Source: Iocasia fonsfrigidae
GTDB taxonomy: Bacteria; Bacillota; Halanaerobiia; Halanaerobiales; DTU029
DNA length: 64,000 bases
Assembly: GCF_017751145.1 (NCBI RefSeq)
Contig: NZ_CP046640.1
Coordinates: 2,832,137-2,896,136 of the forward strand
Direction of reading: 5' to 3'
In this document: in pieces, positions 1-64,000 of the stretch
How the letters are laid out: every line of letters begins with the position of its first letter
How positions within the stretch are numbered: position 1 is the first letter of the stretch
Notes under the pieces: generated by a model
What the model saw: only the letters and a program-made list of their open reading frames with translations
What the model was told of the DNA's origin: nothing
The model's database searches: none
Program-made: the position numbers and the translations under genes

Positions 1-1055
1 TGACCCTGAGCTGGTATCTCTGTCCCTTTAGGAAAGATATATTCCTGGCCACCTACCTCACTGACTAATTTCCAGTTTGATAGATTAACAGTATCAGCAG
101 TGTTATTTGAGATTACAACACTCTCCACAGAGCCTGTTAAAGTTACCATGGAAAGATAAACTCCAGTATCCCTTAGCACATTACTATCCATTACTAATTC
201 TTCTTTATTAAATTTGATTTTATTACCATCACTACTGGCAATAATAGTCCCCTGCCTGTCTGTTCTATAGATCTTAATGTTATCTCTCTGCAATCTGTCT
301 ATAATAAGCTGGGAGGGATGACCGTAGCTATTATCCTTGCCGACAGAAATAACAGCATACTGTGGTGCTACAGCCTTCAGAAATCTTTCGCCTGTAGAAG
401 AACTGCTGCCATGGTGAGCCACCTTTAAAACATTTGCCTTTAAATCCAGCTGCTGCCTGAGTAGTTCATTTTCAACCAGCCCTTCTGCATCCCCGGTAAA
501 CAAGTAAGTAGTATCACCATAAACCAGTCTTATTACTACTGAATAATTATTTAATTCATCATAGGAATCCCGGCCTGGTGAAAGTATAACAGCCTTTAAA
601 TCTATATTATCATCATTAAATATTGTTTGTCCAACCTGAGCGGCAGATATTTTTAAACCATTATCCCTGATAGCCAACATTAAATCTTCAAAAGTTTTAC
701 TGCTATGGCTAACCTTGGGCATAAATACCCTGCCTATATCAAATTCATTAATTATATCATCAAGTCCACCAATATGATCCTCATGGGGATGGGTCCCGAT
801 CAAATAATCAATCTTATTGTTCGATTTTTTAAGTCCTTTAATATAGTTTATTATTAAAGAACCATCCCCATTATTTCCACCATCTATCAACATAGTCTGA
901 CTATTGGGGAGCTGGATAAAAATCGAATCAGCCTGTCCCACATCTATAAAGTGTATGATTAAGCTGTCAGCAGCCGCATTGCTTATTAAAATTGATAGAG
1001 ATAAAAGTAGAATTATAAATACTGGTATTACTATATTTTTCTTTACTCTAAACAC
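1..1055 (-). CDS. Exported metallo-beta-lactamase (ComEC-like) protein with lamin-tail domain, 3' end cut off
   Basis: This reading frame enters from the left edge, so the C-terminus is missing; about 351 residues are visible. It starts at a GTG preceded by AGGGG about 10 nt upstream. A hydrophobic signal segment (about residues 7-28, ending NAAAD) is followed by a metallo-beta-lactamase fold. The metal-binding motif THPHEDH lies at about residues 88-94, and FTGDAE and AHHGSS come later, as in the hydrolase domain of ComEC and stand-alone ComEC-like proteins. After about residue 305 the sequence (VVISNNTADTVNLSNWKL) fits a lamin-tail (LTD) domain. Family knowledge suggests an extracellular nuclease or phosphodiesterase; the substrate is unknown. 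Confidence 0.85.
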   Translation of the reverse strand, partial: MFRVKKNIVIPVFIILLLSLSILISNAAADSLIIHFIDVGQADSIFIQLPNSQTMLIDGGNNGDGSLIINYIKGLKKSNNKIDYLIGTHPHEDHIGGLDDIINEFDIGRVFMPKVSHSSKTFEDLMLAIRDNGLKISAAQVGQTIFNDDNIDLKAVILSPGRDSYDELNNYSVVIRLVYGDTTYLFTGDAEGLVENELLRQQLDLKANVLKVAHHGSSSSTGERFLKAVAPQYAVISVGKDNSYGHPSQLIIDRLQRDNIKIYRTDRQGTIIASSDGNKIKFNKEELVMDSNVLRDTGVYLSMVTLTGSVESVVISNNTADTVNLSNWKLVSEVGGQEYIFPKGTEIPAQG

Positions 1056-1471
1056 TATTAAATTACCCCTTTTTTAAATTATTGTTTAAGCTTATTATTA
1101 TGTTTACTATTAAATTTATAACATATTATCACAAGAAATACAAAATTATAAGCATAAAATTTGCAAGTAAATATCTCTATCTATCCCTACTAGTGATTAT
1201 TTCTGACAAAAATTGCAGACCATCTCTAAAACCAGTTTTATAGGACAACGCCTTTAAAATCATTTTCTAACATTAATTAAAACATATCTCAGTTATATAG
1301 GGCACCAATATGCCTATTTATCATTTATAATTATTATTTAGACTTTATATTATAAAATTATCTTTATCAATATTATATAATTATAATTATTATAAGTCAA
1401 GTTAGTTTATTTTAGTTTATTGTTTTGTAGTTAAGTATTTATTATAATAATAATAAGGACGTGATACTATA
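1056..1471. other. AT-rich intergenic region
   Basis: Very AT-rich spacer between two divergent genes. No coding frame, clear hairpin terminator or tRNA is visible. A TTGTTT-17-TATAAT match at 1420-1448 faces the XRE gene, but its expected start point would fall inside that gene's ribosome site, so I do not treat it as a firm promoter. Confidence 0.5.
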
Positions 1472-1693
1472 ATGATAAGACTTAAAATCAAAGATCTATT
1501 AAGTAAAAAAAATAAATCTACTTACTGGCTGACTAAAAAGACTTCTCTTACCTCTCCTGCAATTTATAAAATTGTCAAAGGTAATACTGAAGGCATCCAA
1601 TTTAATACTTTAGAAGAAATAATGCAGGCCCTGGAGATTACTGATTTTAATGAGATACTGGAGATAATCCCTGAGAAAAAGGCTAATATCTGA
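1472..1693 (+). CDS. Small XRE/Cro-family helix-turn-helix regulator
   Basis: This 73-residue protein is almost entirely one Cro/C1-type helix-turn-helix domain. It has an N-terminal helix (MIRLKIKDLLSKK), the turn region WLTKKTSLTSPAIYKIVKG, and a third part, NTLEEIMQALEI, typical of the short YozG/HTH_26 group. AAGGAC lies about 13 nt before the ATG. It stands alone between a divergent gene and a convergent one and ends just before a strong bidirectional terminator. It is probably a DNA-binding regulator; its target cannot be read from the sequence. Confidence 0.8.
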   Translation: MIRLKIKDLLSKKNKSTYWLTKKTSLTSPAIYKIVKGNTEGIQFNTLEEIMQALEITDFNEILEIIPEKKANI

Positions 1694-1728
1694 AAGTCAA
1701 AATAAAAATAGAATTTAATCATAAAATA

Positions 1729-1768
1729 AAGATAACCCTGTCTGGACATCCCCAGACAGGGTTATCTT
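1729..1768. terminator. Bidirectional intrinsic terminator
   Basis: A perfect 17-bp inverted repeat (AAGATAACCCTGTCTGG / CCAGACAGGGTTATCTT) with a 6-nt loop sits between the convergent XRE and Cys-rich genes. T/A-rich tracts follow on both sides, so it can serve both transcripts. Confidence 0.9.
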
Positions 1769-1772
1769 ATTC

Positions 1773-2123
1773 TTAAGACTGTACCATATTACGACATTCT
1801 GTAGCACAATCACGGCAGACCTGGGCACAGGTTTGACAGTGATTATCTTTAAATTCATTACACTCAGCAGCACAGGCATCACAGATATCAGCACATAATT
1901 GACATATTTGACTAGCAAATTGACTATTACCAGCCATGTATTTTGCAGAAACAGAACATATCTCAATACAGTCCTTCAACATTTCCATACACTCAATTCT
2001 GTTAGCAACATCTGGTTCATGTAAACAGGCATCCAGGCAAAACTCACATTCAACCATACACTTATTACAAATCTCAATACACTTCTGATATCTATCCATA
2101 TGGGTCTGCAAACCAACGGTCAT
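1773..2123 (-). CDS. Cys-rich four-helix-bundle copper-binding protein (Csp/DUF326 family)
   Basis: This 116-residue protein has 19 cysteines spaced as CxxxC and CxxC along predicted amphipathic helices (for example CIEICNKCMVECEFC and CADICDACAAEC). That pattern belongs to the Csp copper-storage family, four-helix bundles that bind many Cu(I) ions inside the helix core. No signal peptide is visible, so it resembles the cytosolic Csp3 type. The ATG follows an A/G-rich ribosome site (AAAGGAGG, about 6 nt away). Its position near the cadC-cadA metal-efflux pair suits a role in metal handling, but nothing shows joint regulation. Confidence 0.85.
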   Translation of the reverse strand: MTVGLQTHMDRYQKCIEICNKCMVECEFCLDACLHEPDVANRIECMEMLKDCIEICSVSAKYMAGNSQFASQICQLCADICDACAAECNEFKDNHCQTCAQVCRDCATECRNMVQS

Positions 2124-2205
2124 ATTAATCCTCCTTTTTTTTTAGTATTATAGATATTATTTGAAAAAAAGGTAATAAATATACTGTGCTATAAATTTAA
2201 AAAAC

Positions 2206-2688
2206 CTATTGTTGGATACTAGATATCCCACTATTCTGCATATAATTTAGGATACCTTCTCCATGTTGTTGTTCTTCTTTTTGAATATGATTTAAAACAT
2301 TACGAATATCGGAGTCAGCAAACTCAAAGATAGCAGTATCATAGGTCCCTGAAACATATTTTTCTGTCATTAACAAATCATTACATAGCTTAGCATCGTT
2401 TTGATTTGACATTCCAGTCTGATTACCTTTATTTTGCACAGCTTGTTGATTACTTTGTTGTTTAGCCTGCTGGTTCTGAACTCCCCCACCCATCTGGGGA
2501 ACAGAACCACTCAAAATTTGATTAATTGTGTTTAAATGCTGTTTTTCTTGACCAGCATAAGTGTTAAACATATCTTTTAACTGAGGATCCTGAGCCTGAC
2601 CTGCATAATTTGTATACTTTTCAATACATATTTCTTCATGGGTTTTCTGATCCTGTAAAAGCATTTTTTCTTTTTGGCTAAGATTCAC
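2206..2688 (-). CDS. CotF-family ferritin-like coat protein
   Basis: The protein has two helical segments: residues roughly 1-60 with LQDQKTHEEICIEKYTNYA, and a C-terminal half with NDLLMTEKYVSGTYDTAIFE and QKEEQQHGEGIL. A Gln/Asn/Gly-rich linker joins them. This is the layout of CotF/ferritin-like proteins of spore formers. I place the start at the GTG at 2688 because GAGGTG lies 6 nt upstream; an upstream ATG at 2706 has no such site. Spore-coat association is known for the family; a role in this organism is inferred. A 30-bp piece of its 3' coding region recurs at 3429-3458. Confidence 0.75.
   Translation of the reverse strand: MNLSQKEKMLLQDQKTHEEICIEKYTNYAGQAQDPQLKDMFNTYAGQEKQHLNTINQILSGSVPQMGGGVQNQQAKQQSNQQAVQNKGNQTGMSNQNDAKLCNDLLMTEKYVSGTYDTAIFEFADSDIRNVLNHIQKEEQQHGEGILNYMQNSGISSIQQ
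2266..2295. repeat. 30-bp direct repeat, copy inside the cotF-like gene
   Basis: This segment encodes part of the LNHIQKEEQQ helix of the CotF-like protein and is identical to 3429-3458, which lies outside any intact gene. The second copy looks like the remnant of a duplicated cotF-like gene. Confidence 0.8.
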
Positions 2689-2756
2689 ATTAATCACCTC
2701 ATACATATTTTATCTTTTATTTCTTTTTATATACATTAAATAAATTTTATAAATGC

Positions 2757-3254
2757 TTATTCTTCTTCATCATTCCTCACCTGGCTATGAAAAATATCGT
2801 CTACACCCTCATTTCTAGCATTAGTACCTACCTTAATTTGATTCTCTACAGCTATTACACCCCGGGCCTTAGCCGCTGTATTTTCAGCTTCTTCTTTTAA
2901 TTCGCGCTGATCAACCTGCCCCGAAAGGTGAACTTTACCCTTATTTACTCTAATGTTAATTTTATCCTTCAATTCGGGATTATCTGCTATTTCTTCAGCA
3001 ACTTCCAGCAAACTATCATCATCAGTTACTGCACCATCAGTACTTACACTAACTGCCATTTCAATCTTTTTATTAGCAGTCAGAGCATTTAATAAATTTT
3101 CTGTATATTTTAGCTCATCCAAAGTATCTACTATACCAGTTACTATAATATCTCCAGCTGCCTCTTCAACCTTTATTCCATAAGAACCTATATTCCTATC
3201 CCTATCAATTTTTTCCTGTAGGTTTTTTATACTATCTGTTTTTTTTGTTTTAAT
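2757..3254 (-). CDS. Two-BON-domain protein with a probable ATT start
   Basis: BON domains are small folds linked to membrane or ligand binding. The second domain (PELKDKINIRVNKGKVHLSGQV through RGVIAVENQIKV) is clear. The first domain is complete only if the frame is extended upstream of the TTG at 3122, because GIKVEEAAGDIIVTGIVDT supplies its missing strands. The open frame runs back to a stop with no ATG, GTG or TTG. It does have ATT at 3254, six nt after AAGGTG. I therefore choose ATT (165 residues). An indel in the adjacent 8-A run is the alternative explanation. No signal peptide is evident. Confidence 0.6.
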   Translation of the reverse strand: MKTKKTDSIKNLQEKIDRDRNIGSYGIKVEEAAGDIIVTGIVDTLDELKYTENLLNALTANKKIEMAVSVSTDGAVTDDDSLLEVAEEIADNPELKDKINIRVNKGKVHLSGQVDQRELKEEAENTAAKARGVIAVENQIKVGTNARNEGVDDIFHSQVRNDEEE

Positions 3255-3428
3255 TTAATTCACCTTCTTTACTATATTTTTAACTATTAATCATACTTTT
3301 TAAAAACATCTGCTTATTTCTACTAAGTAGGGTGGTTCACTATAAATAATTTTATTTATTTATATTTTGGCAAAAAAAAATCCCCTACCCACCTGCTAAA
3401 TATTCACAGACAGATAAAGAGATTTTTT

Positions 3429-3458
3429 TTGTTGTTCTTCTTTTTGAATATGATTTAA
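3429..3458. repeat. 30-bp direct repeat, stray copy of cotF-like 3' sequence
   Basis: Identical to 2266-2295. Read on the minus strand it still encodes LNHIQKEEQQ and then runs into a non-matching sequence. It lies just downstream of the cadC stop. It probably marks a deletion or recombination scar of a duplicated cotF-like gene. Confidence 0.75.
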
Positions 3459-3461
3459 GGT

Positions 3462-3833
3462 TTATTTATCTTCTAGAACATGTTCTAACCCCTGACAAAA
3501 TAGAGTTAAAACATGGTCATCATCAAGGGAATAATAAACAGAACGACCCTCTTTACGGAATTTAACCAGCTTGTTATTTCTTAAAACCCTTAATTGATGA
3601 GATATTGCAGATGAACTCATCTCCAGCAGTTCAGATAGATCGCAAACACATAATTCCCGCTCTTTTAAGGCATAAAGTATTTTAATTCTGGTAGGATCAC
3701 CAATAGTCTTAAATATTTCGGCTAAGTCATAGACTACATCTTCCTTGAGTTTATTATCCTCCATTAATCCAACAACCCGTTTGTTAGGATTAAAGACCTC
3801 ACATATATCACATATTTTATTTTTGTCTTTCAT
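3462..3833 (-). CDS. cadC: CadC-type ArsR/SmtB metal-sensing repressor
   Basis: This 123-residue winged-helix protein has the ArsR core (AEIFKTIGDPTRIKILYAL, SAISHQLRVLRNNKLV, GRSVYYSL). The CadC metal site is recognisable: an N-terminal C8/C11 pair (ICDIC) and C62/C64 in ELCVCDL. In CadC these four cysteines bind Cd, Pb or Bi and release DNA. The gene follows cadA on the same strand with a 100-bp gap that contains its own promoter. A palindrome in front of cadA fits its operator. The ribosome site is GAGGGG before the ATG. Confidence 0.9.
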   Translation of the reverse strand: MKDKNKICDICEVFNPNKRVVGLMEDNKLKEDVVYDLAEIFKTIGDPTRIKILYALKERELCVCDLSELLEMSSSAISHQLRVLRNNKLVKFRKEGRSVYYSLDDDHVLTLFCQGLEHVLEDK

Positions 3834-3909
3834 ATTATAACATCCCCTCTAGTCGGGTATGACGGGTTACTACTCCTTTTAGTTATATCACTGACTTTCC
3901 ATCTTTCTT

Positions 3910-3938
3910 ATTATATTCTATTATATAGTAAAAATCAA
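3910..3938 (-). promoter_or_regulatory. Promoter of cadC
   Basis: TTGATT at 3938-3933, a 17-nt spacer and TATAAT at 3915-3910 on the minus strand. The -35 box overlaps the cadA stop codon. This would let cadC be made independently of the cadA transcript. Confidence 0.65.
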
Positions 3939-6136
3939 GGATTGCGACTAATCCTCATAGCATTTAATACCGCCAGTAAAGCAACACCAGCATCGGCAAA
4001 TACAGCTTCCCACATAGTAGCTATACCTAATGCCCCCATAATCAGCACAATTCCCTTAATTCCCAGGGCAAAAATAATATTCTGCCAGATTATTTGTCTG
4101 GTTTTATGGGCAGTATTAATGGCCGTAACCAGTTTAGAAGGTTCATCTGTCATTAATACTACATCTGCTGCTTCTATAGCTGCATCAGATCCCAGTCCTC
4201 CCATAGCCACCCCTATATCTGACCTGGCAAGTACTGGTGCATCATTTATTCCATCACCAACAAAAATTAGTTTATCTTTTTTGTCCTGTTTTTTTAATAA
4301 TTCTTCAACCTTTTCGACTTTCTGAGCTGGTAATAGTTCAGCATAATAATTGTCAAGACCAAGTCTTTTAGCAATCTTTCGGGCAACATTTTCCCTGTCT
4401 CCAGTAAACATTGTTATTTCTCGTATACCAGCCTGTTTCAATGCCTTTATCGCCTTAAGTGAATCATCTTTTAGGTGATCAGCTATAGTAATATAACCGG
4501 CATAAACATTGTCAATAGCTATATAGACAATCGTAGCTTCCGTAGCTTCTTCAGTAACTTCCTGGTAATCAATCTGTTCCTGGTCCATCAGCTTATTATT
4601 GCCGACCAGTACTTCCTGCCCATCTATCACCGCTTTAATACCACGGCCGGAGAATTCCTGATAGTCTTCTATTTTATTATTGTCAATTTTATATTCACAG
4701 GCTTCTATAATAGATTTGGCAATTGGGTGTGTTGAGTGACTCTCAGCATAGGCTGCCTTAGTCAGGAGTTCATCTTTACTATGACCATTATATGGCTTTA
4801 TTTTGCTGACAACAAATTCACCTTTCGTCAAAGTACCGGTTTTATCAAAGACAATCTGTTTTACATCATTTAAAGCCTCTAGATAGTTACCACCTTTAAC
4901 CAGGATACCCTGACGGGAAGCCCGGCCAATTCCCCCAAAAAATCCCAGAGGAATAGATACTACCAGTGCACAGGGACAGGAGACAACCAGAAAAATTAGA
5001 GAACGATAAACCCAGTCAGAAAAAGATGCCCCTGTTAAAAATAGAGGTGGTAATATTGCTATAGCCAGGGCAGAATAAACTACTACTGGTGTATAATAAC
5101 GGGAAAACTTTGTAATAAACTTTTCAATAGCAGCCTTCTTTGCAGTAGCATTTTCGACCAGGTCAAGAATCTGGGCCACCGTTGACTGATTATATTCTTT
5201 GTTGACTTTTACAGTCAGTAAGCCAACCTTATTAATCATACCACTGAGTATCTCCTCTCCGCTTTTAACCCGGCGAGGTACAGATTCACCTGTTAAGGCA
5301 GAAGTATCTACCAGAGAACTCCCTTTCAATACCTTTCCATCAAGAGGCACTCTTTCACCAGGTTTAATTACTATAATATCTCCTGTCTGGACATCTTCCG
5401 GAGCAACCTTAATAGTTTCTTCTCCCCATTTTAGGTTAGCATAATCAGGTCTAATATCCATCAGATCCTTAATCGAACGACGAGAACGGTCAACCGCTTT
5501 CTCCTGAAACATCTCTCCCACCATATAGAACAACATTACTGCTACCCCTTCAGGAAACTCCTGAATAGCAAAAGCACCTAGTGTTGCTATACTCATCAAA
5601 AAATTTTCATCAAAGACCTGACCCCTTTTTATATTTTTAAATGCTGCTATTAATACTGGACTGCCAATTAACAGATAACTTGAACCAAAAAGAAGGTATT
5701 TAAGATAGAAAGTAAACCTAGACAACCCATTCGTTAGAATAGGAACCTGCAGAAAAATTAAGGCCAGAACAAAAATCCCTACACCTGACCAAAATCTATA
5801 CTGATAATTACTTTTCTTAGTTATATCAGTATTATCTTTAGCCCTTTCTTTTTTAGATGTATTGTTTTCCTGCCGAAGAGTCCTTTTTCCCTCTTTTTCC
5901 ACTTTAACCCCATTCTCAATCTTATTAGCTATAAACTGTAATTCCTTATCCATGTTTTTTGTTCTTTCACTGCCTTTAATTATTATCGTAGAGACAGCAA
6001 AATTCAACTCTGCTTCTACTACATATGGCAATTCCTGCACCGCTTTTTCAATTTTAGCTGCACAACTGGTACAGGCTAACCCCCTAAGAATATACTTTGT
6101 TTTAAACTCATTTTTTACTAGTACCGCTTCTGCCAT
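3935..6136 (-). CDS. cadA: Cd/Zn/Pb-translocating P1B-type ATPase
   Basis: This heavy-metal efflux ATPase has an N-terminal metal-binding domain with CTSC (C22, C25), a charged linker and about eight membrane helices. The CPC ion-binding motif is near residue 386, the phosphorylated Asp in DKTGTLT near 431, the HP motif in HSTHPIAKS and the hinge GDGINDAPVL further on. The last helix (DAGVALLAVLNAMR) carries the Asp typical of Zn/Cd/Pb pumps rather than Cu pumps. I start at ATG 6136, 9 nt after GGGAGG, not at the ATG eight codons upstream. The promoter upstream overlaps a CadC-like operator. Confidence 0.93.
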   Translation of the reverse strand: MAEAVLVKNEFKTKYILRGLACTSCAAKIEKAVQELPYVVEAELNFAVSTIIIKGSERTKNMDKELQFIANKIENGVKVEKEGKRTLRQENNTSKKERAKDNTDITKKSNYQYRFWSGVGIFVLALIFLQVPILTNGLSRFTFYLKYLLFGSSYLLIGSPVLIAAFKNIKRGQVFDENFLMSIATLGAFAIQEFPEGVAVMLFYMVGEMFQEKAVDRSRRSIKDLMDIRPDYANLKWGEETIKVAPEDVQTGDIIVIKPGERVPLDGKVLKGSSLVDTSALTGESVPRRVKSGEEILSGMINKVGLLTVKVNKEYNQSTVAQILDLVENATAKKAAIEKFITKFSRYYTPVVVYSALAIAILPPLFLTGASFSDWVYRSLIFLVVSCPCALVVSIPLGFFGGIGRASRQGILVKGGNYLEALNDVKQIVFDKTGTLTKGEFVVSKIKPYNGHSKDELLTKAAYAESHSTHPIAKSIIEACEYKIDNNKIEDYQEFSGRGIKAVIDGQEVLVGNNKLMDQEQIDYQEVTEEATEATIVYIAIDNVYAGYITIADHLKDDSLKAIKALKQAGIREITMFTGDRENVARKIAKRLGLDNYYAELLPAQKVEKVEELLKKQDKKDKLIFVGDGINDAPVLARSDIGVAMGGLGSDAAIEAADVVLMTDEPSKLVTAINTAHKTRQIIWQNIIFALGIKGIVLIMGALGIATMWEAVFADAGVALLAVLNAMRISRNP

Positions 6137-6171
6137 AATATTTTTCCTCCCATAATTCATTTAAATATATG

Positions 6172-6198
6172 TTTATTTGAATAATTGTTCATATATAG
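6172..6198. promoter_or_regulatory. CadC/SmtB-type operator in front of cadA
   Basis: On the minus strand the imperfect palindrome ATATGAACAATTATTCAAAT matches the 12-2-12 operators known for SmtB, ZiaR and CadC, with the core TGAACA..TTATTCA. It begins at the -10 box and covers the expected transcription start, a classic repression position. Confidence 0.75.
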
Positions 6199-6225
6199 TA
6201 TATAACAATTAATAAAATTTGTCAA
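6197..6225 (-). promoter_or_regulatory. Promoter of cadA
   Basis: TTGACA at 6225-6220, a 17-nt spacer and TATACT at 6202-6197, reading toward cadA about 60 nt downstream. The adjoining palindrome suggests metal-dependent derepression by CadC. Confidence 0.8.
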
Positions 6226-6241
6226 TTAAAATTATTAATCC

Positions 6242-7039
6242 TTATTCCTCAATCTGACTATTAATAAGATCCAAGATTTCGTTTTTAATATCAAAGTAAT
6301 CCTCTTTATAAACTACATCTTTTGAATTATGTTCAAATATTTGATGAGTAAATCCAACATTAAACTCCTTTAGTATTGTCCCTGGCCGCTTGGACATAAC
6401 AACAATCCTCGTCCCCAGGCATAAGGCTTCATCAACATCATGGGTGATGAAAAATATGGTAGTATTATTATCTTTCCAGATATTACGAATCAAATTCTGC
6501 ATATTATTTCTGGTCAAAGCATCTAAAGCCCCAAAGGGCTCGTCCATCAGAATTACCTGGGGGTAGTTGGCCAGAACCCTGGCCAGTGCTACCCTCTGTT
6601 TCATGCCTCCTGAGAGTTCAAAGATGAATTTATCACCAAATCCAGCCAATTTAACCTGCTCCAAAAAATAGGCCCTGATTTCTTCAATCTCTTCTGCTGG
6701 AAGACCTCTCATTTTAGGGCCAAACTCTACATTATCCTTTACACTCATCCAGGGGTATAGGGTTGAAGACTGAAATACAACCCCTCTATGCCAGTCAGGT
6801 CCTTCAATAGCTTCTCCCTGCATAAGACAATTTCCCTCGGTAGGTTTAATATAACCAGCCATAGTTTTTAAAAGCGTACTCTTACCACAGCCAGAAGGAC
6901 CTAAAACACATAAAAACTCCCCCCGTCTAATCTTCAAGTTTATGTCTTCTAAGGCCAGAATTGAATCGTCCCCTGTTCCATATGCCAGTTTTAAATTTTT
7001 AACATCTATTAGAATCTCCTGTTTTTCTTCATCTACCAT
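6242..7039 (-). CDS. ABC transporter ATP-binding protein (nitrate/sulfonate/taurine type)
   Basis: A typical nucleotide-binding domain with Walker A (GPSGCGKST), a Q-loop in VFQSSTLYPW, the signature LSGGMKQR, Walker B (VILMDEPFGALD) and the H-loop (FFITHD). The ending IVVMSKRPGTI is typical of the SsuB/TauB/NrtD group. The start is ATG 7039, nine nt after AAAGGA. It belongs with the permease and binding protein upstream on the same strand, but a 270-bp structured repeat separates it from the binding-protein gene, which is unusual within such an operon. Confidence 0.9.
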   Translation of the reverse strand: MVDEEKQEILIDVKNLKLAYGTGDDSILALEDINLKIRRGEFLCVLGPSGCGKSTLLKTMAGYIKPTEGNCLMQGEAIEGPDWHRGVVFQSSTLYPWMSVKDNVEFGPKMRGLPAEEIEEIRAYFLEQVKLAGFGDKFIFELSGGMKQRVALARVLANYPQVILMDEPFGALDALTRNNMQNLIRNIWKDNNTTIFFITHDVDEALCLGTRIVVMSKRPGTILKEFNVGFTHQIFEHNSKDVVYKEDYFDIKNEILDLINSQIEE

Positions 7040-7071
7040 ATAGTTTATTCCTTTCTGAATTAAACTCAAAG

Positions 7072-7341
7072 TTAACTACTTATCATAAATCAAAATCAAT
7101 ATATTTACTGGACGACTCTAGAAATTGTCTGGAGGCATGGAACTTGGCCTCGATGGCCTGATACTGAACCGTCCTTGCGTAATAAAAAGAGGGTTCAGTG
7201 AGCCGAAGGAGAATTTCTCGATAGTAAGCGAAGGTAGGACACCGCAGCGCAACCTCAATTTTCTTGTACGGTCTACTTAAATGCGGAGTGCCTGCGGTAC
7301 ACGACCAGAGAAACAAATATATCTGTCGATCTCTAAAGTTG
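7072..7341. repeat. Structured intergenic repeat, copy B (largest)
   Basis: This non-coding insert lies between the binding-protein and ATPase genes of one ABC operon. Its left 110 bp matches copy C (14870-14990) closely. It can fold into hairpin GAGGC/GCCTC (7132-7136, 7147-7151) and hairpin ACTGAACC/GGTTCAGT (7163-7170, 7192-7199). A further module, GGT-AGGAC-ACC (7233-7243), resembles modules in copy A. The loop TTGCGTAATAAAAAGA and the strand GTGAGCCGAA are nearly the same in C. A 77-codon open frame across it is accidental, because it follows the repeat and not a protein family. Confidence 0.75.
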
Positions 7342-7343
7342 TA

Positions 7344-8387
7344 TTATTCCAATTCTAAATACTTTTCAATATATAAAGGATTAACATATTCATTGAACTC
7401 TTCCTGTGTAGGTGAATAATCGATAAATTTTTGTTTCTTAAGAAAATCAGCAGTATTTTTCATCACGACTGCAAAAGCCCCAGGCTCTTCAGTGCTACCC
7501 AAAAACCCTTCACCAAGTAATTCTTCTGGAGTATACCAACTTGACCCCTGCATCTGTAACAAAGCCTCTTCTGCTGTAATCCCCAGTTCCTCAGCTACAA
7601 TGGTGGCAGCTTTTTCCGGGTTCTGTCTATAAATATCTGCTGCTTCTGTTAAACAGGCAATAACTGCTGTCACTAGCTCTGGATATTTCCGGGCAAAATC
7701 TTTTTTAACCACCTCTACATTGGCTGTTATATATCCTTTCTCAATCATATCCTGGCTTGAAATCAAAACTCTCCCACTTTCCAGTAATTTTCCAAGTGAA
7801 GGCTGCCAGGTATAAGCTGCCTGAATATCCCCTCTTTCCCAGGCCGCAACAATCTCTGTTGTCTGCATGTCTAATAACTGTACTTCACCTTCAATTCCAG
7901 CATCTTTAAGGACATTTAATAAAATAAAATGACAGGTAGAAGCAAAAGGAACTGCAATTCTTTTTCCAGCCAGGTCTTCTATCTTATTAATACCTGAACC
8001 CTCTTTAACTGCCAGGGCTTCAATTTCTCCCAATACTTCATGAATCCAGACCATTTCTACATTAAGCTCTCTGGAGAGAGCAGTAATAGAATTGATATTT
8101 CCCATTGTCGCAAAATCAATACTCCCTGATGCTAAAGCCTTGTTGGCCTCTGACCCTGAATCAAAAACAACAAAATTACACTCAATTCCCTTTTCCGTAA
8201 AATACTTATCAAATAATCCTGCAGCTATAGCTATTGTTTCCTCATTAGGAACCCGAAGAATACCAAAAGTTATTTCTGCAGGTAAATTACCTGAACTTTG
8301 ACTGCCAGAACCATTACCACAGGCTATCAGAGAAACAGCTATAGCCCCTAGCAATATAATTGATAATATCCTTTTACGTAAACTCAT
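7344..8387 (-). CDS. Lipoprotein substrate-binding protein (TauA/SsuA/NMT1-like)
   Basis: A signal peptide with lipobox (SLIACG) is followed by a two-lobe type II binding protein. Conserved family segments include TFGILRVPNEETIAIAAGLF, DFATMGN and a central GKRIAVPFASTCHF. Such proteins deliver sulfonates, taurine, nitrate or thiamine precursors to ABC permeases; the sulfur genes that follow suggest a sulfur compound here, which is inference. ATG 8387 is used because TGGAGG lies 7 nt upstream. It follows the permease gene by about 23 nt, so the two are co-transcribed. Confidence 0.85.
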   Translation of the reverse strand: MSLRKRILSIILLGAIAVSLIACGNGSGSQSSGNLPAEITFGILRVPNEETIAIAAGLFDKYFTEKGIECNFVVFDSGSEANKALASGSIDFATMGNINSITALSRELNVEMVWIHEVLGEIEALAVKEGSGINKIEDLAGKRIAVPFASTCHFILLNVLKDAGIEGEVQLLDMQTTEIVAAWERGDIQAAYTWQPSLGKLLESGRVLISSQDMIEKGYITANVEVVKKDFARKYPELVTAVIACLTEAADIYRQNPEKAATIVAEELGITAEEALLQMQGSSWYTPEELLGEGFLGSTEEPGAFAVVMKNTADFLKKQKFIDYSPTQEEFNEYVNPLYIEKYLELE

Positions 8388-8410
8388 AATCAACCTCCAT
8401 TTTAATCTCC

Positions 8411-9226
8411 TTATACCTCACCTTTCCAGAAGACAATCTTCTTCTCTAAAAACCGTAATCCAGCATTTATCAAGATACCGGTAATACCCATTATCAAGAT
8501 ACCAATAAAAATAATCTCGCTTTTTAAAAAATTTGCTGCATCAAGTACCATCCAGCCTATACCTGAAGTTGCTGCTATCATTTCAGCAGAAACCAGTGTA
8601 GTATAAGCTACCCCAAAGGCTGTCCTAACACCTGTAAAAATCTCAGGTAAACAGGCAGGTAATACTATCTTAAAAAAGACGTTTTTTTGATTTGCCCCCA
8701 GTGACTTAGCACTCAAGATATAATCCCTGTTAATTTTACTTACAGCAGATACACAGGCAATGTAAATAGGGGCAAAGGCTGCCAGAAATAATAGTATTTC
8801 TTTTGACGTATCATCTATTCCAAACCATAAGATAAGCAGTGTATAATAAGCAAGTGGTGGCAAAGGGCGGTAAAATTCAACTACAGAGTCAATCACAGCT
8901 TCAATCTTACTAAAATATCCACTTAAAAGACCCAGTGGAACAGCAGTTATAATAGCAAAGATTAAAGATACCAACAATCTTTTGAAACTTGCTCCCAGGT
9001 GACCCCAGAGAGAAATCCCGTTATAACCATCATTTAAAAGCCCGAGGAAGGCTGTCCAGACTCTGAATGGTGATGGCACCAGGGTTGCAGAAAATACCTC
9101 TAATCTGCTTAGTACATACCAGGCAAGGAAAATCACCAGCCAGGTTGCTACAGTCATCTTTTTTTCAGTTTTACTCTTTTTCTTTTCCGAATTATTTGCT
9201 CCCTGTTTATCCTTTAATAAGTCCAT
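8411..9226 (-). CDS. ABC transporter permease (SsuC/TauC type)
   Basis: This 271-residue integral membrane protein has about six helices and the EAA-loop consensus of binding-protein-dependent permeases (SAKSLGANQKNVFFKIVLPACLPEI), seen here as AKSLGANQK then ILPA-like VLPACLPEIF. A Lys-rich cytoplasmic N-terminus precedes the first helix (WLVIFLAWYVLSRL). It heads the set permease, binding protein, ATPase on the minus strand. The ATG follows a G-rich site (GGGGCGTG). Confidence 0.9.
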   Translation of the reverse strand: MDLLKDKQGANNSEKKKSKTEKKMTVATWLVIFLAWYVLSRLEVFSATLVPSPFRVWTAFLGLLNDGYNGISLWGHLGASFKRLLVSLIFAIITAVPLGLLSGYFSKIEAVIDSVVEFYRPLPPLAYYTLLILWFGIDDTSKEILLFLAAFAPIYIACVSAVSKINRDYILSAKSLGANQKNVFFKIVLPACLPEIFTGVRTAFGVAYTTLVSAEMIAATSGIGWMVLDAANFLKSEIIFIGILIMGITGILINAGLRFLEKKIVFWKGEV

Positions 9227-9361
9227 AACTCACACGCCCCTGTCTAAGCAAACAAATATTAGTAAGGCCACCAAGTATAAACCCGATGGCCGTAATAATA
9301 ATATCACTTTTCTGGAGAAATTTCAAAATATATACCTGAATCTAACATTATCATATTCCTT

Positions 9362-11059
9362 TTAGTTAAAATTATATTCAGTTACGATCTTCTCCCTGCC
9401 TGTAACCTGATCCTGATAAAATTCATAACAACAGATACCCAAAAAGGAACCGGAAATATTACATACATTATCATAACCCATCCCCTGTAAAGCCATTATA
9501 GCATTATAGCTTCTCTGGGCTGAACGGCAGTGTAAGTAGACTGGTTCATCTTCTGGAATTTCACCTGCCCTGTCCCTGAGTTCACTCAGAGGAATATTTA
9601 CAGCATTTTTGAGATGTCCTGCTTTGTACTCATCTTCTTCCCGCACATCTACAATAAAGGCATCATTCTCTACCAGTTCTCTAACTTTAGTGACCGGCAC
9701 CTGTTCGAATTGTCCATGTAAAATATTTAATCCCACTAAGGCAGCCTGATTTACTACATCTCTGGCTGTACTGAATAAAGGGGCATAACATAATTCTAAT
9801 TCTTTTAAATCCTCCAGGGTGCCACCCATACGGATTAATGTTGCAGCAACATCTATTCTCTTAGCCACATCACCTTTTCCAATCGCCTGAGCACCGAGGA
9901 TTTTCCCGCTTGGGTATTCATATATTAACTTAAAGTAGAGTGGATTACTGTCAGGCATTAAACCTACTATATCTGAAGGGATAATATAAACAAAATCATA
10001 GGGAATCCCTGCTTTTCGGGCAGTCTTTTCATTTATACCTGTAGAGGCAGCATTCAGATCAAAGATTTTGACTACAGAAGAACCAATAATCCCTTTATTT
10101 GAATGAGGAATACTGTTAATGTGGTCAGCTGCTGCCCTGGCCTGTCTCTGAGCCGGACCAGCTAGTGGTAGCCTCGTTTTATTTTTAGTTATGGAACAAA
10201 ATACCTCTATAGCATCACCCACTGCATATATATCTTTATCACTTGTACGGTAGTTGTGATCCACCTTAATTCCACCTGTTTCACCTATTTCCAGGCCAGC
10301 CTCTTCTGCTAGTTTAGTTTCAGGACTAACTCCAACTGCCATAACTACTGCTTCAGCCTTAACTCTTTTACTAGACTCTAACTCTATATATTCCTGATCA
10401 ATCTTTTTAACTGCATCATTTAAAATCAGATTAACCCCTTTGTCATATAACTCTTTATGCAGTATTTGAGCCATATCATAATCAAAAGGCGACATAACCT
10501 GGTCCAAGGCTTCTATTAGACTGACATCTTTCCCGGCAAGGTGAAGATTCTCTGCAACCTCTATACCAATAAAACCACCACCTACAACAGCAATATCATT
10601 GATATTATTGTCCTTTATATAATTATTTAGCTTGCTAATATCCTGAACATTTCTAACTGTAAATACATTTTTACTGTCTATTCCCTCAATACTGGCAGGT
10701 AAAATTGGATTAGCACCAGGGGACAAAACTAATTTGTCATATTTTTCTTCATATTCTTCACCAGTTTCCAGGTTTTTAACAACTACTTTTTTCTCATCCC
10801 TCTTTATTTTAGTAACTTCATTCCTTGTCCTTGCCTCAATATTATATCTTTTTTTGAATGTCTCAGGACAGATCAATACCAGGTCTTCACTTTTCTCTAC
10901 AATACCACTTAAATGAAAGGGAAGTGCACAATTAGAAAAAGAAACATTGTGGCCCCGTTCAAACATAATTACCTCTGCAGACTCATCAAGCCTTCTTGCC
11001 CTTGCTGCAACCGAAGCACCTCCAGCTACACCACCGACAACTAATATCCTATTTGCCAT
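9362..11059 (-). CDS. CoA-disulfide reductase/persulfide reductase with C-terminal rhodanese domain
   Basis: The N-terminal two thirds is a pyridine-nucleotide disulfide oxidoreductase of the CoADR class. It has an FAD motif (VVGGVAGGASVAARARR), the active-site Cys in SFSNCALPF (C44), an NAD(P) motif (VVGGGFIGIEVAENL) and YAVGDAIEV. The C-terminal about 100 residues form a rhodanese domain with active loop HCRSAQRS. CoADR-rhodanese fusions reduce CoA persulfides or polysulfide with NAD(P)H, or transfer persulfide sulfur. Full length (565 residues) is as expected. It sits amid sulfur transport and sulfurtransferase genes. Confidence 0.9.
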   Translation of the reverse strand: MANRILVVGGVAGGASVAARARRLDESAEVIMFERGHNVSFSNCALPFHLSGIVEKSEDLVLICPETFKKRYNIEARTRNEVTKIKRDEKKVVVKNLETGEEYEEKYDKLVLSPGANPILPASIEGIDSKNVFTVRNVQDISKLNNYIKDNNINDIAVVGGGFIGIEVAENLHLAGKDVSLIEALDQVMSPFDYDMAQILHKELYDKGVNLILNDAVKKIDQEYIELESSKRVKAEAVVMAVGVSPETKLAEEAGLEIGETGGIKVDHNYRTSDKDIYAVGDAIEVFCSITKNKTRLPLAGPAQRQARAAADHINSIPHSNKGIIGSSVVKIFDLNAASTGINEKTARKAGIPYDFVYIIPSDIVGLMPDSNPLYFKLIYEYPSGKILGAQAIGKGDVAKRIDVAATLIRMGGTLEDLKELELCYAPLFSTARDVVNQAALVGLNILHGQFEQVPVTKVRELVENDAFIVDVREEDEYKAGHLKNAVNIPLSELRDRAGEIPEDEPVYLHCRSAQRSYNAIMALQGMGYDNVCNISGSFLGICCYEFYQDQVTGREKIVTEYNFN

Positions 11060-11169
11060 TATAAAGTACCTCCTAATTATTATTTTCGGTCTGTTTAGTT
11101 GATTTATTTATAACTCAATATTTTTCTATATAAGTTACATTCAATTTATTCACACTAATACTTTGTGTA

Positions 11170-11296
11170 AGCCAATTATATTAATGGAGCGACTCTATAT
11201 TTTTCACGTAGGCAGGACGCCGGAGTGAAAAATATGTGACAGTGAGTGAAGGCAAGACGCCGTAACGAACGACAAGCGGAATTAATATAATTGGCT
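11170..11296. repeat. Structured intergenic repeat, copy A
   Basis: Outer 16-bp perfect inverted repeat AGCCAATTATATTAAT (11170-11185) / ATTAATATAATTGGCT (11281-11296). An inner 11-bp stem ATATTTTTCAC (11197-11207) / GTGAAAAATAT (11225-11235) encloses GGC-AGGAC-GCC. A second motif, GGC-AAGAC-GCC, occurs at 11251-11261. It lies between the CoADR gene and the YeeE gene and has no coding frame. Confidence 0.75.
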
Positions 11297-11346
11297 GGAA
11301 CGCAAAAGTGTTATATTTAAGTGCTACTTATATAGTTTATTTATAA

Positions 11347-12654
11347 TTACATACTAATTTCACTACCCTGCTTTTTAAGATTGCCACTACTGGTCAGTGG
11401 AGGGCTAAAAAAGATCCTATTACTAATAATCCCACCGACAATCATAAAAACTAAAAACACCCAACCTGATAGAGAGAAGTTAGCAATTGGGGTATATAAT
11501 GCACCAACATTACACCCATTGGCAAAACGGGTCCCTAATCCCATAGTAATACCACCTAAGGCATATAAAAGTATTTCCTTTTTACTTATCTTAAGTTCTG
11601 AGGTAAAAATAGCTTTAAACTTACCAGCAGTCAAGAGATAAATAACTGCCCCCACAATAATCCCAAAGTTTTGTACTGAAACTTCATGTTGGAAAAAGGG
11701 TAATTTGAAAACATCTGCTGACATTTTAGTAAAATCAGCAAGAGATTCAGCTGAAATACCCAAAAACATTAATACCTTGCCCAGCCAGATACCATAAGGG
11801 GTAGACGCCCCCCATCCGGCCCTGGTAACCCCCATTAAGAGGGTAAATATAATACTCATTACTACTGCCCCCTGTTTTAATGTCCAGGGTTTAGCAAAAA
11901 TATGTTCATAAGTTTCGGCACTAAAGGGTTTGAAATTTTTCAGTTCTAATTCCGTTATCTGTTCCTGCTGTATTTCCATCCCATGACCAAGATATTTATC
12001 ATTTTCTTTAAGTTTTTTCTCATAATAATAGGAAACAAATATTACTACAGCACAAAATAGAGCCAGTAAGATAAGTGACCCCAGATAACCGCCTAAACCA
12101 TCCCATTGAAAGAGATCAGGCAGAAAAACACCTTCATTTATTCTCACTCCTGTAGGGGTAATAAACCAGGAATTTCTAACCCAGCTGGCAGTCCTCTGTA
12201 CAGGAAAACCGAGAAACACACCTAAACAGAAAAAAAGCAGGGTAATAAAAGCCCTGGGAAATCCTGCCGATAGGTCAGTAAGCACCCCGGAGGCACAACA
12301 AACAGAAATTGACATTCCAAAACCAAATAAAAATCCACCTAAAATTAGTCCCATATTGATAGGGTTTATCCAGAGATTATAATTAACAGGATCTGATTTA
12401 AATAAAAATGCGCTTGTTATTAAAGCAGTAATAAAAAACATAAACATCATAGTTCTCATTAATTTAGTTGACCCAGTCCTATAGGCCCGGTTAACACTCC
12501 CAGCAAACCCTGTATAAGCCCTTGCCAGGGCGTAACCTAATCCTACACCTATTAAAAGTCTGAAAAATAAAAGGTCAGTTTTTAAGAAACCTTTACCCAG
12601 GACTAACACTAATAATATAACTATAAAACCTAAAATATTCTCTGTCTTCTTCAT
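11347..12654 (-). CDS. YeeE/YedE (TsuA-like) thiosulfate/sulfur-compound transporter
   Basis: This 435-residue protein has about ten or more hydrophobic helices and two internally related halves, each with a conserved Cys motif: GFGMSISVCCASGVL in the first and GLGTRFANGCNVGAL in the second. These are hallmarks of the YeeE/YedE family, whose characterised member TsuA imports thiosulfate through a relay of cysteines. No TusA-like soluble domain is fused. A short hydrophilic linker (residues about 215-250) joins the halves. The neighbouring rhodanese genes make sulfur uptake the best reading. Confidence 0.88.
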   Translation of the reverse strand: MKKTENILGFIVILLVLVLGKGFLKTDLLFFRLLIGVGLGYALARAYTGFAGSVNRAYRTGSTKLMRTMMFMFFITALITSAFLFKSDPVNYNLWINPINMGLILGGFLFGFGMSISVCCASGVLTDLSAGFPRAFITLLFFCLGVFLGFPVQRTASWVRNSWFITPTGVRINEGVFLPDLFQWDGLGGYLGSLILLALFCAVVIFVSYYYEKKLKENDKYLGHGMEIQQEQITELELKNFKPFSAETYEHIFAKPWTLKQGAVVMSIIFTLLMGVTRAGWGASTPYGIWLGKVLMFLGISAESLADFTKMSADVFKLPFFQHEVSVQNFGIIVGAVIYLLTAGKFKAIFTSELKISKKEILLYALGGITMGLGTRFANGCNVGALYTPIANFSLSGWVFLVFMIVGGIISNRIFFSPPLTSSGNLKKQGSEISM

Positions 12655-12728
12655 TACAATTCCTCCCTTGATACTTTACCATAATTTGTACTTTAATTCT
12701 CAAAAGAGTGTACCAAAATAGAGGGAGA

Positions 12729-12764
12729 AGTTTCCCTTTTTAAACCTATGTTCAAAGGGAAACT
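12729..12764 (-). terminator. Terminator after the double-rhodanese gene
   Basis: Perfect 11-bp stem AGTTTCCCTTT / AAAGGGAAACT with a 14-nt loop, starting 14 nt past the stop of the exported rhodanese gene. A T/C-rich tract follows on the minus strand. Confidence 0.6.
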
Positions 12765-12777
12765 CCTTGTTATCAAT

Positions 12778-13683
12778 TTATTTTACAATTTCATAGCCCT
12801 TATTTGACCACCCATAGGGTTTATTTGCTGCTGTACCCATACCACCATTGAGAGATACTGCATCATAACCTAACATCCTCAAACCTGCCACTGTCTGGCC
12901 TGCTGTCTGACCTGTATAACAGTAGACTACAATTTTCTTGTCTGCGGGTAATTGACCAAAATACTCCTGCATTCCTTTACCCCAGGGAATATTTATAGCT
13001 CCAGGAATATGTCCTTTACTATAAGCTGATGATTGTCTTATAGAAAGAATAATAATGTCCTGTTCAGCATCAATTGTCATCTTGAGTAAATCTTCACTAA
13101 TTTTGTAATTCTTAAACATCGTACCATCAACATCAGCTAAACCTTGGTAATAGTCAACAACAGCGTCTTTAATCTCAGGAGCTATTTTGTATGGGCTTGT
13201 ACCTTCAAGTTCATTGTTTTTTGTCTCGACAACTGCTTCATAACCAGCTACCCTGCTAATTCCCAGATTCCAGCCAAACCTAACTGACTTAGCCTCAAAA
13301 CCGGCAAAGTTTAATAAAGCTACAGTCTGATTAGCAGTCTGCGCTGTATAGCAATAGACATAAATAGTTTCATCAGCAGGCAGCTTATCAAGATTTTCTG
13401 GAATAGCATCTGGACCCCAGGGCAGATTAATCGCTCCCTTGATATGTCCTTCATTATAAACATCAGCCTGTCTTATATCAAGAATAAAGAGCTTTTCACC
13501 TGATTTGACCTTTTCAATAAAACTGTCCTCAGCTATCATGCTATTGTCTTCAGGTAGATTGGCAAAATAACTATTAACTGCCTCTTCAACCTTCTCTGAT
13601 ACAGCCAGAACAGAACCTGTACCAACTATACCGGTTACTAATACCAATGCCATCATTATTGAAAATATCATTTTTCTTCTCAT
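12778..13683 (-). CDS. Exported double-rhodanese sulfurtransferase
   Basis: A signal peptide (MRRKMIFSIMMALVLVTG..) leads to two rhodanese domains, each with DIRQ/SIRQ, a GHIKGAINLPWG or GHIPGAINIPWG segment and an active-site loop containing CYTAQTANQ (domain 1) or CYTGQTAGQ (domain 2). Both domains keep the catalytic Cys, which is uncommon because many tandem rhodaneses retain only one. The start is ATG 13683 because AGGAGG precedes it by 7 nt; an ATG two codons earlier is too close to that site. It likely handles sulfane sulfur outside the cytoplasmic membrane. Confidence 0.85.
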   Translation of the reverse strand: MRRKMIFSIMMALVLVTGIVGTGSVLAVSEKVEEAVNSYFANLPEDNSMIAEDSFIEKVKSGEKLFILDIRQADVYNEGHIKGAINLPWGPDAIPENLDKLPADETIYVYCYTAQTANQTVALLNFAGFEAKSVRFGWNLGISRVAGYEAVVETKNNELEGTSPYKIAPEIKDAVVDYYQGLADVDGTMFKNYKISEDLLKMTIDAEQDIIILSIRQSSAYSKGHIPGAINIPWGKGMQEYFGQLPADKKIVVYCYTGQTAGQTVAGLRMLGYDAVSLNGGMGTAANKPYGWSNKGYEIVK

Positions 13684-13736
13684 TATCATTCCTCCTGAAA
13701 TATATTTTAGATTTTTTTACGTATTGTATAAGACTT

Positions 13737-14648
13737 TTAAGACCCATCCTGAAAATTAGTTTTAATCCCTGTACCATCAGGTATTTCAACTGGCAGAGAA
13801 GTATCTGAAGACCATTCAATCCAGGCTCCATCATATATCTTCAAATCCCTATAACCAGCATTATATAGTGCAAGGTATGTCTGAGCAGCCCTGATAGAGG
13901 TTTTGCAATACATAATGACCGTCTTCTCAGGTGTTATTTCTTTGTCTCTATATAAAGTATGAATCTGTCTTACAGGTCTAAATGTACCATCATCAAAATT
14001 ATTATACTCATAATTCAAATGAACTGAAGCAGGAATTGTCCCTGCATTATATTCTTCCTGGGTTCGGACATCCAGTAATACTACATCATCCTGTGGATTA
14101 TTAACCTCAGCTTTGACATCTTCCCTGCTGGCCAACATCTCTTCATTTTTTTCTGTTATTTCATATTTTACTGCTGACATATCAGCCATAAGAGTAGATT
14201 TCTCTGCTCCAGCTTTAAGAAGTGCTTTAAGTCCACCACTTACTACTTTAACATCTTCATGGCCATAAACTTTCATCGTCCACCATAATCTGGCTGCATC
14301 CATATTGTTATTATTGTCATAAACAATTACTGTGGAATCATTTGCTATACCCTTTTCACCCAATACTTTTTCTATTTTTTCTGCTGGCGCCAGCATGTTA
14401 GGGAATGGGCCAAAAGTAGTAATATCATTCCTGCTGATATTGACTGCACCTTCCACATGACCATCCTTATAAGCACTTGAATTTTGCGCATCTACCAGTA
14501 CAGCCTCTTCTCCTGAGACAGATTTCAGGGTATCTCTGGCACTAATAATCTCCTGCCCCTTTTCTCCCGGGGCCTTTGTACTTGTACAAGCTGTAACTGT
14601 TATAAGTATGATCATGATAAGTAATAAAAGTTTTGATATATTGTTCAC
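13737..14648 (-). CDS. Lipoprotein sulfurtransferase with two rhodanese domains
   Basis: A signal peptide ending in a lipobox (VTACTS) anchors the protein. The first rhodanese domain (VDAQNSSAYKDGHVEGAVNI) has a degenerate active loop: VIVYDNNNNMDAARLW has Asp where the catalytic Cys would sit. The second has the loop MYCKTSIRAAQ with Cys. That resembles SseA/thiosulfate sulfurtransferase organisation. The start is GTG 14648, with GGAGGTGG about 5 nt before it. It precedes the other exported rhodanese gene by about 50 nt on the same strand. Confidence 0.87.
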   Translation of the reverse strand: MNNISKLLLLIMIILITVTACTSTKAPGEKGQEIISARDTLKSVSGEEAVLVDAQNSSAYKDGHVEGAVNISRNDITTFGPFPNMLAPAEKIEKVLGEKGIANDSTVIVYDNNNNMDAARLWWTMKVYGHEDVKVVSGGLKALLKAGAEKSTLMADMSAVKYEITEKNEEMLASREDVKAEVNNPQDDVVLLDVRTQEEYNAGTIPASVHLNYEYNNFDDGTFRPVRQIHTLYRDKEITPEKTVIMYCKTSIRAAQTYLALYNAGYRDLKIYDGAWIEWSSDTSLPVEIPDGTGIKTNFQDGS

Positions 14649-14799
14649 TCTTCCACCTCCAATATTACTTGTCAATTTTATATTGTTAAATTAAGCACAA
14701 TCTCTACTAATATTATAATACAAAAATCCCCTCTGTAGGTATAAGTTTTTATTATAGTGTATTTGATTATCTAATACGGTGGTGATATAAAAATTAACT

Positions 14800-15021
14800 T
14801 ACGGTATCCAAACTTAATCAACAATCATTAGTGTTTTCTTATAACCACTTTTTACTCAAAGTTAATTACTTATCATAAACCAGACCAATATATTTACTGA
14901 ACAACTCTAGAAATTGTCTGGAGGCATGGAACTTGGCCTCGATGGCCTGATACTGACTCAACCATGCGTAATAAAAAGAAGAGTCAGTGAGCCGAAAGAC
15001 AATTAAGTAAATATATTGGTC
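14800..15021. repeat. Structured intergenic repeat, copy C
   Basis: Outer 16-bp inverted repeat GACCAATATATTTACT (14883-14898) / AGTAAATATATTGGTC (15006-15021), continued inward by AATTGTCT / AGACAATT. Inside are GAGGC/GCCTC and ACTGACTC/GAGTCAGT (14952-14959, 14981-14988). Compared with copy B, the last stem differs at two positions on each side and keeps pairing. The left flank from 14800 matches copy F at 58262. A 66-codon open frame here is accidental. Confidence 0.75.
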
Positions 15022-15077
15022 AGTCTCTAAAATTATCCACAATTCAAACACCACATAATTACTCACTATTAGTATGT

Positions 15078-15187
15078 GTTCGAAAAGATATAAATAGGGG
15101 ATTATATATCCCTGAACGAAGTTAAGGTGTTACCATTGAGTGAAGGGATATATAATCCCTGTCGATATATACTAATACTTTTCGAAC
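15078..15187. repeat. Structured intergenic repeat, copy D
   Basis: Outer arms GTTCGAAAAG (15078-15087) and CTTTTCGAAC (15178-15187). The inner 17-bp arms AGGGATTATATATCCCT (15097-15113) and its reverse complement (15144-15160) are each nearly palindromic. The 30-nt loop contains CGAAG, GGTGTTACC and GAGTGAA, echoing the loop of copy A. It lies next to copy C, upstream of the GT-C gene. Confidence 0.65.
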
Positions 15188-15263
15188 AGACTCTATTAGA
15201 TAATTTATTTACCGAAATAAAATTATGATGATATAATAATATTGATAGATTGGGGGTATTTAG

Positions 15264-16811
15264 ATGAAATTTCCTAAAAAGTTAAAAGCAGTACATATCA
15301 TTATGATAATTTTCTTTGTCACAAATCTGTTCTTTCTAACAAATTTCCCTTTTGTCCATTCAGATGAAGCCTGGTTAAGCGGTCTTTCCAGAAATATACT
15401 GGCAGAAAAAGACCTTTCTGTCACTGAACCCTTTTTTGATCTCTACCCCAGACATCCCCATGCTGTCAAATCACTATTTCACTTAATCCAGATAATCTTT
15501 ATAAAACTGATGGGCTATAGTATCTTCACCTTCCGCTTCATCTCATTATTAACCGGTACAGCGGCTTTATATCTATTTTATAAGTTAGCAAAACATTTTA
15601 CCAGGTCAGACATCCTGGCCAACACAGCTGCTGTTATCATGTCACTTGATATTCAATTTATTTATGCCTCACATTTTGCCAGACAGGAGATTATACTCTT
15701 ATTAATCTTATTAATAGCCCTGACCTATTTTCTATCTAAATATCGCTATCAAAATACAACCCGGCAGGATATTGTCATGGGCTTAATGCTGGGAACAGGA
15801 ATAGGCATTCATCCCAACAGCTTTATTATCGCTCTGGTCTTTATAGTCCTCTATACCTATAACCTTTTGATCACTAAAAAAATCAAATTACATAATTACC
15901 TTGCTTTTGGGGGAACCCTGGCAGGAATAGCTTTGTTTTTTGTAACCCTAAGCTTCCACTTCGATGCTAATTTTATACAAAACTATAGCAGCTATGGTCA
16001 AAAACTCGGTGTTTTTAGCTCAATTTCAACTAAATTTGACAGACTGGATTACTTTTACCAAAAGCTCTTTTATAGAGTCAGTGGTACCTATTATATTCCC
16101 CCTGTCAAATTTCAGTTTGCCCTTTTTGCCCTGACAATTGTTTTCATTATTTTACAGGTGCTTTTAAAAAAAGATAAAAAAAATATCCCCTTACTTTTAA
16201 TTTTTCTAGGAATAAATACAGCTTATGTACTTATTGGACGATACAATCAAACAAGTATTATCTTTATCTTTCCTGTCTGTTACCTTATGCTCTTAAACAT
16301 CATCTCTATTGTAAGGAAAAAATATATGTATATTATTACTACAATTCTCATAATTGTCCTGGCCTTGAACACAACAGCTACTCTGACAACAGACAGCCAT
16401 GATAATTATGATAATTATCTTAGAGAAATATCCAGTGTGGTCGGTAAAAATAAGCGGGTCCTGGCCAACCTCAATGCCGATTACTATTTTAATAACGGCC
16501 AGCTGTTTGACTACAGAAATCTTGCCTTTCTGGAAGAAAATAATCTTGAGTTTAAAGATTATATCAATACCAATAAAATTGAATATATTATTTACCCGGA
16601 AGAAATGGATTTTATTTATAATAACCGACCTGTCTGGAATATACTATACGGGAACATCTATCCCTATTATCAGGATATGAAAGAATTTCTGGATAATAAC
16701 TGCCAACTTGTTCATGAATTTACAAATAAAACATACGGGATAAGAATCACAAAATATATAGGTAAACAGGAATGGAAAATTAAAATATACCAGGTTAAAC
16801 AGCAGCAATAA
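15264..16811 (+). CDS. GT-C fold membrane glycosyltransferase (ArnT/PMT-like)
   Basis: A 515-residue polytopic protein. The first membrane helix is followed by a loop with the conserved acidic motif HSDEAWLS, equivalent to the catalytic Asp-Glu of the GT39/ArnT/PMT superfamily, and then by about ten further helices and a soluble C-terminal tail. Such enzymes transfer sugars from polyprenyl-phosphate donors on the outer face of the membrane. GGGGG lies 8 nt before the ATG. Its end overlaps the convergent ATPase gene by 17 bp. Nearby GT2 and aminotransferase genes suggest a shared surface-glycan pathway. Confidence 0.85.
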   Translation: MKFPKKLKAVHIIMIIFFVTNLFFLTNFPFVHSDEAWLSGLSRNILAEKDLSVTEPFFDLYPRHPHAVKSLFHLIQIIFIKLMGYSIFTFRFISLLTGTAALYLFYKLAKHFTRSDILANTAAVIMSLDIQFIYASHFARQEIILLLILLIALTYFLSKYRYQNTTRQDIVMGLMLGTGIGIHPNSFIIALVFIVLYTYNLLITKKIKLHNYLAFGGTLAGIALFFVTLSFHFDANFIQNYSSYGQKLGVFSSISTKFDRLDYFYQKLFYRVSGTYYIPPVKFQFALFALTIVFIILQVLLKKDKKNIPLLLIFLGINTAYVLIGRYNQTSIIFIFPVCYLMLLNIISIVRKKYMYIITTILIIVLALNTTATLTTDSHDNYDNYLREISSVVGKNKRVLANLNADYYFNNGQLFDYRNLAFLEENNLEFKDYINTNKIEYIIYPEEMDFIYNNRPVWNILYGNIYPYYQDMKEFLDNNCQLVHEFTNKTYGIRITKYIGKQEWKIKIYQVKQQQ

Positions 16812-17547
16812 TTTTATACAAGCGGACAAATTCAGTACTGACTCTATCCCGCGGTCTGTCAAGGTTATTGTTGATAATTTTTTTTATCCGGCCAGGGTTA
16901 CTTTCCATAAGTATAATCTTATCTGCCAGAACTAATGCTTCTTCTATGTCATGAGTTACAAAGAGTATTGTCTTCCCGGCCTCCTGCCAGATATCTATCA
17001 GCAAGTTCTGCAGATTACTTCTGGTCTGGCTGTCCAGGCTCCCAAAAGGCTCATCCATCAGCATTATTTCAGGATCAGCTGCCAGTGTTCTGGCCAGTGC
17101 AGCCCTTTGTTTCATACCCCCGGAAAGTTGATAGGGATAATAATTAAAAACATCGGGCAGTTCCACCTTTTTTAAATAACTGCAAGCCATCCTTTTCCTT
17201 TCTGCATAATTATTACCAATGTCTTTTGCTTGCAGAGCAAAAACCACATTATCCAGAACTGTTTTCCAGGGGAAGAGCTGTCTAAACTCCTGAAAAACCA
17301 TAATTCTATCTACACTAGGTCCGCTAATCTTCTCTCCTGCTAAATACACAGCCCCCTGTTCTGCTTCCATAAACCCAGCAGCTATTTTTAATAAGGTGGT
17401 TTTTCCACAACCTGAAGGACCCAGAACCGCTGCAAACTCAGCTCTATCTATAGTAAAATCTATGTTTTCCAGAACAAACTTTTTTTCATTTTCTTTTTCA
17501 TTTTGATAGCTTTTATAAATGTTTTTTAGATGTAGATATTCTGTCAT
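16795..17547 (-). CDS. ABC transporter ATP-binding protein, second SsuB/TauB-like system
   Basis: Walker A (GPSGCGKTT), Q-loop (MVFQEFRQLFPW), signature (LSGGMKQR), Walker B (IMLMDEPFGSLD) and H-loop (LFVTHD) are all present. ATG 17547 overlaps the permease stop as ATGA, a sign of translational coupling. An upstream in-frame ATG at 17562 lies inside the permease gene and is less likely. It is the last gene of the minus-strand operon; its 3' end overlaps the GT-C gene. Confidence 0.9.
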   Translation of the reverse strand: MTEYLHLKNIYKSYQNEKENEKKFVLENIDFTIDRAEFAAVLGPSGCGKTTLLKIAAGFMEAEQGAVYLAGEKISGPSVDRIMVFQEFRQLFPWKTVLDNVVFALQAKDIGNNYAERKRMACSYLKKVELPDVFNYYPYQLSGGMKQRAALARTLAADPEIMLMDEPFGSLDSQTRSNLQNLLIDIWQEAGKTILFVTHDIEEALVLADKIILMESNPGRIKKIINNNLDRPRDRVSTEFVRLYKIIAAV

Positions 17548-18317
17548 GACTCCATTCCCCATTTTTGGACTGTCTTATTTTTAATCTTATCAAATATAAA
17601 ATCCTCAACCAGAATACCAATAATCACAATCACAGTTATACCGGCAAAAACCCCGGGCAGATCAAAAAATACCCTCTTCTGAAAAATATACCACCCTAAC
17701 CCACCAACACTGTTGACTGCTCCAAAGAGCATTTCAGCACTTATTAATGCTCGCCAGGCCCGGGCCCAGCCAATTTTCAAACCAGCCAGAAAATACGGCA
17801 GTGCAGCCGGAACCATAATCTGGAACAGTATCTGCAACCTACTTAGACCATAATTTTGCCCAACCAGCCTATATATCTCAGGGATAGAACTAAAACCAGT
17901 CCTCAGATTCAAAACCATCGGCCATAATACTGAGTGGACAATAATCACCAGAATGGCCTGACGTCCGGCACCAGACCAGATAAGTATCAAAGGCATCAGG
18001 GCGATTCCCGGTAATGGGTGGGCAAGAGCTACCAGGGTATCTATCAGTCCAGCTATATTCTCAGAAAAATGTGCTGTAAGTGATAGAAATAAAGCAAGTA
18101 GTAGGCTAATAAAGAGGGCCTGGCCAATAATAGATAGAGAAAAGAGTAACTGTCGGCTAAGTTCGCCGTTAATAAGCGATTCTATAAGTGCTTGAGCGAT
18201 TTCTGACAATGAAGGAAAAACCAGTGGAGAAAATCTCCCACTCCAGAATATTAACTGCCAGGCCAGTGCCAATAGAATAATCCAGAAAACCCTCTGTAAG
18301 ATCTTACTCTTTTTCAT
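17544..18317 (-). CDS. ABC transporter permease, second SsuC/TauC-like system
   Basis: A 257-residue six-helix permease with an EAA-like loop (LVGQNYGLSRLQILFQIMVPAALPYFLAGL). The conserved RALISAEMLFG after it is typical of sulfonate/nitrate/taurine permeases. It overlaps the binding-protein gene by 14 nt and the ATPase gene by 4 nt, so the three are a single coupled unit. Confidence 0.9.
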   Translation of the reverse strand: MKKSKILQRVFWIILLALAWQLIFWSGRFSPLVFPSLSEIAQALIESLINGELSRQLLFSLSIIGQALFISLLLALFLSLTAHFSENIAGLIDTLVALAHPLPGIALMPLILIWSGAGRQAILVIIVHSVLWPMVLNLRTGFSSIPEIYRLVGQNYGLSRLQILFQIMVPAALPYFLAGLKIGWARAWRALISAEMLFGAVNSVGGLGWYIFQKRVFFDLPGVFAGITVIVIIGILVEDFIFDKIKNKTVQKWGMES

Positions 18318-19269
18318 ATAAATCTACTTCCCATATTAACTGAGACAGCTCCATATTCTTAGAATTTATATACTCAGCTTCCTGCATAAAATTAATAAAT
18401 TGATCTAAGCCACGAATATCCATTGTATAACTCATACCAGGCCAGGTAATATATTTCTCTATTTCCTCTTCAGAGAGAGCATAGTTTTCAGTAAGTAGAC
18501 CTGCCGCCTCCCCTGGATTCTGATTAATAAATTCTATAGCCTCTTGAAGCGATTTCACAAATGCCCTGTATATTTCCGATTGATTATTATAAAATTCCTC
18601 TGTAGCGACTCCTACAACAAAACTGAATTCACCGCCCAGAGCCTCTTGACCACTCAGGATCTGATGGATCCCTTCTTCCTCACTCTCTTTAAATATATAG
18701 GGAGGTGAAGTAAAATGTGCTGTTATCTCTTTCCTGGACAGCAGGGCATTCATCCCATCCGGATGGGCCATGGTTACAAGCTGGTCATCAAAACGATCAG
18801 CAATACCCAACTCTCTCTCAGCTGCCATGGCCAGCAAGATATGCTGGATACTACCCGGTTGAGGCAAGGCAATACGGTCATTTTCACTAATATCTGCTAA
18901 TGTCTTAATATCTTTTCTGTAAGTCATAAGGCCCAGGGGGCTCATAGAAAGACCACTGATTATCTTCCACTCCATCCCCCTATCTCTCCCTATCAGAAAA
19001 GGTGGAATAGCCATAAAACCTATATCAACCTCTCCAGCCAGCATGGCCTCTCTGATAGCTGCTGTATTGGCCAGTTTCTTCCATTTTACATCAATATTAT
19101 TTATATTTTCCTCCAAAATATTTTTATCCTTCATAAGCTGTACGGGGGCATAAGCCAACCCATACTGCTCTGCTATAGTAACAGTGTTTTCACTATTTTT
19201 ACTAGCACAGCTGCTTAATATAACTATAGATATAGGTATTATTAGTAGTAAAATAGCTGCTTTCTTCAT
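18304..19269 (-). CDS. Lipoprotein substrate-binding protein, second system (NMT1/TauA-like)
   Basis: Signal peptide with lipobox (ILSSCAS), then a periplasmic-binding fold with TVTIAEQYGLAYAPVQLMKD, MLAGEVDIGFMAIPPFLIGRD and a late SYTMDIRGLDQFINFMQEAEYI. ATG 19269 is chosen because AAAGGAAG precedes it by 10 nt. The ligand cannot be told from sequence; relatives bind sulfonates, pyrimidine precursors or nitrate. It follows the ATP-grasp gene by 38 nt. Confidence 0.85.
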   Translation of the reverse strand: MKKAAILLLIIPISIVILSSCASKNSENTVTIAEQYGLAYAPVQLMKDKNILEENINNIDVKWKKLANTAAIREAMLAGEVDIGFMAIPPFLIGRDRGMEWKIISGLSMSPLGLMTYRKDIKTLADISENDRIALPQPGSIQHILLAMAAERELGIADRFDDQLVTMAHPDGMNALLSRKEITAHFTSPPYIFKESEEEGIHQILSGQEALGGEFSFVVGVATEEFYNNQSEIYRAFVKSLQEAIEFINQNPGEAAGLLTENYALSEEEIEKYITWPGMSYTMDIRGLDQFINFMQEAEYINSKNMELSQLIWEVDLYEKE

Positions 19270-19307
19270 AAAATTAATACTTCCTTTCCTACAGACTTCC
19301 CTTCCAA

Positions 19308-20552
19308 TCACAAAACCTCACCCAGTTCCCTCATTACCAGGTTCCTTCCAGAACTATCACATATTTTAAGCTGATTATAGACCCTACTAATATTCTCTTT
19401 AAGACCTGCTCTGTTTTTTCCCTCTACAATGAAATAGCCAGCCCTTTCTGTGGCATTTTCTATTTTACCGATCCTATCACCATGACTAAAATTAAACCCG
19501 GCCTGCATAACACACGGTAGACCGGTTAACTCATCAACACTACTCATCCTACTTATCCTGCCCGGTCTAGCAAAAAACAATTGTACAGAAAGCCATTTTT
19601 TATTATTAAGCAGCTTATAATCTTGAAGATGCTTAATTTTCAGATCATCAGCCAGTGACAAATCAACCATTAAATCCAGGATATCTACTCCGGTTAAGTG
19701 TGGCATAAAATCACCTTCATATGCACCTCCAATACGGCAGGCTATCTCATTGACCTTAATTCCCTCATCACCAATCAGCATCTGGAAATATATCGGACCA
19801 TTTTTTATCTTAAAACTCTGAACTATCTTTTGGGAAATTACCATAATTTCCTGATAATACCCCCTTAGAAAAGAAGAGGGGAAAATATGTGCTGTACAGA
19901 CCCCGATATGTAATGAATTTCCATATCTAATCCGGTCTGTTACCGTTAAGATATATAACTGCCCCTTATGTACCCAGCCACTGACTGTAATCTCCTTGCT
20001 ATCATAATATTCCTCAAGTAAAATCTCCTCTTCCTGGGAAAATTCTAAGACTTCCAGAAATTTATCCCTTATTTCCGTGAGAGAATTTAGTTTGAAAACC
20101 CCGCGCTGTCCCTGATTATCAAGTGGTTTAATAACCACAGGAAAATCAAAACCATCCAGTTCCACTGCAGAGAAATTTTTAGCTAGTATTTTAAATTTAA
20201 CTGTAGGAATATTATATTTACGAAAGTTATTTTTCATATCTCTTTTATTGGTTACAGCTTTAGCAGTTTGAAGGGATAAAAAAAAAGGGAGATTTAAGCT
20301 TGATGCTACCTCTGCTGCTGTATAAACAGGCTGGTCTGTCCCTGATGTCATCACCCCATCAATATTATATTTCCTACCTACTGCTATATTCCCCCTTATA
20401 TCAAAGGTACTTACTGTTTCTCCATAATCAGCATAGCTTTTACCAGGGGCGTCTTCATAATAATCAGAGACAATCACCTCATGTCCCTTCTCCTTTGCTT
20501 TTTTGATAGCAGCCAGCTGACCACTGCCCCCGCCAAGAATCAATAGTCTCAT
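19308..20552 (-). CDS. ATP-grasp ligase (carbamoyl-phosphate-synthase-like)
   Basis: The N-terminal pre-ATP-grasp Rossmann part has LLILGGGSGQLAAIKKAKEKG, a nucleotide-binding loop. The ATP-grasp domain follows, with FPVVIKPLDNQGQRGV, EEILLEEYYDSKEITVSG and the metal-binding KVNEIACRIGGAYEGD. These enzymes form carbon-nitrogen or peptide bonds through acyl-phosphate. The substrate is unknown. The start is ATG 20552, after AAGGGG. It sits between a glycosyltransferase gene and an ABC binding-protein gene, so it may modify a surface sugar or make a small amide exported or imported by that system. Confidence 0.8.
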   Translation of the reverse strand: MRLLILGGGSGQLAAIKKAKEKGHEVIVSDYYEDAPGKSYADYGETVSTFDIRGNIAVGRKYNIDGVMTSGTDQPVYTAAEVASSLNLPFFLSLQTAKAVTNKRDMKNNFRKYNIPTVKFKILAKNFSAVELDGFDFPVVIKPLDNQGQRGVFKLNSLTEIRDKFLEVLEFSQEEEILLEEYYDSKEITVSGWVHKGQLYILTVTDRIRYGNSLHIGVCTAHIFPSSFLRGYYQEIMVISQKIVQSFKIKNGPIYFQMLIGDEGIKVNEIACRIGGAYEGDFMPHLTGVDILDLMVDLSLADDLKIKHLQDYKLLNNKKWLSVQLFFARPGRISRMSSVDELTGLPCVMQAGFNFSHGDRIGKIENATERAGYFIVEGKNRAGLKENISRVYNQLKICDSSGRNLVMRELGEVL

Positions 20553-20589
20553 AATCAATAACCCCTTATATCTAATTTGATTAAGTGTT

Positions 20590-21333
20590 TTAATTAAAAC
20601 CAATTTTTTCTGCAATAATATACGGTGGTTTTTTCGACCTGAATAGTTTCAACATTGAAAAACTACCATAATATATATAGAGTCTAAGAAAAAGCCCAAG
20701 AAGTTTTATAAAGTTATAATTTGACTTACCATATCGGCGATTATGATGGCTGACGCGGATATTAGCAATCTTATCAGTATATTGTAATATAATAGCCGAA
20801 ATATAGACAAAGGCAGTCTTATGTCCTATTATTTTATCAATAAGTCCCCTTTTTATGATTCTAAAACTACTAACTCTTATATTTGACCTTTTGGAGGTAA
20901 TTAAATTAAATAAGAAATTCGTCATCTTTGACCCTATGTTCCTGTAAAGACTGTATTTTCTATCCTCTGATATTCCATAGACTACTTCATAACCCTGCTT
21001 AATAAGCTCATATAATTTAACTATATCCTCCGGACTATGTTGGAGGTCATCATCAAGGGTGACTACATAATCACCCTTAACATAATTAAAACCGCAGAAA
21101 AGTGCATTCTGCTGGCCGAAGTTTTCAGCAAGTTTAATCCCCTTTATTCTATGATCTTTTTTGTGTAATTCAAGGATCTGCTGATAACTCTTATCCCTAC
21201 TGCAGTCATCTACCATGACAATCTCAAAATCATCAGTTATCTTAGAAAGAGTAGTGCTTAACCTATGAGATAATTCCCCCAGGGAAACTGCTGCATTATA
21301 GACAGGTATAACTACAGAAATACTATCTCCCAT
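20590..21333 (-). CDS. GT2 glycosyltransferase (ArnC/DPM1-like)
   Basis: A GT-A family 2 enzyme of about 247 residues: N-terminal SVVIPVYNAAVSL, DDCSRDKSY, and the catalytic DXD-like VTLDDDLQHSPEDI. The C-terminal part is basic with one hydrophobic stretch, as in polyprenyl-phosphate glycosyltransferases such as ArnC and dolichol-phosphate mannose synthase; the longer C-terminal helices of ArnC are absent. ATG 21333 lies within the end of the aminotransferase gene (11-nt overlap), so the two are coupled. It probably loads a sugar onto a lipid carrier. Confidence 0.85.
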   Translation of the reverse strand: MGDSISVVIPVYNAAVSLGELSHRLSTTLSKITDDFEIVMVDDCSRDKSYQQILELHKKDHRIKGIKLAENFGQQNALFCGFNYVKGDYVVTLDDDLQHSPEDIVKLYELIKQGYEVVYGISEDRKYSLYRNIGSKMTNFLFNLITSKRSNIRVSSFRIIKRGLIDKIIGHKTAFVYISAIILQYTDKIANIRVSHHNRRYGKSNYNFIKLLGLFLRLYIYYGSFSMLKLFRSKKPPYIIAEKIGFN

Positions 21334-22480
21334 ACTTACAACTCCCCAGAACATCAGCAGTGTTTTCCAGTATATATCTCAGCTCTTGATCAGTAAGTTC
21401 TGGATATAAGGGAAGCCTCATAATAGTAGCTGCTACTTCTGTTGTTAGTGCTAAATCATAGGTTTGATAACCCAGTTTCTGCCCCATGGGGGAGCTGTGG
21501 AGAGGAATATAATGAAAAGCTGCAGAAATCCCTCTATTCTGCAAGCTAGTAATCACCAGATCCCTTACTTCTTTATTACTGAATTTTAGATAAAAAATAT
21601 GAAAATTAGAATCCCTATTTTCTGGAATATATGACATACTATCAAGAAAAGGAGTCTTTAAAAACGGCTTCAGGTAATTATAATATTTTTCGTATATTTT
21701 TCGGCGCATATTTTTAATCTGATCCATCTCTTCTAATTGAGCATAAAGTACAGCCATTAACAATTCAGCTGGTGAATAGCTTGAACCCTGGTCGATCCAG
21801 GTATATCTATCCACTTCTTCCCTTAAAAAGCGTGATCTATCTGTACCTTTTTCCCTGATGACTTCAGCCCTTTTTTTAAAATAGCTGTTATTATTATTTA
21901 TTACCAGGGCCCCACCTTCACCACTAACATAATTTTTGCTGGCATGAAAACTATAACAGCCCAAATCTCCAATTCCACCAAGGTATTTATCTTTATAACG
22001 CGCATTAACCCCCTGGGCTGCATCCTCAATTATATACAACCGGTACTTTTCAGCCAGGTAAGCAATTTCATCCATTTCACAAGCAATCCCGGCATAATGA
22101 ACCGGGATAACTGCCCTGGTTTTTTTACTTATCTTTTTCTCTAGGTCAGCAGGATCAATATTTAAAGTATCTTTCTTTATTTCAGCAAAAACTGGTTTGG
22201 CTCCCTGTTTAATGACAGCATTGGCTGTGGAAGGGAAAGTAAAAGAAGGCATAATAACTTCATCACCCTCTTTAAGCTCAATTAATTCTACTGCTATTTC
22301 CAGAGCATGTGTACAGGAAGTAGTCATCATAACCTTATCCAGTGAAAACTTCCTTTCCAAAAGTGAAGTTACTCTTTCAGTATAATAACCATCACCACTA
22401 AGTTCTCTCCTCTGGAGGGCATCTTCTAGATATTTTTGTTCTTTTCCGGTCAAGTACGGCTTGTTAAATGGTATCTGCAT
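21323..22480 (-). CDS. PLP-dependent sugar aminotransferase (WecE/ArnB, DegT/DnrJ/EryC1 family)
   Basis: PFNKPYLTGKE at the start, MPSFTFPSTANAV and IEDAAQGVNARY are close to WecE/RffA. The PLP lysine is in SFHASKN and the segment SGEGGAL follows. These enzymes make 4-amino sugars from nucleotide 4-keto sugars. The length of about 385 residues is normal. The start is ATG 22480, nine nt after AGGG. The gene follows the LysR gene by 17 nt. In the Arn and ECA pathways a homologous enzyme precedes a GT2 and a membrane glycosyltransferase, as here. Confidence 0.88.
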   Translation of the reverse strand: MQIPFNKPYLTGKEQKYLEDALQRRELSGDGYYTERVTSLLERKFSLDKVMMTTSCTHALEIAVELIELKEGDEVIMPSFTFPSTANAVIKQGAKPVFAEIKKDTLNIDPADLEKKISKKTRAVIPVHYAGIACEMDEIAYLAEKYRLYIIEDAAQGVNARYKDKYLGGIGDLGCYSFHASKNYVSGEGGALVINNNNSYFKKRAEVIREKGTDRSRFLREEVDRYTWIDQGSSYSPAELLMAVLYAQLEEMDQIKNMRRKIYEKYYNYLKPFLKTPFLDSMSYIPENRDSNFHIFYLKFSNKEVRDLVITSLQNRGISAAFHYIPLHSSPMGQKLGYQTYDLALTTEVAATIMRLPLYPELTDQELRYILENTADVLGSCKYGR

Positions 22481-22497
22481 TATATAATCCCTATCTT

Positions 22498-23391
22498 TTA
22501 ACAACAAATTCTTTTTCCCATTTTATTAAAACCTTCAACAAATTCACGGATGGTACTGTTTAATTTCTCATATTTCTTGGTAATCATAAAGACATTATAA
22601 TCCAGATTATAATCTTTGATGGTTGATACCTGTAGTTCTTTATCTAAATATTCTTCTTTGACAGCATTATAAGGTACAAAAGCCAGTCCATATCCCTTCT
22701 GTACAAGTGTCTTTATTGCCTCTGTTGTTTCCATTCTGGCAATTATATTTAAATCATCAATATTATATCCCAGGTCATTTAAAGCCAGATGAAAATTCTC
22801 TTTTATTATACATTCATCTTTTAATATTATCAATGGATGATTAAAAACTTCTTCAAGATATAACTTTTTAGAAATATCATAACCCTTTGGAGAAATTAAA
22901 ACAACTTTTTCTTTAATCACATGTTGGCTTACCAGGTCTTCTTCATTTGAAGGTCTGGTAATAAAACCGATCTCACATATGTCATTGAATACATCCCCTT
23001 CAATTTCATCTGAAGAACCTGAGATGAGATTATAATTATGAGTAGGAAATCTGTCCTGCATCTTTAGCAGGGCACAGGGCAAACAGTAAGTAGCAATAGT
23101 AAAATCAGCCTCAATTTTTATCTCACTCTTTTGCTGTTCTTCCAGCCCGGTAAGCATTTTATCATAAGTCCTGATTATGTTATCAGCATATTTCAATACT
23201 AATTCACCAGCCTGGGTAAGTTTAACCCCTCTATTACTACGCACAAAAAGTTTTTGACCTAGAGAGTCCTCAAGTTTTTGCATCTGCTGACTCAAAGCAG
23301 GTTGAGAAATATGAGATTTATTCGCAACTTTGGATATACTTTTAATCTCAGCAATCTTTTTAAAATACTCCAGAGATTCAATATTCACCAT
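22498..23391 (-). CDS. LysR-family transcriptional regulator
   Basis: An N-terminal winged helix-turn-helix (NIESLEYFKKIAEIKSISKV, SHISQPALSQQMQKLEDSLG) is followed by a LysR substrate-binding domain of about 200 residues. ATG 23391 follows AAAGGAG with 5 nt spacing. It is first in the minus-strand run that continues into the aminotransferase gene, an unusual place because LysR genes are usually divergent from their targets. Its effector is unknown. Confidence 0.88.
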   Translation of the reverse strand: MVNIESLEYFKKIAEIKSISKVANKSHISQPALSQQMQKLEDSLGQKLFVRSNRGVKLTQAGELVLKYADNIIRTYDKMLTGLEEQQKSEIKIEADFTIATYCLPCALLKMQDRFPTHNYNLISGSSDEIEGDVFNDICEIGFITRPSNEEDLVSQHVIKEKVVLISPKGYDISKKLYLEEVFNHPLIILKDECIIKENFHLALNDLGYNIDDLNIIARMETTEAIKTLVQKGYGLAFVPYNAVKEEYLDKELQVSTIKDYNLDYNVFMITKKYEKLNSTIREFVEGFNKMGKRICC

Positions 23392-23601
23392 TTCCACTCC
23401 TTTAAATTTTAAAATCTATACCGGATTTTTCATATTAACAAGTAATAATATTTAGATCCAGGATAAGTTATAACTAATCTATATAAAAAATTAAATTTTT
23501 TGAATTTTTTCGGTTTCTAGCTTAAATTATAATATATTTTGTTTGTTATAACAAGTTCTTATATCAAATAATTTTGGTATTCATACCTTATATCTCCTAT
23601 C

Positions 23602-24108
23602 TTATAAACTATATATTTTTATTTCAGAAATTCCTTTTAAAATTCTTTTAATAGGTACTAGTCTGCCTACAGTTGTATAAAAACGACCCTTACCAACTGG
23701 AGTAGTGGTTTCACATTCTTTAAATTGTTCAATTCTTTTTCCAAACCACTGCCTGGTTTTTTCCATTGGTAAGATATATAATGTTTTGGGCTTAACAAAA
23801 TAATAAAAAAACAAATTAGCTTCAGAATATATGAAACATCCAGGAGTTCCTTTATCTTTATTACTATAGGTTTCAAAAAAGAAATTACCTGTCTGGTGCC
23901 ATCTATCTCCTTTAATTTCGACCAGATATTTTCCCTTTTCAGTCTTCCAGATTAAATCGATATCTCTTTCTTGATATTCAGGAATTTTTTCTACATTTTC
24001 AACACTAACAGTATTATTTAATTTGCATAACCATTCTTCAATATCATTACTGGCCTGTTTGGCCACAGCCATACCTTCACTCATACTATATGTGCGATTC
24101 TTAGACAT
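23602..24108 (-). CDS. Predicted PD-(D/E)XK nuclease-like protein
   Basis: A 168-residue protein. The core ERDIDLIWKTEKGKYLVEIKGD has the spacing of a PD-(D/E)XK nuclease active site (D...EIK), and an upstream helix (GMAVAKQASNDIEEWLCKL) could supply the first acidic residue. I do not recognise the family. The start is ATG 24108 because GGGGG precedes it; a longer frame to 24228 lacks a ribosome site. It lies just outside the tRNA-Thr remnant that bounds the island, so its link to the island is unclear. Confidence 0.6.
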   Translation of the reverse strand: MSKNRTYSMSEGMAVAKQASNDIEEWLCKLNNTVSVENVEKIPEYQERDIDLIWKTEKGKYLVEIKGDRWHQTGNFFFETYSNKDKGTPGCFIYSEANLFFYYFVKPKTLYILPMEKTRQWFGKRIEQFKECETTTPVGKGRFYTTVGRLVPIKRILKGISEIKIYSL

Positions 24109-24334
24109 CTCATAACCCCCAATCATAATAAATTTACATTTAGGATTAATTGTACCTAATCTAATAATATTATATCTAATTTGGATATAATTTGTAAATA
24201 TTTTATCTCCTTTACAAAAATTATGCAAATGGAATCTCCGTAAAGAATCCTAAATAGAATAAAGATTATATCCTCTCCAAAAAGATACTGGTCTTAACCT
24301 CACAAAATTTAAAGAAAAATCTACATAAAATAAA

Positions 24335-24367
24335 ATACCCTAGCTGAATTTATTTCAACTAGGGTAT
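24335..24367. terminator. Hairpin beside the tRNA-Thr remnant
   Basis: ATACCCTAG (24335-24343) pairs with CTAGGGTAT (24359-24367), extended inward with one mismatch. It resembles a terminator and lies just past the 3' end of the tRNA remnant on the minus strand. Confidence 0.6.
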
Positions 24368-24424
24368 AATTATACTTATTATTCAATTTTTAAAATCAAA
24401 TATTTTACATCTCAATCATATCAA

Positions 24425-24469
24425 TGGAGCCGGTGATGGGACTCGAACCCGCAACCTGCTGATTACGAT
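24425..24469 (-). pseudogene. tRNA-Thr 3'-half remnant (distal attachment-site scar)
   Basis: On the minus strand the segment from the anticodon loop (CGT) through the T arm and acceptor strand to CCA is present. The D arm and 5' acceptor strand are missing. It matches the intact tRNA-Thr at 36384-36459 in the anticodon 3' stem and acceptor strand but differs in the T stem, so it is not a simple copy. The geometry is that expected for integration at a tRNA 3' end. No integrase is visible. Confidence 0.75.
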
Positions 24470-24720
24470 GTATCCAAGCTTAATTAAGTCTGGTATAGTC
24501 TATTCCTGACCTTGTTGACATGACGGGGTTTATATGGTTTATATTAAAATGGATATTTAATCCAATTGAATATTATTCGGGGGTTTTTAGGGGTTATTGT
24601 TGTCAGGAATAAGCCATTATAATAGGAATATAAATAAAATTAGTCAATTGCATGGACACTAGTTACTACAGGAGTCCCTCCCGTAACATTGTGATACAAA
24701 AACATATAAAGCTTAAAATT
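24470..24720. other. Island left-end spacer with inverted repeats
   Basis: No gene. TATTCCTGAC (about 24500) and GTCAGGAATA (about 24603) form an inverted repeat. The second arm follows TTATTGTTGTCA, a partial match to the att-like repeats at 27615, 34342 and 36317. I see no integrase remnant. Confidence 0.45.
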
Positions 24721-24745
24721 AGGCCCCAAATATAGCCTGGGGCCT
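24721..24745 (-). terminator. Hairpin terminator-like element
   Basis: AGGCCCCA / TGGGGCCT, an 8-bp GC-rich stem with a 9-nt loop, lies about 65 nt past the stop of the truncated nuclease-like gene. The T tract is weak (AATTTTAA) on the minus strand. Confidence 0.5.
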
Positions 24746-24810
24746 TTGTTAATTCATCTATGAAAATATTAATTGCTTAATTTAATCATTATCTTACTAA
24801 TTTAGTACTT

Positions 24811-25680
24811 CTACTGAGTTAATATCTTAAATTCATCTTTACCAATAAAGACTAGCAATACCTTTTTAACATCTTTTTTATCCTTAAATTTCCTACTATC
24901 TGCATATCTCTGCAACTGGGTTAGACCCTTTTCTTTAACCTTCTCTATCTCGTCTCTTTGATTTTTCTTTAAATACTTTAACTCAATTATCCATTCATAT
25001 TTAACATCGGGCATCCGAATATCTCTTTCCAGGAAAATATCTAGATATCCACTCTCTATCTCAGGTTCACTTATTGGATGATATAGATTGCTGGTTATAA
25101 GATAGGAAAATAATATCACTTTAATATATTTTTCGTCAAAGTTAATCAGGTCCCGGTTGGATAGTCTATTTAAAACATTTTCACTAACATAAGATACAAA
25201 TGGTTCTATTTCACCATCAAAGCCTAACTGCCAGATGGATTTTGCTAATTCTTCAGTATCATATTTGATATTGTATTTGTCACGTAGTTTGCGTTCAAAA
25301 TACTCCCAAAAAATCATTCTTGTAACATGATTAGGGATACCCAGTCGAGTTTTACCATACCTTACACCTTTTATGGTTAATAAGCCCATATAGTATAGCA
25401 ATGAGACAAAGTATTCCTGGTCATACATACGGTCAAAAGAAAACCTTGTAACTATATCAGTTGTTATCCCTTCTTCAGCTAGGATCCCTTCAACTACCTG
25501 TCTGTTTTTCTCATTAGCAATTAAGCGATTGAGACGTCCATAATCAGTTCGGACATTATCATCTATTAATTTTTCAGGATAGTCGCCTGTCATTAACCAT
25601 TGATTGAAAAAGTTTAATATCATATCAGGATTATAAACTGCTTGCTTTCCATTTTTACTAAACAAATAACCATTATAGTT
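24811..25680 (-). pseudogene. 5'-truncated AAA-ATPase-like/DUF1703 (PD-(D/E)XK) gene
   Basis: The sequence starts abruptly within the conserved NYNGYLFS...VYNPDMILNFFNQW segment, which in this family follows an N-terminal AAA-ATPase-like domain of about 200 residues. The remaining 284 residues include the C-terminal nuclease-like domain (SGYLDIFL, WIIELKYLKK, IGKDEF). Family members are common in mobile and conflict-linked gene sets. The ATPase half is absent, and upstream sequence belongs to a different gene in another frame, so this is a fusion scar. A TTG at 25665 could start a short product. Confidence 0.7.
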
Positions 25681-26502
25681 TTTCGTAATTTAGTCAGCAA
25701 CTCACTTTCTTCATCATTGATTTGAAATAATTTTATAATATTTTTTACCTCTGCTTCTGTAAAGCCCAACATACCATTAAATATCTTGTTTAAGGTGAAT
25801 CTACAGATTGTGATGAGATAAGCTTTTTTTGCATACTCTAACCAGTTTGAATTATCTCTCATTCTCAGGAAATGTATATAGGCATTAAACACATCTTCTG
25901 ATTCATGTAACCCTTCTGGAACTTGACTTAGAGGATTTGCACATCCATTATTGCTAATTTGAGACTGAATAAAAACACTAGCTGCATAAGGATCTTCTTT
26001 TTCTATCATTATTTTATATGATATTTCTTCAGCTTTTCTATCATCACCAATTAGTAAGTGACCAGCCGCTTTGTTTTTATTAGCATTTTTATGTTCTGGA
26101 TATTCATTATAAGCATCTAACAGTAGTTGCCCTGCCTCTTCTTGATTTCCTATTTGTAATTTTGCTGAAGCAATCCCAACTAAAATTCTGTATTTCTCAG
26201 AAAGACTTGCATCAGACCATTCTTTTTCTTTAAGCTTCAAAAATTGTTTAAGTGCTGTATGAACCTCTCCTTCATCTATTAAGTTTTGAAATGCTGTTAT
26301 TTGGCCATGTAAGGGTGTATCTTCATTATCATCTAGGTTTACTTTTGTAGGTGATGATGATGTATTTTTACTTACATCTTTCTGATTCATTAATTTGAAA
26401 GTATTTTCTACTTTATCACACTTTATCACTTAGATTTTGAATAGCACTTTCTACAAAAGGATTATAAGTAGGATCAAAGGCTTTCCATGCCTTTTCATGT
26501 TT
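25620..26502 (-). pseudogene. TPR-like gene fragment with a 10-bp tandem-duplication frameshift
   Basis: Helical repeats (ASAKLQIGNQEEAGQLLLDA, NKAAGHLLIGDDRKAEEISYK) suggest a tetratricopeptide-type protein. Coding sequence continues upstream of the GTG at 26429: HEKAWKAFDPTYNPF...QNLSDK is in a second frame. The two frames join cleanly if one copy of the tandem ACTTTATCAC (26410-26419, 26420-26429) is removed. The 5' end is cut at the hsdM junction near 26502, and the 3' end runs into the DUF1703 remnant. I do not recognise the family. Confidence 0.65.
26410..26429. repeat. 10-bp tandem duplication causing a frameshift
   Basis: ACTTTATCAC occurs twice in a row. Deleting one copy restores one continuous minus-strand reading frame through NLSDKVENTFKLMNQ. 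Confidence 0.8.
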
Positions 26503-27441
26503 CGTGCAGTAACTGATTTTATTATTAATAGACTAGATCCAAAGATTGGAGATAGAATAGCGGATTTTGCTTGTGGGACTGGTGGATTCTTGATTTCAGC
26601 TTTAAACCATATGAAATCAAGTAAGGAACATTTTACTACTGAAGAAAGTGAAACAATTAAAAAATCACTTCATGGTATTGAGAAAAAACCTATGCCACAT
26701 TTATTATGTTGTACTAATATGATTCTTCATGACATTGATTTTCCAGATATAATACATGATAACTCATTAGCAACAGATATCAGGGATTATCCTGAAGCCA
26801 AGAAATACGATATTATAGCTATGAATCCTCCATTTGGTGGTAATGAAGAAGAGGGCATAAAAATGAATTTTCCTGCTGAGTTTAGAACATCTGAAACTGC
26901 TGATTTATTTATGACCCTTATCATTAATAGAGTAAAGAAAAATGGTCGTGTAGGTATTGTATTACCAGATGGCTTTTTATTTGGAGATGACAATGCAAAA
27001 ATTGCTATTAAGAAAAAATTATTGGATGAATTTAATCTTCATACTATTGTAAGACCTAATGGCGTTTTTGCACCGTATACAGATATTAATACTAATCTAT
27101 TATTCTTTGATTACAATGGAACAGGAACAGAGGAAGTCTGGTACTATGAACATCAATTACCTGAAGGATATAAGAAATATACAAAAACAAAGCCAATTAA
27201 GCTGGAAGAATTTAAAGTAGAACAGGATTGGTGGGATAATAGAAAAGAGAATGAATATGCCTGGAAAGTAACAAAAGAAGAGATAGTTGAAAAAGGTTAT
27301 AACCTGGATATTAATAATCCCTATGTTGAAGAAGATGAATTAAAAGACCCTGAAGTTATCCTTGCGAGATATAATAAATCTGTTAAAGAAGTAGAAGAAG
27401 TTCAGGGAAAAATAATTGCAGAATTAAGGAAGTTGATATAG
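26503..27441 (+). pseudogene. hsdM: 5'-truncated type I methyltransferase gene (hsdM)
   Basis: From 26503 the frame encodes RAVTDFIINRLDP, then the AdoMet-binding DFACGTGGFL and the catalytic MNPPFGG of N6-adenine methyltransferases, and continues to the family C-terminus. About 150 N-terminal residues typical of HsdM are missing. The ORF's apparent start at 26437 lies in the antisense of the neighbouring TPR fragment and is accidental. The catalytic core survives, but loss of the N-terminal domain and of the partner subunits makes function unlikely. Confidence 0.8.
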
Positions 27442-27531
27442 GTGAACAGGATTGAGAATGTAATAGATAACTTTAAGATAATATTCAATACAAAAGATAA
27501 GGTACAGAAATTAAGAAATTTAATAAATTAA
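27442..27531 (+). pseudogene. hsdS: hsdS 5' fragment
   Basis: Directly after the hsdM stop, GTG begins 29 codons reading NRIENVIDNFKIIF...VQKLRNLIN. This matches the usual N-terminal helix of specificity subunits (QKLRxxIL, normally followed by LAVQGKLV). The frame then stops. No target-recognition domains and no hsdR are present in the window. Confidence 0.6.
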
Positions 27532-27582
27532 ATTTGTTTTTTTTATACACCAAATTTGTTCCGGAGCTTTTTTTAACATAAA

Positions 27583-27606
27583 TAAAAAAGACTCCTTTTA
27601 GGAGCC
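27583..27606 (-). terminator. Intrinsic terminator at island repeat A
   Basis: GGCTCCTAAAAGGAGTC followed by TTTTTT on the minus strand, a compact hairpin with a good T tract. It lies next to att-like repeat A. Confidence 0.7.
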
Positions 27607-27614
27607 GGTAACAC

Positions 27615-27636
27615 TGTTGTCAAATTGTTGTCAAAA
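27615..27636. repeat. att-like direct repeat A
   Basis: Two tandem TTGTTGTCAAA units (the first base of the first unit is changed). The same 23-bp unit pair occurs at 34342-34364 and 36317-36339. Its repetition inside a tRNA-linked island suggests integrase arm sites or scars of nested insertions. Confidence 0.75.
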
Positions 27637-27771
27637 CTAATTATTAGTTATTTTAAAAACCGTTACAACCCTTGTTATAACTGGAATCTAACTATAAATT
27701 ATATATAGATGTCTGCTGACTGGGAATCATTTTACTCTCTTTAGCCAATTTATACTACTTATTTATATCTT

Positions 27772-28491
27772 TTATTCAAAACTAATGATACCTAATTGTA
27801 AAAATGCAATTGATAATAAACTTAATGTTTTGTACGTTGATTTCTTTAAATAATAATTTTCCTGTTTATTAAATATCTGTATATTAGCTCTTGAGAAGTT
27901 ATCTATATCTAAGTCTATTTCTTCATTTTCAAGATAATTTTTTAATTCAACTACAGCATTTTTAATTGAATCTTCATGAATATTGTTAATTTGTATGTGA
28001 TTATTATTAGAAATAAATATTTTTGCCTCTGATCCAAGTGCAAAATCATTATCATAAGAATCAGTTAAAAAATTAGATATAACAAAACTTTCAACAGATG
28101 GATAACTCAATAACAAAACTCCACCTCGTAAATCGCCATTTTCATAAGGATCTCTCAACTTATAAATTAATTTTTTTATTAACTCGACATCTGTATTAGA
28201 TTTAGGATCTCTATCAAATAAATAATATATAGCAGTATTGTCAACAGGAAAATTATAATCAATTATTAATGTTTCAAATATATTATCTAAGTAATTATTT
28301 TCATCCTCAACAAATGATATATGTGATTCTTCTGTGTTTATTACTGCAACTCTTGAATTTTTATTCTTATTACTTTGAAAATAATTAGGTCTATTTCGTC
28401 TTTTCTCAATGTATTCATAATCAAGAATACCACAAAAGATCTTCTTTAATAACGAAAATTCAGTTCTCCCGCCTTCAACAATAAACAACAC
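27772..28491 (-). CDS. TOPRIM-like protein, partner of the upstream ATPase (OLD/RloB-like)
   Basis: This 239-residue protein has FIVEGGRTE at the N-terminus (conserved TOPRIM Glu), IYYLFDRDPKSN (the acidic DxD) and LLLSYPSVES, the order seen in TOPRIM-type nuclease domains of OLD, RloB and PARIS AriB partners. I cannot assign the exact family. It begins at GTG 28491, with no clear ribosome site, six codons after the ATPase stop and in the same frame, so it would be made by re-initiation, coupling or readthrough. Together the pair mimics a split OLD protein, a class known in phage defence. Confidence 0.6.
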   Translation of the reverse strand: MLFIVEGGRTEFSLLKKIFCGILDYEYIEKRRNRPNYFQSNKNKNSRVAVINTEESHISFVEDENNYLDNIFETLIIDYNFPVDNTAIYYLFDRDPKSNTDVELIKKLIYKLRDPYENGDLRGGVLLLSYPSVESFVISNFLTDSYDNDFALGSEAKIFISNNNHIQINNIHEDSIKNAVVELKNYLENEEIDLDIDNFSRANIQIFNKQENYYLKKSTYKTLSLLSIAFLQLGIISFE

Positions 28492-28509
28492 TCGACCAAT
28501 GTTTTTTCT

Positions 28510-29667
28510 TTATTCAGTTTCATCATAGTTTGGAAGCCCCTCAAACACACCACTTAAATACATTTTTTCAATATTTTGTGCCAGTCTTGGTTGCTCATCA
28601 GAAAATCTTTTAAGCCAACTACCTTCTGGCCCACTAAAATTAACTGAATAAATTTGATCTGGTCTTAATATTGATGTAGTTAATATATTAGTAGAATGTG
28701 AGACAAAAAATATCTGAGATGATTCAGAATTTCTCATAAAATATTTAATTAATAGTTCTTCCAACTCATTATGAAAACCACTAGAAAATTCATCCACTAA
28801 TAAAATCCCTTTTTTATTAATAATGTTTATGAAAGAAGGCAATATATTTAATAAAGTCTGGTTTCCTAATGATTCCTCTTCATAAGGAATAACAGTATCT
28901 ATATCTTCTCTTCTAAAAAAAACCGTTTTTGAATCATCTCCAGTTCGTAGTTTTATCTTACCATCCGAAAATTCTTTTGAGTATTCTATCACCTGATTAA
29001 AATTATGTTTATTAAAAAAGTTATTAATATCATCTGTACCTTGAGTATTTAAATAATCATTTAACACTAAATCATCTTTTCCATAGGAAATTACTTTTCT
29101 ATCAAATGCATTTATATATATTGAATTCTGAAGGTATTCAAACCAACATTTTAATGTTTCATTACCAGCAAATTTAGTATTAAAATATAAAGTTCTTAAA
29201 AACAATGTTTCATTATCTAAATCATTCTCATCATATAGATTTTCTTTTTGGTCTATAATTGAGGATCTTGCTGTTAGCCCCATTCTATCAAGTAATAAGT
29301 TGTTATCAATATACAATTTCTCCGATAGTACATTCTTAACCGGATTATTGATTACTAAATACCTTATTTCTTTTTTATTAATATTAAAATAATAATCTAA
29401 TGTGAACTCTTCTTTGTCAGAAAATAAACATTTAAATATTCTTGAATTAATGTCTTTCTCTCTAAATAATAAATCTAATAATAGCTTTATAGCAATAATA
29501 ATATTTGACTTTCCAGATGCATTAGCCCCTACAAACATTATACCTTTTAGCACTCCACTTTCTGCGACATTAATATCTTCTAAAAATTTATATTTTGTCC
29601 TGGAAAAATCAATCTCTGTTTCATTTTTGAATGACTTAAAGTTTTTTAATACTATTTTTGATAGCAT
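28510..29667 (-). CDS. OLD/AbiL-like AAA ATPase of an anti-phage type pair
   Basis: An SMC/ABC-type ATPase of 385 residues: the N-terminal ISKIVLKNFKSFKN segment (here LSKIVLKNFKSFKN), Walker A (GANASGKSN), Walker B (GILLVDEFSSGFH) and the switch region FFVSHSTN. This is the AAA_15/AAA_21 class found in OLD, RloA, AbiL and PARIS systems. ATG 29667 follows GAGGAG by 8 nt; a GTG three codons earlier is less likely. Its own promoter lies just upstream. The UAA stop is followed in frame by the TOPRIM-like gene. The reading frame appears intact, unlike neighbouring island genes. Confidence 0.8.
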   Translation of the reverse strand: MLSKIVLKNFKSFKNETEIDFSRTKYKFLEDINVAESGVLKGIMFVGANASGKSNIIIAIKLLLDLLFREKDINSRIFKCLFSDKEEFTLDYYFNINKKEIRYLVINNPVKNVLSEKLYIDNNLLLDRMGLTARSSIIDQKENLYDENDLDNETLFLRTLYFNTKFAGNETLKCWFEYLQNSIYINAFDRKVISYGKDDLVLNDYLNTQGTDDINNFFNKHNFNQVIEYSKEFSDGKIKLRTGDDSKTVFFRREDIDTVIPYEEESLGNQTLLNILPSFINIINKKGILLVDEFSSGFHNELEELLIKYFMRNSESSQIFFVSHSTNILTTSILRPDQIYSVNFSGPEGSWLKRFSDEQPRLAQNIEKMYLSGVFEGLPNYDETE

Positions 29668-29687
29668 TGTTCTCACTCCTCTTTTTT

Positions 29688-29717
29688 ATTATACCACATC
29701 TTTATTATTATGTGCAA
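29688..29717 (-). promoter_or_regulatory. Promoter of the ATPase/TOPRIM pair
   Basis: TTGCAC at 29717-29712, an 18-nt spacer and an extended -10 TGGTATAAT ending at 29688, about 20 nt before the ribosome site. Confidence 0.65.
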
Positions 29718-29921
29718 TTTTTTTACTATTAATACCTATACAAGTGTAATTTTTTTACGATAGTATAATTAATCTAATTTTTTTATATAAATTTTTAAAC
29801 AATTTCAGGTATTGCTCAAACATCAGGATTATTAAATCTATTTTACTTATCACTCTAACAAATAAATCGTTTCATTTCTTTTATATCTGAATCTATAGAC
29901 ATATAAAACAATCACCAAAAA

Positions 29922-32813
29922 CTATTTGATACTACCCAACAATTCATTGGCTACTTCTAAACTATTTAACCTCATAATACTTTCCTGTGATTTCCCATAA
30001 CTTAATAAACTAATGTCTCCATACCATACTAATTGATTATCAATTGCTGCAAATTTCTGGTATAACTGTTCTTTAAATTTTAGTTCAACACCTTCGGATT
30101 TAATCATATCATATATCTTAAGAATACTTTTTCTTTGTTCATTCTTAAAATCATCAACAGGACGGGTTATTATAATTACCTTAACATTATTGTTTGAGGC
30201 ACCAGCTAATAATTTTAACATATCTGAAGTTTTTCTTTTATTGATATAAGGACTAACGATAAATATTTGTTTATTAGCTGCAGCAATATCAGTAGAAAAG
30301 GTAGTTAAAAAATTAGTATTATCGAATATAACACTAATATTATCCTTTTCTTTCAAATCACTTTTAACTTTATACCCAATTGTTGCATATCCCTTTAATC
30401 TTTTTTGATACATTCTTTCAAGAACCTTTATATGAATATCAACATAATCATAAATATATACTTCTTTTTTCTCTTCATATAATCGATGCAATCTACCGGC
30501 ATACTGTTGTAGTCTACCCTTCCATGATATTGGAAAAGTTAAAAAAAGAGTATCCAATCTTGGATAATCAAAACCCTCACCAATATATTTCCCGGTAGCA
30601 ATGATAAGTATATTCTCAGAGACGGGAATATTTTTTAATTTTTCTTCGGTCTCCTTACGTTCTTTAGCAGTTAAGCTACCTGTAAGTACAAAAATATTTT
30701 TTATTTTATTCTTCAGTAAATCATAAAGTTTCTGGACATGTGCAGTTCTTTCAGTTAATGCAATAATATTCCTGCCTTCATCTATATTTTTCAAAATATC
30801 CTCGCTAATTAATTTATTTCTTATTTGATTATTTGCAATATAAGAGAATACTTCCTGTATTGAATTATATTTTATTCTTTTCTCTGTTACGGGCATTTTT
30901 ACAGGAGATATCCTTGGGATTACAAAGTGGTCAAATGGTCTTTCTGCCGCCTTTTTCTTTGGACTCTGCCTGTAACGAATATCACCAAGACACATAAAAA
31001 AAATTGGATGGTGTCCATCTTTTCTAATTGGTGTAGTAGTTAAACCATATACATATCTGGCACTAACAGTCTTTAATAATTTTTCATAACTAAAAGAAGC
31101 TGCATGCTGACATTCATCTATAATAACCATCCCATAGTCTTTGACTAAATCCTTAACTTCTCCTTTTCTAACTAAAGACTGGATTAAAGCTATATCAACA
31201 ATCTGTTTCTGTTTGCTTTTTCCTCCTCCAATTTGACCAATTATATCAAAATCTTTTTTTTCTATATTATTATTTTTTTGAGCTAAATTCTTATTAATCA
31301 TTAGAAATTTTTTTACAGTATTTCTCCATTGCTGAACAAGCTGTCTTGTATGAACAACAATTAAAGTATTAACTTTTTTCTCAGAAATAATATTTGCCCC
31401 AACCACTGTTTTACCAAATGCTGTTGTTGCAGAGAGGATACCTGTTTCATATTTAAGCAATTCACCAACCGCTTCAACTTGAGTAGGTCTTAATTGACCA
31501 TTAAAGCTTACATCTATCTTCATTCCTTCATTTCTTTTGTCAATAAGATCAATTTCAGTATTACCCTTTTTGAATAAGATATTAAGCTCCTTCTCACAAC
31601 CACGGGGCAAACATAAATATTGGTCTGTCTCTTCCGACAATGAAATAATTCTGGGCTTATTATAAGTTGGTAAACGCATAGCCTGTGCTTTATAAAATTC
31701 AGGATTCGGAAAAGCACCCAGTCTCTTTATTTCATTCATTAGTTTTTGAGATAAACCTTCTTTTTCAATATATAACATATCAGCTTTAACTATAGAAACA
31801 CTACTGGGATAATCTGAAAAAAACATCACAGTCTGAATAGACTTTTTCTCCCAAGGTTTCTCATCTTTATCTGTCCCAAAATTACCAAGTTCATTACCAG
31901 TTGTCAGTTCAAGAATATATTTTTCAACTTCAGATTTCTTTATCTTTTGTATATCAGATAGAAATTTCCATTGATCTTCATATGCTACAAAGTTTTCATC
32001 TACAAATAGACTGTTTCCATCTTTTCTGGCCAACTTTTGTAAGGGGAGAGAAATTAGGTTTCCCAGGCCACCTTTTGGCCTGGTATCCTGGTTTGGAAAT
32101 AATCTATCGTATGATTCAAATTTAATTTCATGCCTTTTTTCCATAGCATAAGTTATTATTGCTGTACCAAATTTTCTTGCAAGAGATGCTGATATTTTTT
32201 CTGCAAAGAAAAACCAGACATGTGCTCCATTTCCCGACCGTGAACGTTCAATATATAAAGGGATATCTTTTTCACTAGAAATCTGTCTTAATATCGAAAC
32301 ATCATCTTGCCAGGTCCCTTTATCAAAATCAATAGCAAGAAATTTACAGGTTTCATCCTTTAATAATGGGTAAACACCTATAATTTCTTTTCCTAGTAAA
32401 TGATTTCTTATTACTGTTTCTGTTAACTTATCAAATTTTCTATGTTTACAATTTAAACATTTAACTTTTGGCTTTTCACATAATCCCTGGACCCATTCGT
32501 TTATGCATACAGGTGAATAACCTGTATTCCCGTTTTTACTCTTCCATCTATGAGCATAAACATCTTCTCTTCCCTGAAAAAGTGATTTAAATACATCTAT
32601 CTTTTTATCAGGAGAATTAACTATATTTAGCTCATTAGAATTTTGTTCTTCCACATTCTCTTGATGATTTTTATTGGAATCAATATTAATCTTATTATTC
32701 TCGCTGTCAAAAATTAGATCATATTCTTGATGGTATAAAGAAATTTCTTCTTTTAGTTTTTTATTCTCTTTCAATAACATCTTATATCTTTGATATAATT
32801 CATTATAATCCAT
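29922..32813 (-). CDS. TOTE-type conflict protein: primase, SF2 helicase and PLD-like domain
   Basis: A 963-residue multidomain protein. A coiled coil (1-60) precedes an archaeo-eukaryotic primase region with zinc-like CEKPKVKCLNCKH and the catalytic FLAIDFDKG (about 161). An SF2 helicase follows, with AFGKT (about 467), DECQ (about 568) and QYAGRLHR (about 773). The C-terminal 125 residues are PLD-like, but the HxK histidine is replaced by Tyr (YQKFAAIDNQLVWYG). The primase-helicase-nuclease layout is known from TOTE conflict systems. The ATG follows GGAGGG. The intact frame suggests a working gene. Confidence 0.85.
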   Translation of the reverse strand: MDYNELYQRYKMLLKENKKLKEEISLYHQEYDLIFDSENNKINIDSNKNHQENVEEQNSNELNIVNSPDKKIDVFKSLFQGREDVYAHRWKSKNGNTGYSPVCINEWVQGLCEKPKVKCLNCKHRKFDKLTETVIRNHLLGKEIIGVYPLLKDETCKFLAIDFDKGTWQDDVSILRQISSEKDIPLYIERSRSGNGAHVWFFFAEKISASLARKFGTAIITYAMEKRHEIKFESYDRLFPNQDTRPKGGLGNLISLPLQKLARKDGNSLFVDENFVAYEDQWKFLSDIQKIKKSEVEKYILELTTGNELGNFGTDKDEKPWEKKSIQTVMFFSDYPSSVSIVKADMLYIEKEGLSQKLMNEIKRLGAFPNPEFYKAQAMRLPTYNKPRIISLSEETDQYLCLPRGCEKELNILFKKGNTEIDLIDKRNEGMKIDVSFNGQLRPTQVEAVGELLKYETGILSATTAFGKTVVGANIISEKKVNTLIVVHTRQLVQQWRNTVKKFLMINKNLAQKNNNIEKKDFDIIGQIGGGKSKQKQIVDIALIQSLVRKGEVKDLVKDYGMVIIDECQHAASFSYEKLLKTVSARYVYGLTTTPIRKDGHHPIFFMCLGDIRYRQSPKKKAAERPFDHFVIPRISPVKMPVTEKRIKYNSIQEVFSYIANNQIRNKLISEDILKNIDEGRNIIALTERTAHVQKLYDLLKNKIKNIFVLTGSLTAKERKETEEKLKNIPVSENILIIATGKYIGEGFDYPRLDTLFLTFPISWKGRLQQYAGRLHRLYEEKKEVYIYDYVDIHIKVLERMYQKRLKGYATIGYKVKSDLKEKDNISVIFDNTNFLTTFSTDIAAANKQIFIVSPYINKRKTSDMLKLLAGASNNNVKVIIITRPVDDFKNEQRKSILKIYDMIKSEGVELKFKEQLYQKFAAIDNQLVWYGDISLLSYGKSQESIMRLNSLEVANELLGSIK

Positions 32814-32990
32814 ATTATTAGCTACCCTCCAGAAACAACTATAATTCTGTTTATTAAGGTAATATATAATTTCGAAAGTTCCTAATAATTACGCTTTGCC
32901 TATATTCGTAAATAAATCATCGTTGGTGTTAGTTCAATAAAATTAGTGACAATATTGTTATCCACAACTATACTTTTTTGGTAGTTTGTT

Positions 32991-34133
32991 TTAAGTCTTG
33001 TTATATCCAGAATTCTTCCACCTTTTAGCTTTTCTTCTCATTTCTGAAACAGGTATATTTAGGACAACAGCAGCCTTATTAATAGTTATTTTTTTCTCTA
33101 TTACTAACTTTCTGACCAAAGCAAGTAATTTCTCATTCTTTTTAATATATTCTCTAGGGTTAGGTTCAGCGGTCTCAAATCCCCTTTTTCTTAAAAACTT
33201 AAATAATGCTCCCAAAGTTGGACCATCAATTAAACCATTTTCTTTTAAGGCCATTATTAAACTTTTAGCACTAACACCAAAATCTTTTTTCTTTTCAATA
33301 ATTAAATCCAAATCAACGTAGCCATCAAAATAATAACTATAACTTTCCAGCACTTTGGCCGGTATTAAAAAAGACATGGCAAAATAATCTGCAACTTTTT
33401 CCCTAATATCTTTAATTCCAGAGTTAGTATATTTCAATTGAGATACATCTTTGCTATATTCCTCTCGATGAAGTATTAAATGCCCCAATTCGTGCACAAC
33501 TGAAAAGATTTTTCTCTCCTCTGGAATATCTTTTCTATCATTAATAAATATAAAGGCACCTTTATCCTTTGAATAAGCAGATAATGCATCTAAATTTTGG
33601 TCATATATTTCCTGGGCCATAATGTTAATGTTATTTTCCTCAAAAAGATTAAAAATATTTACATTAAGTGCATCATCTACACCCATATACCTTCTCTGTT
33701 TTTCAGCAATTTTAGCAATAGTCTCTTTTTCTTTTTTAGATAATTTATCTCCTTTAATCTCTATATTATATTCTTCAGGAATATAATCCTTAATTTGTAA
33801 ATCACTCATCTCAATTACTTCATGGTAATAATTAAATCTTTGACTAATTTGTTCTTTTAATATCTTATTAAAGTTATTTTCAAGATCATCAGCTCTAAAC
33901 ATAAAAGCCATATCATCTTCATTATTATCTTGAGATAAAAAATAGTCTATCGACTTATTGAAATGTTTTGCAAGTTTATAAAGTTTACCACAATCTAAGA
34001 TCCGTTCTCCGTTAAGATATTTAGAAATAGTCTGACGAGTAACATCGATAATTTCTCCTAATTCTTTCTGACTATAGTTATTTTCTTCTTGAACCTTACG
34101 CAAATTGTATCCAATAATTTTGGCAATATTCAT
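32991..34133 (-). CDS. XRE regulator fused to an ImmA/IrrE zinc peptidase
   Basis: An N-terminal Cro/C1 helix-turn-helix (YSQKELGEIIDVTRQTISKYL) is followed by a middle linker and an ImmA/IrrE-type metallopeptidase motif, HELGHLILHRE. Such proteins cleave or relieve repressors or antitoxins on damage or phage signals, or act as antitoxin-type regulators. I use ATG 34133, eight nt from AGGGGG. It lies upstream of the TOTE gene on the same strand, so it may control it. A TTTAAT-17-TATAAT promoter with extended -10 is at 34261-34233. Confidence 0.8.
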   Translation of the reverse strand: MNIAKIIGYNLRKVQEENNYSQKELGEIIDVTRQTISKYLNGERILDCGKLYKLAKHFNKSIDYFLSQDNNEDDMAFMFRADDLENNFNKILKEQISQRFNYYHEVIEMSDLQIKDYIPEEYNIEIKGDKLSKKEKETIAKIAEKQRRYMGVDDALNVNIFNLFEENNINIMAQEIYDQNLDALSAYSKDKGAFIFINDRKDIPEERKIFSVVHELGHLILHREEYSKDVSQLKYTNSGIKDIREKVADYFAMSFLIPAKVLESYSYYFDGYVDLDLIIEKKKDFGVSAKSLIMALKENGLIDGPTLGALFKFLRKRGFETAEPNPREYIKKNEKLLALVRKLVIEKKITINKAAVVLNIPVSEMRRKAKRWKNSGYNKT

Positions 34134-34232
34134 CTTCTCCACCCCCTAATATCTATTATTACACTAATTTGTTATTTTTATATTACTATTTTATTATATT
34201 TTTATTCATTTATGTTATGTTTTGTTAACATT

Positions 34233-34261
34233 ATTATACCAGCTTCTATAAAAGTATTAAA
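34233..34261 (-). promoter_or_regulatory. Putative promoter of the XRE-ImmA gene
   Basis: TTTAAT (34261-34256), 17-nt spacer, TGG-TATAAT (to 34233). The transcript would have a leader of about 95 nt. Confidence 0.45.
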
Positions 34262-34341
34262 GGCCCCGTTAACCTGTCTTAAATATTTTTATAAAAAAGA
34301 AGACACAGAAGTCACTTTGTTCATGGTTCTATAAATTTTTA

Positions 34342-34410
34342 TTGTTGTCAAATTGTTGTCAAAATAAAAGAGAGCCCTTTGTAAAAGGCTCTAAGATCTT
34401 TGATATAACC
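34342..34410. repeat. att-like direct repeat B with terminator
   Basis: The 23-bp repeat (34342-34364) is followed by AGAGCC (34371-34376) / GGCTCT (34387-34392) and TAAGATC.TTGATATAAC. Nearly the same 69 bp occurs at 36317-36384, just beyond the tRNA-Thr 3' end. The similarity stops where the tRNA CCA would be. Confidence 0.8.
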
Positions 34411-34750
34411 AAAACCTACAATTTAAAATAAATGTACTATCAGCTGATTTGTAGATATTAAGTCAACCATATATTCTTCTCGGGTCATAATAGAACTTGT
34501 TATTTGGCAATCCAAATGTAGACCACATTTGGAAAATCAGAAATAATCCGGCACTGCAATGGTTCAACACTTTTCTTGTATACTGTGTATTGGCTGTAAA
34601 AATCTTTTATTTTATATTCTTTAAGCATTATAATGTAACCAAGTTCATGAGCTTCATAGGCCTTAGCCAGACTTGGCTTGGCGAATGAATTTGGGTGTAG
34701 CGACAGCGGAACCTTAAACCCCATGTTTATGTGTGGTTGGACAACCCCAC
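34411..34750. other. Intergenic stretch without recognised gene
   Basis: A 74-codon minus-strand frame (34500-34724) exists but has no family signature, no ribosome site and an atypical composition. It may be a remnant; I do not call it a gene. Confidence 0.4.
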
Positions 34751-35200
34751 TTAAAAAGGTATATCCCCATTAAGAAAATCATAATCCACATTAATTTCAA
34801 GTTTTTTATTATTCATATCATCTTTTTTATCATCATTATCTTCTTTTATATCTTTCTCATATTCTTCCCATGTTATTCCATAAGGAGCACCACCTGACGT
34901 ATATCCTGCTATAAAATAAAAATTACTATCTTGCCAGGGGGCTAATTCACTCTTTTCTTCTCGCTTTTTCTTTTTACCAGCTTTTGACTTAGCCTTATAT
35001 TGTTTCAAAATTTGCACTTTATATTTTGGATCAATTTCGTATCCTAATAATTCCAATTCAGCTATAGCACAAACTTTATCTACTCCAAACCATTTACTAT
35101 AACCTTTAACTATATTTTTCCCTTCATATGTAGGAACCCAATTTTCAGCTACAGTTAATCTTTGTTTTCTATTATATCTTTTTCTTCTTGGAGCAACGAT
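34751..35200 (-). CDS. Hypothetical protein with unusual start
   Basis: The coding frame extends upstream of the TTG at 35056: RRKRYNRKQRLTVAENWVP and GYSKWFGVDKVCAIAELELL lie in phase with the rest. The only codon after a good ribosome site (AGGGGG, 7 nt) is ATC at 35200, and no ATG/GTG/TTG exists between it and the upstream stop. The ending FYFIAGYTSGGAPYGITWEEY is a conserved-looking motif also found in uncharacterised Bacillota proteins, by memory. Function is unknown. It may instead be a gene whose true start was lost. Confidence 0.5.
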   Translation of the reverse strand: MVAPRRKRYNRKQRLTVAENWVPTYEGKNIVKGYSKWFGVDKVCAIAELELLGYEIDPKYKVQILKQYKAKSKAGKKKKREEKSELAPWQDSNFYFIAGYTSGGAPYGITWEEYEKDIKEDNDDKKDDMNNKKLEINVDYDFLNGDIPF

Positions 35201-35272
35201 TTTAAATCCCCCTAGACAAAATATTATCTGATGTCAAGATTCTTTCTTGAGCCTGCATTTTCTTTTAAGCTT

Positions 35273-36004
35273 CTAATATATCAATTTCAAATATAAATCT
35301 AAACTTCTATTTAATGCTTCAACTATTAATTTAATGAACCCACTATAATCTCCTGTAGTATGAGCTTTATCTAAAGTCTCATAATATTTTACCCTGTCTT
35401 CATTTCTAACAATTATTATTGGATATCCGTTTCTCATCAATTCAAAGTTCAATAAAACTCTTGCTGTTCTTCCATTACCATCAATAAATGGATGTATTTT
35501 TACAAAATCTGTATGTAATACTGCGGCTCTCTCAACTGGATGTAATTCTTTGCCCTTTCCGTAATACCACTCAATTAATTTTTCCATTTGTTCTTGAACT
35601 CTAATAGGGTCTGGTGGTATATGTTCAGCCCCACTAATAACAACTTTTTCTTTTCTATACCTTCCAGCGTTATCATCATCTATTCCTTTCAAAATTAAAT
35701 TATGTATATTTTTTATTTGCCTTTCTGATAATTTTTCATTATTATTAATTATGTCTTCCATATACAAAATTGCTTCTTTATGATTTATAACTTCTAGATG
35801 TTCTTTTAATGTTTTCCCACCAACAGTAATACCATCTTCTAATACAACCTTCGTTTCTGATAAGGTTAATGTATTGCCTTCAATCGCATTTGAATTATAT
35901 GTCCATTCTAAAAATAATTTCTCTCTTAAGCTTTTCAGTGTATTTTTCGGTAGTGGTCTTTTCTTTTCAATTTTATTTTTCTTTTTATCAATCACTTCGA
36001 ACAT
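35273..36004 (-). CDS. Fic family protein (AMPylase-type), class II
   Basis: The catalytic motif HPFIDGNGRTAR is intact. An N-terminal SNAIEGN element matches the (S/T)xxxE(G/N) inhibitory helix of class II Fic proteins. Fic enzymes usually transfer AMP to a protein target, and this inhibitory helix keeps them off until relieved. The length, 243 residues, is typical. The ATG follows GGGGG. It is the island gene closest to the tRNA-Thr gene, with no antitoxin gene beside it, which fits the class II arrangement. Confidence 0.9.
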   Translation of the reverse strand: MFEVIDKKKNKIEKKRPLPKNTLKSLREKLFLEWTYNSNAIEGNTLTLSETKVVLEDGITVGGKTLKEHLEVINHKEAILYMEDIINNNEKLSERQIKNIHNLILKGIDDDNAGRYRKEKVVISGAEHIPPDPIRVQEQMEKLIEWYYGKGKELHPVERAAVLHTDFVKIHPFIDGNGRTARVLLNFELMRNGYPIIIVRNEDRVKYYETLDKAHTTGDYSGFIKLIVEALNRSLDLYLKLIY

Positions 36005-36274
36005 AATCTTAGCCCCCTATACCTATGTAGTTTTACCATATAAGAAAAACTAATTACTAATAATCACCTTATAACATAAGTATACTATCATTACATAGAA
36101 AATCCAACTTTATTAGACTAATTATTTTTTCTTTTATCACTCAATTCTGATTTCAGATAACTATAATATTTACTACATAAATATTTAATTCTTTTATTCT
36201 AATTTTATGTAATGTTTTATTTCTATAATTAACCAAAAAGCAATAGACTCCTTTATGAAAATCCATATATCTTA
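36005..36274. other. Intergenic region upstream of the Fic gene
   Basis: AT-rich, no coding frame. No clear promoter can be picked out with confidence. Confidence 0.35.
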
Positions 36275-36294
36275 AAAAACTCCCTCCCGGGAGC
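36275..36294 (-). terminator. Terminator beyond att-like repeat C
   Basis: CTCCCGGGAGGGAG followed by TTTTTT on the minus strand, a short GC-rich hairpin. Confidence 0.6.
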
Positions 36295-36316
36295 TTCCAA
36301 TTTAGTCGAATCTATA

Positions 36317-36339
36317 TTGTTGTCAAATTGTTGTCAAAA
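36317..36339. repeat. att-like direct repeat C
   Basis: Two tandem TTGTTGTCAAA units, 45 nt past the tRNA-Thr 3' end. See copies at 27615 and 34342. Confidence 0.8.
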
Positions 36340-36340
36340 C

Positions 36341-36366
36341 AAAAAAGAGCCCTTTGCTAAGGCCCT
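36341..36366 (-). terminator. Terminator of tRNA-Thr
   Basis: AGGGCC / GGCTCT stem (one G-T pair) followed by TTTTTT on the minus strand, starting 18 nt past the tRNA. Confidence 0.75.
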
Positions 36367-36383
36367 AAGATCGTTGATATAAC

Positions 36384-36459
36384 TGGAGCCGGCAAGGGGA
36401 CTTGAACCCCTAGCCTGCTGATTACGATTCAGCTGCTCTACCAATTGAGCTACACCGGC
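36384..36459 (-). tRNA. tRNA-Thr (anticodon CGT)
   Basis: A complete 76-nt cloverleaf on the minus strand. The acceptor stem GCCGGTG pairs with TGCCGGC. The anticodon stem GCTGA/TCAGC carries loop ATCGTAA. The T arm is GGGGTTCAAGTCCCC and CCA is encoded. Its 3' end is the apparent integration target of the adjoining island. Confidence 0.95.
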
Positions 36460-36549
36460 CTGACTTATTATTAACAAGAATTAAATCAAGTTCAACTCCA
36501 CTCCTATTATATAAAATCACTTTCCTATATGTCAATCACTTTTTTCTTC

Positions 36550-36702
36550 TTATACCAGCTTTAGCCTCTCTTTTTTCACTCCTTTAACCTGACGCAGTAA
36601 TAATTCCTTTTTTCTGCATTCAGCACATAAATCCTCGTAATAATCTAGTTCTTGTTTAACCCTGATTGATCTGATTCTACTACATAATGAACATAATTTC
36701 AC
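36550..36702 (-). CDS. Small CxxC...CxxC protein, 50 residues
   Basis: It reads MKLCSLCSRI...EDLCAECRKKELL, with two CxxC pairs 22 residues apart, which could bind one zinc, and a basic C-terminus. AGGGGG lies 7 nt before GTG 36702; a GTG one codon earlier is also possible. No family is recognised. It may be a small DNA- or RNA-binding protein. It is too short for ordinary ORF cut-offs, but the ribosome site and Cys spacing support it. Confidence 0.55.
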   Translation of the reverse strand: MKLCSLCSRIRSIRVKQELDYYEDLCAECRKKELLLRQVKGVKKERLKLV

Positions 36703-36825
36703 CACAATTCCCCCTAATAATAGTTATGCTTACTATTATTATAACCAGCAAATAAACAGTTAAACATAAATTAGGCGAATAATAAGACACCTGTGTGGGA
36801 AAATAGCTATAGGAGGTGACTGCTT

Positions 36826-37020
36826 TTGCCTAGTATTAAATGTAATGTAGATAATTGTTCTTACTGGGATACAGGAGATATCTGTGGTGCTGATGCCATT
36901 GAAGTCCAGAAGAACTTCTTTGGTAACACTGACATGGAGGCAGGTGCTATGGGGGCCGACCCCTCGATGTCAAATCAGACAAAATGTGCTACCTTTAAGC
37001 CGGCAAAAGATAAGAAGTAA
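36826..37020 (+). CDS. DUF1540 protein (Cys-rich, spore-former associated)
   Basis: A 64-residue protein with the DUF1540 pattern: IKCNVDNCSYW near the start, CGADAIEV and a late CATF. TTG is the start, seven nt after GGAGGTG. It precedes the LigD ligase gene, from which a good terminator separates it. Another DUF1540-like gene is at 39774. Confidence 0.85.
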   Translation: MPSIKCNVDNCSYWDTGDICGADAIEVQKNFFGNTDMEAGAMGADPSMSNQTKCATFKPAKDKK

Positions 37021-37037
37021 GTACCCTCTTACAAACG

Positions 37038-37064
37038 GCGGGAATAACTTTTCCCGCTTTTTTT
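37038..37064 (+). terminator. Terminator after the DUF1540 gene
   Basis: GCGGGAA / TTCCCGC with a 6-nt loop and a T tract on the plus strand, 17 nt past the stop. Confidence 0.85.
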
Positions 37065-37080
37065 CTGTGAGGTTATCATT

Positions 37081-37956
37081 ATGTTAAAGCCACCACTTAA
37101 CCCTATGCTACTTTACACAAGAAAAAAACCCTTTAATTCCAGAGACTATATCTTTGAGTTAAAATGGGATGGTTACCGCTGTCTAGCCTATATTAAGCAA
37201 GGAAAAGTAACCCTGCAGAGTAGAAACAAAAAATACTTTACTGATAAATTCCCTGAATTAAAAGATATATCCGACCTGATAAAAAACAATAATGCTGTTC
37301 TAGATGGAGAAATATGCTGGCTTAATAAAGAAGGTAAACCAGATTTTAAAAAACTACAGGGTAGATTATCTACTATTAAACCAGATAAAAAAGAGTCTAT
37401 CTCTCTGATTGTCTGGGATCTGCTTGCTAATAATAATGAAGATGTCTATCACTTACCACTATTGGAAAGAAAAAAAAAGCTGGCTGAAATTATAAAAAAA
37501 GAAAGCAGATTATTAATTGTTACTCCATATATAGATACAGACGGCAAAAAGATGTTTAAATTTGCCCAGGATAATCAACTTGAAGGAATAGTTGCCAAAG
37601 AAAAAAACTCACCCTATGAATTTAAAAGAAGTAGATCCTGGTATAAGATAAAGATCTGGCAATACACCGATGTTCTAATTGTCGGTTATTCAAGGAATAA
37701 TACTGCCCTGCTTGTAGGTGAGTTAGACAAAGATAAGTTAAATATTTTAGGCAAAGTTAAACTAGCCCTTCAGGAGAACGAAAAAGAAGCCCTCTTTAGG
37801 TTTTTACCTTCACTTCATACAGAACAATTAGTAAGCAACAAAGATTTTCCTGATATAATATGGGTAAAACCGCATCTTAAGTGCCGGATTCGATATACTG
37901 AACTAACCCGGCATAATACCTTTCGCCACGGCTATGTTGTTCGAATTTTGTTTTAA
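37081..37956 (+). CDS. ligD: ATP-dependent DNA ligase, LigD ligase-domain type (NHEJ)
   Basis: The adenylation Lys is in FELKWDGYR (K28). LDGEICWL, EGIVAKE (motif IV) and WYKIKIW (motif V) follow, then an OB-fold region ending in GYVVRILF. 291 residues make up the ligase module alone; in many bacteria it is fused with a polymerase and a nuclease domain. The next gene encodes the polymerase module, and Ku is convergent. It repairs double-strand breaks by end joining, probably in spores or dormant cells (inference). The ATG follows GAGGTT. Confidence 0.92.
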   Translation: MLKPPLNPMLLYTRKKPFNSRDYIFELKWDGYRCLAYIKQGKVTLQSRNKKYFTDKFPELKDISDLIKNNNAVLDGEICWLNKEGKPDFKKLQGRLSTIKPDKKESISLIVWDLLANNNEDVYHLPLLERKKKLAEIIKKESRLLIVTPYIDTDGKKMFKFAQDNQLEGIVAKEKNSPYEFKRSRSWYKIKIWQYTDVLIVGYSRNNTALLVGELDKDKLNILGKVKLALQENEKEALFRFLPSLHTEQLVSNKDFPDIIWVKPHLKCRIRYTELTRHNTFRHGYVVRILF

Positions 37957-37976
37957 TCTGTAAAAAAGGAGCTATT

Positions 37977-38867
37977 ATGAGTACAATACGCATTAACAAC
38001 TTTAAGGTTGAACTCAGCAATTTAGATAAAGTTCTCTGGCCTAAACAGGGTTATACTAAGGGAGACCTTATTAATTACTATATAGATATATATCCCCTTA
38101 TTCAAGACTTCCTGGCTCAACGCCCCTTGTCACTTAAATCCTATCCTGATGGAATTAACGGAAAATCATTCTTTCAAAAAAATGCACCTGACTATGCTCC
38201 ACACTGGTTGAGTACCTATGGTATTTACTCTAGACATAGAAAAGAGGCCATCAACTGGATAACTGTTAATAAACTGGCTGATTTAGTCTGGGTAGCTAAT
38301 CGCGCCTCAATTGAATTACACAGCTGGTTCTCCACTATTAATAAACCTGATGAACCAAGCTTTGCTGTTTTTGACTTAGACCCGGGGGATAGATCAAGGT
38401 TTAAAGATGTAATCGATATTGCCTTAGTTATTAAAAAAATAATAGATGAAATGAAACTCATTGCTTTTCTTAAAACATCCGGTAAATCTGGACTTCATAT
38501 CTATATTCCAATCAAAACCGGCTATAAGTTTACTGCTAGCAAAATTTTTCTGAAATCTATCGCAGAGATGGTTATAAGAGTAAAACCCGGTTTAGCTACC
38601 ATTGAATGGCGTAAAAAGAAACGGGATGGAAAGGTATATATAGATTATAGGCAAAACGGTAGAGGTAAAACACTCCCTGTACCCTACTCTATCCGTCCCA
38701 CAGCAAATGCTACTATCTCTACACCACTTAACTGGGATGAACTAAACCCTAAGCTCAGCCCAGAAAAATTTACACTGGCCAATATTGCTAATAGATTGAA
38801 AAAAAAAGGGGACCTCTGGTCAGATATTCTGCAAATCAAACAAAGTCTACCCAGTTATTTGCTTTGA
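37977..38867 (+). CDS. LigD-type primase-polymerase domain protein (NHEJ)
   Basis: A 296-residue archaeo-eukaryotic-primase-type polymerase. The N-terminal part is VELSNLDKVLWPKQGYTKGDL. The metal site is VFDLDPGD (about residue 130), and KTSGKSGLHIYIPI and RGKTLPVPYSIRP are typical of LigD polymerase domains, which fill gaps with ribonucleotides at broken ends. It begins 20 nt after the ligase stop, with GGAG in between. Its 3' end overlaps the ku gene tail-to-tail by 21 bp. Confidence 0.92.
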   Translation: MSTIRINNFKVELSNLDKVLWPKQGYTKGDLINYYIDIYPLIQDFLAQRPLSLKSYPDGINGKSFFQKNAPDYAPHWLSTYGIYSRHRKEAINWITVNKLADLVWVANRASIELHSWFSTINKPDEPSFAVFDLDPGDRSRFKDVIDIALVIKKIIDEMKLIAFLKTSGKSGLHIYIPIKTGYKFTASKIFLKSIAEMVIRVKPGLATIEWRKKKRDGKVYIDYRQNGRGKTLPVPYSIRPTANATISTPLNWDELNPKLSPEKFTLANIANRLKKKGDLWSDILQIKQSLPSYLL

Positions 38868-39665
38868 CTCTTTTTTCTCTTTTTCTTTCTTTTCACTTGC
38901 CTCAACACTGGCTTTTAATTTATCCATTAGATCAAGCACTTTACTTTCCACAGGGGCAGTCTCATGAATCTCTACCTCTTTACCTTCTATTTTTGTCCTT
39001 ATAATATCAAGTAACTCTTGTCTATATTCATCATCGTATTTTTCTGGTTCGAATTCTGCAGTAAGATTATCTACAATTTCTACCGCCAGTTCCTCCTCTT
39101 TATCACTTATCTTAATCTTATCTTCCATTGTTTTTATAGTCAGGTCATCAACTGTTTTAACCTCATCTGCAAAATACATCGTTTCCATCACAAGCAAATC
39201 ATCCATAACCCTAATTACAGCCAAACTTTCTTTATTTCTGATAGTTATTTTACTGATAGCTACTTTCCGGGTGTTTGCCATAGCCTTTTTCAAGAGCAGA
39301 TAAGGCTTTTCACCACCCTCTGCAGGGGCTAAATAATATGTCTTAATATAATATATCGGATCTATTTCTTCTAATTTAACAAAATCTATAATATCTATTG
39401 TCTTAGTCGATTTAACAGGAATATTATCAAAGTCTTCATCCCTGAGTACAACAAACTTATTATCTTCATATTCATAACCCTTGACCAGGTCCTGGTAGGG
39501 TACTTCTTCATCACATTTTGTACAATACCGCACTGTATTAACCGGGGTTTTACATTTATTATGAAGGAGTCTAAATCTTATATTATTTTTATTTGTGGCT
39601 GTCGATAAACGTATTGGAACATTAACCAAACCAAAACTAATCGCACCCTTCCAGATTGTCCTCAT
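38847..39665 (-). CDS. ku: Ku DNA end-binding protein
   Basis: Begins RTIWKGAISFGLVNVPIRL, the typical Ku start, and continues through TKCDEEVPYQDLVKGYEYE and a Ku core of about 250 residues. The C-terminus is Lys-rich, helping end binding. It recruits LigD to double-strand breaks. Convergent with the LigD polymerase gene. The ATG follows GGGATGGT, a modest ribosome site. Confidence 0.95.
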   Translation of the reverse strand: MRTIWKGAISFGLVNVPIRLSTATNKNNIRFRLLHNKCKTPVNTVRYCTKCDEEVPYQDLVKGYEYEDNKFVVLRDEDFDNIPVKSTKTIDIIDFVKLEEIDPIYYIKTYYLAPAEGGEKPYLLLKKAMANTRKVAISKITIRNKESLAVIRVMDDLLVMETMYFADEVKTVDDLTIKTMEDKIKISDKEEELAVEIVDNLTAEFEPEKYDDEYRQELLDIIRTKIEGKEVEIHETAPVESKVLDLMDKLKASVEASEKKEKEKKESKQITG

Positions 39666-39735
39666 TTTACCATCCCTTTTGTGTATTATATTCCAATTAA
39701 GATAAAACTAATCTAAAACAAAGTATTCATACTAG

Positions 39736-39769
39736 TTATGCCGCAGCTATAATTATAACTGCGGCATAA
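39736..39769. terminator. Terminator between ku and the DUF1540-like gene
   Basis: Perfect 11-bp stem TTATGCCGCAG / CTGCGGCATAA, 12-nt loop. It lies just past the stop of the minus-strand DUF1540-like gene. Confidence 0.75.
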
Positions 39770-39773
39770 GCTA

Positions 39774-40028
39774 TTAAAATCCTCCTTCTCCTCTCTGATA
39801 TTTATCACGGGGAACAAACGTTTTGCAACAACACTCATAACACTCATTTATTGATGTAAGACCTCTTTGGCTTACTATTTGATTAGTCTGCTCTACATCC
39901 ATTTCACTGGATAAATTCTGGGCATCTTCATCACTGACAATTAGTATCTTATCAGCAATACAAAGATTGGGTTCTGACCACCACTGGCAATTATTAATCG
40001 TACAGTGAACATGTAATTTTTGCTGCAT
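39774..40028 (-). CDS. DUF1540-like Cys-rich protein
   Basis: An 84-residue protein with HCTINNCQWWSEPNLCIADKI at the start and NECYECCCKTFVP late, the two Cys clusters of DUF1540. It lies 13 nt after the preceding small gene, probably in one transcript ending at the adjacent terminator. Function unknown; the family is common in spore formers. Confidence 0.75.
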   Translation of the reverse strand: MQQKLHVHCTINNCQWWSEPNLCIADKILIVSDEDAQNLSSEMDVEQTNQIVSQRGLTSINECYECCCKTFVPRDKYQRGEGGF

Positions 40029-40041
40029 TTTTTTCCTCTTT

Positions 40042-40260
40042 CTAATTATTAAATTCCATATTATATAATTCTACCCGGTAACCCTCCTGATCTACTACTT
40101 CAACAGTAGCTTCCCTCGGTTCATTATTTTCACGTCGTTTCCCGGCTTCAAATAAAACCCGATGACCCCTGTAAGGTATTTCACCATACTCAGCATCTTT
40201 TAATTTACTAAATATTTCACTGGCAAGTGCATGGGTAATAGCCTCTTCTGTCATATCCAT
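40042..40260 (-). CDS. Small hypothetical protein
   Basis: 72 residues with an acidic and basic mix (FSKLKDAEYGEIPYRGHRVLF, REATVEVVDQEGYRVELYN). The C-terminal part looks like beta strands. No signal peptide, no family recognised. The ATG is preceded by GGGGTG. It is first in a two-gene unit with the DUF1540-like gene. Confidence 0.65.
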   Translation of the reverse strand: MDMTEEAITHALASEIFSKLKDAEYGEIPYRGHRVLFEAGKRRENNEPREATVEVVDQEGYRVELYNMEFNN

Positions 40261-40428
40261 TATTTATCACCCCTATAAGTTTTATTAGTTCATTAATTAC
40301 TATTACCATCTTAGCACACATAATACAATTATATTTTGTTTTTATCGTGGTAATTAATAACACAAACTTTAACAATTAGTTAACAATATCTTAATATTCC
40401 TGTAAAGCAACACTGTTATAATATTTAT

Positions 40429-40491
40429 TAGGTAAGATATAGATAAATCCTGTTTTGCCCTATTAATAGTCCATTAATGGGGCTCTTTTTT
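40429..40491 (+). ncRNA. Putative small RNA with own promoter and terminator
   Basis: An extended -10 (TGTTATAAT, 40414-40422) predicts a start near 40429. About 60 nt later a hairpin (GCCC.ATTAAT / ATTAAT.GGGC) ends in TTTTTT at 40491. No ORF lies between. The -35 is weak. No known family is recognised. Confidence 0.35.
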
Positions 40492-40608
40492 ACCAATATA
40501 ATTTTTAATGTAATTCTAATCTTATTCCAATAGAATTTTAATCTTAATATGTTATTATTATTTCAGAAAAGAGAAATACCCCTTTGTATTATTGTTTTCC
40601 CTCTTAAT

Positions 40609-40625
40609 GCCGCCTAGTAGGCGGC
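40609..40625 (+). terminator. GC-rich hairpin with T tail
   Basis: GCCGCC / GGCGGC with loop TAGTA, followed by TTTATATATTTTT on the plus strand. No plus-strand gene ends here, so it may belong to an unannotated transcript between 40492 and 40608. Confidence 0.6.
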
Positions 40626-40647
40626 TTTATATATTTTTAACTTAACA

Positions 40648-41166
40648 TCAGTTATTACTCTTCTCAGGTTTAGGAGGCATATTCAACCATCCTTTCAATT
40701 TGCCATATTTCATTAAATCATCATATAAATCCACTTCTTTTTTTAGAAACCTGACAATTACTGGTCTTAACTCATCATTCCATAAAAATTTAAATGTCCT
40801 AACATGGGTATCCAGAAATTGGCTCATTCCATTTAATATTTCCCTGTAAATCATCTGGTCTGACCATAAAGGATTACTGGAGGACGAAGATGTTACATCA
40901 GCTGGAGGCCTATCTGGTAGGGGAATTGAATATTCTTTAAATATATCCTCTAATTCATCAATTTGAGACTCTAAAATATCTAACCCTTCGCTTATTATCA
41001 TTTTAAAGTCAGGATCATGGGCATAGCTAAACAATATTTGAGTCTTTTTCAATACATCATACCTGCTAACAAGATGAGCCCAGAGCTCAAATATTTCTCC
41101 GTGATGAAGTGCTTTATTTTTATTATTATTTTGTTTATTTTTTAGTATTTTATCTATAAAAGACAT
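40648..41166 (-). CDS. DUF3231 family protein
   Basis: A 172-residue helical protein: LHHGEIFELWAHLVSRYDVL, EDIFKEYSIPLPDRPP and DVTSSSSSNPLWSDQMIYRE are the DUF3231 hallmarks. Many family members carry two such repeats (about 330 residues); this one has a single copy. The C-terminus is a Pro-rich tail. The family is found in spore formers; its function is unknown. Confidence 0.75.
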   Translation of the reverse strand: MSFIDKILKNKQNNNKNKALHHGEIFELWAHLVSRYDVLKKTQILFSYAHDPDFKMIISEGLDILESQIDELEDIFKEYSIPLPDRPPADVTSSSSSNPLWSDQMIYREILNGMSQFLDTHVRTFKFLWNDELRPVIVRFLKKEVDLYDDLMKYGKLKGWLNMPPKPEKSNN

Positions 41167-41537
41167 ATTTGTAATACCTCCTGTTGCTTATTTTATTATA
41201 ATTTACTTGATAGCTAATTCTATGCATTAATTATAAACTATTTAAGTTACCATAAAACATTTGTTCGACTATAAAATCAAAAAAAAGAGTCTATCATATA
41301 TATGTTATTAAATAGGGTAATAAATTGGATTAACACTCTTTTTAGGACAATTTTTTCTCGGACATTAAGATCCTGGGGTAAAATAATTCAATGACCCATG
41401 TATTCTATGCCCTATAAGTAGTTAAACAATATATTGTTTTTATATAAATATTCTTTCTTTTATTTGAAAATTTATTACTTCCCTTTGGCCTTGTATATAG
41501 TATAATTTAGCTGGCCTCTATATTTATCAAGGTTTAA
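41167..41537. other. Intergenic region between the DUF3231 and opp genes
   Basis: AT-rich with no coding frame. AAAAAGAGT (about 41284) and ACTCTTTTT (about 41335) form a distant inverted repeat that might end the opp transcript. Nothing else is clear. Confidence 0.35.
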
Positions 41538-42491
41538 TTATTTCTCAAGTTCTTTTTTATAATTCTCTATTTCTGATTTAGAAGCAGACACAAAATGACC
41601 TGGTTTTATCTCTATTAATTCATGCTTTTCAACACTATAATCATGAATATTCAGATCATAATAAATTCGTTTTCTATTTCTTTCAAACCTGGGGTCAGGC
41701 AATGGAATTGCAGAAAGTAATGATCTAGTATATGGATGCAGAGGATTTTTGTACAAATCATCAGCAGCTGCTAATTCGACTATCTTTCCATAGTACATAA
41801 CTCCAATTTTATCTGAAAGATATTTTACCACAGATAGATCATGAGCAATAAATAAAATTGTTAAACCCAATCTTTTCTTTAATCTATTTAATAAATTTAA
41901 AACCTGAGCCTGAATTGATACATCTAAGGCAGAAATGGGCTCATCTGCAATAACCAGCTCTGGTTTTGCAATTAAAGCCCTGGCAATTCCAATCCGCTGC
42001 CTCTGTCCTCCTGAAAATTCATGAGGATATCTTGTAGCATGATCCCTTGTTAAGCCTACCATTTCAAGCATTTCATAGATCATTTCCATCATTTCTTCTT
42101 CATTACTAGATAGTTTATTAATCTTAATACCTTCCCCAATAATCTCCTTGACAGTCATTCTGGGATTTAATGAAGAAATGGGGTCCTGGAAAATCATTTG
42201 AATACCTCTTGTTACCTCTTTGCGCTCTGTTTTACTTAATTTTTTGGAAATTAACTTACCCTTAAAATAAATCTCTCCACCTGTAGGCTCATATAATTTA
42301 ATGATGGAACGCCCTGTTGTAGTTTTTCCACAACCAGATTCTCCCACTAAGCCAAAGGTTTCACCCTTATTAATAGCAAAACTGATATTATCCACTGCTT
42401 TTATTTTTATTTTATTTTTTCCATATCCGCTAATAAAATACTTTTTTAAGTTCTTGACCTCAAGCAATGGTGATTCATTAGATTGTACCAT
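41538..42491 (-). CDS. oppF: Oligopeptide ABC transporter ATP-binding protein OppF
   Basis: Walker A (GESGCGKTT), signature (FSGGQRQR) and Walker B ([12 protein letters not shown]) are clear, followed by the C-terminal [17 protein letters not shown] typical of OppF/DppF. Last gene of the operon, starting 3 nt after oppD. The length, 317 residues, fits. Confidence 0.92.
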
Positions 42492-42494
42492 GAT

Positions 42495-43541
42495 TTACCA
42501 CCACCCTTCCGATTGCTTTTTAATACGTTTTTTCAAGATACCAGGCATTTCTATTTCAGGCGCAGCAGGGTGCTGTAACCAGGTAGCAGCATAGTGTGTG
42601 TCACTAATTTTAAACATTGGTGGTTCCTCTTCAAAGTCTATTTTCATTGCATACCTATTCCTGGCTGCAAAAGCATCTCCTTGGGGAGGATAAAGCATAT
42701 TTGGTGGAGTTCCCGGTATGATTAGCAGCTCATCAGAATTATCTGTATCTAAATCTGGCATTGAGGCCAGCAAACCCCAGGTATATGGATGTTTAGAATT
42801 ATAAAAAATTTCATTTACAGTTCCATATTCAACAATTTTACCTGCATACATAACAGCAACACGGTCTGCCACACTGGCAACTACACCTAAATCATGTGTA
42901 ATAAATATTACTGACAGTTCACGTTCCTCCTGAATTTTTTTAATTAAATCTAAAATCTGGGCCTGTATTGTGACATCCAGCGCAGTCGTCGGTTCATCAC
43001 ATATTAATAGCTTAGGATTACATATCAAAGCAATTGCAATAACAATCCTTTGTCTCATCCCACCTGAAAACTGAAACGGATATTGATTATATCTTTTTTC
43101 CGGCTCTGGAATACCCACTGCAGCCATCATTTCGATAGCTTTTGTTTTGGCCTCAGCCCTTTTTACTTTATGCTTTACCAGCAGTGCTTCTGTAATTTGT
43201 TTGCCTATCTTCATTACAGGGTCTAATGAAGACATAGGGTCCTGAAAGATCATAGAAATTTCCTGCCCCCTAATATCAGAATATTCGGCATCAGAAAATT
43301 TAAATAACTCCCGTTTGTCATAAATTATTTTTCCACCCTCTAGATTAGCATTTTGAGGCAATATTCCCATTATCGCTTTATTGGTTACTGATTTCCCTGA
43401 ACCAGATTCACCCACAATAGCCAGAGTCTCACCCTTATATAGATCAAAACTAACCCCTCTAACAGCATGCACTTTCCCTGCATAGGTATTGAAGGTAATA
43501 TATAGATCCTTAACTTCCAAGACTTTTGCATTATTTATCAT
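42495..43541 (-). CDS. oppD: Oligopeptide ABC transporter ATP-binding protein OppD
   Basis: Walker A (GESGSGKS), signature (FSGGMRQR), Walker B ([12 protein letters not shown]), and the C-terminal [15 protein letters not shown] plus [20 protein letters not shown], a zone that in OppD proteins often holds an iron-sulfur cluster; here the usual Cys residues are mostly replaced. ATG 43541 follows GGAGGG by 7 nt. Confidence 0.92.
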
Positions 43542-43558
43542 ATCATTACCCTCCACTT

Positions 43559-44692
43559 TTATTCAAAGCCCCTTAATGTTGGATCAAAGGCATCCCTTAA
43601 TCCATTACCAAATAAATTAAATGACAGCATCAATACTGAGATTAAGACAGCAGGAAATAGAGTTAAATGGGGATAATTAAGTAACTGTCTCTGCCCTTCG
43701 GCAAGCAAAACACCTATAGAAGGCTCTGGTGCCTGAAGTCCTAGTCCTAAATAAGCCAGAAAAGATTCGGTAAAAACAGCCCCAGGAATTGCCAGAGTCG
43801 CCTGGGTTATTGTTGGTCCAATCGCATTAGGTAAAATATGTCTAAATATTAACTTCCTATCTTTAGCCCCCATTGTTCTGGAAGCTAAAACATATTCCTG
43901 TCCCTTATATTTGTAAAATTGTGCCCTAATCATACGGCTCATACCAATCCATCCGGTCAAGACCATCGCCATTGCCAGTGGAATTATGCCGGGTCCTATA
44001 TAGATTATAAATAGAATGATTAATACCAGACTAGGAATTCCAGCCAAAATTTCTATTACCCTCTGCATATACATATCTACTTTACCACCATAATACCCTG
44101 AAATTGCTCCATAAATAATTCCAATAAAAACATTAACTAAAACAGCCAGGGTAGCTATAATCAGGGAAATTCGAGACCCTCTCCAAAGCCGTGTCCATAA
44201 ATCACGACCTATAGAATCTGTACCAAACCAGAAATATTGATTACTCATATTTTTAAGTTTATATATATCTACCTTAACTTTAAGCATCTCAATTTTTCGC
44301 CCATGATAATCAAGTTCATATTCATCAATTATCTCTTTAACTGAACCCTGATATCTACCATCTAAACTGCTTTTTCTTATATTTTTAACCCTGGTACCAT
44401 CAAATATTCCTATCTTCTCCAGTAATGGTATACGTGGTGGTAACAAAGTAGCCTGCAGATTTTGTTCTCTATAGGTATATGGATTCATCAATGGGCCAAA
44501 TATAGCCAGAATAATTATTACAATAATTATCCAGGCAGCTACAATTGCTGCTTTATTCCTGGTAAAACGGATCATAGCATCTTTAAAAAATCCTATTGCT
44601 TCCCCCTGAAATTTTTCATCTCTAATCTGCTGATTTAATTGTACAAATTCAAAATCTTCCCTGTCCAGCTTAATAGTTTCATCCGGTTTCAT
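43559..44692 (-). CDS. oppC: Oligopeptide ABC transporter permease OppC
   Basis: A 377-residue membrane protein with an N-terminal cytoplasmic tail, one helix, a large external insert (about 100 residues between helix 1 and the core) and the permease EAA loop (ASRTMGAKDRKLIFRHILPNA). The external insert is long for OppC. TAATG overlap with oppB. Confidence 0.9.
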   Translation of the reverse strand: MKPDETIKLDREDFEFVQLNQQIRDEKFQGEAIGFFKDAMIRFTRNKAAIVAAWIIIVIIILAIFGPLMNPYTYREQNLQATLLPPRIPLLEKIGIFDGTRVKNIRKSSLDGRYQGSVKEIIDEYELDYHGRKIEMLKVKVDIYKLKNMSNQYFWFGTDSIGRDLWTRLWRGSRISLIIATLAVLVNVFIGIIYGAISGYYGGKVDMYMQRVIEILAGIPSLVLIILFIIYIGPGIIPLAMAMVLTGWIGMSRMIRAQFYKYKGQEYVLASRTMGAKDRKLIFRHILPNAIGPTITQATLAIPGAVFTESFLAYLGLGLQAPEPSIGVLLAEGQRQLLNYPHLTLFPAVLISVLMLSFNLFGNGLRDAFDPTLRGFE

Positions 44693-45639
44693 TATTTACC
44701 ACCCCCGATACGAATACGGGGATCAATAATTCCATAAGAAAGGTCTACAACCAGAATTGCAAGCAAACTAATTAGGGAATAAAAAAAAGTTATGGCAATA
44801 GTCAGAGGGTGGTCATTGGCATTAATCGATCTAACCATTAAACTCCCTGTTCCAGGTATCCCGAAAATATTCTCAATAACCATCGCTCCACCTAAAATTG
44901 AAAAAAACATAGGTATAATTATATTAGCAAGAGGGATAAAAGAATTCCTGATAGCGTGCCTTACTGTTGCCTGTACCTGTGATAATCCCTTGACTTTGGC
45001 CAGTAGCATATAATCAGAATTTATGGCTTCACATAGTTCTGAACGCATATATCTTGTAATTACTGCAATCCCTCCAAAAGAAAGGGCTAAAATGGGTAGA
45101 ATCATTGAAACAAATTTGGTCCAGCTTAATGCCCTTTCAGCAGTCATCATTATCGGCAGTAATCCCCACTTAAAGCCAATTAAATATTGTAATAAAGCAG
45201 CAAATACAAATGACGGTATCGATATAAAGAAGATTACCATAGTTGAAATAACATGGTCAGACATTTCATTTTTTTTCAGGGCAGCAATAATTCCCAATAT
45301 AATACCCGTAGGAATCGTAAGTATTAATGAAAATATATTCAACTGTAAGGTTATTGGAATCTTTTCCATTAGAATTTCAAAGACAGGGACTTTAGGTTGA
45401 ATTTTTATAGATGTTCCAAAATCACCGACTATAAAATCATTTAAAAAGTGGCCATATTGAACAATTAAGGGGTCATTTAGATGATATTTATTTTGAATTG
45501 CTACTCTGATATCTTCTGGCAGCATCGGGTCATCAAAGATATTTCCTGGCATCGAATGAAGAATTATAAATGATAAAGTAATAATTATAAAAAGTGTAAT
45601 TACCATAGCGGCAAGTCTCTGGCCTATATATCTGAGCAT
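44692..45639 (-). CDS. oppB: Oligopeptide ABC transporter permease OppB
   Basis: Starts MLRYIGQRLAAMVITLFIIITLSF, the standard OppB/DppB opening. The EAA loop (AKVKGLSQVQATVRHAIRNSF) and the ENIFGIPGTGSLMV motif are present. 315 residues, six helices. Coupled to oppC. Confidence 0.92.
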   Translation of the reverse strand: MLRYIGQRLAAMVITLFIIITLSFIILHSMPGNIFDDPMLPEDIRVAIQNKYHLNDPLIVQYGHFLNDFIVGDFGTSIKIQPKVPVFEILMEKIPITLQLNIFSLILTIPTGIILGIIAALKKNEMSDHVISTMVIFFISIPSFVFAALLQYLIGFKWGLLPIMMTAERALSWTKFVSMILPILALSFGGIAVITRYMRSELCEAINSDYMLLAKVKGLSQVQATVRHAIRNSFIPLANIIIPMFFSILGGAMVIENIFGIPGTGSLMVRSINANDHPLTIAITFFYSLISLLAILVVDLSYGIIDPRIRIGGGK

Positions 45640-45800
45640 TTAACTACCCCCTTTTTGCAATTTGATTAGCTTTAGTAATTTAGACTCTTACATAATTAAT
45701 TATCGTCAAGAACTTCATTAAGGCTTCTATTATTATTAAACTAGATGTAAAAATTCATTATGAAAGACCTTAATTAACAATTCTTAAAAAAGTTTAAGAA

Positions 45801-47510
45801 TTATTCAATAATTTCTGACTGTAATACAGCAAAACCTACATCAGCTGGAAGGTATTTTCCCTTAGTATGCAGTCTAATCCTATCCTGATATATTACTGCA
45901 TTATCATTCTGGAAGATTGGCACCATGGGAACATAATCAAGCAAAATCCTCTCCATTTCAACTAAGGCATCCAGTCTTAACTGATCATCCAATAATAAAT
46001 CTCCCGTAGTTGTCCTTTCATACAGCTCATCAAAGGTTTCATCATACATTCTATCATTTTTTTGTGGAAAATCTGAGGTCCAGACTTTCATACTGGACCA
46101 TGGGTTAAGTGGATTTTGACTCCTGGCGCCTATACCTAAATCAAAATCACCCTGCTCATAGGCATCATAAGCAGCTGTTGCTGGAACGGCCCTTAGTTTA
46201 ATCTTCAATTTATCTCTCCCAAATAATTGTTCATATTCCTGTTGTGCTACCTCTGCTAATCTTTTAAAACCCTCTGACCCATCAAAATAGATTATTTCAA
46301 TAGTAATTTTTTTATTTCCATTGGCTTGATAAGCCTTTTCAAAATACTCTAAAGCCAGGTCTGCTTTATAAGTAATTCCTTCACCTAGCAAATTCCTGGC
46401 CGCTGATGTCTCACGGTATTTCTGTCCTCTCTCTATACTGCCCACCATACAGATGGTAGAAATAAAATATGGGGCAGACTTAAAGGTTTTAAATACCCCT
46501 TTGGATATGGCATCCCTATTCATTCCATAAAACAATGCCTTTCTAAAATCATTATTCTGCAAAATAGGATTGGTTTTTGAGGCACTATTAATATAAAAAC
46601 CCCAGACCGTATTAGCCTCAGAATAAACTAATCTGGGGTCTTCACTATATCTATCAAAATTATTTCCACTTACTGATACACCATCTAGTTCATTATTTTC
46701 AAACATCTGCAGTCTTGTAGCAGACTCCAAGACCACTCTACTTCCAATTCTATCAACTTTATAAATATCAGCTAAAGGACTATTTTCATTTTTATCAAAT
46801 TCCCTATATTGATCCCGAATCCATTTTGTTAATCTATATGGCCCACAGGAAGGGGTTGATTCAAGGTCTGTCCCATAACTTGTCTCTGTTCTATCTTTAT
46901 TCATCCCTGCTTCATACAATTCTTTATGGACTGGGAATAATGATGTGAATACACTATATACATCTACTGTGGGCATGGCAGTTTCCAGGGTGAATTTCAG
47001 GGTATATTTATCTATAACTTTAATTCCAACTTCATCCCAGCCTACTTCGTTTTTAAAATACCTTTTAGCATTAACAACCGGGATATTATCAAATAATAAA
47101 AAAGCAACATAATTTGCCTGTTTGGGATCAAGTAACATCTTTAAAGAGTATTCATAAGTATCTGCTGTAATTACTGTTCCGTCTGTCCACTGTAGACCTT
47201 TTCTCAATTTAACTAGCCAGGTAATATTATCTTCAGATGTGGGCAGTTCTCGGGCCTGAACTGGCACAAATTTGATTTTTTCACCATTTTCATCAGCAAC
47301 AATATCCAGCAAAGAACTATAAATATAAGTCTGTAAAGTCCTTGCTTGAGCAGATACCCCTGCATATGGATTAAAGCTTTCTACACTTGTCGAGGCACTC
47401 CGATATACTTTTATTTCATCTCCATATACTTCATTGCCAACTGTAATCAATAAAATCATCATTATCATAGCTAAAAAAAATACTAATGTTTTCTCGGGTT
47501 TTCTAAGCAT
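45801..47510 (-). CDS. oppA: Extracytoplasmic oligopeptide-binding protein OppA-like (SBP family 5)
   Basis: A signal peptide (FFLAMIMMILLITVGNEVYG) with no lipobox Cys, followed by a family 5 solute-binding domain with typical LQWTDGTVITADTYEYSLKML and FRKALFYGMNRDAI. ATG 47510 lies 6 nt after GAGGAGGA; the GTG-type start five codons earlier is unlikely. Absence of a lipid anchor means it needs a periplasm-like compartment, which fits a diderm cell. First in the opp operon. Confidence 0.88.
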   Translation of the reverse strand: MLRKPEKTLVFFLAMIMMILLITVGNEVYGDEIKVYRSASTSVESFNPYAGVSAQARTLQTYIYSSLLDIVADENGEKIKFVPVQARELPTSEDNITWLVKLRKGLQWTDGTVITADTYEYSLKMLLDPKQANYVAFLLFDNIPVVNAKRYFKNEVGWDEVGIKVIDKYTLKFTLETAMPTVDVYSVFTSLFPVHKELYEAGMNKDRTETSYGTDLESTPSCGPYRLTKWIRDQYREFDKNENSPLADIYKVDRIGSRVVLESATRLQMFENNELDGVSVSGNNFDRYSEDPRLVYSEANTVWGFYINSASKTNPILQNNDFRKALFYGMNRDAISKGVFKTFKSAPYFISTICMVGSIERGQKYRETSAARNLLGEGITYKADLALEYFEKAYQANGNKKITIEIIYFDGSEGFKRLAEVAQQEYEQLFGRDKLKIKLRAVPATAAYDAYEQGDFDLGIGARSQNPLNPWSSMKVWTSDFPQKNDRMYDETFDELYERTTTGDLLLDDQLRLDALVEMERILLDYVPMVPIFQNDNAVIYQDRIRLHTKGKYLPADVGFAVLQSEIIE

Positions 47511-47786
47511 AACTCTCCTCCTCATTAAAGTATTAATTCAAAAAAGGATAATCACTGAATTTATAAATCACTAGCTTTGCATAATAAAATCTTTTAAAAT
47601 TCAAACATAATATTCCTAAAATTGTTTGATTATATAGAAAAACTCCTTATAATTAGGATTAAGAATAAGGAGCATACCTATGGATAAAAGATACCACAAA
47701 AACAACATTTTATCAATACTAGCAGCAATAATTTTGAAAAAGTGTTAGCTGATTTTACACTTACACTTCACATCACAATTTCAAAA
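47511..47786. other. Divergent intergenic region between oppA and the DUF3899 gene
   Basis: Holds an interrupted inverted repeat (CTCCTTAT...ATAAGGAG near 47643-47675) and AT-rich spacer. No reading frame is supported. Confidence 0.4.
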
Positions 47787-47815
47787 TTGTAAAAGTACAG
47801 TCTGAATGCTATAAT
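47787..47815 (+). promoter_or_regulatory. Promoter of the DUF3899 gene
   Basis: TTGTAA, a 17-nt spacer and TGC-TATAAT (extended -10), about 50 nt before the ATG. Confidence 0.7.
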
Positions 47816-47868
47816 AAATAAAGTAATTTATTATTCAAGTTATCCAAGAAAACGGGGGCATAATTTTA

Positions 47869-48222
47869 ATGATTATATTGGGTATTATTACAATAATTTT
47901 TAGCTACTTTTATATAATTTTATGTGAGCATTCTTTTTTATATAATCTCTCAAATGCTTTTTTTATTACTGGCATTATTTATTTTTGTATTGCCTTAATA
48001 ATTTATATCCGCAATGTAGGATTTTTTAAAATCATCACTTATTACCAATACCAAAAGAAACAGGACAAGATAAATAATTATAATAAAGAAAATAAGAACA
48101 GCATGAAATTGCACGAATTTTTTGCTCTAAAATACTCAGAGCAATGGTCTTATGCCATTTTTCTAAAGTTTTCAATTCCTTTAATACTAATATCATTAAT
48201 TCTTGCCTTTATTTCAAAATAA
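47869..48222 (+). CDS. DUF3899-type membrane protein
   Basis: A 117-residue protein with two N-terminal membrane helices (IILGIITIIFSYFYIIL; FFITGIIYFCIALIIYI), a charged cytoplasmic loop and a C-terminal helix (IPLILISLILAFIS). This matches the DUF3899 layout. GGGGGC precedes the ATG. Function unknown. Confidence 0.75.
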   Translation: MIILGIITIIFSYFYIILCEHSFLYNLSNAFFITGIIYFCIALIIYIRNVGFFKIITYYQYQKKQDKINNYNKENKNSMKLHEFFALKYSEQWSYAIFLKFSIPLILISLILAFISK

Positions 48223-48331
48223 ACTTATTTTACTCCACCTATTTTCTGAAAATAGACCAGGTTGTTAATATAGATTTTTAAGCATATAAAAAAATGTCAC
48301 ATTTTCGACACTTTTAAGCCAAAATATTAAA

Positions 48332-48357
48332 AGAGCTAGTCATCAGCTACTAGCTCT
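48332..48357 (-). terminator. Terminator of tRNA-Leu
   Basis: AGAGCTAGT / ACTAGCTCT, 9-bp stem, T-rich tract on the minus strand, 17 nt past the tRNA. Confidence 0.75.
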
Positions 48358-48373
48358 AATCCCTGTCATATCA

Positions 48374-48462
48374 TGGTGCCGAAGGTGGGGGTCGAACCCA
48401 CACGGGCGATAAAGCCCACTGGATTTTGAATCCAGCGCGTCTGCCAATTCCACCACTTCGGC
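48374..48462 (-). tRNA. tRNA-Leu (anticodon CAA)
   Basis: An 89-nt class II tRNA on the minus strand: acceptor GCCGAAG / CTTCGGC, anticodon stem CTGGA/TCCAG with loop TTCAAAA, a long variable arm, encoded CCA. Confidence 0.95.
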
Positions 48463-48514
48463 ATGTTGTTTAACACTTATATATATTAACATAATTACTG
48501 TTAAAAAGCAAGAT

Positions 48515-48564
48515 TATAACAGGGAAATTATATTCATTTTTTAAGAAGTAATTCCCCTGTTATA
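48515..48564 (-). terminator. Terminator of the SLH gene
   Basis: TATAACAGGGAA / TTCCCCTGTTATA with one bulge and a large loop, 40 nt past the SLH gene stop. Confidence 0.5.
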
Positions 48565-48604
48565 TTATTTTTATAGTTATAGTACTAACACTCTTTACCC
48601 ATCA

Positions 48605-49798
48605 TTAAGAAATAAAATCAGAGTTTAAAACTTCCAGTACCAGTCGCTGCACTACTTCAATCTGTGCATAGGATTTAATTTTCTCCCAATCACCACTTAG
48701 TAAACTCCTGGTAATATCCAGCGGAAGTCCGGTCTGAATGGCAATTGCTTCAGAAAGCCTGTCCCTGCTCAATGATTCTAACTGATCCCAGTCTGTTGAC
48801 ATAATTGCCTCTACTTCTCCTATACTAAGTCCCTGGTTAATTAACTGATCTTTGACTGCTGTTCTAACTTTTGGTCTTAAAAACTCCAGGTTTCCATTAG
48901 ATATCTCTTCTACCTCATCAGTATTTATAACACCATTAGTAATAGCACTAATCTCTGCTGCCAGGTCCTCCTGGGTAACCATACCATAGGCCTTAACATA
49001 TTTTACATTATCATTATGATCAGCAATTACAAAAACCTTATCTGTTTCCAGTATTTCCTCTAAAGATATATTTCTATTATTACGTGCTACCAGGATATCA
49101 TCACTATAATCATATATTTCCCGCTGTCCATCCAGGAAATTAATAGATACCTTCTGGGAAGTAGGATAAACATCAGTTAAATAACCTGTACCAGCAGAGA
49201 GATTGGCCATCTTACTGAGACATTTAGCAGCTTCTGCCCTGCTTGTATTCTCTTTTGGTGAAAAATGGTTTCCATCTGTTCCTTGGACTAACTGTAATTT
49301 TTCCGCTATTTTAATATAATCACTTGCCCAATAATCATTTGATATATCATCAAAGGGCTGATATTGCTCAAGGTTGATTAAAACCTGCTTATCTGTTACT
49401 CCAAGTGCTTTTATCATAATTGTCACCATCTCTGCCCTGGTGATAGGTGCATCAGGCCGGAAGGTTTCATCAGGATAACCAGTAATAATTCCATCCCTGA
49501 TCAGGGCATTAATTAAGTTATGTTCTGGATATCCTGCCAGGTCTTTTAAATGTGTATTATTATCTGGCAAAAGACTTAATTGTCTAGCCAGAGATACAGC
49601 AAATTCCCCCCTGCTAATATTTTGATCTGGTTTAAAGGTCCCATCTGTATAGGTCTCCATCACTTCATTATTCACTAGATTAAGTATATAGTCCTGGGCC
49701 CAGTGATTAGAAATGTCAACTGGTTCAGCTGCTAAGACTGTTTGTAGTGAAAATACTATAGTAAGAATTAATGCCAGCTGTTTTAAATGTTTAAACAT
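48605..49798 (-). CDS. S-layer-homology (SLH) domain protein
   Basis: A signal peptide (LALILTIVFSLQTVLAAE) leads into three SLH repeats (residues about 27-200: HWAQDYILNLV...FKPDQNISRGEFAV; DGIITGYPDETFRPDAPITRAEM; DYWASDYIKIAEKLQL...FSPKENTSRAEA). The C-terminal 200 residues carry no known domain and end in helices. SLH domains bind cell-wall polymers, anchoring the protein at the surface. Three full repeats suggest it attaches independently. Confidence 0.9.
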   Translation of the reverse strand: MFKHLKQLALILTIVFSLQTVLAAEPVDISNHWAQDYILNLVNNEVMETYTDGTFKPDQNISRGEFAVSLARQLSLLPDNNTHLKDLAGYPEHNLINALIRDGIITGYPDETFRPDAPITRAEMVTIMIKALGVTDKQVLINLEQYQPFDDISNDYWASDYIKIAEKLQLVQGTDGNHFSPKENTSRAEAAKCLSKMANLSAGTGYLTDVYPTSQKVSINFLDGQREIYDYSDDILVARNNRNISLEEILETDKVFVIADHNDNVKYVKAYGMVTQEDLAAEISAITNGVINTDEVEEISNGNLEFLRPKVRTAVKDQLINQGLSIGEVEAIMSTDWDQLESLSRDRLSEAIAIQTGLPLDITRSLLSGDWEKIKSYAQIEVVQRLVLEVLNSDFIS

Positions 49799-49968
49799 TT
49801 TTAATCTCCTTTCATTTTCTTTTAAGAATAGAATATTATGGTATATTAATTATTTTTTTTACAATTATACTAGCTATCTACAAATATATCATAAATATCT
49901 TTAAAATACTATAAAAACAACCATGTAATATCTGGAAGGAGTCCAGTAGAATTACTGCTAAATCCCCC

Positions 49969-49997
49969 TTGTCAAAAAATTAATAATATGCTATAAT
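49969..49997 (+). promoter_or_regulatory. Promoter of tRNA-Gly
   Basis: TTGTCA, 17-nt spacer, TATAAT (TGC-extended) ending 25 nt before the tRNA 5' end. Confidence 0.8.
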
Positions 49998-50022
49998 TAA
50001 AACAATTAAATAAGATACTTAT

Positions 50023-50098
50023 GCGGACATAGCTCAGTTGGTAGAGCGTCGGCTTCCCAAGCCGAAGGTCGCGGGTTCGAATCCCGTTGTCCGCTCCA
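50023..50098 (+). tRNA. tRNA-Gly (anticodon CCC)
   Basis: 76 nt with GCGGACA / TGTCCGC acceptor, anticodon stem TCGGC/GCCGA and loop TTCCCAA, T arm GCGGGTTCGAATCCCGT, encoded CCA. Confidence 0.95.
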
Positions 50099-50116
50099 TT
50101 TGTACCAGGAGGTGAG

Positions 50117-50170
50117 ATGAGTTTAGCTGAGGAGAGTATTATTAGATGTTTATTTACTGTTAGACAGTAA
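50117..50170 (+). CDS. Possible 17-residue leader ORF upstream of trpB
   Basis: AGGAGGTGAG is followed directly by ATG and 17 codons (MSLAEESIIRCLFTVRQ) to TAA. The ribosome site is strong but close. It contains no Trp codon, so it would not act as a classical trp leader peptide. Low confidence. Confidence 0.25.
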   Translation: MSLAEESIIRCLFTVRQ

Positions 50171-50282
50171 GTATCAGGTTAGCTGAGATGAGAAGAGTTT
50201 TCTGGAAAAATTATAGGTATATAATTTTATTTCCTCTGAAATATTTGAGGAAGATTCTATATTTATATTACTCGATTATCTC

Positions 50283-50313
50283 AAACCTTACTTACTTATA
50301 GTAAGGTTTTTTT
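50283..50313 (+). terminator. Terminator/attenuator in the trpB leader
   Basis: AAACCTTACT / AGTAAGGTTT with a 7-nt loop and a T tract, 130 nt before trpB. It ends either the tRNA-Gly transcript or an attenuated trpB leader. A stretch near 50165 (CAGTAAGTATCAGGTT) could partly pair with its left arm. Confidence 0.75.
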
Positions 50314-50444
50314 AATGGCTAGGAAATTATGTGCTTTCACATATTGTGGATAATTTCTGCCATCAAGAAATTTACATTTGAAGTAAGATGGTGAAGCAAT
50401 TTTGTTCTTTTTAACAATTAATTAAACAGGAGGTATTAGTAATT

Positions 50445-51632
50445 ATGGCTTTAGATGAAAAGAGTATGGTTGATGGATTTTTTGGTGAATTTGGCGGCAG
50501 ATATGTTCCTGAACCATTAATACCGGTGATGGATGAATTAAAAGATGCTTTTTATAAATATAAGGATGACCCGGATTTTAAAAAAGAACTCGCTTATTAT
50601 AACAAAGAATATATCGGTAGGGCTAATCCACTCTATTTTGCAGAAAAACTCAGTCAGAAATATGCTGCTAAAATTTACCTCAAACGTGAAGACCTGAATC
50701 ATACAGGTGCACATAAGATTAATAATACTATCGGTCAGGCATTACTGGCCAAACGAATGGGGAAAAACCGTATTATCGCAGAGACAGGTGCTGGCCAGCA
50801 TGGTGTTGCTACCGCAACAGCCTGTGCCCTAATGGATATGGAATGTATTATCTATATGGGAGAAATCGATACCAAAAGACAGGCCCTGAATGTTTTTCGT
50901 ATGGAACTACTGGGAGCTACCGTTATCCCGGTGAAAACAGGGGGAAGAACCCTGAAAGACGCTGTTGATGAGGCCTTAAAAGATTTAATAGAGAACTACA
51001 ATGATACCTTTTATATGTTAGGCTCTGCTGTAGGCCCAGACCCCTATCCTACTATTGTCCGTGAATTTCAGTCTATCATTGGCAAAGAGGCCAGGGAACA
51101 GATCCTGGAAAAAGAAGGGAGACTACCTGATTATCTGGTAGCCTGTGTAGGTGGGGGTAGTAATGCTATAGGTCTATTTCACCCTTTTGTCAATGATAAG
51201 GAAGTTGAGATTATTGGTGTTGAACCAGGTGGTAAAGGTAACAAACCTGGTGAAAATGCAGCATCACTTAATTTTGGAAACAAGGGAATTATTCACGGCT
51301 TTAAATGTTTTCTACTGGAAGATGATAATGGTGAAATCTCATCTACCTATTCGATTGCTGCCGGTCTTGACTATCCCGGTGTTGGTCCTGAACACAGCTA
51401 TCTTAAGGACTCTGGTAGGGCTAAATATGCTCTGGCCTATGATGAAGATGCCCTGGCTGCTTTCCATGAACTATCAGAAACAGAAGGAATCATCCCTGCA
51501 CTGGAAAGCTCACATGCCATTGCCTATGGACTCAAACTGGCCTCAGAGCTTAATGAAGATAAAATAATCATTATTAACCTATCAGGCCGTGGTGATAAAG
51601 ATGTTCAGCAGATTGCAGAATTAGAAAAATAG
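50445..51632 (+). CDS. trpB: Tryptophan synthase beta subunit, orphan
   Basis: TrpB catalyses indole plus serine to tryptophan with PLP. The Lys is in [10 protein letters not shown] (K91). GGGSNAIG (phosphate-binding) and [12 protein letters not shown] are present. 395 residues, the TrpB1 type. There is no trpA nor other trp gene beside it, so it may act on free indole or pair with a distant TrpA. A terminator lies in the leader and another after the stop. AGGAGG precedes the ATG. Confidence 0.95.
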
Positions 51633-51660
51633 AGAAATATAAAATCTTAATATTTGATTA

Positions 51661-51687
51661 AAGACAGCCCTCAGGCTGTCTTTTTTA
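51661..51687 (+). terminator. Terminator of trpB
   Basis: AAGACAGCC / GGCTGTCTT with loop CTCA and a T tract. Confidence 0.9.
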
Positions 51688-51816
51688 TTTTTTATGATAA
51701 TTCTACTAAGTATAGCTGTACACAGGTATTTATAAAAAAACTTTTTCGGCATTTTATCCCTATAAAGCTTGTTATATCAATCCTCATAGCCATTTTTCAT
51801 TATAATTTTCGGGCTA

Positions 51817-51846
51817 TTGACAAATCACTAAAACATGACATATACT
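51817..51846 (+). promoter_or_regulatory. Promoter of glnA
   Basis: TTGACA, 18-nt spacer, TATACT, 47 nt before the ATG. No certain GlnR box can be recognised. Confidence 0.65.
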
Positions 51847-51892
51847 TAACATGTAATTTGCGATTTATAATTATTTGAGGAGAGTGATTTAT

Positions 51893-53227
51893 ATGTCTAA
51901 CTATTCAAAAGAAGATGTTTTAGCACTGGCTAAAGAAAATGATGTAAAATTCATCAGAATGCAGTTCACTGATATTCTGGGAATTGTAAAAAACGTAGCC
52001 ATAACTGTTGATCAATTAGAAGATGCCCTGGATAACAAAATTATGTTTGATGGTTCTTCTATCGACGGATTCACCAGGATACAGGAATCTGATATGTATC
52101 TAAGACCTGATTATAATACCTTTACTATTTTTCCCTGGCGTCCCAAAGAAGGTGGTAGTGTTGCCCGTCTAATCTGTGATGTTTACACACCAGAAGGCAA
52201 ACCATTTGAGGGTGATCCCAGAAATGTATTGAAAAAAGTCTTAGCCGAAGCAGAGGAAATGGGATTCAGTATGAATGTCGGTCCAGAACCTGAATTCTTC
52301 CTTTTCAAGAGTGATGAAGACGGCAGTCCAACCATTATCCCTCATGATGAAGGAGGATATTTTGACCTAGCACCAAATGACTTAGGTAGTGATGCACGCC
52401 GTAGTATTGTTCTAGCTCTGGAGGAAATGGGTTTTGATGTTGAGGCTTCACACCATGAAGTTGCCCCTGGTCAGCATGAGATTGATTTCAAATACAAAGA
52501 TGCCCTATCAACTGCTGATAATATTAGTACTTTTAAGTTTGTAACCAAATCTATTGCTCATCAACACGGAATACATGCTACTTTTATGCCCAAACCAATT
52601 TTTGGAGAAAACGGCTCTGGGATGCATGTACATCAATCCCTTTATAAAGATGGAGAAAATGCCTTCTATGATGAGAGTGATGAGCTGGGTTTAAGTAAGA
52701 CAGCCTATTACTATATTGGCGGTCTCCTCAAACATGCTAAAGCAATTACTGCCATAACTAATCCCAGCATAAACTCCTATAAGAGATTAGTACCTGGTTA
52801 TGAAGCACCTGTCTATATTGCCTGGTCAAGTGCTAATCGTAGTGCATTGATAAGGATTCCAGCGGCACGTGGTAATGGAACCAGATTAGAGTTAAGAAAT
52901 CCTGATCCAACTGCTAACCCTTATCTAGCTATTGCTGTTATGCTCAAGGCTGGTCTTGATGGTATTAAAAACAATATTGAACCACCCAAAGAAGTCTTAA
53001 GTAATATCTATGATATGACCTTAGCTGAAAAAGATGAGGCAGAAATTGAAAGTCTACCTGGTAGTATTAACGAGGCAATTGAGTTACTATTAGATGACGA
53101 AATAATTAAAGGGGCTTTAGGGGAACACGTCTTAACCCATTTTGTTGAAGCAAAACAGATTGAATGGGATGTTTATAGAACACAGGTACATCAATGGGAA
53201 TTAGATCAGTATTTAACTAAATTTTAA
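51893..53227 (+). CDS. glnA: Glutamine synthetase type I
   Basis: Ammonia assimilation enzyme. [43 protein letters not shown] and [20 protein letters not shown] are all present. Length 444 residues marks the GSI-alpha type, lacking the adenylylation site insert. I take ATG 51893, 9 nt after GAGGAG, rather than the codon at 51875. Single gene with its own promoter. Confidence 0.95.
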
Positions 53228-53249
53228 TTTAATCTTGAATAATAATCTT

Positions 53250-53335
53250 GCCTGGCAATTCTTTTTCTCCAATATTACACCATTACATCTATTTTGCCAG
53301 GCTAAACTAAGGCCAGGGACTCATCAACCCTGGCC
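53250..53335 (+). terminator. Two hairpins after glnA
   Basis: GCCTGGCAA (53250-53258) pairs with TTGCCAGGC (53294-53302). GGCCAGGG (53311-53318) pairs with CCCTGGCC (53328-53335), followed by ATTTAATATT. The second is the better terminator. Confidence 0.7.
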
Positions 53336-53473
53336 ATTTAATATTATAATATTATAATCCATGTATACAGGAATAATTAATATCAAAAGCATTTACTTTC
53401 AGCTTATATATGTTATCTTTAAAAATAACATTATATCTTCTTAAATCTTATCTTAATTAGGAGGCATTAGTTT

Positions 53474-54238
53474 ATGAAACGTGATAATACAGTTAAATCT
53501 GTCATCAAAGCCTTAAATATATTTAAACTACTGGTCGAAGAAGGAAAACCAATATCATTAAGCAGTATTAGTAAGAAAGCAGATATAAATATTAGTACAG
53601 TATACCGCTTATTAAATACATTAGTCAAATTGGGATATGTAAGGCAAAATGAGAAAGAACTTTACTGTCTAGGCCTGCATTCCTATGAAATTGCTGACCT
53701 TATAAATCAAAATTTTAATATTTGGGGACTTGTTAGACCCTATTTAAAAGAAATTGTAGATAAATGCAATGAAACCAGTAGTTTTGCAGTTCTAGAAGCC
53801 AATAAAATAGTCTATATTGACCAGATCGAATCTAAAAACATGGTTAAGGTCAGCACCTCTCTTAAAACCCAAAATCCTGCCTACTGTACAGGTTCTGGCA
53901 AAATCCTTTTGGCCTACTTAAATAATAAAATGTTGGAAAGATATATTGAAGATACTGATTTCATTAAATATACTGATTCAACAATAATTGACCCTCTTTC
54001 TCTTCAAAAAGAATTAAACAAAATAAAAAAACAGGGCTATGCCACTGAATTAGAGGAAAAAGAAAAAGGAGTCCACTCTGTGGCTGCTCCTATTTTTGGT
54101 ATGAATAATAAGCCGTTTGGAGCTATCAGTATTTCTGGTCCAAGCAGCCGTATCACCCATAAGTATTTAACTGAAAAACTAATTCCCTTAATTATCTCCA
54201 ACGCAAAGCAAATCTCTGCAGAACTACAAACAGTATAA
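53474..54238 (+). CDS. IclR-family transcriptional regulator
   Basis: An N-terminal winged helix (VIKALNIFKLLVEEGKPISL, KKADINISTVYRLLNTLVKLG) and a C-terminal IclR effector domain (YCTGSGKILLAYL, ATELEEKEKGVHSVAAPIF). 254 residues. AGGAGGC precedes the ATG. It ends 8 nt from the convergent GntR gene. Its ligand is unknown; nearby Gfo/Idh and GntR genes hint at carbon-source control. Confidence 0.9.
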   Translation: MKRDNTVKSVIKALNIFKLLVEEGKPISLSSISKKADINISTVYRLLNTLVKLGYVRQNEKELYCLGLHSYEIADLINQNFNIWGLVRPYLKEIVDKCNETSSFAVLEANKIVYIDQIESKNMVKVSTSLKTQNPAYCTGSGKILLAYLNNKMLERYIEDTDFIKYTDSTIIDPLSLQKELNKIKKQGYATELEEKEKGVHSVAAPIFGMNNKPFGAISISGPSSRITHKYLTEKLIPLIISNAKQISAELQTV

Positions 54239-54245
54239 ATGCAAT

Positions 54246-54944
54246 TTATTTACCCTCTTCCCCATGTTCTTTTTCAAACACAGATACAACACTTTCCCAG
54301 GCTCCCTTAATATGCTTTCTTGCTAGTTCTTTGGCCAGTTCACCGTTCCCAGCAGATATAGCTATGCCCAGTTCCTTATGATCATTTAAAGCCTTTTCCA
54401 TCCTGCCCGGCTGACCTAAACTCCTGGCTCTAAAGCGTGTTATTTGTTCAAATAGGTTATCTAAAAACTTTTCCAACCATTTATTTTTTGAGGCTTCTTT
54501 AATAAGTTTATGAAATGCTATGTCAATTTTAATACATCTCTTCAGATTATTTTCAGCTATACATTCCTTAATCTCATCCAGATATTCATTCATTTTTTCA
54601 ATCTGTTTCTCTGTAATATGGCTGGCAGCTAAACAAGCAGCCAATCCCTCTAATTCCATCCTGACCTGGAATATATCATCCATCTCCTGTCTGGATTTTA
54701 TACCGGCTACAAAAACACCCTGTTGAGGAATAATAACTATCAATTCCTCCAGCTCAAGCATACGAAAAGCCTCTCTTACTGGTGTACGACTTACATTTAA
54801 TTGTTCAGCTAATTCTACCTCAGTAAGCCTTTCTCCCGGCAACAAATCACCTGTTAAAATCGCCTCCCGTAATACCTTATATACCTGTTTTCTTAAGGGT
54901 TCATAACTATAAGAATCTATAGCTGATAAATTTAAATCTGGCAT
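54246..54944 (-). CDS. GntR-family (FadR/FCD) transcriptional regulator
   Basis: The N-terminal helix-turn-helix (LAEQLNVSRTPVREAFRMLELE) is followed by an all-helical FCD domain (RMELEGLAACLAASHIT, DIAFHKLIKEAS). ATG 54944 follows AGAGGTG by 8 nt. Probably responds to an organic acid, as FCD regulators generally do. Confidence 0.9.
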   Translation of the reverse strand: MPDLNLSAIDSYSYEPLRKQVYKVLREAILTGDLLPGERLTEVELAEQLNVSRTPVREAFRMLELEELIVIIPQQGVFVAGIKSRQEMDDIFQVRMELEGLAACLAASHITEKQIEKMNEYLDEIKECIAENNLKRCIKIDIAFHKLIKEASKNKWLEKFLDNLFEQITRFRARSLGQPGRMEKALNDHKELGIAISAGNGELAKELARKHIKGAWESVVSVFEKEHGEEGK

Positions 54945-55035
54945 TTCAATACACCTCTTTTTTAGATTATAGATTATCACTTAAATATTATATCATTAAT
55001 CAAAAATATTATTAAGTCATATCAGAACATTTAAT

Positions 55036-55080
55036 TTTATACCTTTACTGAAGCTAGACTCGCTTCAGTAAAGGTATAAA
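55036..55080. terminator. 19-bp stem-loop terminator
   Basis: TTTATACCTTTACTGAAGC / its exact reverse complement with a 7-nt loop, 19 nt past the stop of the glutamate-synthase-like gene. The T tract is short, so it may also act as a processing or stability element. Confidence 0.7.
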
Positions 55081-55098
55081 GTTTATCATTAATTTTTA

Positions 55099-56766
55099 TT
55101 AAGCGGTTACAGTCCTTAACCATGTCTTTCTGAGTATTTCTTTAGCCTCTTCATCCAGAGCATCGGTCATATATGGGATACCGGTTTCACTGGCAACCTC
55201 CCTATTGGCAGCCATTAAATCAGAGTGATTTAATTCACTAAGGTTAAATTTCCGAGCACCAGCCATAAACTGTTTTAGTCCAGCACTCAATTTATCAGCT
55301 AATGTGTACATTGCTACAGCACCATAAGGTATTTTTTGCATTTCATCTTGACCAACTATCTCTTCAACATCATACCAGCCGGCAAAAATGCTTTCAGGTG
55401 TGTCACCTAATTCACTAACTGTCTTTGGCAGACTATCCCAGTTGCCATTTAGTGTTTCTTTTCTTTCAGGATGGAAAACCCCTTCAATATTTGAACCTAC
55501 AAAACCAGGAATCATTGGTGCCCTTCCCATACATACCAGTTTAACATATGGGGCACCAAGGGCTAAAGCTTTAAACATATGGTCTTCCCTGGCAAATCCA
55601 CCAGCAAAAGAAAGGTCTGGTACTTCTATACCCATTTTATCTAAAATATTGGCGTATTCTACTGCTTTAGCATGGAGTTGTAATGATGGCACACCCCAGT
55701 GTTCCATCATATTCCAGGGGCTCATACCTGTACCTCCACCAGCACCATCAATAGTCAATAAATCAAGTTTAGCATCAGCGGCAAAACGCAGGGCCATAGC
55801 CAGAGCCTTCATTCCATATGCACCAGTCTTTAAAGAGATACGTTTATATCCTAAGCCCCTCAGGTATTCTACCTGTTCCATAAACCCTTCCTGTAGTTCT
55901 TCAGTTGTAGCAGCATCTGTCCCCCCGAGACGACTGTGACGCGCAAAACTCTTAATCGCACCTGCTTTAAAAGCCTTTACATTAGACTCTTTCATTGGAT
56001 CAGGGTCTACTACATAACCCCTCCTGGCAAGAAATTGGGCATATTCAAGGCTTTTAACCTGAATCTCACCACCTATATCTTTGGCACCCTGACCCCATTT
56101 GAGTTCTATTATTACATCATCACCATATTTATCAATTACATATTCAGCTACACCATTTCTGGTATCCTCTACATTTAATTGAACAAAAATAGCACCATAC
56201 CCATCCCTGGTATATTGCTGATATACCTCAATTCTACGGTCTAATTCAGGAGCCTTAGTAATTTTACCATCTTTAAGCACTGCTTCTTTATCTACGCCCA
56301 CAACATTTTCACCAATTACGATTGGAAATCCAGCCAGAGCAGCACCAATAGCGAATGAATTCCAGTATTTTGCTGCAATAAATGTAGAGCCTAAAGCACC
56401 TGTCATCATTGGAATCCTACTTTTAGTCTTTACATTATTACCAAAACTGGTTTCAATATCGACATTTGGAAAAATACAGTCATCTGCATTATCAGTTAAA
56501 CCCTCTGCAAGTCCATGGGCTCCGTGGGCATATCCTTGTATCCGGAGAGTATGATAACCTACTCCACTGGCATCAATATTTGCACTACCAGAGGTGATTG
56601 TACCAAAATCCCTCGGATAGAGCATTTTTCTACCCACTAAAGAAGACATCCAGGTCTCACATTTTCCCTTACAATCTGCTCTACATAATGTACAGAGACC
56701 AGATTCACAAGCATCTCCCCGGTTTACAGTACCGAGGGCATCATTTCTTTTTCTCCATTCTGACAT
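55099..56766 (-). CDS. FMN-binding glutamate-synthase-domain protein
   Basis: A 555-residue protein with an N-terminal Cys-rich segment (CESGLCTLCRADCKGKC) followed by the GltB-type FMN barrel: GGEIQVKSLEYA, ISLKTGAYGMKAL and LLTIDGAGGGTGMSPW. Stand-alone GltB-domain proteins lack the glutaminase part; some are glutamate synthases, others act on unknown substrates. The Cys cluster could bind an Fe-S centre. Its neighbours are regulators, not gltD. Confidence 0.85.
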   Translation of the reverse strand: MSEWRKRNDALGTVNRGDACESGLCTLCRADCKGKCETWMSSLVGRKMLYPRDFGTITSGSANIDASGVGYHTLRIQGYAHGAHGLAEGLTDNADDCIFPNVDIETSFGNNVKTKSRIPMMTGALGSTFIAAKYWNSFAIGAALAGFPIVIGENVVGVDKEAVLKDGKITKAPELDRRIEVYQQYTRDGYGAIFVQLNVEDTRNGVAEYVIDKYGDDVIIELKWGQGAKDIGGEIQVKSLEYAQFLARRGYVVDPDPMKESNVKAFKAGAIKSFARHSRLGGTDAATTEELQEGFMEQVEYLRGLGYKRISLKTGAYGMKALAMALRFAADAKLDLLTIDGAGGGTGMSPWNMMEHWGVPSLQLHAKAVEYANILDKMGIEVPDLSFAGGFAREDHMFKALALGAPYVKLVCMGRAPMIPGFVGSNIEGVFHPERKETLNGNWDSLPKTVSELGDTPESIFAGWYDVEEIVGQDEMQKIPYGAVAMYTLADKLSAGLKQFMAGARKFNLSELNHSDLMAANREVASETGIPYMTDALDEEAKEILRKTWLRTVTA

Positions 56767-56986
56767 CAGTAATCCTCTCCTTATTACATCATATTATTAA
56801 TTTTGCTAATAGTATAAGGTTAATGTCAGGAAAAGTAAATACTAATCATAGCAATGATACCTGTATACATGGATATTAGAATATCGATATTCTGCAAAAC
56901 ATATTTATTAGACAATATTCTTAAAACAGGTAATATTTACTACTAATCTTTTTTTCTTCTACTGACATAATATCTATATAAGCGTC

Positions 56987-57155
56987 TTGCATAATTGATT
57001 GTTACCAGACAAAAACTCCGCAACGAATTTAGTTTCAGCCAATTATGGGCTGTTTTAAACTCCCTACGGTCAAACAGAAAAACACCCTTTTCCATAATTG
57101 TCTTTACTAAATTCTACTCCGTTTTAATCGTCTAGATAACAATTCAATTATGCAA
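56987..57155. repeat. Structured intergenic repeat, copy E
   Basis: Outer arms TTGCATAATTGATTGTTA (56987-57004) and TAACAATTCAATTATGCAA (57137-57155), a near-perfect 18-bp stem. Inner arms include CGAATTTAGT and ACTAAATTCTA. CTCCG occurs on both sides, and a shorter stem CAGCC/GGCTG lies inside. The right arm overlaps the first ATG of the Gfo/Idh gene. The flank 56767-56986 holds no gene. Confidence 0.65.
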
Positions 57156-58250
57156 AAGGTCTATTATGAAAGAGCCTTATATAGAAGGGAGACGATTACT
57201 ATTAAAAAAATTAGACTTGCTGTAATTGGTACCGGAATGGCCTGGAAACGGCTGCACTGGCCTGCTATCCAGGAATTAGGTGATCATTACCAGATTGTAG
57301 CTGTTTGTAATAAGACAAAAAGTGATGCAGTAGATTTTGCTAGGGAAATTAACCTCGCCCAGGAAAATGTATATGATGATTACAAGGAAATGCTCAAACG
57401 AGGTGATATTGATGCTGTTGATGTAATGGTTCCTATTCCAGAAAATTTTGATATCTATCATGATATCGTAACAGCAAACATCAATCTAATTGCAGAAAAA
57501 CCATTAGCATCCACTATGGAAGGGGCCGAAAAACTACTTAAGCTCCATAAAAAACACCCGGTAAACATTATGGTTGCAGAAAATTACCGTTATAATGATG
57601 AGATTAATAAAATTAGAGATATTATTAATCAGGGCAAAATTGGTGATGTAATCTATTTTATTAATCATAATGCTGTTGATTTTGAAAATCAGATGACTAA
57701 AAACACCTTTGCTGCTACAGAATGGAGACAACATCCTCAATTTAAAGGAGGTACTTTCCTTGATGCAGGTCTCCACGATATAGCTGCTATGCGCCATATT
57801 TTTGGGAAAGTAGATTATGTTTATGCCATGGGTCAACCCCAGCAGGAAGATTTTAGTCCTTATATATCTGTTAATTCCCAGATTAAATTTTCCAATGGGG
57901 TAATAGGTCAATATAGTTATTATACTGATGGTAAAGAAACCCAGCGTCCCTTGATAGGTTTTAGGATTTTTGGTAATAAAGGAGAAATATACCTGGAAGA
58001 ACGAAGATGTGGTACTATTAATATAACATACAGAGACGGCGGTTCTGAACAAATAACCTATCGGCCTGAAAGAGGTTATTTTAATGAACTCCTTAATTTC
58101 TATAACTCATTATTAGGGAATGAAGAAATTGCCGTTACTCCTGAGGTTGAATATGGTGACGTCAAAATGGTATTTAACATCCTGAAATCTATCAAAGATA
58201 ACAAAGCATATCCAGTTGACACCAAAACTAATGAAATTTCTTTAGTTTAA
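57150..58250 (+). CDS. Gfo/Idh/MocA-family oxidoreductase
   Basis: An N-terminal Rossmann domain (RLAVIGTGMAWKRLHWPAI), the conserved EKPLA (here AEKPLAST) and a C-terminal domain with FLDAGLHDIAAMRHIFG. These NAD(P)-dependent enzymes act on sugars or inositols. The ATG at 57150 lies within the arm of repeat E and has no ribosome site. GGGAG sits 9 nt before an in-frame ATT (57204), so the real protein may begin there with KKIRLAVIG; both are uncertain. Confidence 0.85.
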   Translation: MQKVYYERALYRRETITIKKIRLAVIGTGMAWKRLHWPAIQELGDHYQIVAVCNKTKSDAVDFAREINLAQENVYDDYKEMLKRGDIDAVDVMVPIPENFDIYHDIVTANINLIAEKPLASTMEGAEKLLKLHKKHPVNIMVAENYRYNDEINKIRDIINQGKIGDVIYFINHNAVDFENQMTKNTFAATEWRQHPQFKGGTFLDAGLHDIAAMRHIFGKVDYVYAMGQPQQEDFSPYISVNSQIKFSNGVIGQYSYYTDGKETQRPLIGFRIFGNKGEIYLEERRCGTINITYRDGGSEQITYRPERGYFNELLNFYNSLLGNEEIAVTPEVEYGDVKMVFNILKSIKDNKAYPVDTKTNEISLV

Positions 58251-58261
58251 GAACAAAACTA

Positions 58262-58384
58262 CGCCACCCAAACTTAATCAATAATTATTAATTTTTACTT
58301 AGGAATATTTTTTACACAAAATTAACTAATTTTAATAATCCAGATAGATATATTTGTTGTACAACTCTAGAAATTATCCGCAGG
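58262..58384. repeat. Structured repeat, partial copy F
   Basis: Matches the left half of copy C (CCAAACTTAATCAA.AAT.ATTA, then AACTCTAGAAATTATCCGC) and stops there. Right-hand hairpins are missing, so it is a truncated relic downstream of the Gfo/Idh gene. Confidence 0.6.
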
Positions 58385-58433
58385 TACAAAAATAGTTTCC
58401 TTATATTAAATAATTGTCAATAATAATAACTAT

Positions 58434-58462
58434 TTGTATTATTTCCCTTAATATGATATAAT
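58434..58462 (+). promoter_or_regulatory. Promoter of the bacteriohemerythrin genes
   Basis: TTGTAT, 17-nt spacer, TGA-TATAAT, 71 nt before the first GTG. Confidence 0.65.
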
Positions 58463-58532
58463 TTTAATAAAAGTTAATTGATTAGACAATATCTTTACCT
58501 GTAAAGAATACTTACATAAGGGGGCAATAATT

Positions 58533-58949
58533 GTGTTTGAATGGAAAGACTCATATTCTGTTGGCATTGAAGAAATTGACAAGCAGCACAAAAATTTATT
58601 AGGTATTGGTGAAGAACTGGTATATGTTATGGAAAATACTACTAAAGGACTTGATCAATATGATGAAATCAAACGTCTGTTGAAAGAACTGTATGATTAT
58701 ACAGTCTACCATTTTACTGCTGAAGAAAAACTAATGAAAAAATATGATTTTATTGACCTTCCCAGTCATCAATTCCAACATAAACTATTTGTCAAGAAAA
58801 TTGAGGAAATCGATCTAGACGAATTTGATAATGATCAAATAGACTCAACTTTTAAAATCATGGAATTTCTTTCTAATTGGATTACTAATCACATTTTAAA
58901 AATAGATCCTCAGTACAGTAAAGTCTTAAGAGAAAAAGGTGTACGATAA
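58533..58949 (+). CDS. Bacteriohemerythrin, copy 1
   Basis: A 138-residue diiron O2-binding protein. The ligand set is visible: H19 in DKQHKNLL, then YHFTAEEKLM, SHQFQHKLF and a late NHILKID. GTG start, GGGGGC upstream. Likely carries or scavenges O2 or NO in an anaerobe. It is about 83% identical to copy 2, even in the ribosome-site region. Confidence 0.92.
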   Translation: MFEWKDSYSVGIEEIDKQHKNLLGIGEELVYVMENTTKGLDQYDEIKRLLKELYDYTVYHFTAEEKLMKKYDFIDLPSHQFQHKLFVKKIEEIDLDEFDNDQIDSTFKIMEFLSNWITNHILKIDPQYSKVLREKGVR

Positions 58950-59021
58950 CAAATAGCTGCAATTTAAAAAGAGGCTATCTAATTAATTTATTGAAAATAC
59001 TTACATAAGGGGGCAATAATT

Positions 59022-59435
59022 GTGTTTGAGTGGAAAGAAGCTTATTCTGTTGGCATTGAAGAAATTGACAAACAACATAAAAATTTACTAGGTATTGGTG
59101 AAGAACTGGTATATGTTATGGAAAACACTACTAAAGGACTTGATCAATATGATGAAGTCAAACGGCTATTGAAAGAATTATATGACTATACCATCTACCA
59201 CTTTACTAGTGAAGAAAAACTAATGGAAAAACATGATTTTCTGGAACTCCCCAGTCACCAATTCCAACATAAGCTTTTTGTTAAAAAACTTGAAGAAATT
59301 GATCTAGAGGAATTTGATAATGACCAGCTAGAAACAACAAATCAACTCCTGGACTTTATCGCCAACTGGATTACCGAACACATTTTAAAAGAAGACCAAA
59401 AATACAGCAAAATAATCCGAGAAAAAGAAGCATAA
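59022..59435 (+). CDS. Bacteriohemerythrin, copy 2
   Basis: 137 residues with the same ligand layout (H19, YHFTSEEKLM, SHQFQHKLF, EHILKED). It starts with GTG after the identical leader ATACTTACATAAGGGGGCAA. A recent tandem duplication; differences are concentrated in the C-terminal third. It shares the upstream promoter or uses one in the 72-bp gap, which is too short to say. A terminator follows. Confidence 0.92.
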   Translation: MFEWKEAYSVGIEEIDKQHKNLLGIGEELVYVMENTTKGLDQYDEVKRLLKELYDYTIYHFTSEEKLMEKHDFLELPSHQFQHKLFVKKLEEIDLEEFDNDQLETTNQLLDFIANWITEHILKEDQKYSKIIREKEA

Positions 59436-59454
59436 TAAATATATATATAAATAA

Positions 59455-59497
59455 TTAACCCCCCTGAACATAAAAATTCAAGGGGGTTAACTTTTTG
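59455..59497 (+). terminator. Terminator after the hemerythrin pair
   Basis: TTAACCCCC / GGGGGTTAA with an 18-nt loop, then CTTTTT. It also lies near the end of the convergent pckA gene. Confidence 0.8.
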
Positions 59498-59520
59498 TCT
59501 AGCTACTTTATATAGCTTTT

Positions 59521-61152
59521 TTATATCTCTTCGACAACCTTTTGGATAGCTTTCAGGGCATCAGCCGGCAGTTTGTCAAAACCGCCCCTTTCAGTTTCTC
59601 TACCCTTAATATATTCAATCCTGTCGTTCATTCTGGCCGTAAACTGCTTTTTATAGTCTGTATCACTGAAATCTGGTACATACCCATCTATCTCCATGAT
59701 TTCAATGTCAGAGAAATTTTCCCACTGTTTAAACTCTGCTTTACCTTCAATTATAGATTCAATTACACCCAGGGTAACTGGAGGTGTAATATCTTTACCC
59801 ATAAAGGCTCCAGTATTTAAAATATAACACTCAATACCAGTATCAAACAGGGCTTTGAACTTATTATAATCCTGTTCTAATGGATAGGTTCTAAAGGGAT
59901 TAGCATATGGTTCAACAACTAAGGCATTAGGATCCACACCCTCTGCCAGTCTTTCAGCAGATGTCCTTTTGGTAGCCAGGGTTGCACCCATTGCAGAAGC
60001 CAGAGAAGTTCCATTTAATTTTAAAACAGGTGGTAATGTTGGGTCTTTCATTAACCAGAATACAGCATCAGCCTTTTCATCAATCTTATTTACCCGGTTA
60101 GGAGACCATAAAACAGATTTTACAGCACGTCCATTACCATTACGGATATCCTCTGTTACCAGTACTACATTGCCATCTTCATCAACGGTTGCTCCAGTAT
60201 TCTGGGCAGTTAAGATGTATTTATTATCTTCATCACCCATCGGATAATCCTGGGTCTTATCAAAGTATGAAGGCTCTAAGGCAACAGATGAACCATCATC
60301 AACATTAATAATAAAGGCATCATCATGTAGAATTGTTACATCATATTTACCACCATGTTTAGCATGGGTGATAGTTGATTTTCCAGAACCAGAAAGACCA
60401 AATACGGCAACAACATATTTGCTGTTATCATTGAGATTATATCTCTTTAATCCACCATGACAGCAGGCAAAGTTGTGTCTATTAGCAGTACCCCAACCCA
60501 GTGTAAGTGTACCCTTCTTATGTTCACCAAAATAACGCATACCCAGTAAAGCAGCTACATTATGTTCCGGGTCAAAAAAAGTTAATCCCAAGGGATGATC
60601 AGGGTGTGTCCAGTCAGGGTCTGAGAAGATATAGATATCACCCTCATTAGGTAATTTTTGGGATTCCTTATACATTTTATTATAAAGTTCATTAATATAC
60701 TGGAAGTTTAACAACCAGGAGTAAGCAATATTTTCATGGTTTTCAGGCATTAACAGGTGTGCTTTGATCATAAAGTCTTTATCTAAACCGACATAGGCCT
60801 GGCAGTGGTACATCTTGCGATAGCGTGTATCATAAACAGCTTCCCTGATTTTAGCAGCATAATCCTCAAGATCTACTTCAGGTTCTCCTACGATTCTACG
60901 GGCAGCAGCACAACGACCTTTAACAGCACCATCATTAAATAATAATATATTAGCATCCTGTGGTAAACCTATTTCTTCTGGTTTATAGATCGGCATACCT
61001 GTCTCAATAGTACCAGGGCTGTTTTTAGCCTTCTTATATGCCTCAGCAGGTGTTAATAATTTCTCCACATTATTACCATAGAATGCTGTCTCAACAGTAG
61101 TCCTTATCCTTGAGATAATATCCTTTGTTTCAAAATATTCAATAGTTGACAT
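59521..61152 (-). CDS. pckA: PEP carboxykinase (ATP)
   Basis: Reversibly converts oxaloacetate plus ATP to PEP and CO2. The kinase motif GLSGSGKST is at about residues 251-259 and the following LHDDAFI is typical; the ending VNPFRTYPL-like segment (PYANPFRTYPLEQ) is present. 543 residues. It shares the oxaloacetate node with the next two genes. Confidence 0.93.
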   Translation of the reverse strand: MSTIEYFETKDIISRIRTTVETAFYGNNVEKLLTPAEAYKKAKNSPGTIETGMPIYKPEEIGLPQDANILLFNDGAVKGRCAAARRIVGEPEVDLEDYAAKIREAVYDTRYRKMYHCQAYVGLDKDFMIKAHLLMPENHENIAYSWLLNFQYINELYNKMYKESQKLPNEGDIYIFSDPDWTHPDHPLGLTFFDPEHNVAALLGMRYFGEHKKGTLTLGWGTANRHNFACCHGGLKRYNLNDNSKYVVAVFGLSGSGKSTITHAKHGGKYDVTILHDDAFIINVDDGSSVALEPSYFDKTQDYPMGDEDNKYILTAQNTGATVDEDGNVVLVTEDIRNGNGRAVKSVLWSPNRVNKIDEKADAVFWLMKDPTLPPVLKLNGTSLASAMGATLATKRTSAERLAEGVDPNALVVEPYANPFRTYPLEQDYNKFKALFDTGIECYILNTGAFMGKDITPPVTLGVIESIIEGKAEFKQWENFSDIEIMEIDGYVPDFSDTDYKKQFTARMNDRIEYIKGRETERGGFDKLPADALKAIQKVVEEI

Positions 61153-61230
61153 ATTAAAAAACCCACTCCTTTTGAAGTTTTTTTATTCTTATTTATTTAT
61201 ACTTCTTTTCTACTAGCTTCTGGTCTAATA

Positions 61231-62574
61231 CTATCCTCTATTTTTGAAAAATTCTTCTGCTACAGCAGGGAAGATAATATATGATAGGACATCTTCTTCT
61301 TTGGTATAATATCCCTTTTCCTTGACCTCTTTAGTAGCCTTCTCCATAATAGGTTCAAGGTCATCAGCCGGGCGATGAGTAATAACTTCAGCATCCTTAC
61401 CAATAATTTTTGCCCTGAAGTCATCATCAATTTTACCTGGTGCCTTACCATAACCACCCTGTAGGTACTTCTTAACTTCTTTACTGACTACTTTATATCT
61501 TTCACCTGTCGCTACATTAAAAACAGCCTGTGTCCCAACAATTTGGCTCATCGGTGTAACAAGTGGCGGATAACCCAGGTCTTCACGAACCTTTGGTACC
61601 TCTAAGAGGGTTTCTTCTAATCTATCAAGCATATTCATCTTTTTCATCTGGCTCCTCATATTAGATAACATCCCACCTGGAACCTGATAAATTAATACCT
61701 CAGGGTCAACATCTTTAGGAGCCATATTCTCTTTTAGTTTATCCCTGATATCTTTAAAATATCTATTCAATTCAGACACATATTCCATATCAATACCAGT
61801 ATCATAATCTGTCCCGGCAAAGGTAGCAACCATTGTTTCTGTAGCAGGTTGTGATGTGCCGAGAGCCAGGGTAGACAGAGCAGTATCAATAACATCAACA
61901 CCAGCTTCAACAGCCTTAAGATAGGTCATTGAAGCTAGACCACTGGTATAATGGGTGTGCAGCTGAATAGGTATATCAACAGCCTCTTTCAGTGAACCAA
62001 TAAGTTCTGTAGCTTCATATGGTTTTAATAGACCAGCCATATCTTTAAGACAGATTGAATCCGCCCCTACTTTTTTTAATTCTTTAGCAGTTTCAATATA
62101 ATGTTCAATATCATGTACAGGACTGGTAGTATAAACAACAGTTGCCTGGGCATGGCCGCCATATTCATTTGTTGCTTCAATAGCAACCTGCATATTCCTA
62201 ACATCATTTAAAGCATCAAAGATACGGAAAATATCAATACCATTTTTAATAGCCAACCTGACAAATTCCCTTACAGAATCATCTGGGTAATGTTTATAAC
62301 CTACAATATTTTGACCTCTCAAGAGCATCTGGAAAGGGGTATTGGGCATCTTTTCCTTTAATTTCTTTAACCTTTCCCAGGGATCTTCATTGAGGTATCT
62401 CATTGCACTGTCAAAGGTAGCACCACCCCACATCTCAACAGAATGATAGCCCGCCTTATCTACCTTTTCAGCAATAGGTAACATATCGTCTGTAGACATT
62501 CGTGTTGCCAGTAATGATTGATGGGCATCCCTGAAAATAGTCTCAGTTATACCTACTTTTTTCTTCGCGGTCAT
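61231..62574 (-). CDS. Carboxyltransferase subunit (pyruvate carboxylase B / oxaloacetate decarboxylase alpha)
   Basis: The carboxyltransferase barrel with TIFRDAHQSLLATRM at the start, VEMWGGATFDSAMR and LCLKDMAGLL. It ends at about residue 447 without a biotin domain; the biotin carrier is encoded by the separate gene at the right edge. Together with the beta subunit it forms a biotin-dependent enzyme that transfers CO2 from an oxaloacetate-type acid. Direction (pyruvate carboxylase or decarboxylase) cannot be told from sequence. Confidence 0.88.
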   Translation of the reverse strand: MTAKKKVGITETIFRDAHQSLLATRMSTDDMLPIAEKVDKAGYHSVEMWGGATFDSAMRYLNEDPWERLKKLKEKMPNTPFQMLLRGQNIVGYKHYPDDSVREFVRLAIKNGIDIFRIFDALNDVRNMQVAIEATNEYGGHAQATVVYTTSPVHDIEHYIETAKELKKVGADSICLKDMAGLLKPYEATELIGSLKEAVDIPIQLHTHYTSGLASMTYLKAVEAGVDVIDTALSTLALGTSQPATETMVATFAGTDYDTGIDMEYVSELNRYFKDIRDKLKENMAPKDVDPEVLIYQVPGGMLSNMRSQMKKMNMLDRLEETLLEVPKVREDLGYPPLVTPMSQIVGTQAVFNVATGERYKVVSKEVKKYLQGGYGKAPGKIDDDFRAKIIGKDAEVITHRPADDLEPIMEKATKEVKEKGYYTKEEDVLSYIIFPAVAEEFFKNRG

Positions 62575-62642
62575 TTTTTCACTCCCTTTTAATTATCTAA
62601 GCACAGTTCTATTATTTCATTTACCATGTATACTATTTTTGA

Positions 62643-63755
62643 CTAACCAAGTAATGATAACAATGTCCCTGCCGCTATGGCAGAACCAAGAACCCCGGCT
62701 ACATTTGGACCCATAGCATGCATAAGCAAGAAATTGCTCGGGTTTTCTTCCTTACCAACCTTTTGGGCAACCCGTGCAGCCATCGGTACTGCAGAAACAC
62801 CTGCTGCTCCAATAAGTGGATTCACCTTACCACCACTTAGTTTGTGCATTAATTTACCAAACAATGTCCCAGTAGCTGTTCCAATGGAAAAAGCAATTAA
62901 ACCAAGGACAATAATCTTAATAGTACTCAAGCTTAAAAAGCTTTCCGCATTAGCTGTTGCACCAACTGTTAGCCCCAAAAAGATAGTAACAATATTGGTT
63001 AATTCATTCTGGGCAGTTTTAGTTAACCTATCAACAACACCAGATTCTCTCATTAAATTACCAAACATAAGCGCACCAATTAATGCTGCTGCTGAAGGCA
63101 GCAAAAGTATTGTTAAAACCGTTACAATTATAGGAAAAATAATCTTTTCAAGCTTACTTACAGGTCTTAACTGTTCCATTTTAACCTGTCTCTCTTTTTT
63201 AGTAGTTAAGGCCCTCATAATAGGCGGTTGAATAATCGGAACTAAAGCCATATATGAATAAGCAGCTATAGCAATTGGGCCTAATAAATGCGGCGCTAAT
63301 TTGGTAGCCAGAAAGATAGCTGTAGGACCATCAGCACCACCAATAATCCCAATCGAGCCAGCCTCCTGTAAAGTGAATCCCAGTAAGATAGCCCCAATAA
63401 AGGTGACATAAATACCAAATTGGGCTGCCGCACCCAATAAAACACTCTTAGGATTAGCAATTAAAGGACCAAAATCGGTCATAGCCCCAACCCCCATAAA
63501 AATTAATGGTGGATATATTCCCAGTTTAACCCCCTGATATAACCAGTAAAGCAAACCACCGGGTTCCATCAAATCAGCTAATGGGAGATTGGCAAGCAGT
63601 ACCCCAAAACCTATCGGTAAGAGGAGTAGTGGTTCATATTTCTTTTTAATTGCCAGATAGAATAAAACACAGGCAATTATTATCATCACAAACTCTTTAA
63701 ATGTAAGGTTTGCAAAGCCAGTTTCAGCACCAAATTTGAGAAGACTTTCTATCAC
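62643..63755 (-). CDS. oadB: Sodium-pumping decarboxylase beta subunit (OadB/GcdB/MmdB)
   Basis: A 370-residue integral membrane protein. [33 protein letters not shown] and the late [20 protein letters not shown] are the classic beta-subunit motifs holding the Na+ site residues. It couples decarboxylation of a biotin-bound carboxyl group to Na+ export. GTG start with GGGGGG upstream. The operon order beta, alpha-type, with the biotin carrier upstream, is like decarboxylase operons. Confidence 0.93.
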
Positions 63756-63782
63756 GACTTTTCCCCCCTCTTCATCACTGTT

Positions 63783-64000
63783 TTATCCAATTACTGCTAG
63801 TACATCTCCTGTATCAACAGAGTCTCCATCAGAAACATAAATAGCCTTAACTGTGCCGCTGGCTGTTGCAGCAATCTCATTTTCCATCTTCATTGCCTCT
63901 AATATAAAGATTGTATCACCTTCACTTACTGTATCACCTTCAGCAACCTGTAGACTTATTGTACCTGGTAGTGGGGCTAATATTTCTTCTCCCTCTACAT
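63783..64000 (-). CDS. Biotin carboxyl carrier domain, 5' end cut off
   Basis: The last 71 residues of a biotinyl domain: ILAPLPGTI, the biotin Lys in EAMKMENEI and VSDGDSVDTGDVLAVIG. The stop is 28 nt before the oadB start. The N-terminus lies past the right edge. It probably carries the CO2 between the alpha-type and beta subunits. Confidence 0.92.
   Translation of the reverse strand, partial: VEGEEILAPLPGTISLQVAEGDTVSEGDTIFILEAMKMENEIAATASGTVKAIYVSDGDSVDTGDVLAVIG

What the first reader, a model, noticed from the sequence alone, without database searches (positions are those of the whole stretch)
7072..15021. Covarying hairpin shared by intergenic elements B and C
Copy B has ACTGAACC/GGTTCAGT (7163-7170, 7192-7199); copy C has ACTGACTC/GAGTCAGT (14952-14959, 14981-14988). 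The two elements are otherwise nearly identical nearby, yet both arms changed together to keep pairing. The GAGGC/GCCTC hairpin and the loop GCGTAATAAAAAG stay constant. Compensatory change is the mark of a selected RNA or DNA structure rather than a passive repeat.
Basis: seen in the sequence. Interest (0 to 1): 0.7.

Follow-up and report, generated by a model that had tools for sequence, protein, structure and literature searches.

The report
Replication-oriented transposons carrying a folded core
The two look-alike stretches are copies of a small jumping-DNA family that cannot move by itself, points almost always the same way relative to chromosome copying, and carries an elaborately folded core that bacteria of several families have kept in shape while its letters changed.

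Summary
The hairpin change is real, but thin evidence alone: of 18 copies of that hairpin in sampled sequence, two have fully compensated arms (B and one other) and one has a broken pair. It is a swappable module of something larger. (1) B and C are non-autonomous IS91-type elements; the family shares both ends with eight near-identical IS91 transposons in the same 3.93-Mb genome. (2) Orientation follows replication: 55 of 57 ori ends; 36 of 36 merged sites if the terminus lies near 2.0 Mb. Target supply does not explain it; gene orientation is only partly excluded; a ter end at 778852 is an exception. (3) Inside lies a ~130-nt three-way fold, X, with no Rfam match, found in 15 of 101 relatives and 17 of 398 phylum genomes. 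On 74 filtered sequences 32 of 39 pairs covary in a home-made R-scape-like test, and unpaired bases are the conserved ones. X also sits in elements with other ends.

The parts
7063..7350 (+). Copy B: decayed non-autonomous IS91-type element, both ends beyond recognition; strand given is ori-to-ter reading
   Evidence: no end assigned, so family membership rests on similarity to intact copies
7090..7327 (+). Fold X of copy B, enlarged by two modules
   Evidence: genome 2839226-2839463, 66.1 bits; one search gives 7089-7331
7163..7199 (+).
7251..7300 (+). 50-nt module M3 inserted on the P3 side of X (limits read by eye)
   Evidence: also in L127 of another genome
14788..15060 (+). Copy C: non-autonomous IS91-type element with decayed ori end and recognisable ter end (TTATCCACAATTC)
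   Evidence: ter end with 6 mismatches
14879..15025 (+). Fold X of copy C, P3 hairpin deleted
   Evidence: genome 2847015-2847161, 44.3 bits
14952..14988 (+).
11126..11335 (+). Third X carrier in the window: element of a second family (T2), ends TATATAAGT/ACTTATATA
11167..11299 (+). Fold X inside the T2 element, stems unrelated in sequence to those of B and C
   Evidence: 116.8 bits
58248..58384 (+). IS91-type copy with the ori end (GAAC at 58251), cut off inside X; between two head-on genes yet oriented by the replichore

Best explanation
B and C are old copies of a non-autonomous IS91-type (HUH, two-tyrosine) transposon family, moved in trans by the IS91 transposase that the same chromosome encodes eight times. 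The transposase is expected to nick next to GAAC at the ori end, displace one strand up to the ter end and insert it next to another GAAC (inferred from IS91). Insertion is coupled to the replication fork, so copies keep one orientation per replichore (orientation shown; coupling inferred). I think X most likely works as folded single-stranded or cruciform DNA that helps small transposons to survive or complete movement (inferred, about 0.4; RNA alternative about 0.3).
For: Shared ends with eight autonomous copies; transposase is IS91 family by NCBIfam NF033538, 286 bits against cut-off 125, with HIH and YIGRY motifs; GAAC exactly at 35 of 57 ori ends. Orientation: 42 of 42 matches, 55 of 57 ori ends and 34 of 36 ter ends, 36 of 36 merged ori sites with the terminus set at 2.0 Mb; needed target not commoner on the favoured strand, 1026 against 1211; where gene orientation is mixed or opposite 12 of 13 sites and 5 of 5 (overlapping set) still follow. 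Fold. Independence of X from the mover.
Against: No transposition was observed. 88% of sampled ORFs (355 of 402) run with the fork and 72 of 85 sites lie between two such genes, so selection tied to transcription is hard to exclude. The T2 elements, with other ends, also follow the replichore (12 of 13 matches; exception 1014654, a weak match), as does X in G039 (10 of 10 over), which suggests a cause not special to IS91. Element 778672 has IS91 ends against the rule. A DNA role for X in an IS91 single-strand phase does not explain X in elements with inverted and direct repeats, nor its inverted position in some IS91-type copies.
Confidence: 0.7

Rival explanations
1. X is a structured RNA: it is transcribed within untranslated regions or intergenic stretches and acts on transcript decay or processing, or in trans.
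For: Fixed unpaired bases and paired G/A-rich caps of both hairpins look RNA-like; in P1 and P2 interiors G.T mismatches (44) exceed A.C (15) on the modelled strand; about half of bcr repeats of B. cereus are transcribed (PMC3446304, passages).
Against: Wobble is rare (44 of 2565 interior cells); X is antisense to most flanking genes here, mixed in G048 and G324, and of the opposite sign in G039; no Rfam match.
Confidence: 0.3
2. X is itself a mobile or recombining cassette (a parasite of small transposons), which explains its presence in elements with unrelated ends.
For: X in IS91-type, T2, G039 and G324 elements; inverted X copies next to forward ones about 12 nt apart (3239519/3239662, 1710333/1710476, 3440483/3440629); X-less elements with the P1 palindrome alone (L005, L024).
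Against: The X-less forms can be deletions between self-palindromic arms, and L214 keeps a footprint of the junction; arms outside this family are not self-palindromic, so they are no target duplication.
Confidence: 0.15
3. Neutral arm homogenisation: template switching between inverted repeats keeps the arms complementary without selection.
For: The process is described (PMC8604942, abstract in the listing); one-sided changes are rare beside two-sided ones.
Against: It does not explain why unpaired junction and loop bases are the conserved ones, nor retention of X in elements with different ends.
Confidence: 0.1
4. The strand bias follows gene orientation or transcription, not replication.
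For: 355 of 402 sampled ORFs are co-directional with the fork and 72 of 85 sites lie between two such genes; T2 elements show the same bias.
Against: 12 of 13 sites with mixed or head-on genes follow the replichore (5 of 5 in the ori-end set).
Confidence: 0.25

Closest known systems
IS91 / IS801 rolling-circle insertion sequences and their truncated derivatives
   Same: Y2 transposase, two unlike ends, GAAC at the ori end, short derivatives moved in trans (PMC3189936, passages; PMC5714925, passages)
   Different: Here a distinct non-coding family with both ends and a folded core, in 36 or more merged sites of one chromosome, and with fixed orientation per replichore; IS801 derivatives in that paper are truncations of the IS itself
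IS200/IS605 elements and PATEs (palindrome-associated elements)
   Same: Small non-autonomous elements; orientation that mirrors replication is known for IS608 and ISDra2 (PMC5371812, passages)
   Different: Other transposase class; only one Y1_Tnp over the cut-off here; inferred strand polarity is opposite; IS605 in Halanaerobium hydrogeniformans showed no strand preference, 10 of 22 (PMC7290912, passages)
MITEs
   Same: Short, intergenic, multi-copy, foldable
   Different: IS91-type copies lack terminal inverted repeats; the G039 element that also carries X does have inverted ends and direct repeats at several sites
bcr1-bcr18 repeats of the Bacillus cereus group
   Same: Structured, MITE-like, many intergenic copies (PMC6542083 and PMC3446304, passages)
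   Different: Reported as restricted to that group, with TTTAT motifs; I had no bcr sequence, so homology with X is untested

Membership tests
IS91 family (autonomous partner) | HUH transposase with two tyrosines (Y2) | tested here: met
   Pfam Y2_Tnp, 8 near-identical copies over the cut-off; NF033538 286 bits; HIH and YIGRY read in the protein
IS91 family (autonomous partner) | unlike ends, no terminal inverted repeats, ori end next to GAAC or a near relative | tested here: met
   ends read; GAAC at 35 of 57 ori ends
IS91 family (autonomous partner) | rolling-circle transposition with a single-stranded intermediate | not testable with these tools
   needs a mobility assay
non-autonomous IS91-type element (intact copies) | both ends shared with an autonomous partner in the same genome | tested here: met
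non-autonomous IS91-type element (copy B) | recognisable ori and ter ends | tested here: not met
   assigns neither end to 2839226; copy B is placed by similarity of its body to intact copies
non-autonomous IS91-type element (copy C) | recognisable ori and ter ends | tested here: inconclusive
   ter end found with 6 mismatches, ori end below threshold; ori-side body 92% like an intact copy
IS200/IS605 PATE | ends shared with a Y1 transposase element | tested here: inconclusive
   one Y1_Tnp over the cut-off; its ends were not compared
MITE in the strict sense | terminal inverted repeats and target duplication | tested here: not met
   for the IS91-type copies: unlike ends
any Rfam family | match at or above the gathering score | tested here: not met
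   (window, one own locus, ten further loci)
bcr1 repeats | sequence and fold of bcr1 | not tested
   no bcr1 sequence at hand; the defining paper is not held

The most novel reading that the evidence does not exclude
X is an undescribed class of selected nucleic-acid fold that small transposons of unrelated mobility classes (IS91-type here, inverted-repeat elements elsewhere) carry as a common structural passenger across several families of Bacillota, extended by exchangeable hairpin modules; and IS91-type transposition is replication-coupled with a polarity opposite to that of IS608.
Probability: 0.4. Interest if true: 0.78.

Novelty: new variant of a known kind. Interest (0 to 1): 0.62.

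Why it matters
If X is a selected fold shared by transposons that move by different chemistry, something general about small transposons, or about how hosts deal with them, depends on a three-way junction; that is directly testable. The one-way layout of an IS91-type family makes it possible to ask whether rolling-circle transposition uses the replication fork, a point established for IS200/IS605 but not mentioned for IS91 in what I read.

Tried and rejected
IS200/IS605 as the mover: only one Y1_Tnp over the cut-off, and the IS91 ends fit. Orientation as a property of X itself: not supported, since 7 own copies have X against the rule while the IS91 ends, where the scan could assign them (5 of these 7), obey it; at 3440483 and 3909135 it assigned none and I read the flanks by eye. 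Element 778672 does the reverse. G048 and G324 have X on both strands in both halves. Target-site skew: rejected. X tied to IS91: rejected. Viruses, phages, plasmids: no match to two patterns in viral contigs, to C in plasmids or to B in phages. A priming-site idea for X (PriA-type AAGCGG, recalled): the hexamer is in 29 of 74 filtered sequences and lacking in the commonest own type; left as a lead. DDE transposases as an orientation control: only 4 copies, one plus and three minus, all in the left half; none of PF00872; too few to say anything.

Steps that led nowhere: (alignment of wrong fragments), the first pattern scan of genome contigs (no hit), (spent on a protein that told nothing; pattern too loose, mostly chance; redone; this report in a wrong form). 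Literature: 10 searches. 'IS91 family', 'lagging strand', 'orientation' and 'replication fork' together gave no paper. I make no wider claim about what is in print.

Limits of the counts: one search scored 40 of 101 candidates, 40 of 118, 150 of 2003; copy numbers are lower bounds. Searches used stricter filters. For one search the 112 matches (111 distinct) became 105 rows after dropping short ones and 74 after dropping rows at 95% identity or more; alignment A4 was fitted to the structure, which favours it, and the test is my own script, not R-scape. Gene calls are plain ORFs of at least 90 aa or 100 aa.
Full report
Observation. Two base pairs differ on both sides. In the parts of the chromosome that I sampled there are 18 copies of this hairpin: 11 with C's arms, 3 with a G.T closing pair, 1 with a broken pair, 1 with B's arms, 1 with B's 3' arm and a 5' arm split by another module, and 1 with an independent compensated change. 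The loop is not constant.

What B and C are. A search of the window's own genome (3,926,493 bases, one contig) with C finds 42 matches (40 of 101 candidates scored). The same genome holds eight near-identical transposons with those two kinds of ends around a transposase with an open frame of 465-470 aa that is an IS91-family transposase by NCBIfam (286 bits, cut-off 125) and Pfam Y2_Tnp, with HIH and YIGRY. The two ends are unlike each other, and GAAC stands exactly at 35 of 57 ori ends, as reported for IS801 (PMC3189936, passages). Chains such as copy-copy-IS-IS at 493-497 kb are joined at GAAC. The family is therefore IS91-type and non-autonomous. B has no recognisable ends and C only the ter end, so their membership rests on similarity to intact copies.

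Orientation. In one search, 42 of 42 matches are on the minus strand below 2.10 Mb and on the plus strand above. Scanning all sampled sequence for the two ends on both strands gives 57 ori ends, 55 following the rule, and 36 ter ends, 34 following it. The exceptions are ter 778852, and ori 2080461, ori 2082059 and ter 2082178 at one place. GC skew is positive up to 1.95 Mb and mostly negative from 2.08 Mb; with the terminus set at 2.0 Mb all 36 merged ori sites follow, but then the X copy at 2097109 does not. GTTC is not commoner on the strand that would be needed (1026 against 1211). Gene orientation is a serious confounder: 355 of 402 sampled ORFs run with the fork, and 72 of 85 X sites lie between two such genes. 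Of the 13 other sites 12 follow the replichore by X strand, and 5 of 5 in the overlapping ori-end set. I read this as replication-coupled insertion, at about 0.7. If, as in IS91, the strand that begins at ori is the transferred one (model in PMC5714925, passages; strand assignment is my inference), it lies on the strand opposite to the lagging-strand template, unlike IS608 (PMC5371812, passages).

The fold. The copies share a core, X, of about 130 nt: outer stem P1, a conserved CGACTCT, stem P2 capped by GGAGNCA-GGANGNCGGA, then ACAG, hairpin P3 with a like cap, then ACGNCAAG and the other arm of P1. In 19 own copies 18 of 39 pairs show changes on both sides. The model from these finds 95 matches in the genome (150 of 2003 candidates scored), 87 of them following the strand rule by X strand, and it finds 15 of 101 relatives, the window's own genome included; a model from 51 copies finds 17 of 398 genomes of the phylum, own included. 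Stem arms in distant ones are unrelated in sequence. On 51 matches, 48 distinct, 93.1% of 1756 cells pair, against 63.5% after shuffling and 36-47% when slid, and all 39 pairs have double changes. My own R-scape-like test (APC-corrected G statistic, FastTree, parsimony, 30 null alignments with substitutions re-placed along the tree; 74 sequences) gives 32 of 39 stem pairs at E<0.05 within the structure and 25 of 39 against all column pairs; the 28 strongest of all pairs are stem pairs. Unpaired columns inside the fold (47) are more conserved than paired ones (78): entropy 0.65 against 1.27, p 1e-9. No Rfam family matches (the weak hits stay far below their gathering scores).

Modules. X is thus a platform that grows at its tips.

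X is not a part of IS91. It lies in a second own family, T2, of about 207 nt with ends TATATAAGT/ACTTATATA; in an element of G039 of 228-240 nt with inverted ends and, at several of the 8 sites read, flanking direct repeats; and in an element of G324 of 189-191 nt with inverted ends. Of the 15 X-positive genomes, 6 have a Y2 transposase. In 8 own IS91-type copies X is inverted relative to the ends (ends by eye in two). X strand in G048 (30 listed matches) is mixed along the chromosome; in G039 it follows the two halves in 10 of 10 places over, with the opposite sign to the window's genome. T2 follows the replichore in 12 of 13 matches.

How it may work. Shown: shared ends, transposase, orientation, fold, modules. 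Inferred: mobilisation in trans, coupling to the fork, role of X. Between RNA and DNA the data do not decide. Interiors of P1 and P2 hold 2440 Watson-Crick, 44 G.T, 15 A.C and 66 other cells: little wobble, as expected for DNA, but more G.T than A.C, as expected for RNA of the modelled strand; rows are not independent. X is antisense to most flanking genes here and on either strand elsewhere, which argues against a fixed cis role in mRNA. I lean to a DNA role at about 0.4. Template switching can homogenise arms without selection (PMC8604942, abstract) but does not explain fixed unpaired bases.

Known kinds. IS91 and IS801 derivatives, IS605 PATEs, MITEs and the B. cereus bcr repeats are nearest (see the comparison fields). 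A 2024 review of prokaryotic MITEs contains neither 'IS91' nor 'replication' in a term search (PMC10969869). Within ten searches of an open-licence library I found no description of X or of replichore-oriented IS91 elements; that is a limited search.

Noticed in passing
window 15077-15190: A different hairpin repeat (TGTTCGAAAAG...CTTTTCGAACA, about 115 nt) lies next to copy C; four copies were seen in sampled sequence: 675784, 779733, 2847233, 3665718.
   Followed up: partly
L035 and other intact ter ends: The ter end contains TTATCCACA, which equals a consensus DnaA box (recalled); it may be chance or may matter in a replication-linked element.
   Followed up: no
L204, L206, L208, L210, L211 (genome G039): The X-bearing element of G039 is flanked by direct repeats that in L208 and L211 are whole terminator-like palindromes, as if it inserted into terminators; this could by itself give a gene-linked orientation.
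   Followed up: partly
window 58507-59295: Two neighbouring genes of hemerythrin-like look (recalled) are 89% identical over 300 nt, a recent tandem duplication.
   Followed up: no
window 24418-24469: A 52-nt stretch is 83% identical to part of the tRNA-Thr gene at 36384-36459 but is not called as a tRNA; perhaps an integration remnant.
   Followed up: no
L193, L195, L184, L189 (genome G048) and own 3239519/3239662: X copies often lie in inverted pairs close together.
   Followed up: no

What the first reader, a model, noticed from the sequence alone, without database searches (positions are those of the whole stretch)
27772..29667. ATPase and TOPRIM-like genes joined in one reading frame across a single UAA
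Seen directly: the AAA ATPase ends in TAA at 28512-28510. The next protein begins six codons later (GTG 28491) in the same frame, with no ribosome site. Known: OLD-family nucleases are one chain of ATPase plus TOPRIM; PARIS and AbiL-type systems are two-gene pairs. Inference: this may be an OLD-like protein that is naturally split, or one read through the stop, or a very young split. It is intact with its own promoter, inside an island where most other genes are broken, so it may be under selection.
Basis: partly seen in the sequence, partly recalled or inferred. Interest (0 to 1): 0.72.

Follow-up and report, generated by a model that had tools for sequence, protein, structure and literature searches.

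The report
AbiL-type defence pair, effector gene frameshifted
This is an ordinary two-gene AbiL-type anti-phage module in which the toxic partner gene is one base short near its start, so that it only appears to continue the frame of the neighbouring ATPase; relatives show the toxic half being broken again and again while the ATPase half stays intact.

Summary
The sequence facts are right: an AAA ATPase frame (29667-28513, minus strand) ends in UAA at 28512-28510, and a 245-codon frame follows in phase. The interpretation (natural split of a fused OLD-like protein, or stop read-through) is not supported. All 28 intact relatives keep two genes in DIFFERENT frames, the second usually starting at an ATG overlapping the ATPase stop. 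That start exists in the window too (ATGATG 28526-28521, GAGGGG upstream), but in another frame; an A tract (28507-28502) is one base short against the nearest relative, which puts gene 2 in phase with the ATPase by accident. The pair is AbiL-like: AbiLi-type ATPase (E=5.9e-46) plus RloB/AbiLii-like TOPRIM-type effector. The effector is probably recently inactivated (dN/dS about 0.17, no further stop), unless the base is a sequencing error or weak initiation at GTG 28491 suffices. Both nearest relatives also have a broken gene 2, by other lesions. Over 40 scored loci: 28 intact, 12 with only the effector broken, none with only the ATPase broken. This fits an ATPase that holds a toxic effector in check. 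New member of a known kind.

The parts
28510..29667 (-). Gene 1: AbiLi-type AAA ATPase, 385 aa, open (ATG 29667; GTG 29676 also possible)
   Evidence: PADLOC AbiLi E=5.9e-46, Pfam AAA_21 1.7e-17; 78-83% identical in two relatives
28537..28542 (-). GAGGGG, Shine-Dalgarno-like, 10 nt before the overlapping ATG (also codes for conserved residues of the ATPase end)
   Evidence: Sequence; same in relatives
28521..28526 (-). ATGATG: ancestral start of gene 2, overlapping the ATPase stop in another frame
   Evidence: Position of the gene 2 start in L022, L023 and other relatives
28446..28526 (-). What the ancestral start now reads: 26 codons, then a stop
   Evidence: frame 2 of W
28510..28512 (-). 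UAA stop of the ATPase
28502..28507 (-). Six-A tract, one base short against the nearest relative: the frameshift
   Evidence: DNA alignment of window, L003 and L004
27772..28509 (-). Gene 2 body: RloB/AbiLii-like TOPRIM-type effector frame, 245 codons, displaced from its start; first usual start codon GTG 28491
29688..29716 (-). Promoter-like site TGCACA-17-TATAAT before the ATPase (no better than chance by count)
27590..27606 (-). Terminator-like hairpin plus T run downstream of gene 2
   Evidence: 1 found, 0.4 expected

Best explanation
An AbiL-like two-gene anti-phage module. Shown: gene 1 is a full-length AbiLi-type ATPase; gene 2 is an RloB/AbiLii-like protein with the invariant E and DxD expected of a TOPRIM nuclease; in relatives gene 2 starts at an ATG overlapping the ATPase stop in another frame; in the window an A tract just after that start is one base short, so the true start runs into an early stop and the rest of gene 2 lies in the ATPase frame by accident. 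Inferred: the intact module works like AbiL and PARIS, the ATPase sensing infection and holding a toxic nuclease in check, with coupled translation over the overlap. In this strain the effector has recently been switched off, probably by slippage in the A tract, leaving the ATPase alone. The same outcome (effector lost, ATPase kept) arose repeatedly in relatives, as expected if loss of the ATPase alone is harmful and loss of the effector is not.
For: Overlapping start in another frame and single-base gap against L003; 28 intact relatives all with different frames for the two genes; AbiLi E=5.9e-46, 22 of 22 relatives; AbiLii, PDC-M12B, RloB matches of gene 2 relatives; invariant E18, D105, D107; model pLDDT 92.5 with best viral match an RloB-like protein; dN/dS 0.17 of gene 2 against L020 and L023; effector-only lesions 12, ATPase-only 0, and 7 to 0 when searched with gene 2. 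Literature: AbiLii of F. nucleatum toxic (PMC3985639); AAA-neutralised TOPRIM toxins (PMC10440598); AriA holds AriB (PMC12409363).
Against: Gene 2 is otherwise conserved and open, so a product from GTG 28491 or a sequencing error remains possible. F. nucleatum AbiLi did not neutralise its AbiLii (PMC3985639). No PDB fold match for gene 2, so TOPRIM rests on motifs, family matches and one viral model match.
Confidence: 0.72

Rival explanations
1. Sequencing or assembly error: the real tract is one base longer and the pair is intact and ordinary.
For: A tracts are prone to indel errors; gene 2 is otherwise open with dN/dS 0.17.
Against: The genome is one contig, 99.1% complete; ORF lengths and coverage of a 400-kb sample are normal (mean 289 aa, 0.85); gene 2 is also broken in both nearest relatives, in L020 by a deletion that is no homopolymer error.
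Confidence: 0.15
2. Gene 2 is still made as a shortened, working effector from GTG 28491 by re-initiation of ribosomes that end the ATPase 18 nt upstream.
For: GTG close to the stop; catalytic residues all downstream of it; frame open and conserved.
Against: No ribosome site; 12 residues lost including near-invariant K8 and G11 and the first predicted strand; no intact relative starts there.
Confidence: 0.12
3. Programmed or occasional slippage (ribosomal -1 or transcriptional) on the A tract restores the effector, acting as a low-level or phase-variable switch.
For: The lesion in the window and in L023 both lie in A tracts.
Against: Only six A; no proper X XXY YYZ heptamer in the start's frame; the tract is not conserved (GATAAAAGC in L023, A4 or less at that place in most others); the other lesions are deletions or lie elsewhere.
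Confidence: 0.06
4. A fused OLD-like ATPase-TOPRIM chain that is naturally split by, or read through, the UAA.
For: The two frames coincide across one UAA.
Against: No fused relative among 28 intact loci; all have two overlapping or abutting genes in different frames; gene 2's own start is identifiable.
Confidence: 0.02

Closest known systems
AbiL (AbiLi/AbiLii) abortive infection, first described in Lactococcus lactis; PADLOC also lists the near candidate PDC-M12A/B
   Same: Bicistronic; AbiLi-type AAA ATPase followed directly by an RloB/AbiLii-like TOPRIM-type protein
   Different: Gene 2 is only distantly similar to the AbiLii model (window E=1.7e-4) and is frameshifted in the window
RloB family (type I restriction-linked; TOPRIM-related by HHPred in PMC10440598)
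   Same: IVEG..TE, FDRD and LSYPS.E motifs resemble RloB; 2 of 22 relatives match Pfam RloB (8.1e-5); best viral model match is RloB-like
   Different: Most members stay under detection by Pfam RloB; no match in the window's own gene
PARIS (AriA/AriB)
   Same: ATPase sensor plus separate TOPRIM effector; the likely working model
   Different: ATPase matches AriA far less than AbiLi (8.6e-19 against 5.9e-46); gene 2 has no DUF4435 match
OLD family / Gabija GajA
   Same: ATPase and TOPRIM-type functions side by side
   Different: One chain in OLD; two genes in all intact relatives here; only weak GajA matches

Membership tests
AbiL | AbiLi-type AAA ATPase as first gene | tested here: met
   PADLOC AbiLi E=5.9e-46 in the window, 22 of 22 in alignment A2
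AbiL | AbiLii-type (RloB-like, TOPRIM-type) second gene | tested here: met
   Window E=1.7e-4; 7 of 22 relatives match AbiLii, best 3.1e-8, and 14 match PDC-M12B. Weak but consistent; PDC-M12 is the nearer model for gene 2
AbiL | Two adjacent genes, both able to be made | tested here: inconclusive
   Adjacent, but gene 2 is displaced from its start by one base in the window; intact in 28 relatives
AbiL | Abortive infection on phage challenge | not testable with these tools
   Needs an assay
RloB (PF13707) | Score over the curated cut-off | tested here: not met
   Window's gene and genome have no match; 2 of 22 relatives match with best E=8.1e-5
TOPRIM | Conserved E and DxD on an alternating alpha/beta fold | tested here: met
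   E18, D105, D107 invariant in 22 sequences; strands and helices alternate around them in the model
TOPRIM | Structural match to a solved TOPRIM nuclease | tested here: inconclusive
   No clear PDB match; best viral match RloB-like protein, prob 1.00, TM 0.47/0.54
OLD family | ATPase and TOPRIM in one chain | tested here: not met
   Separate genes in different frames in 28 intact relatives
PARIS | AriB-type DUF4435 effector | tested here: not met
   No DUF4435 match in gene 2, its relatives or the window's genome

The most novel reading that the evidence does not exclude
In this AbiL-like clade the ATPase is kept for its own sake after the effector is lost, for instance as a stand-alone neutraliser against incoming AbiLii-type effectors, so that effector-less loci are a functional end state and not just decay.
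Probability: 0.12. Interest if true: 0.6.

Novelty: new member of a known kind. Interest (0 to 1): 0.33.

Why it matters
The finding as given is explained by one missing base. What is left over is useful: effector and ATPase of this AbiL-like clade decay in a one-sided way (12 effector-only against 0 ATPase-only lesions), a genomic and testable sign that the ATPase keeps the effector in check in vivo. That question is open for AbiL, since published neutralisation tests disagree between pairs (PMC3985639 against PMC10440598).

Tried and rejected
Fused OLD-like chain, UAA read-through and programmed frameshift: see rivals. Search for gene 2 by its own window sequence in plasmids and genome contigs: no match; relatives came only through the ATPase or the gene 2 alignment. 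PDB fold search gave no usable hit and a sequence search of the PDB none. Profile comparison with single RloB or PDC-M12B-type sequences was too weak to use. RloB homologues in viral contigs: none. Indel-error test against orthologues of G008: only 3 pairs, uninformative, so ORF statistics were used. L115 (run of N) and L133 (contig edge) were left out of the lesion count; L108, L110, L119, L121 are duplicates of L028, L029, L052, L039. Searches for papers on one-sided decay of defence effectors found nothing on point.

Full report
Observation. The coordinates are right. The ATPase frame ends in UAA at 28512-28510, and an open frame of 245 codons follows in the same phase, with GTG 28491 as its first usual start codon. 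From the DNA alone I predicted that gene 2 once started there and that a one-base change in the A tract at 28507-28502 moved it (note).

Relatives. Two close relatives exist in the order: L003/L023 (G021, ATPase 83%) and L004/L020 (G008, 78%). L003 reads MMKLNKDKSIGRVLFIVEGGRTEF from the overlapping ATGATG, in a frame other than the ATPase, and the window aligns to it with a single-base gap in the A tract. A genome-contig search with the ATPase gave 79 loci. In the 21 of these with an intact gene 2, and in 7 further intact loci found with gene 2, the two genes lie in different frames; gene 2 usually starts at an ATG overlapping the ATPase stop, a few starts lie just at or past it. One frame for both genes is therefore a private state of the window, produced by one base.

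Identity. The ATPase matches AbiLi at 5.9e-46, and all 22 members of alignment A2 do so. Gene 2 matches AbiLii at 1.7e-4 in the window; among the 22 members of alignment A1, PDC-M12B is matched by 14, AbiLii by 7 and RloB by 2. V17 E18 G19 E23, D105 and D107 are invariant, as for the E and DxD of TOPRIM. The AF2 model of the L022 homologue has pLDDT 92.5. Its best match among viral models is an RloB-like phage protein, probability 1.00, TM 0.47/0.54; the PDB gave no clear match. PMC10440598 reports by HHPred that RloB is related to OLD_TOPRIM and that AbiLii belongs with RloB. I call gene 2 TOPRIM-type with moderate certainty.

State of gene 2 in the window. From the ancestral start only 26 codons can be read. 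From GTG 28491 the product lacks 12 residues, among them near-invariant K8 and G11 and the first strand of the model. The rest is conserved: dN/dS is 0.17 against L020 and L023, although dN relative to the ATPase is raised (1.8-1.9 against a median of 1.16 in intact pairs). That fits a recent loss. A sequencing error cannot be excluded; ORF statistics of 400 kb of the genome show no general indel problem.

One-sided decay. Gene 2 is broken in both nearest relatives too: a frameshift at an A7 tract about 50 codons in (L003/L023), and a deletion of about 190 bp that removes the N-terminal part (L004/L020). Over all loci, after removal of duplicates, 28 pairs are intact. Twelve have an open ATPase and a broken or missing gene 2: window, L020, L023, L027, L029, L038, L039, L040, L050, L051, L111, L137. 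None has only the ATPase broken. Others have both broken or fragmentary (L037, L049, L053, L054, L055, L106, L116, L122, L136). L029 is the mildest case, an in-frame loss near the C-terminus. Because a search with the ATPase is biased, I repeated it with gene 2: in that subset the count is 7 to 0. If first lesions fell by gene length (gene 2 about 39% of the pair), 12 of 12 has probability about 1e-5 and 7 of 7 about 0.0015; this is a rough calculation of mine that ignores relatedness and assembly quality. The lesions differ in kind and place, so I take them as separate events.

Mechanism. By analogy with PARIS, where AriA holds AriB until triggered (PMC12409363), and with AAA-neutralised TOPRIM toxins (PMC10440598), the intact module probably holds a toxic nuclease in check with the ATPase. 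Under that model effector loss is tolerated and ATPase loss is not, which matches the counts. Against it, AbiLi of F. nucleatum did not neutralise its toxic AbiLii (PMC3985639). The step from ATPase retention to neutralisation is inference; the target of the nuclease is unknown.

Verdict. Observation confirmed, explanation ordinary: an AbiL-like pair with a frameshifted effector. The lasting interest is the one-sided decay.

Noticed in passing
window 29922-32813 (-): 963-aa protein with TOTE-type archaeo-eukaryotic primase, helicase and PLD-like domains (Pfam AEP-TOTE 1.1e-103) directly upstream of the ATPase: another conflict-system gene in the island.
   Followed up: no
window 26437-27441 (+) and 24811-25665 (-): Type I methylase lacking its N-terminal part (matches from profile position 166 on), convergent with gene 2; and a PDDEXK_9 nuclease that matches only over its C-terminal part. 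Both look like remnants.
   Followed up: no
window 32991-34142 (-) and 35273-36004 (-): HTH plus ImmA/IrrE-type peptidase (RmrA-like) and a Fic protein, both listed in defence-system models.
   Followed up: no
L030 and L031: ATPases 99% identical (dN 0.003) while gene 2 differs about ten times more (dN 0.037), which hints at exchange or fast divergence of the effector alone.
   Followed up: no
L125 1471-3587 (-), genome G008: A second, different ATPase plus RloB pair (RloB over the Pfam cut-off), also with the second ATG overlapping the ATPase stop.
   Followed up: partly
L022 5984-6271: Remnants of a second, decayed ATPase and gene 2 copy downstream of the intact pair in Defluviitalea.
   Followed up: no
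L105 1841-3771: An intact pair on an IMG/VR contig, so the module can probably be carried by a virus or prophage.
   Followed up: no
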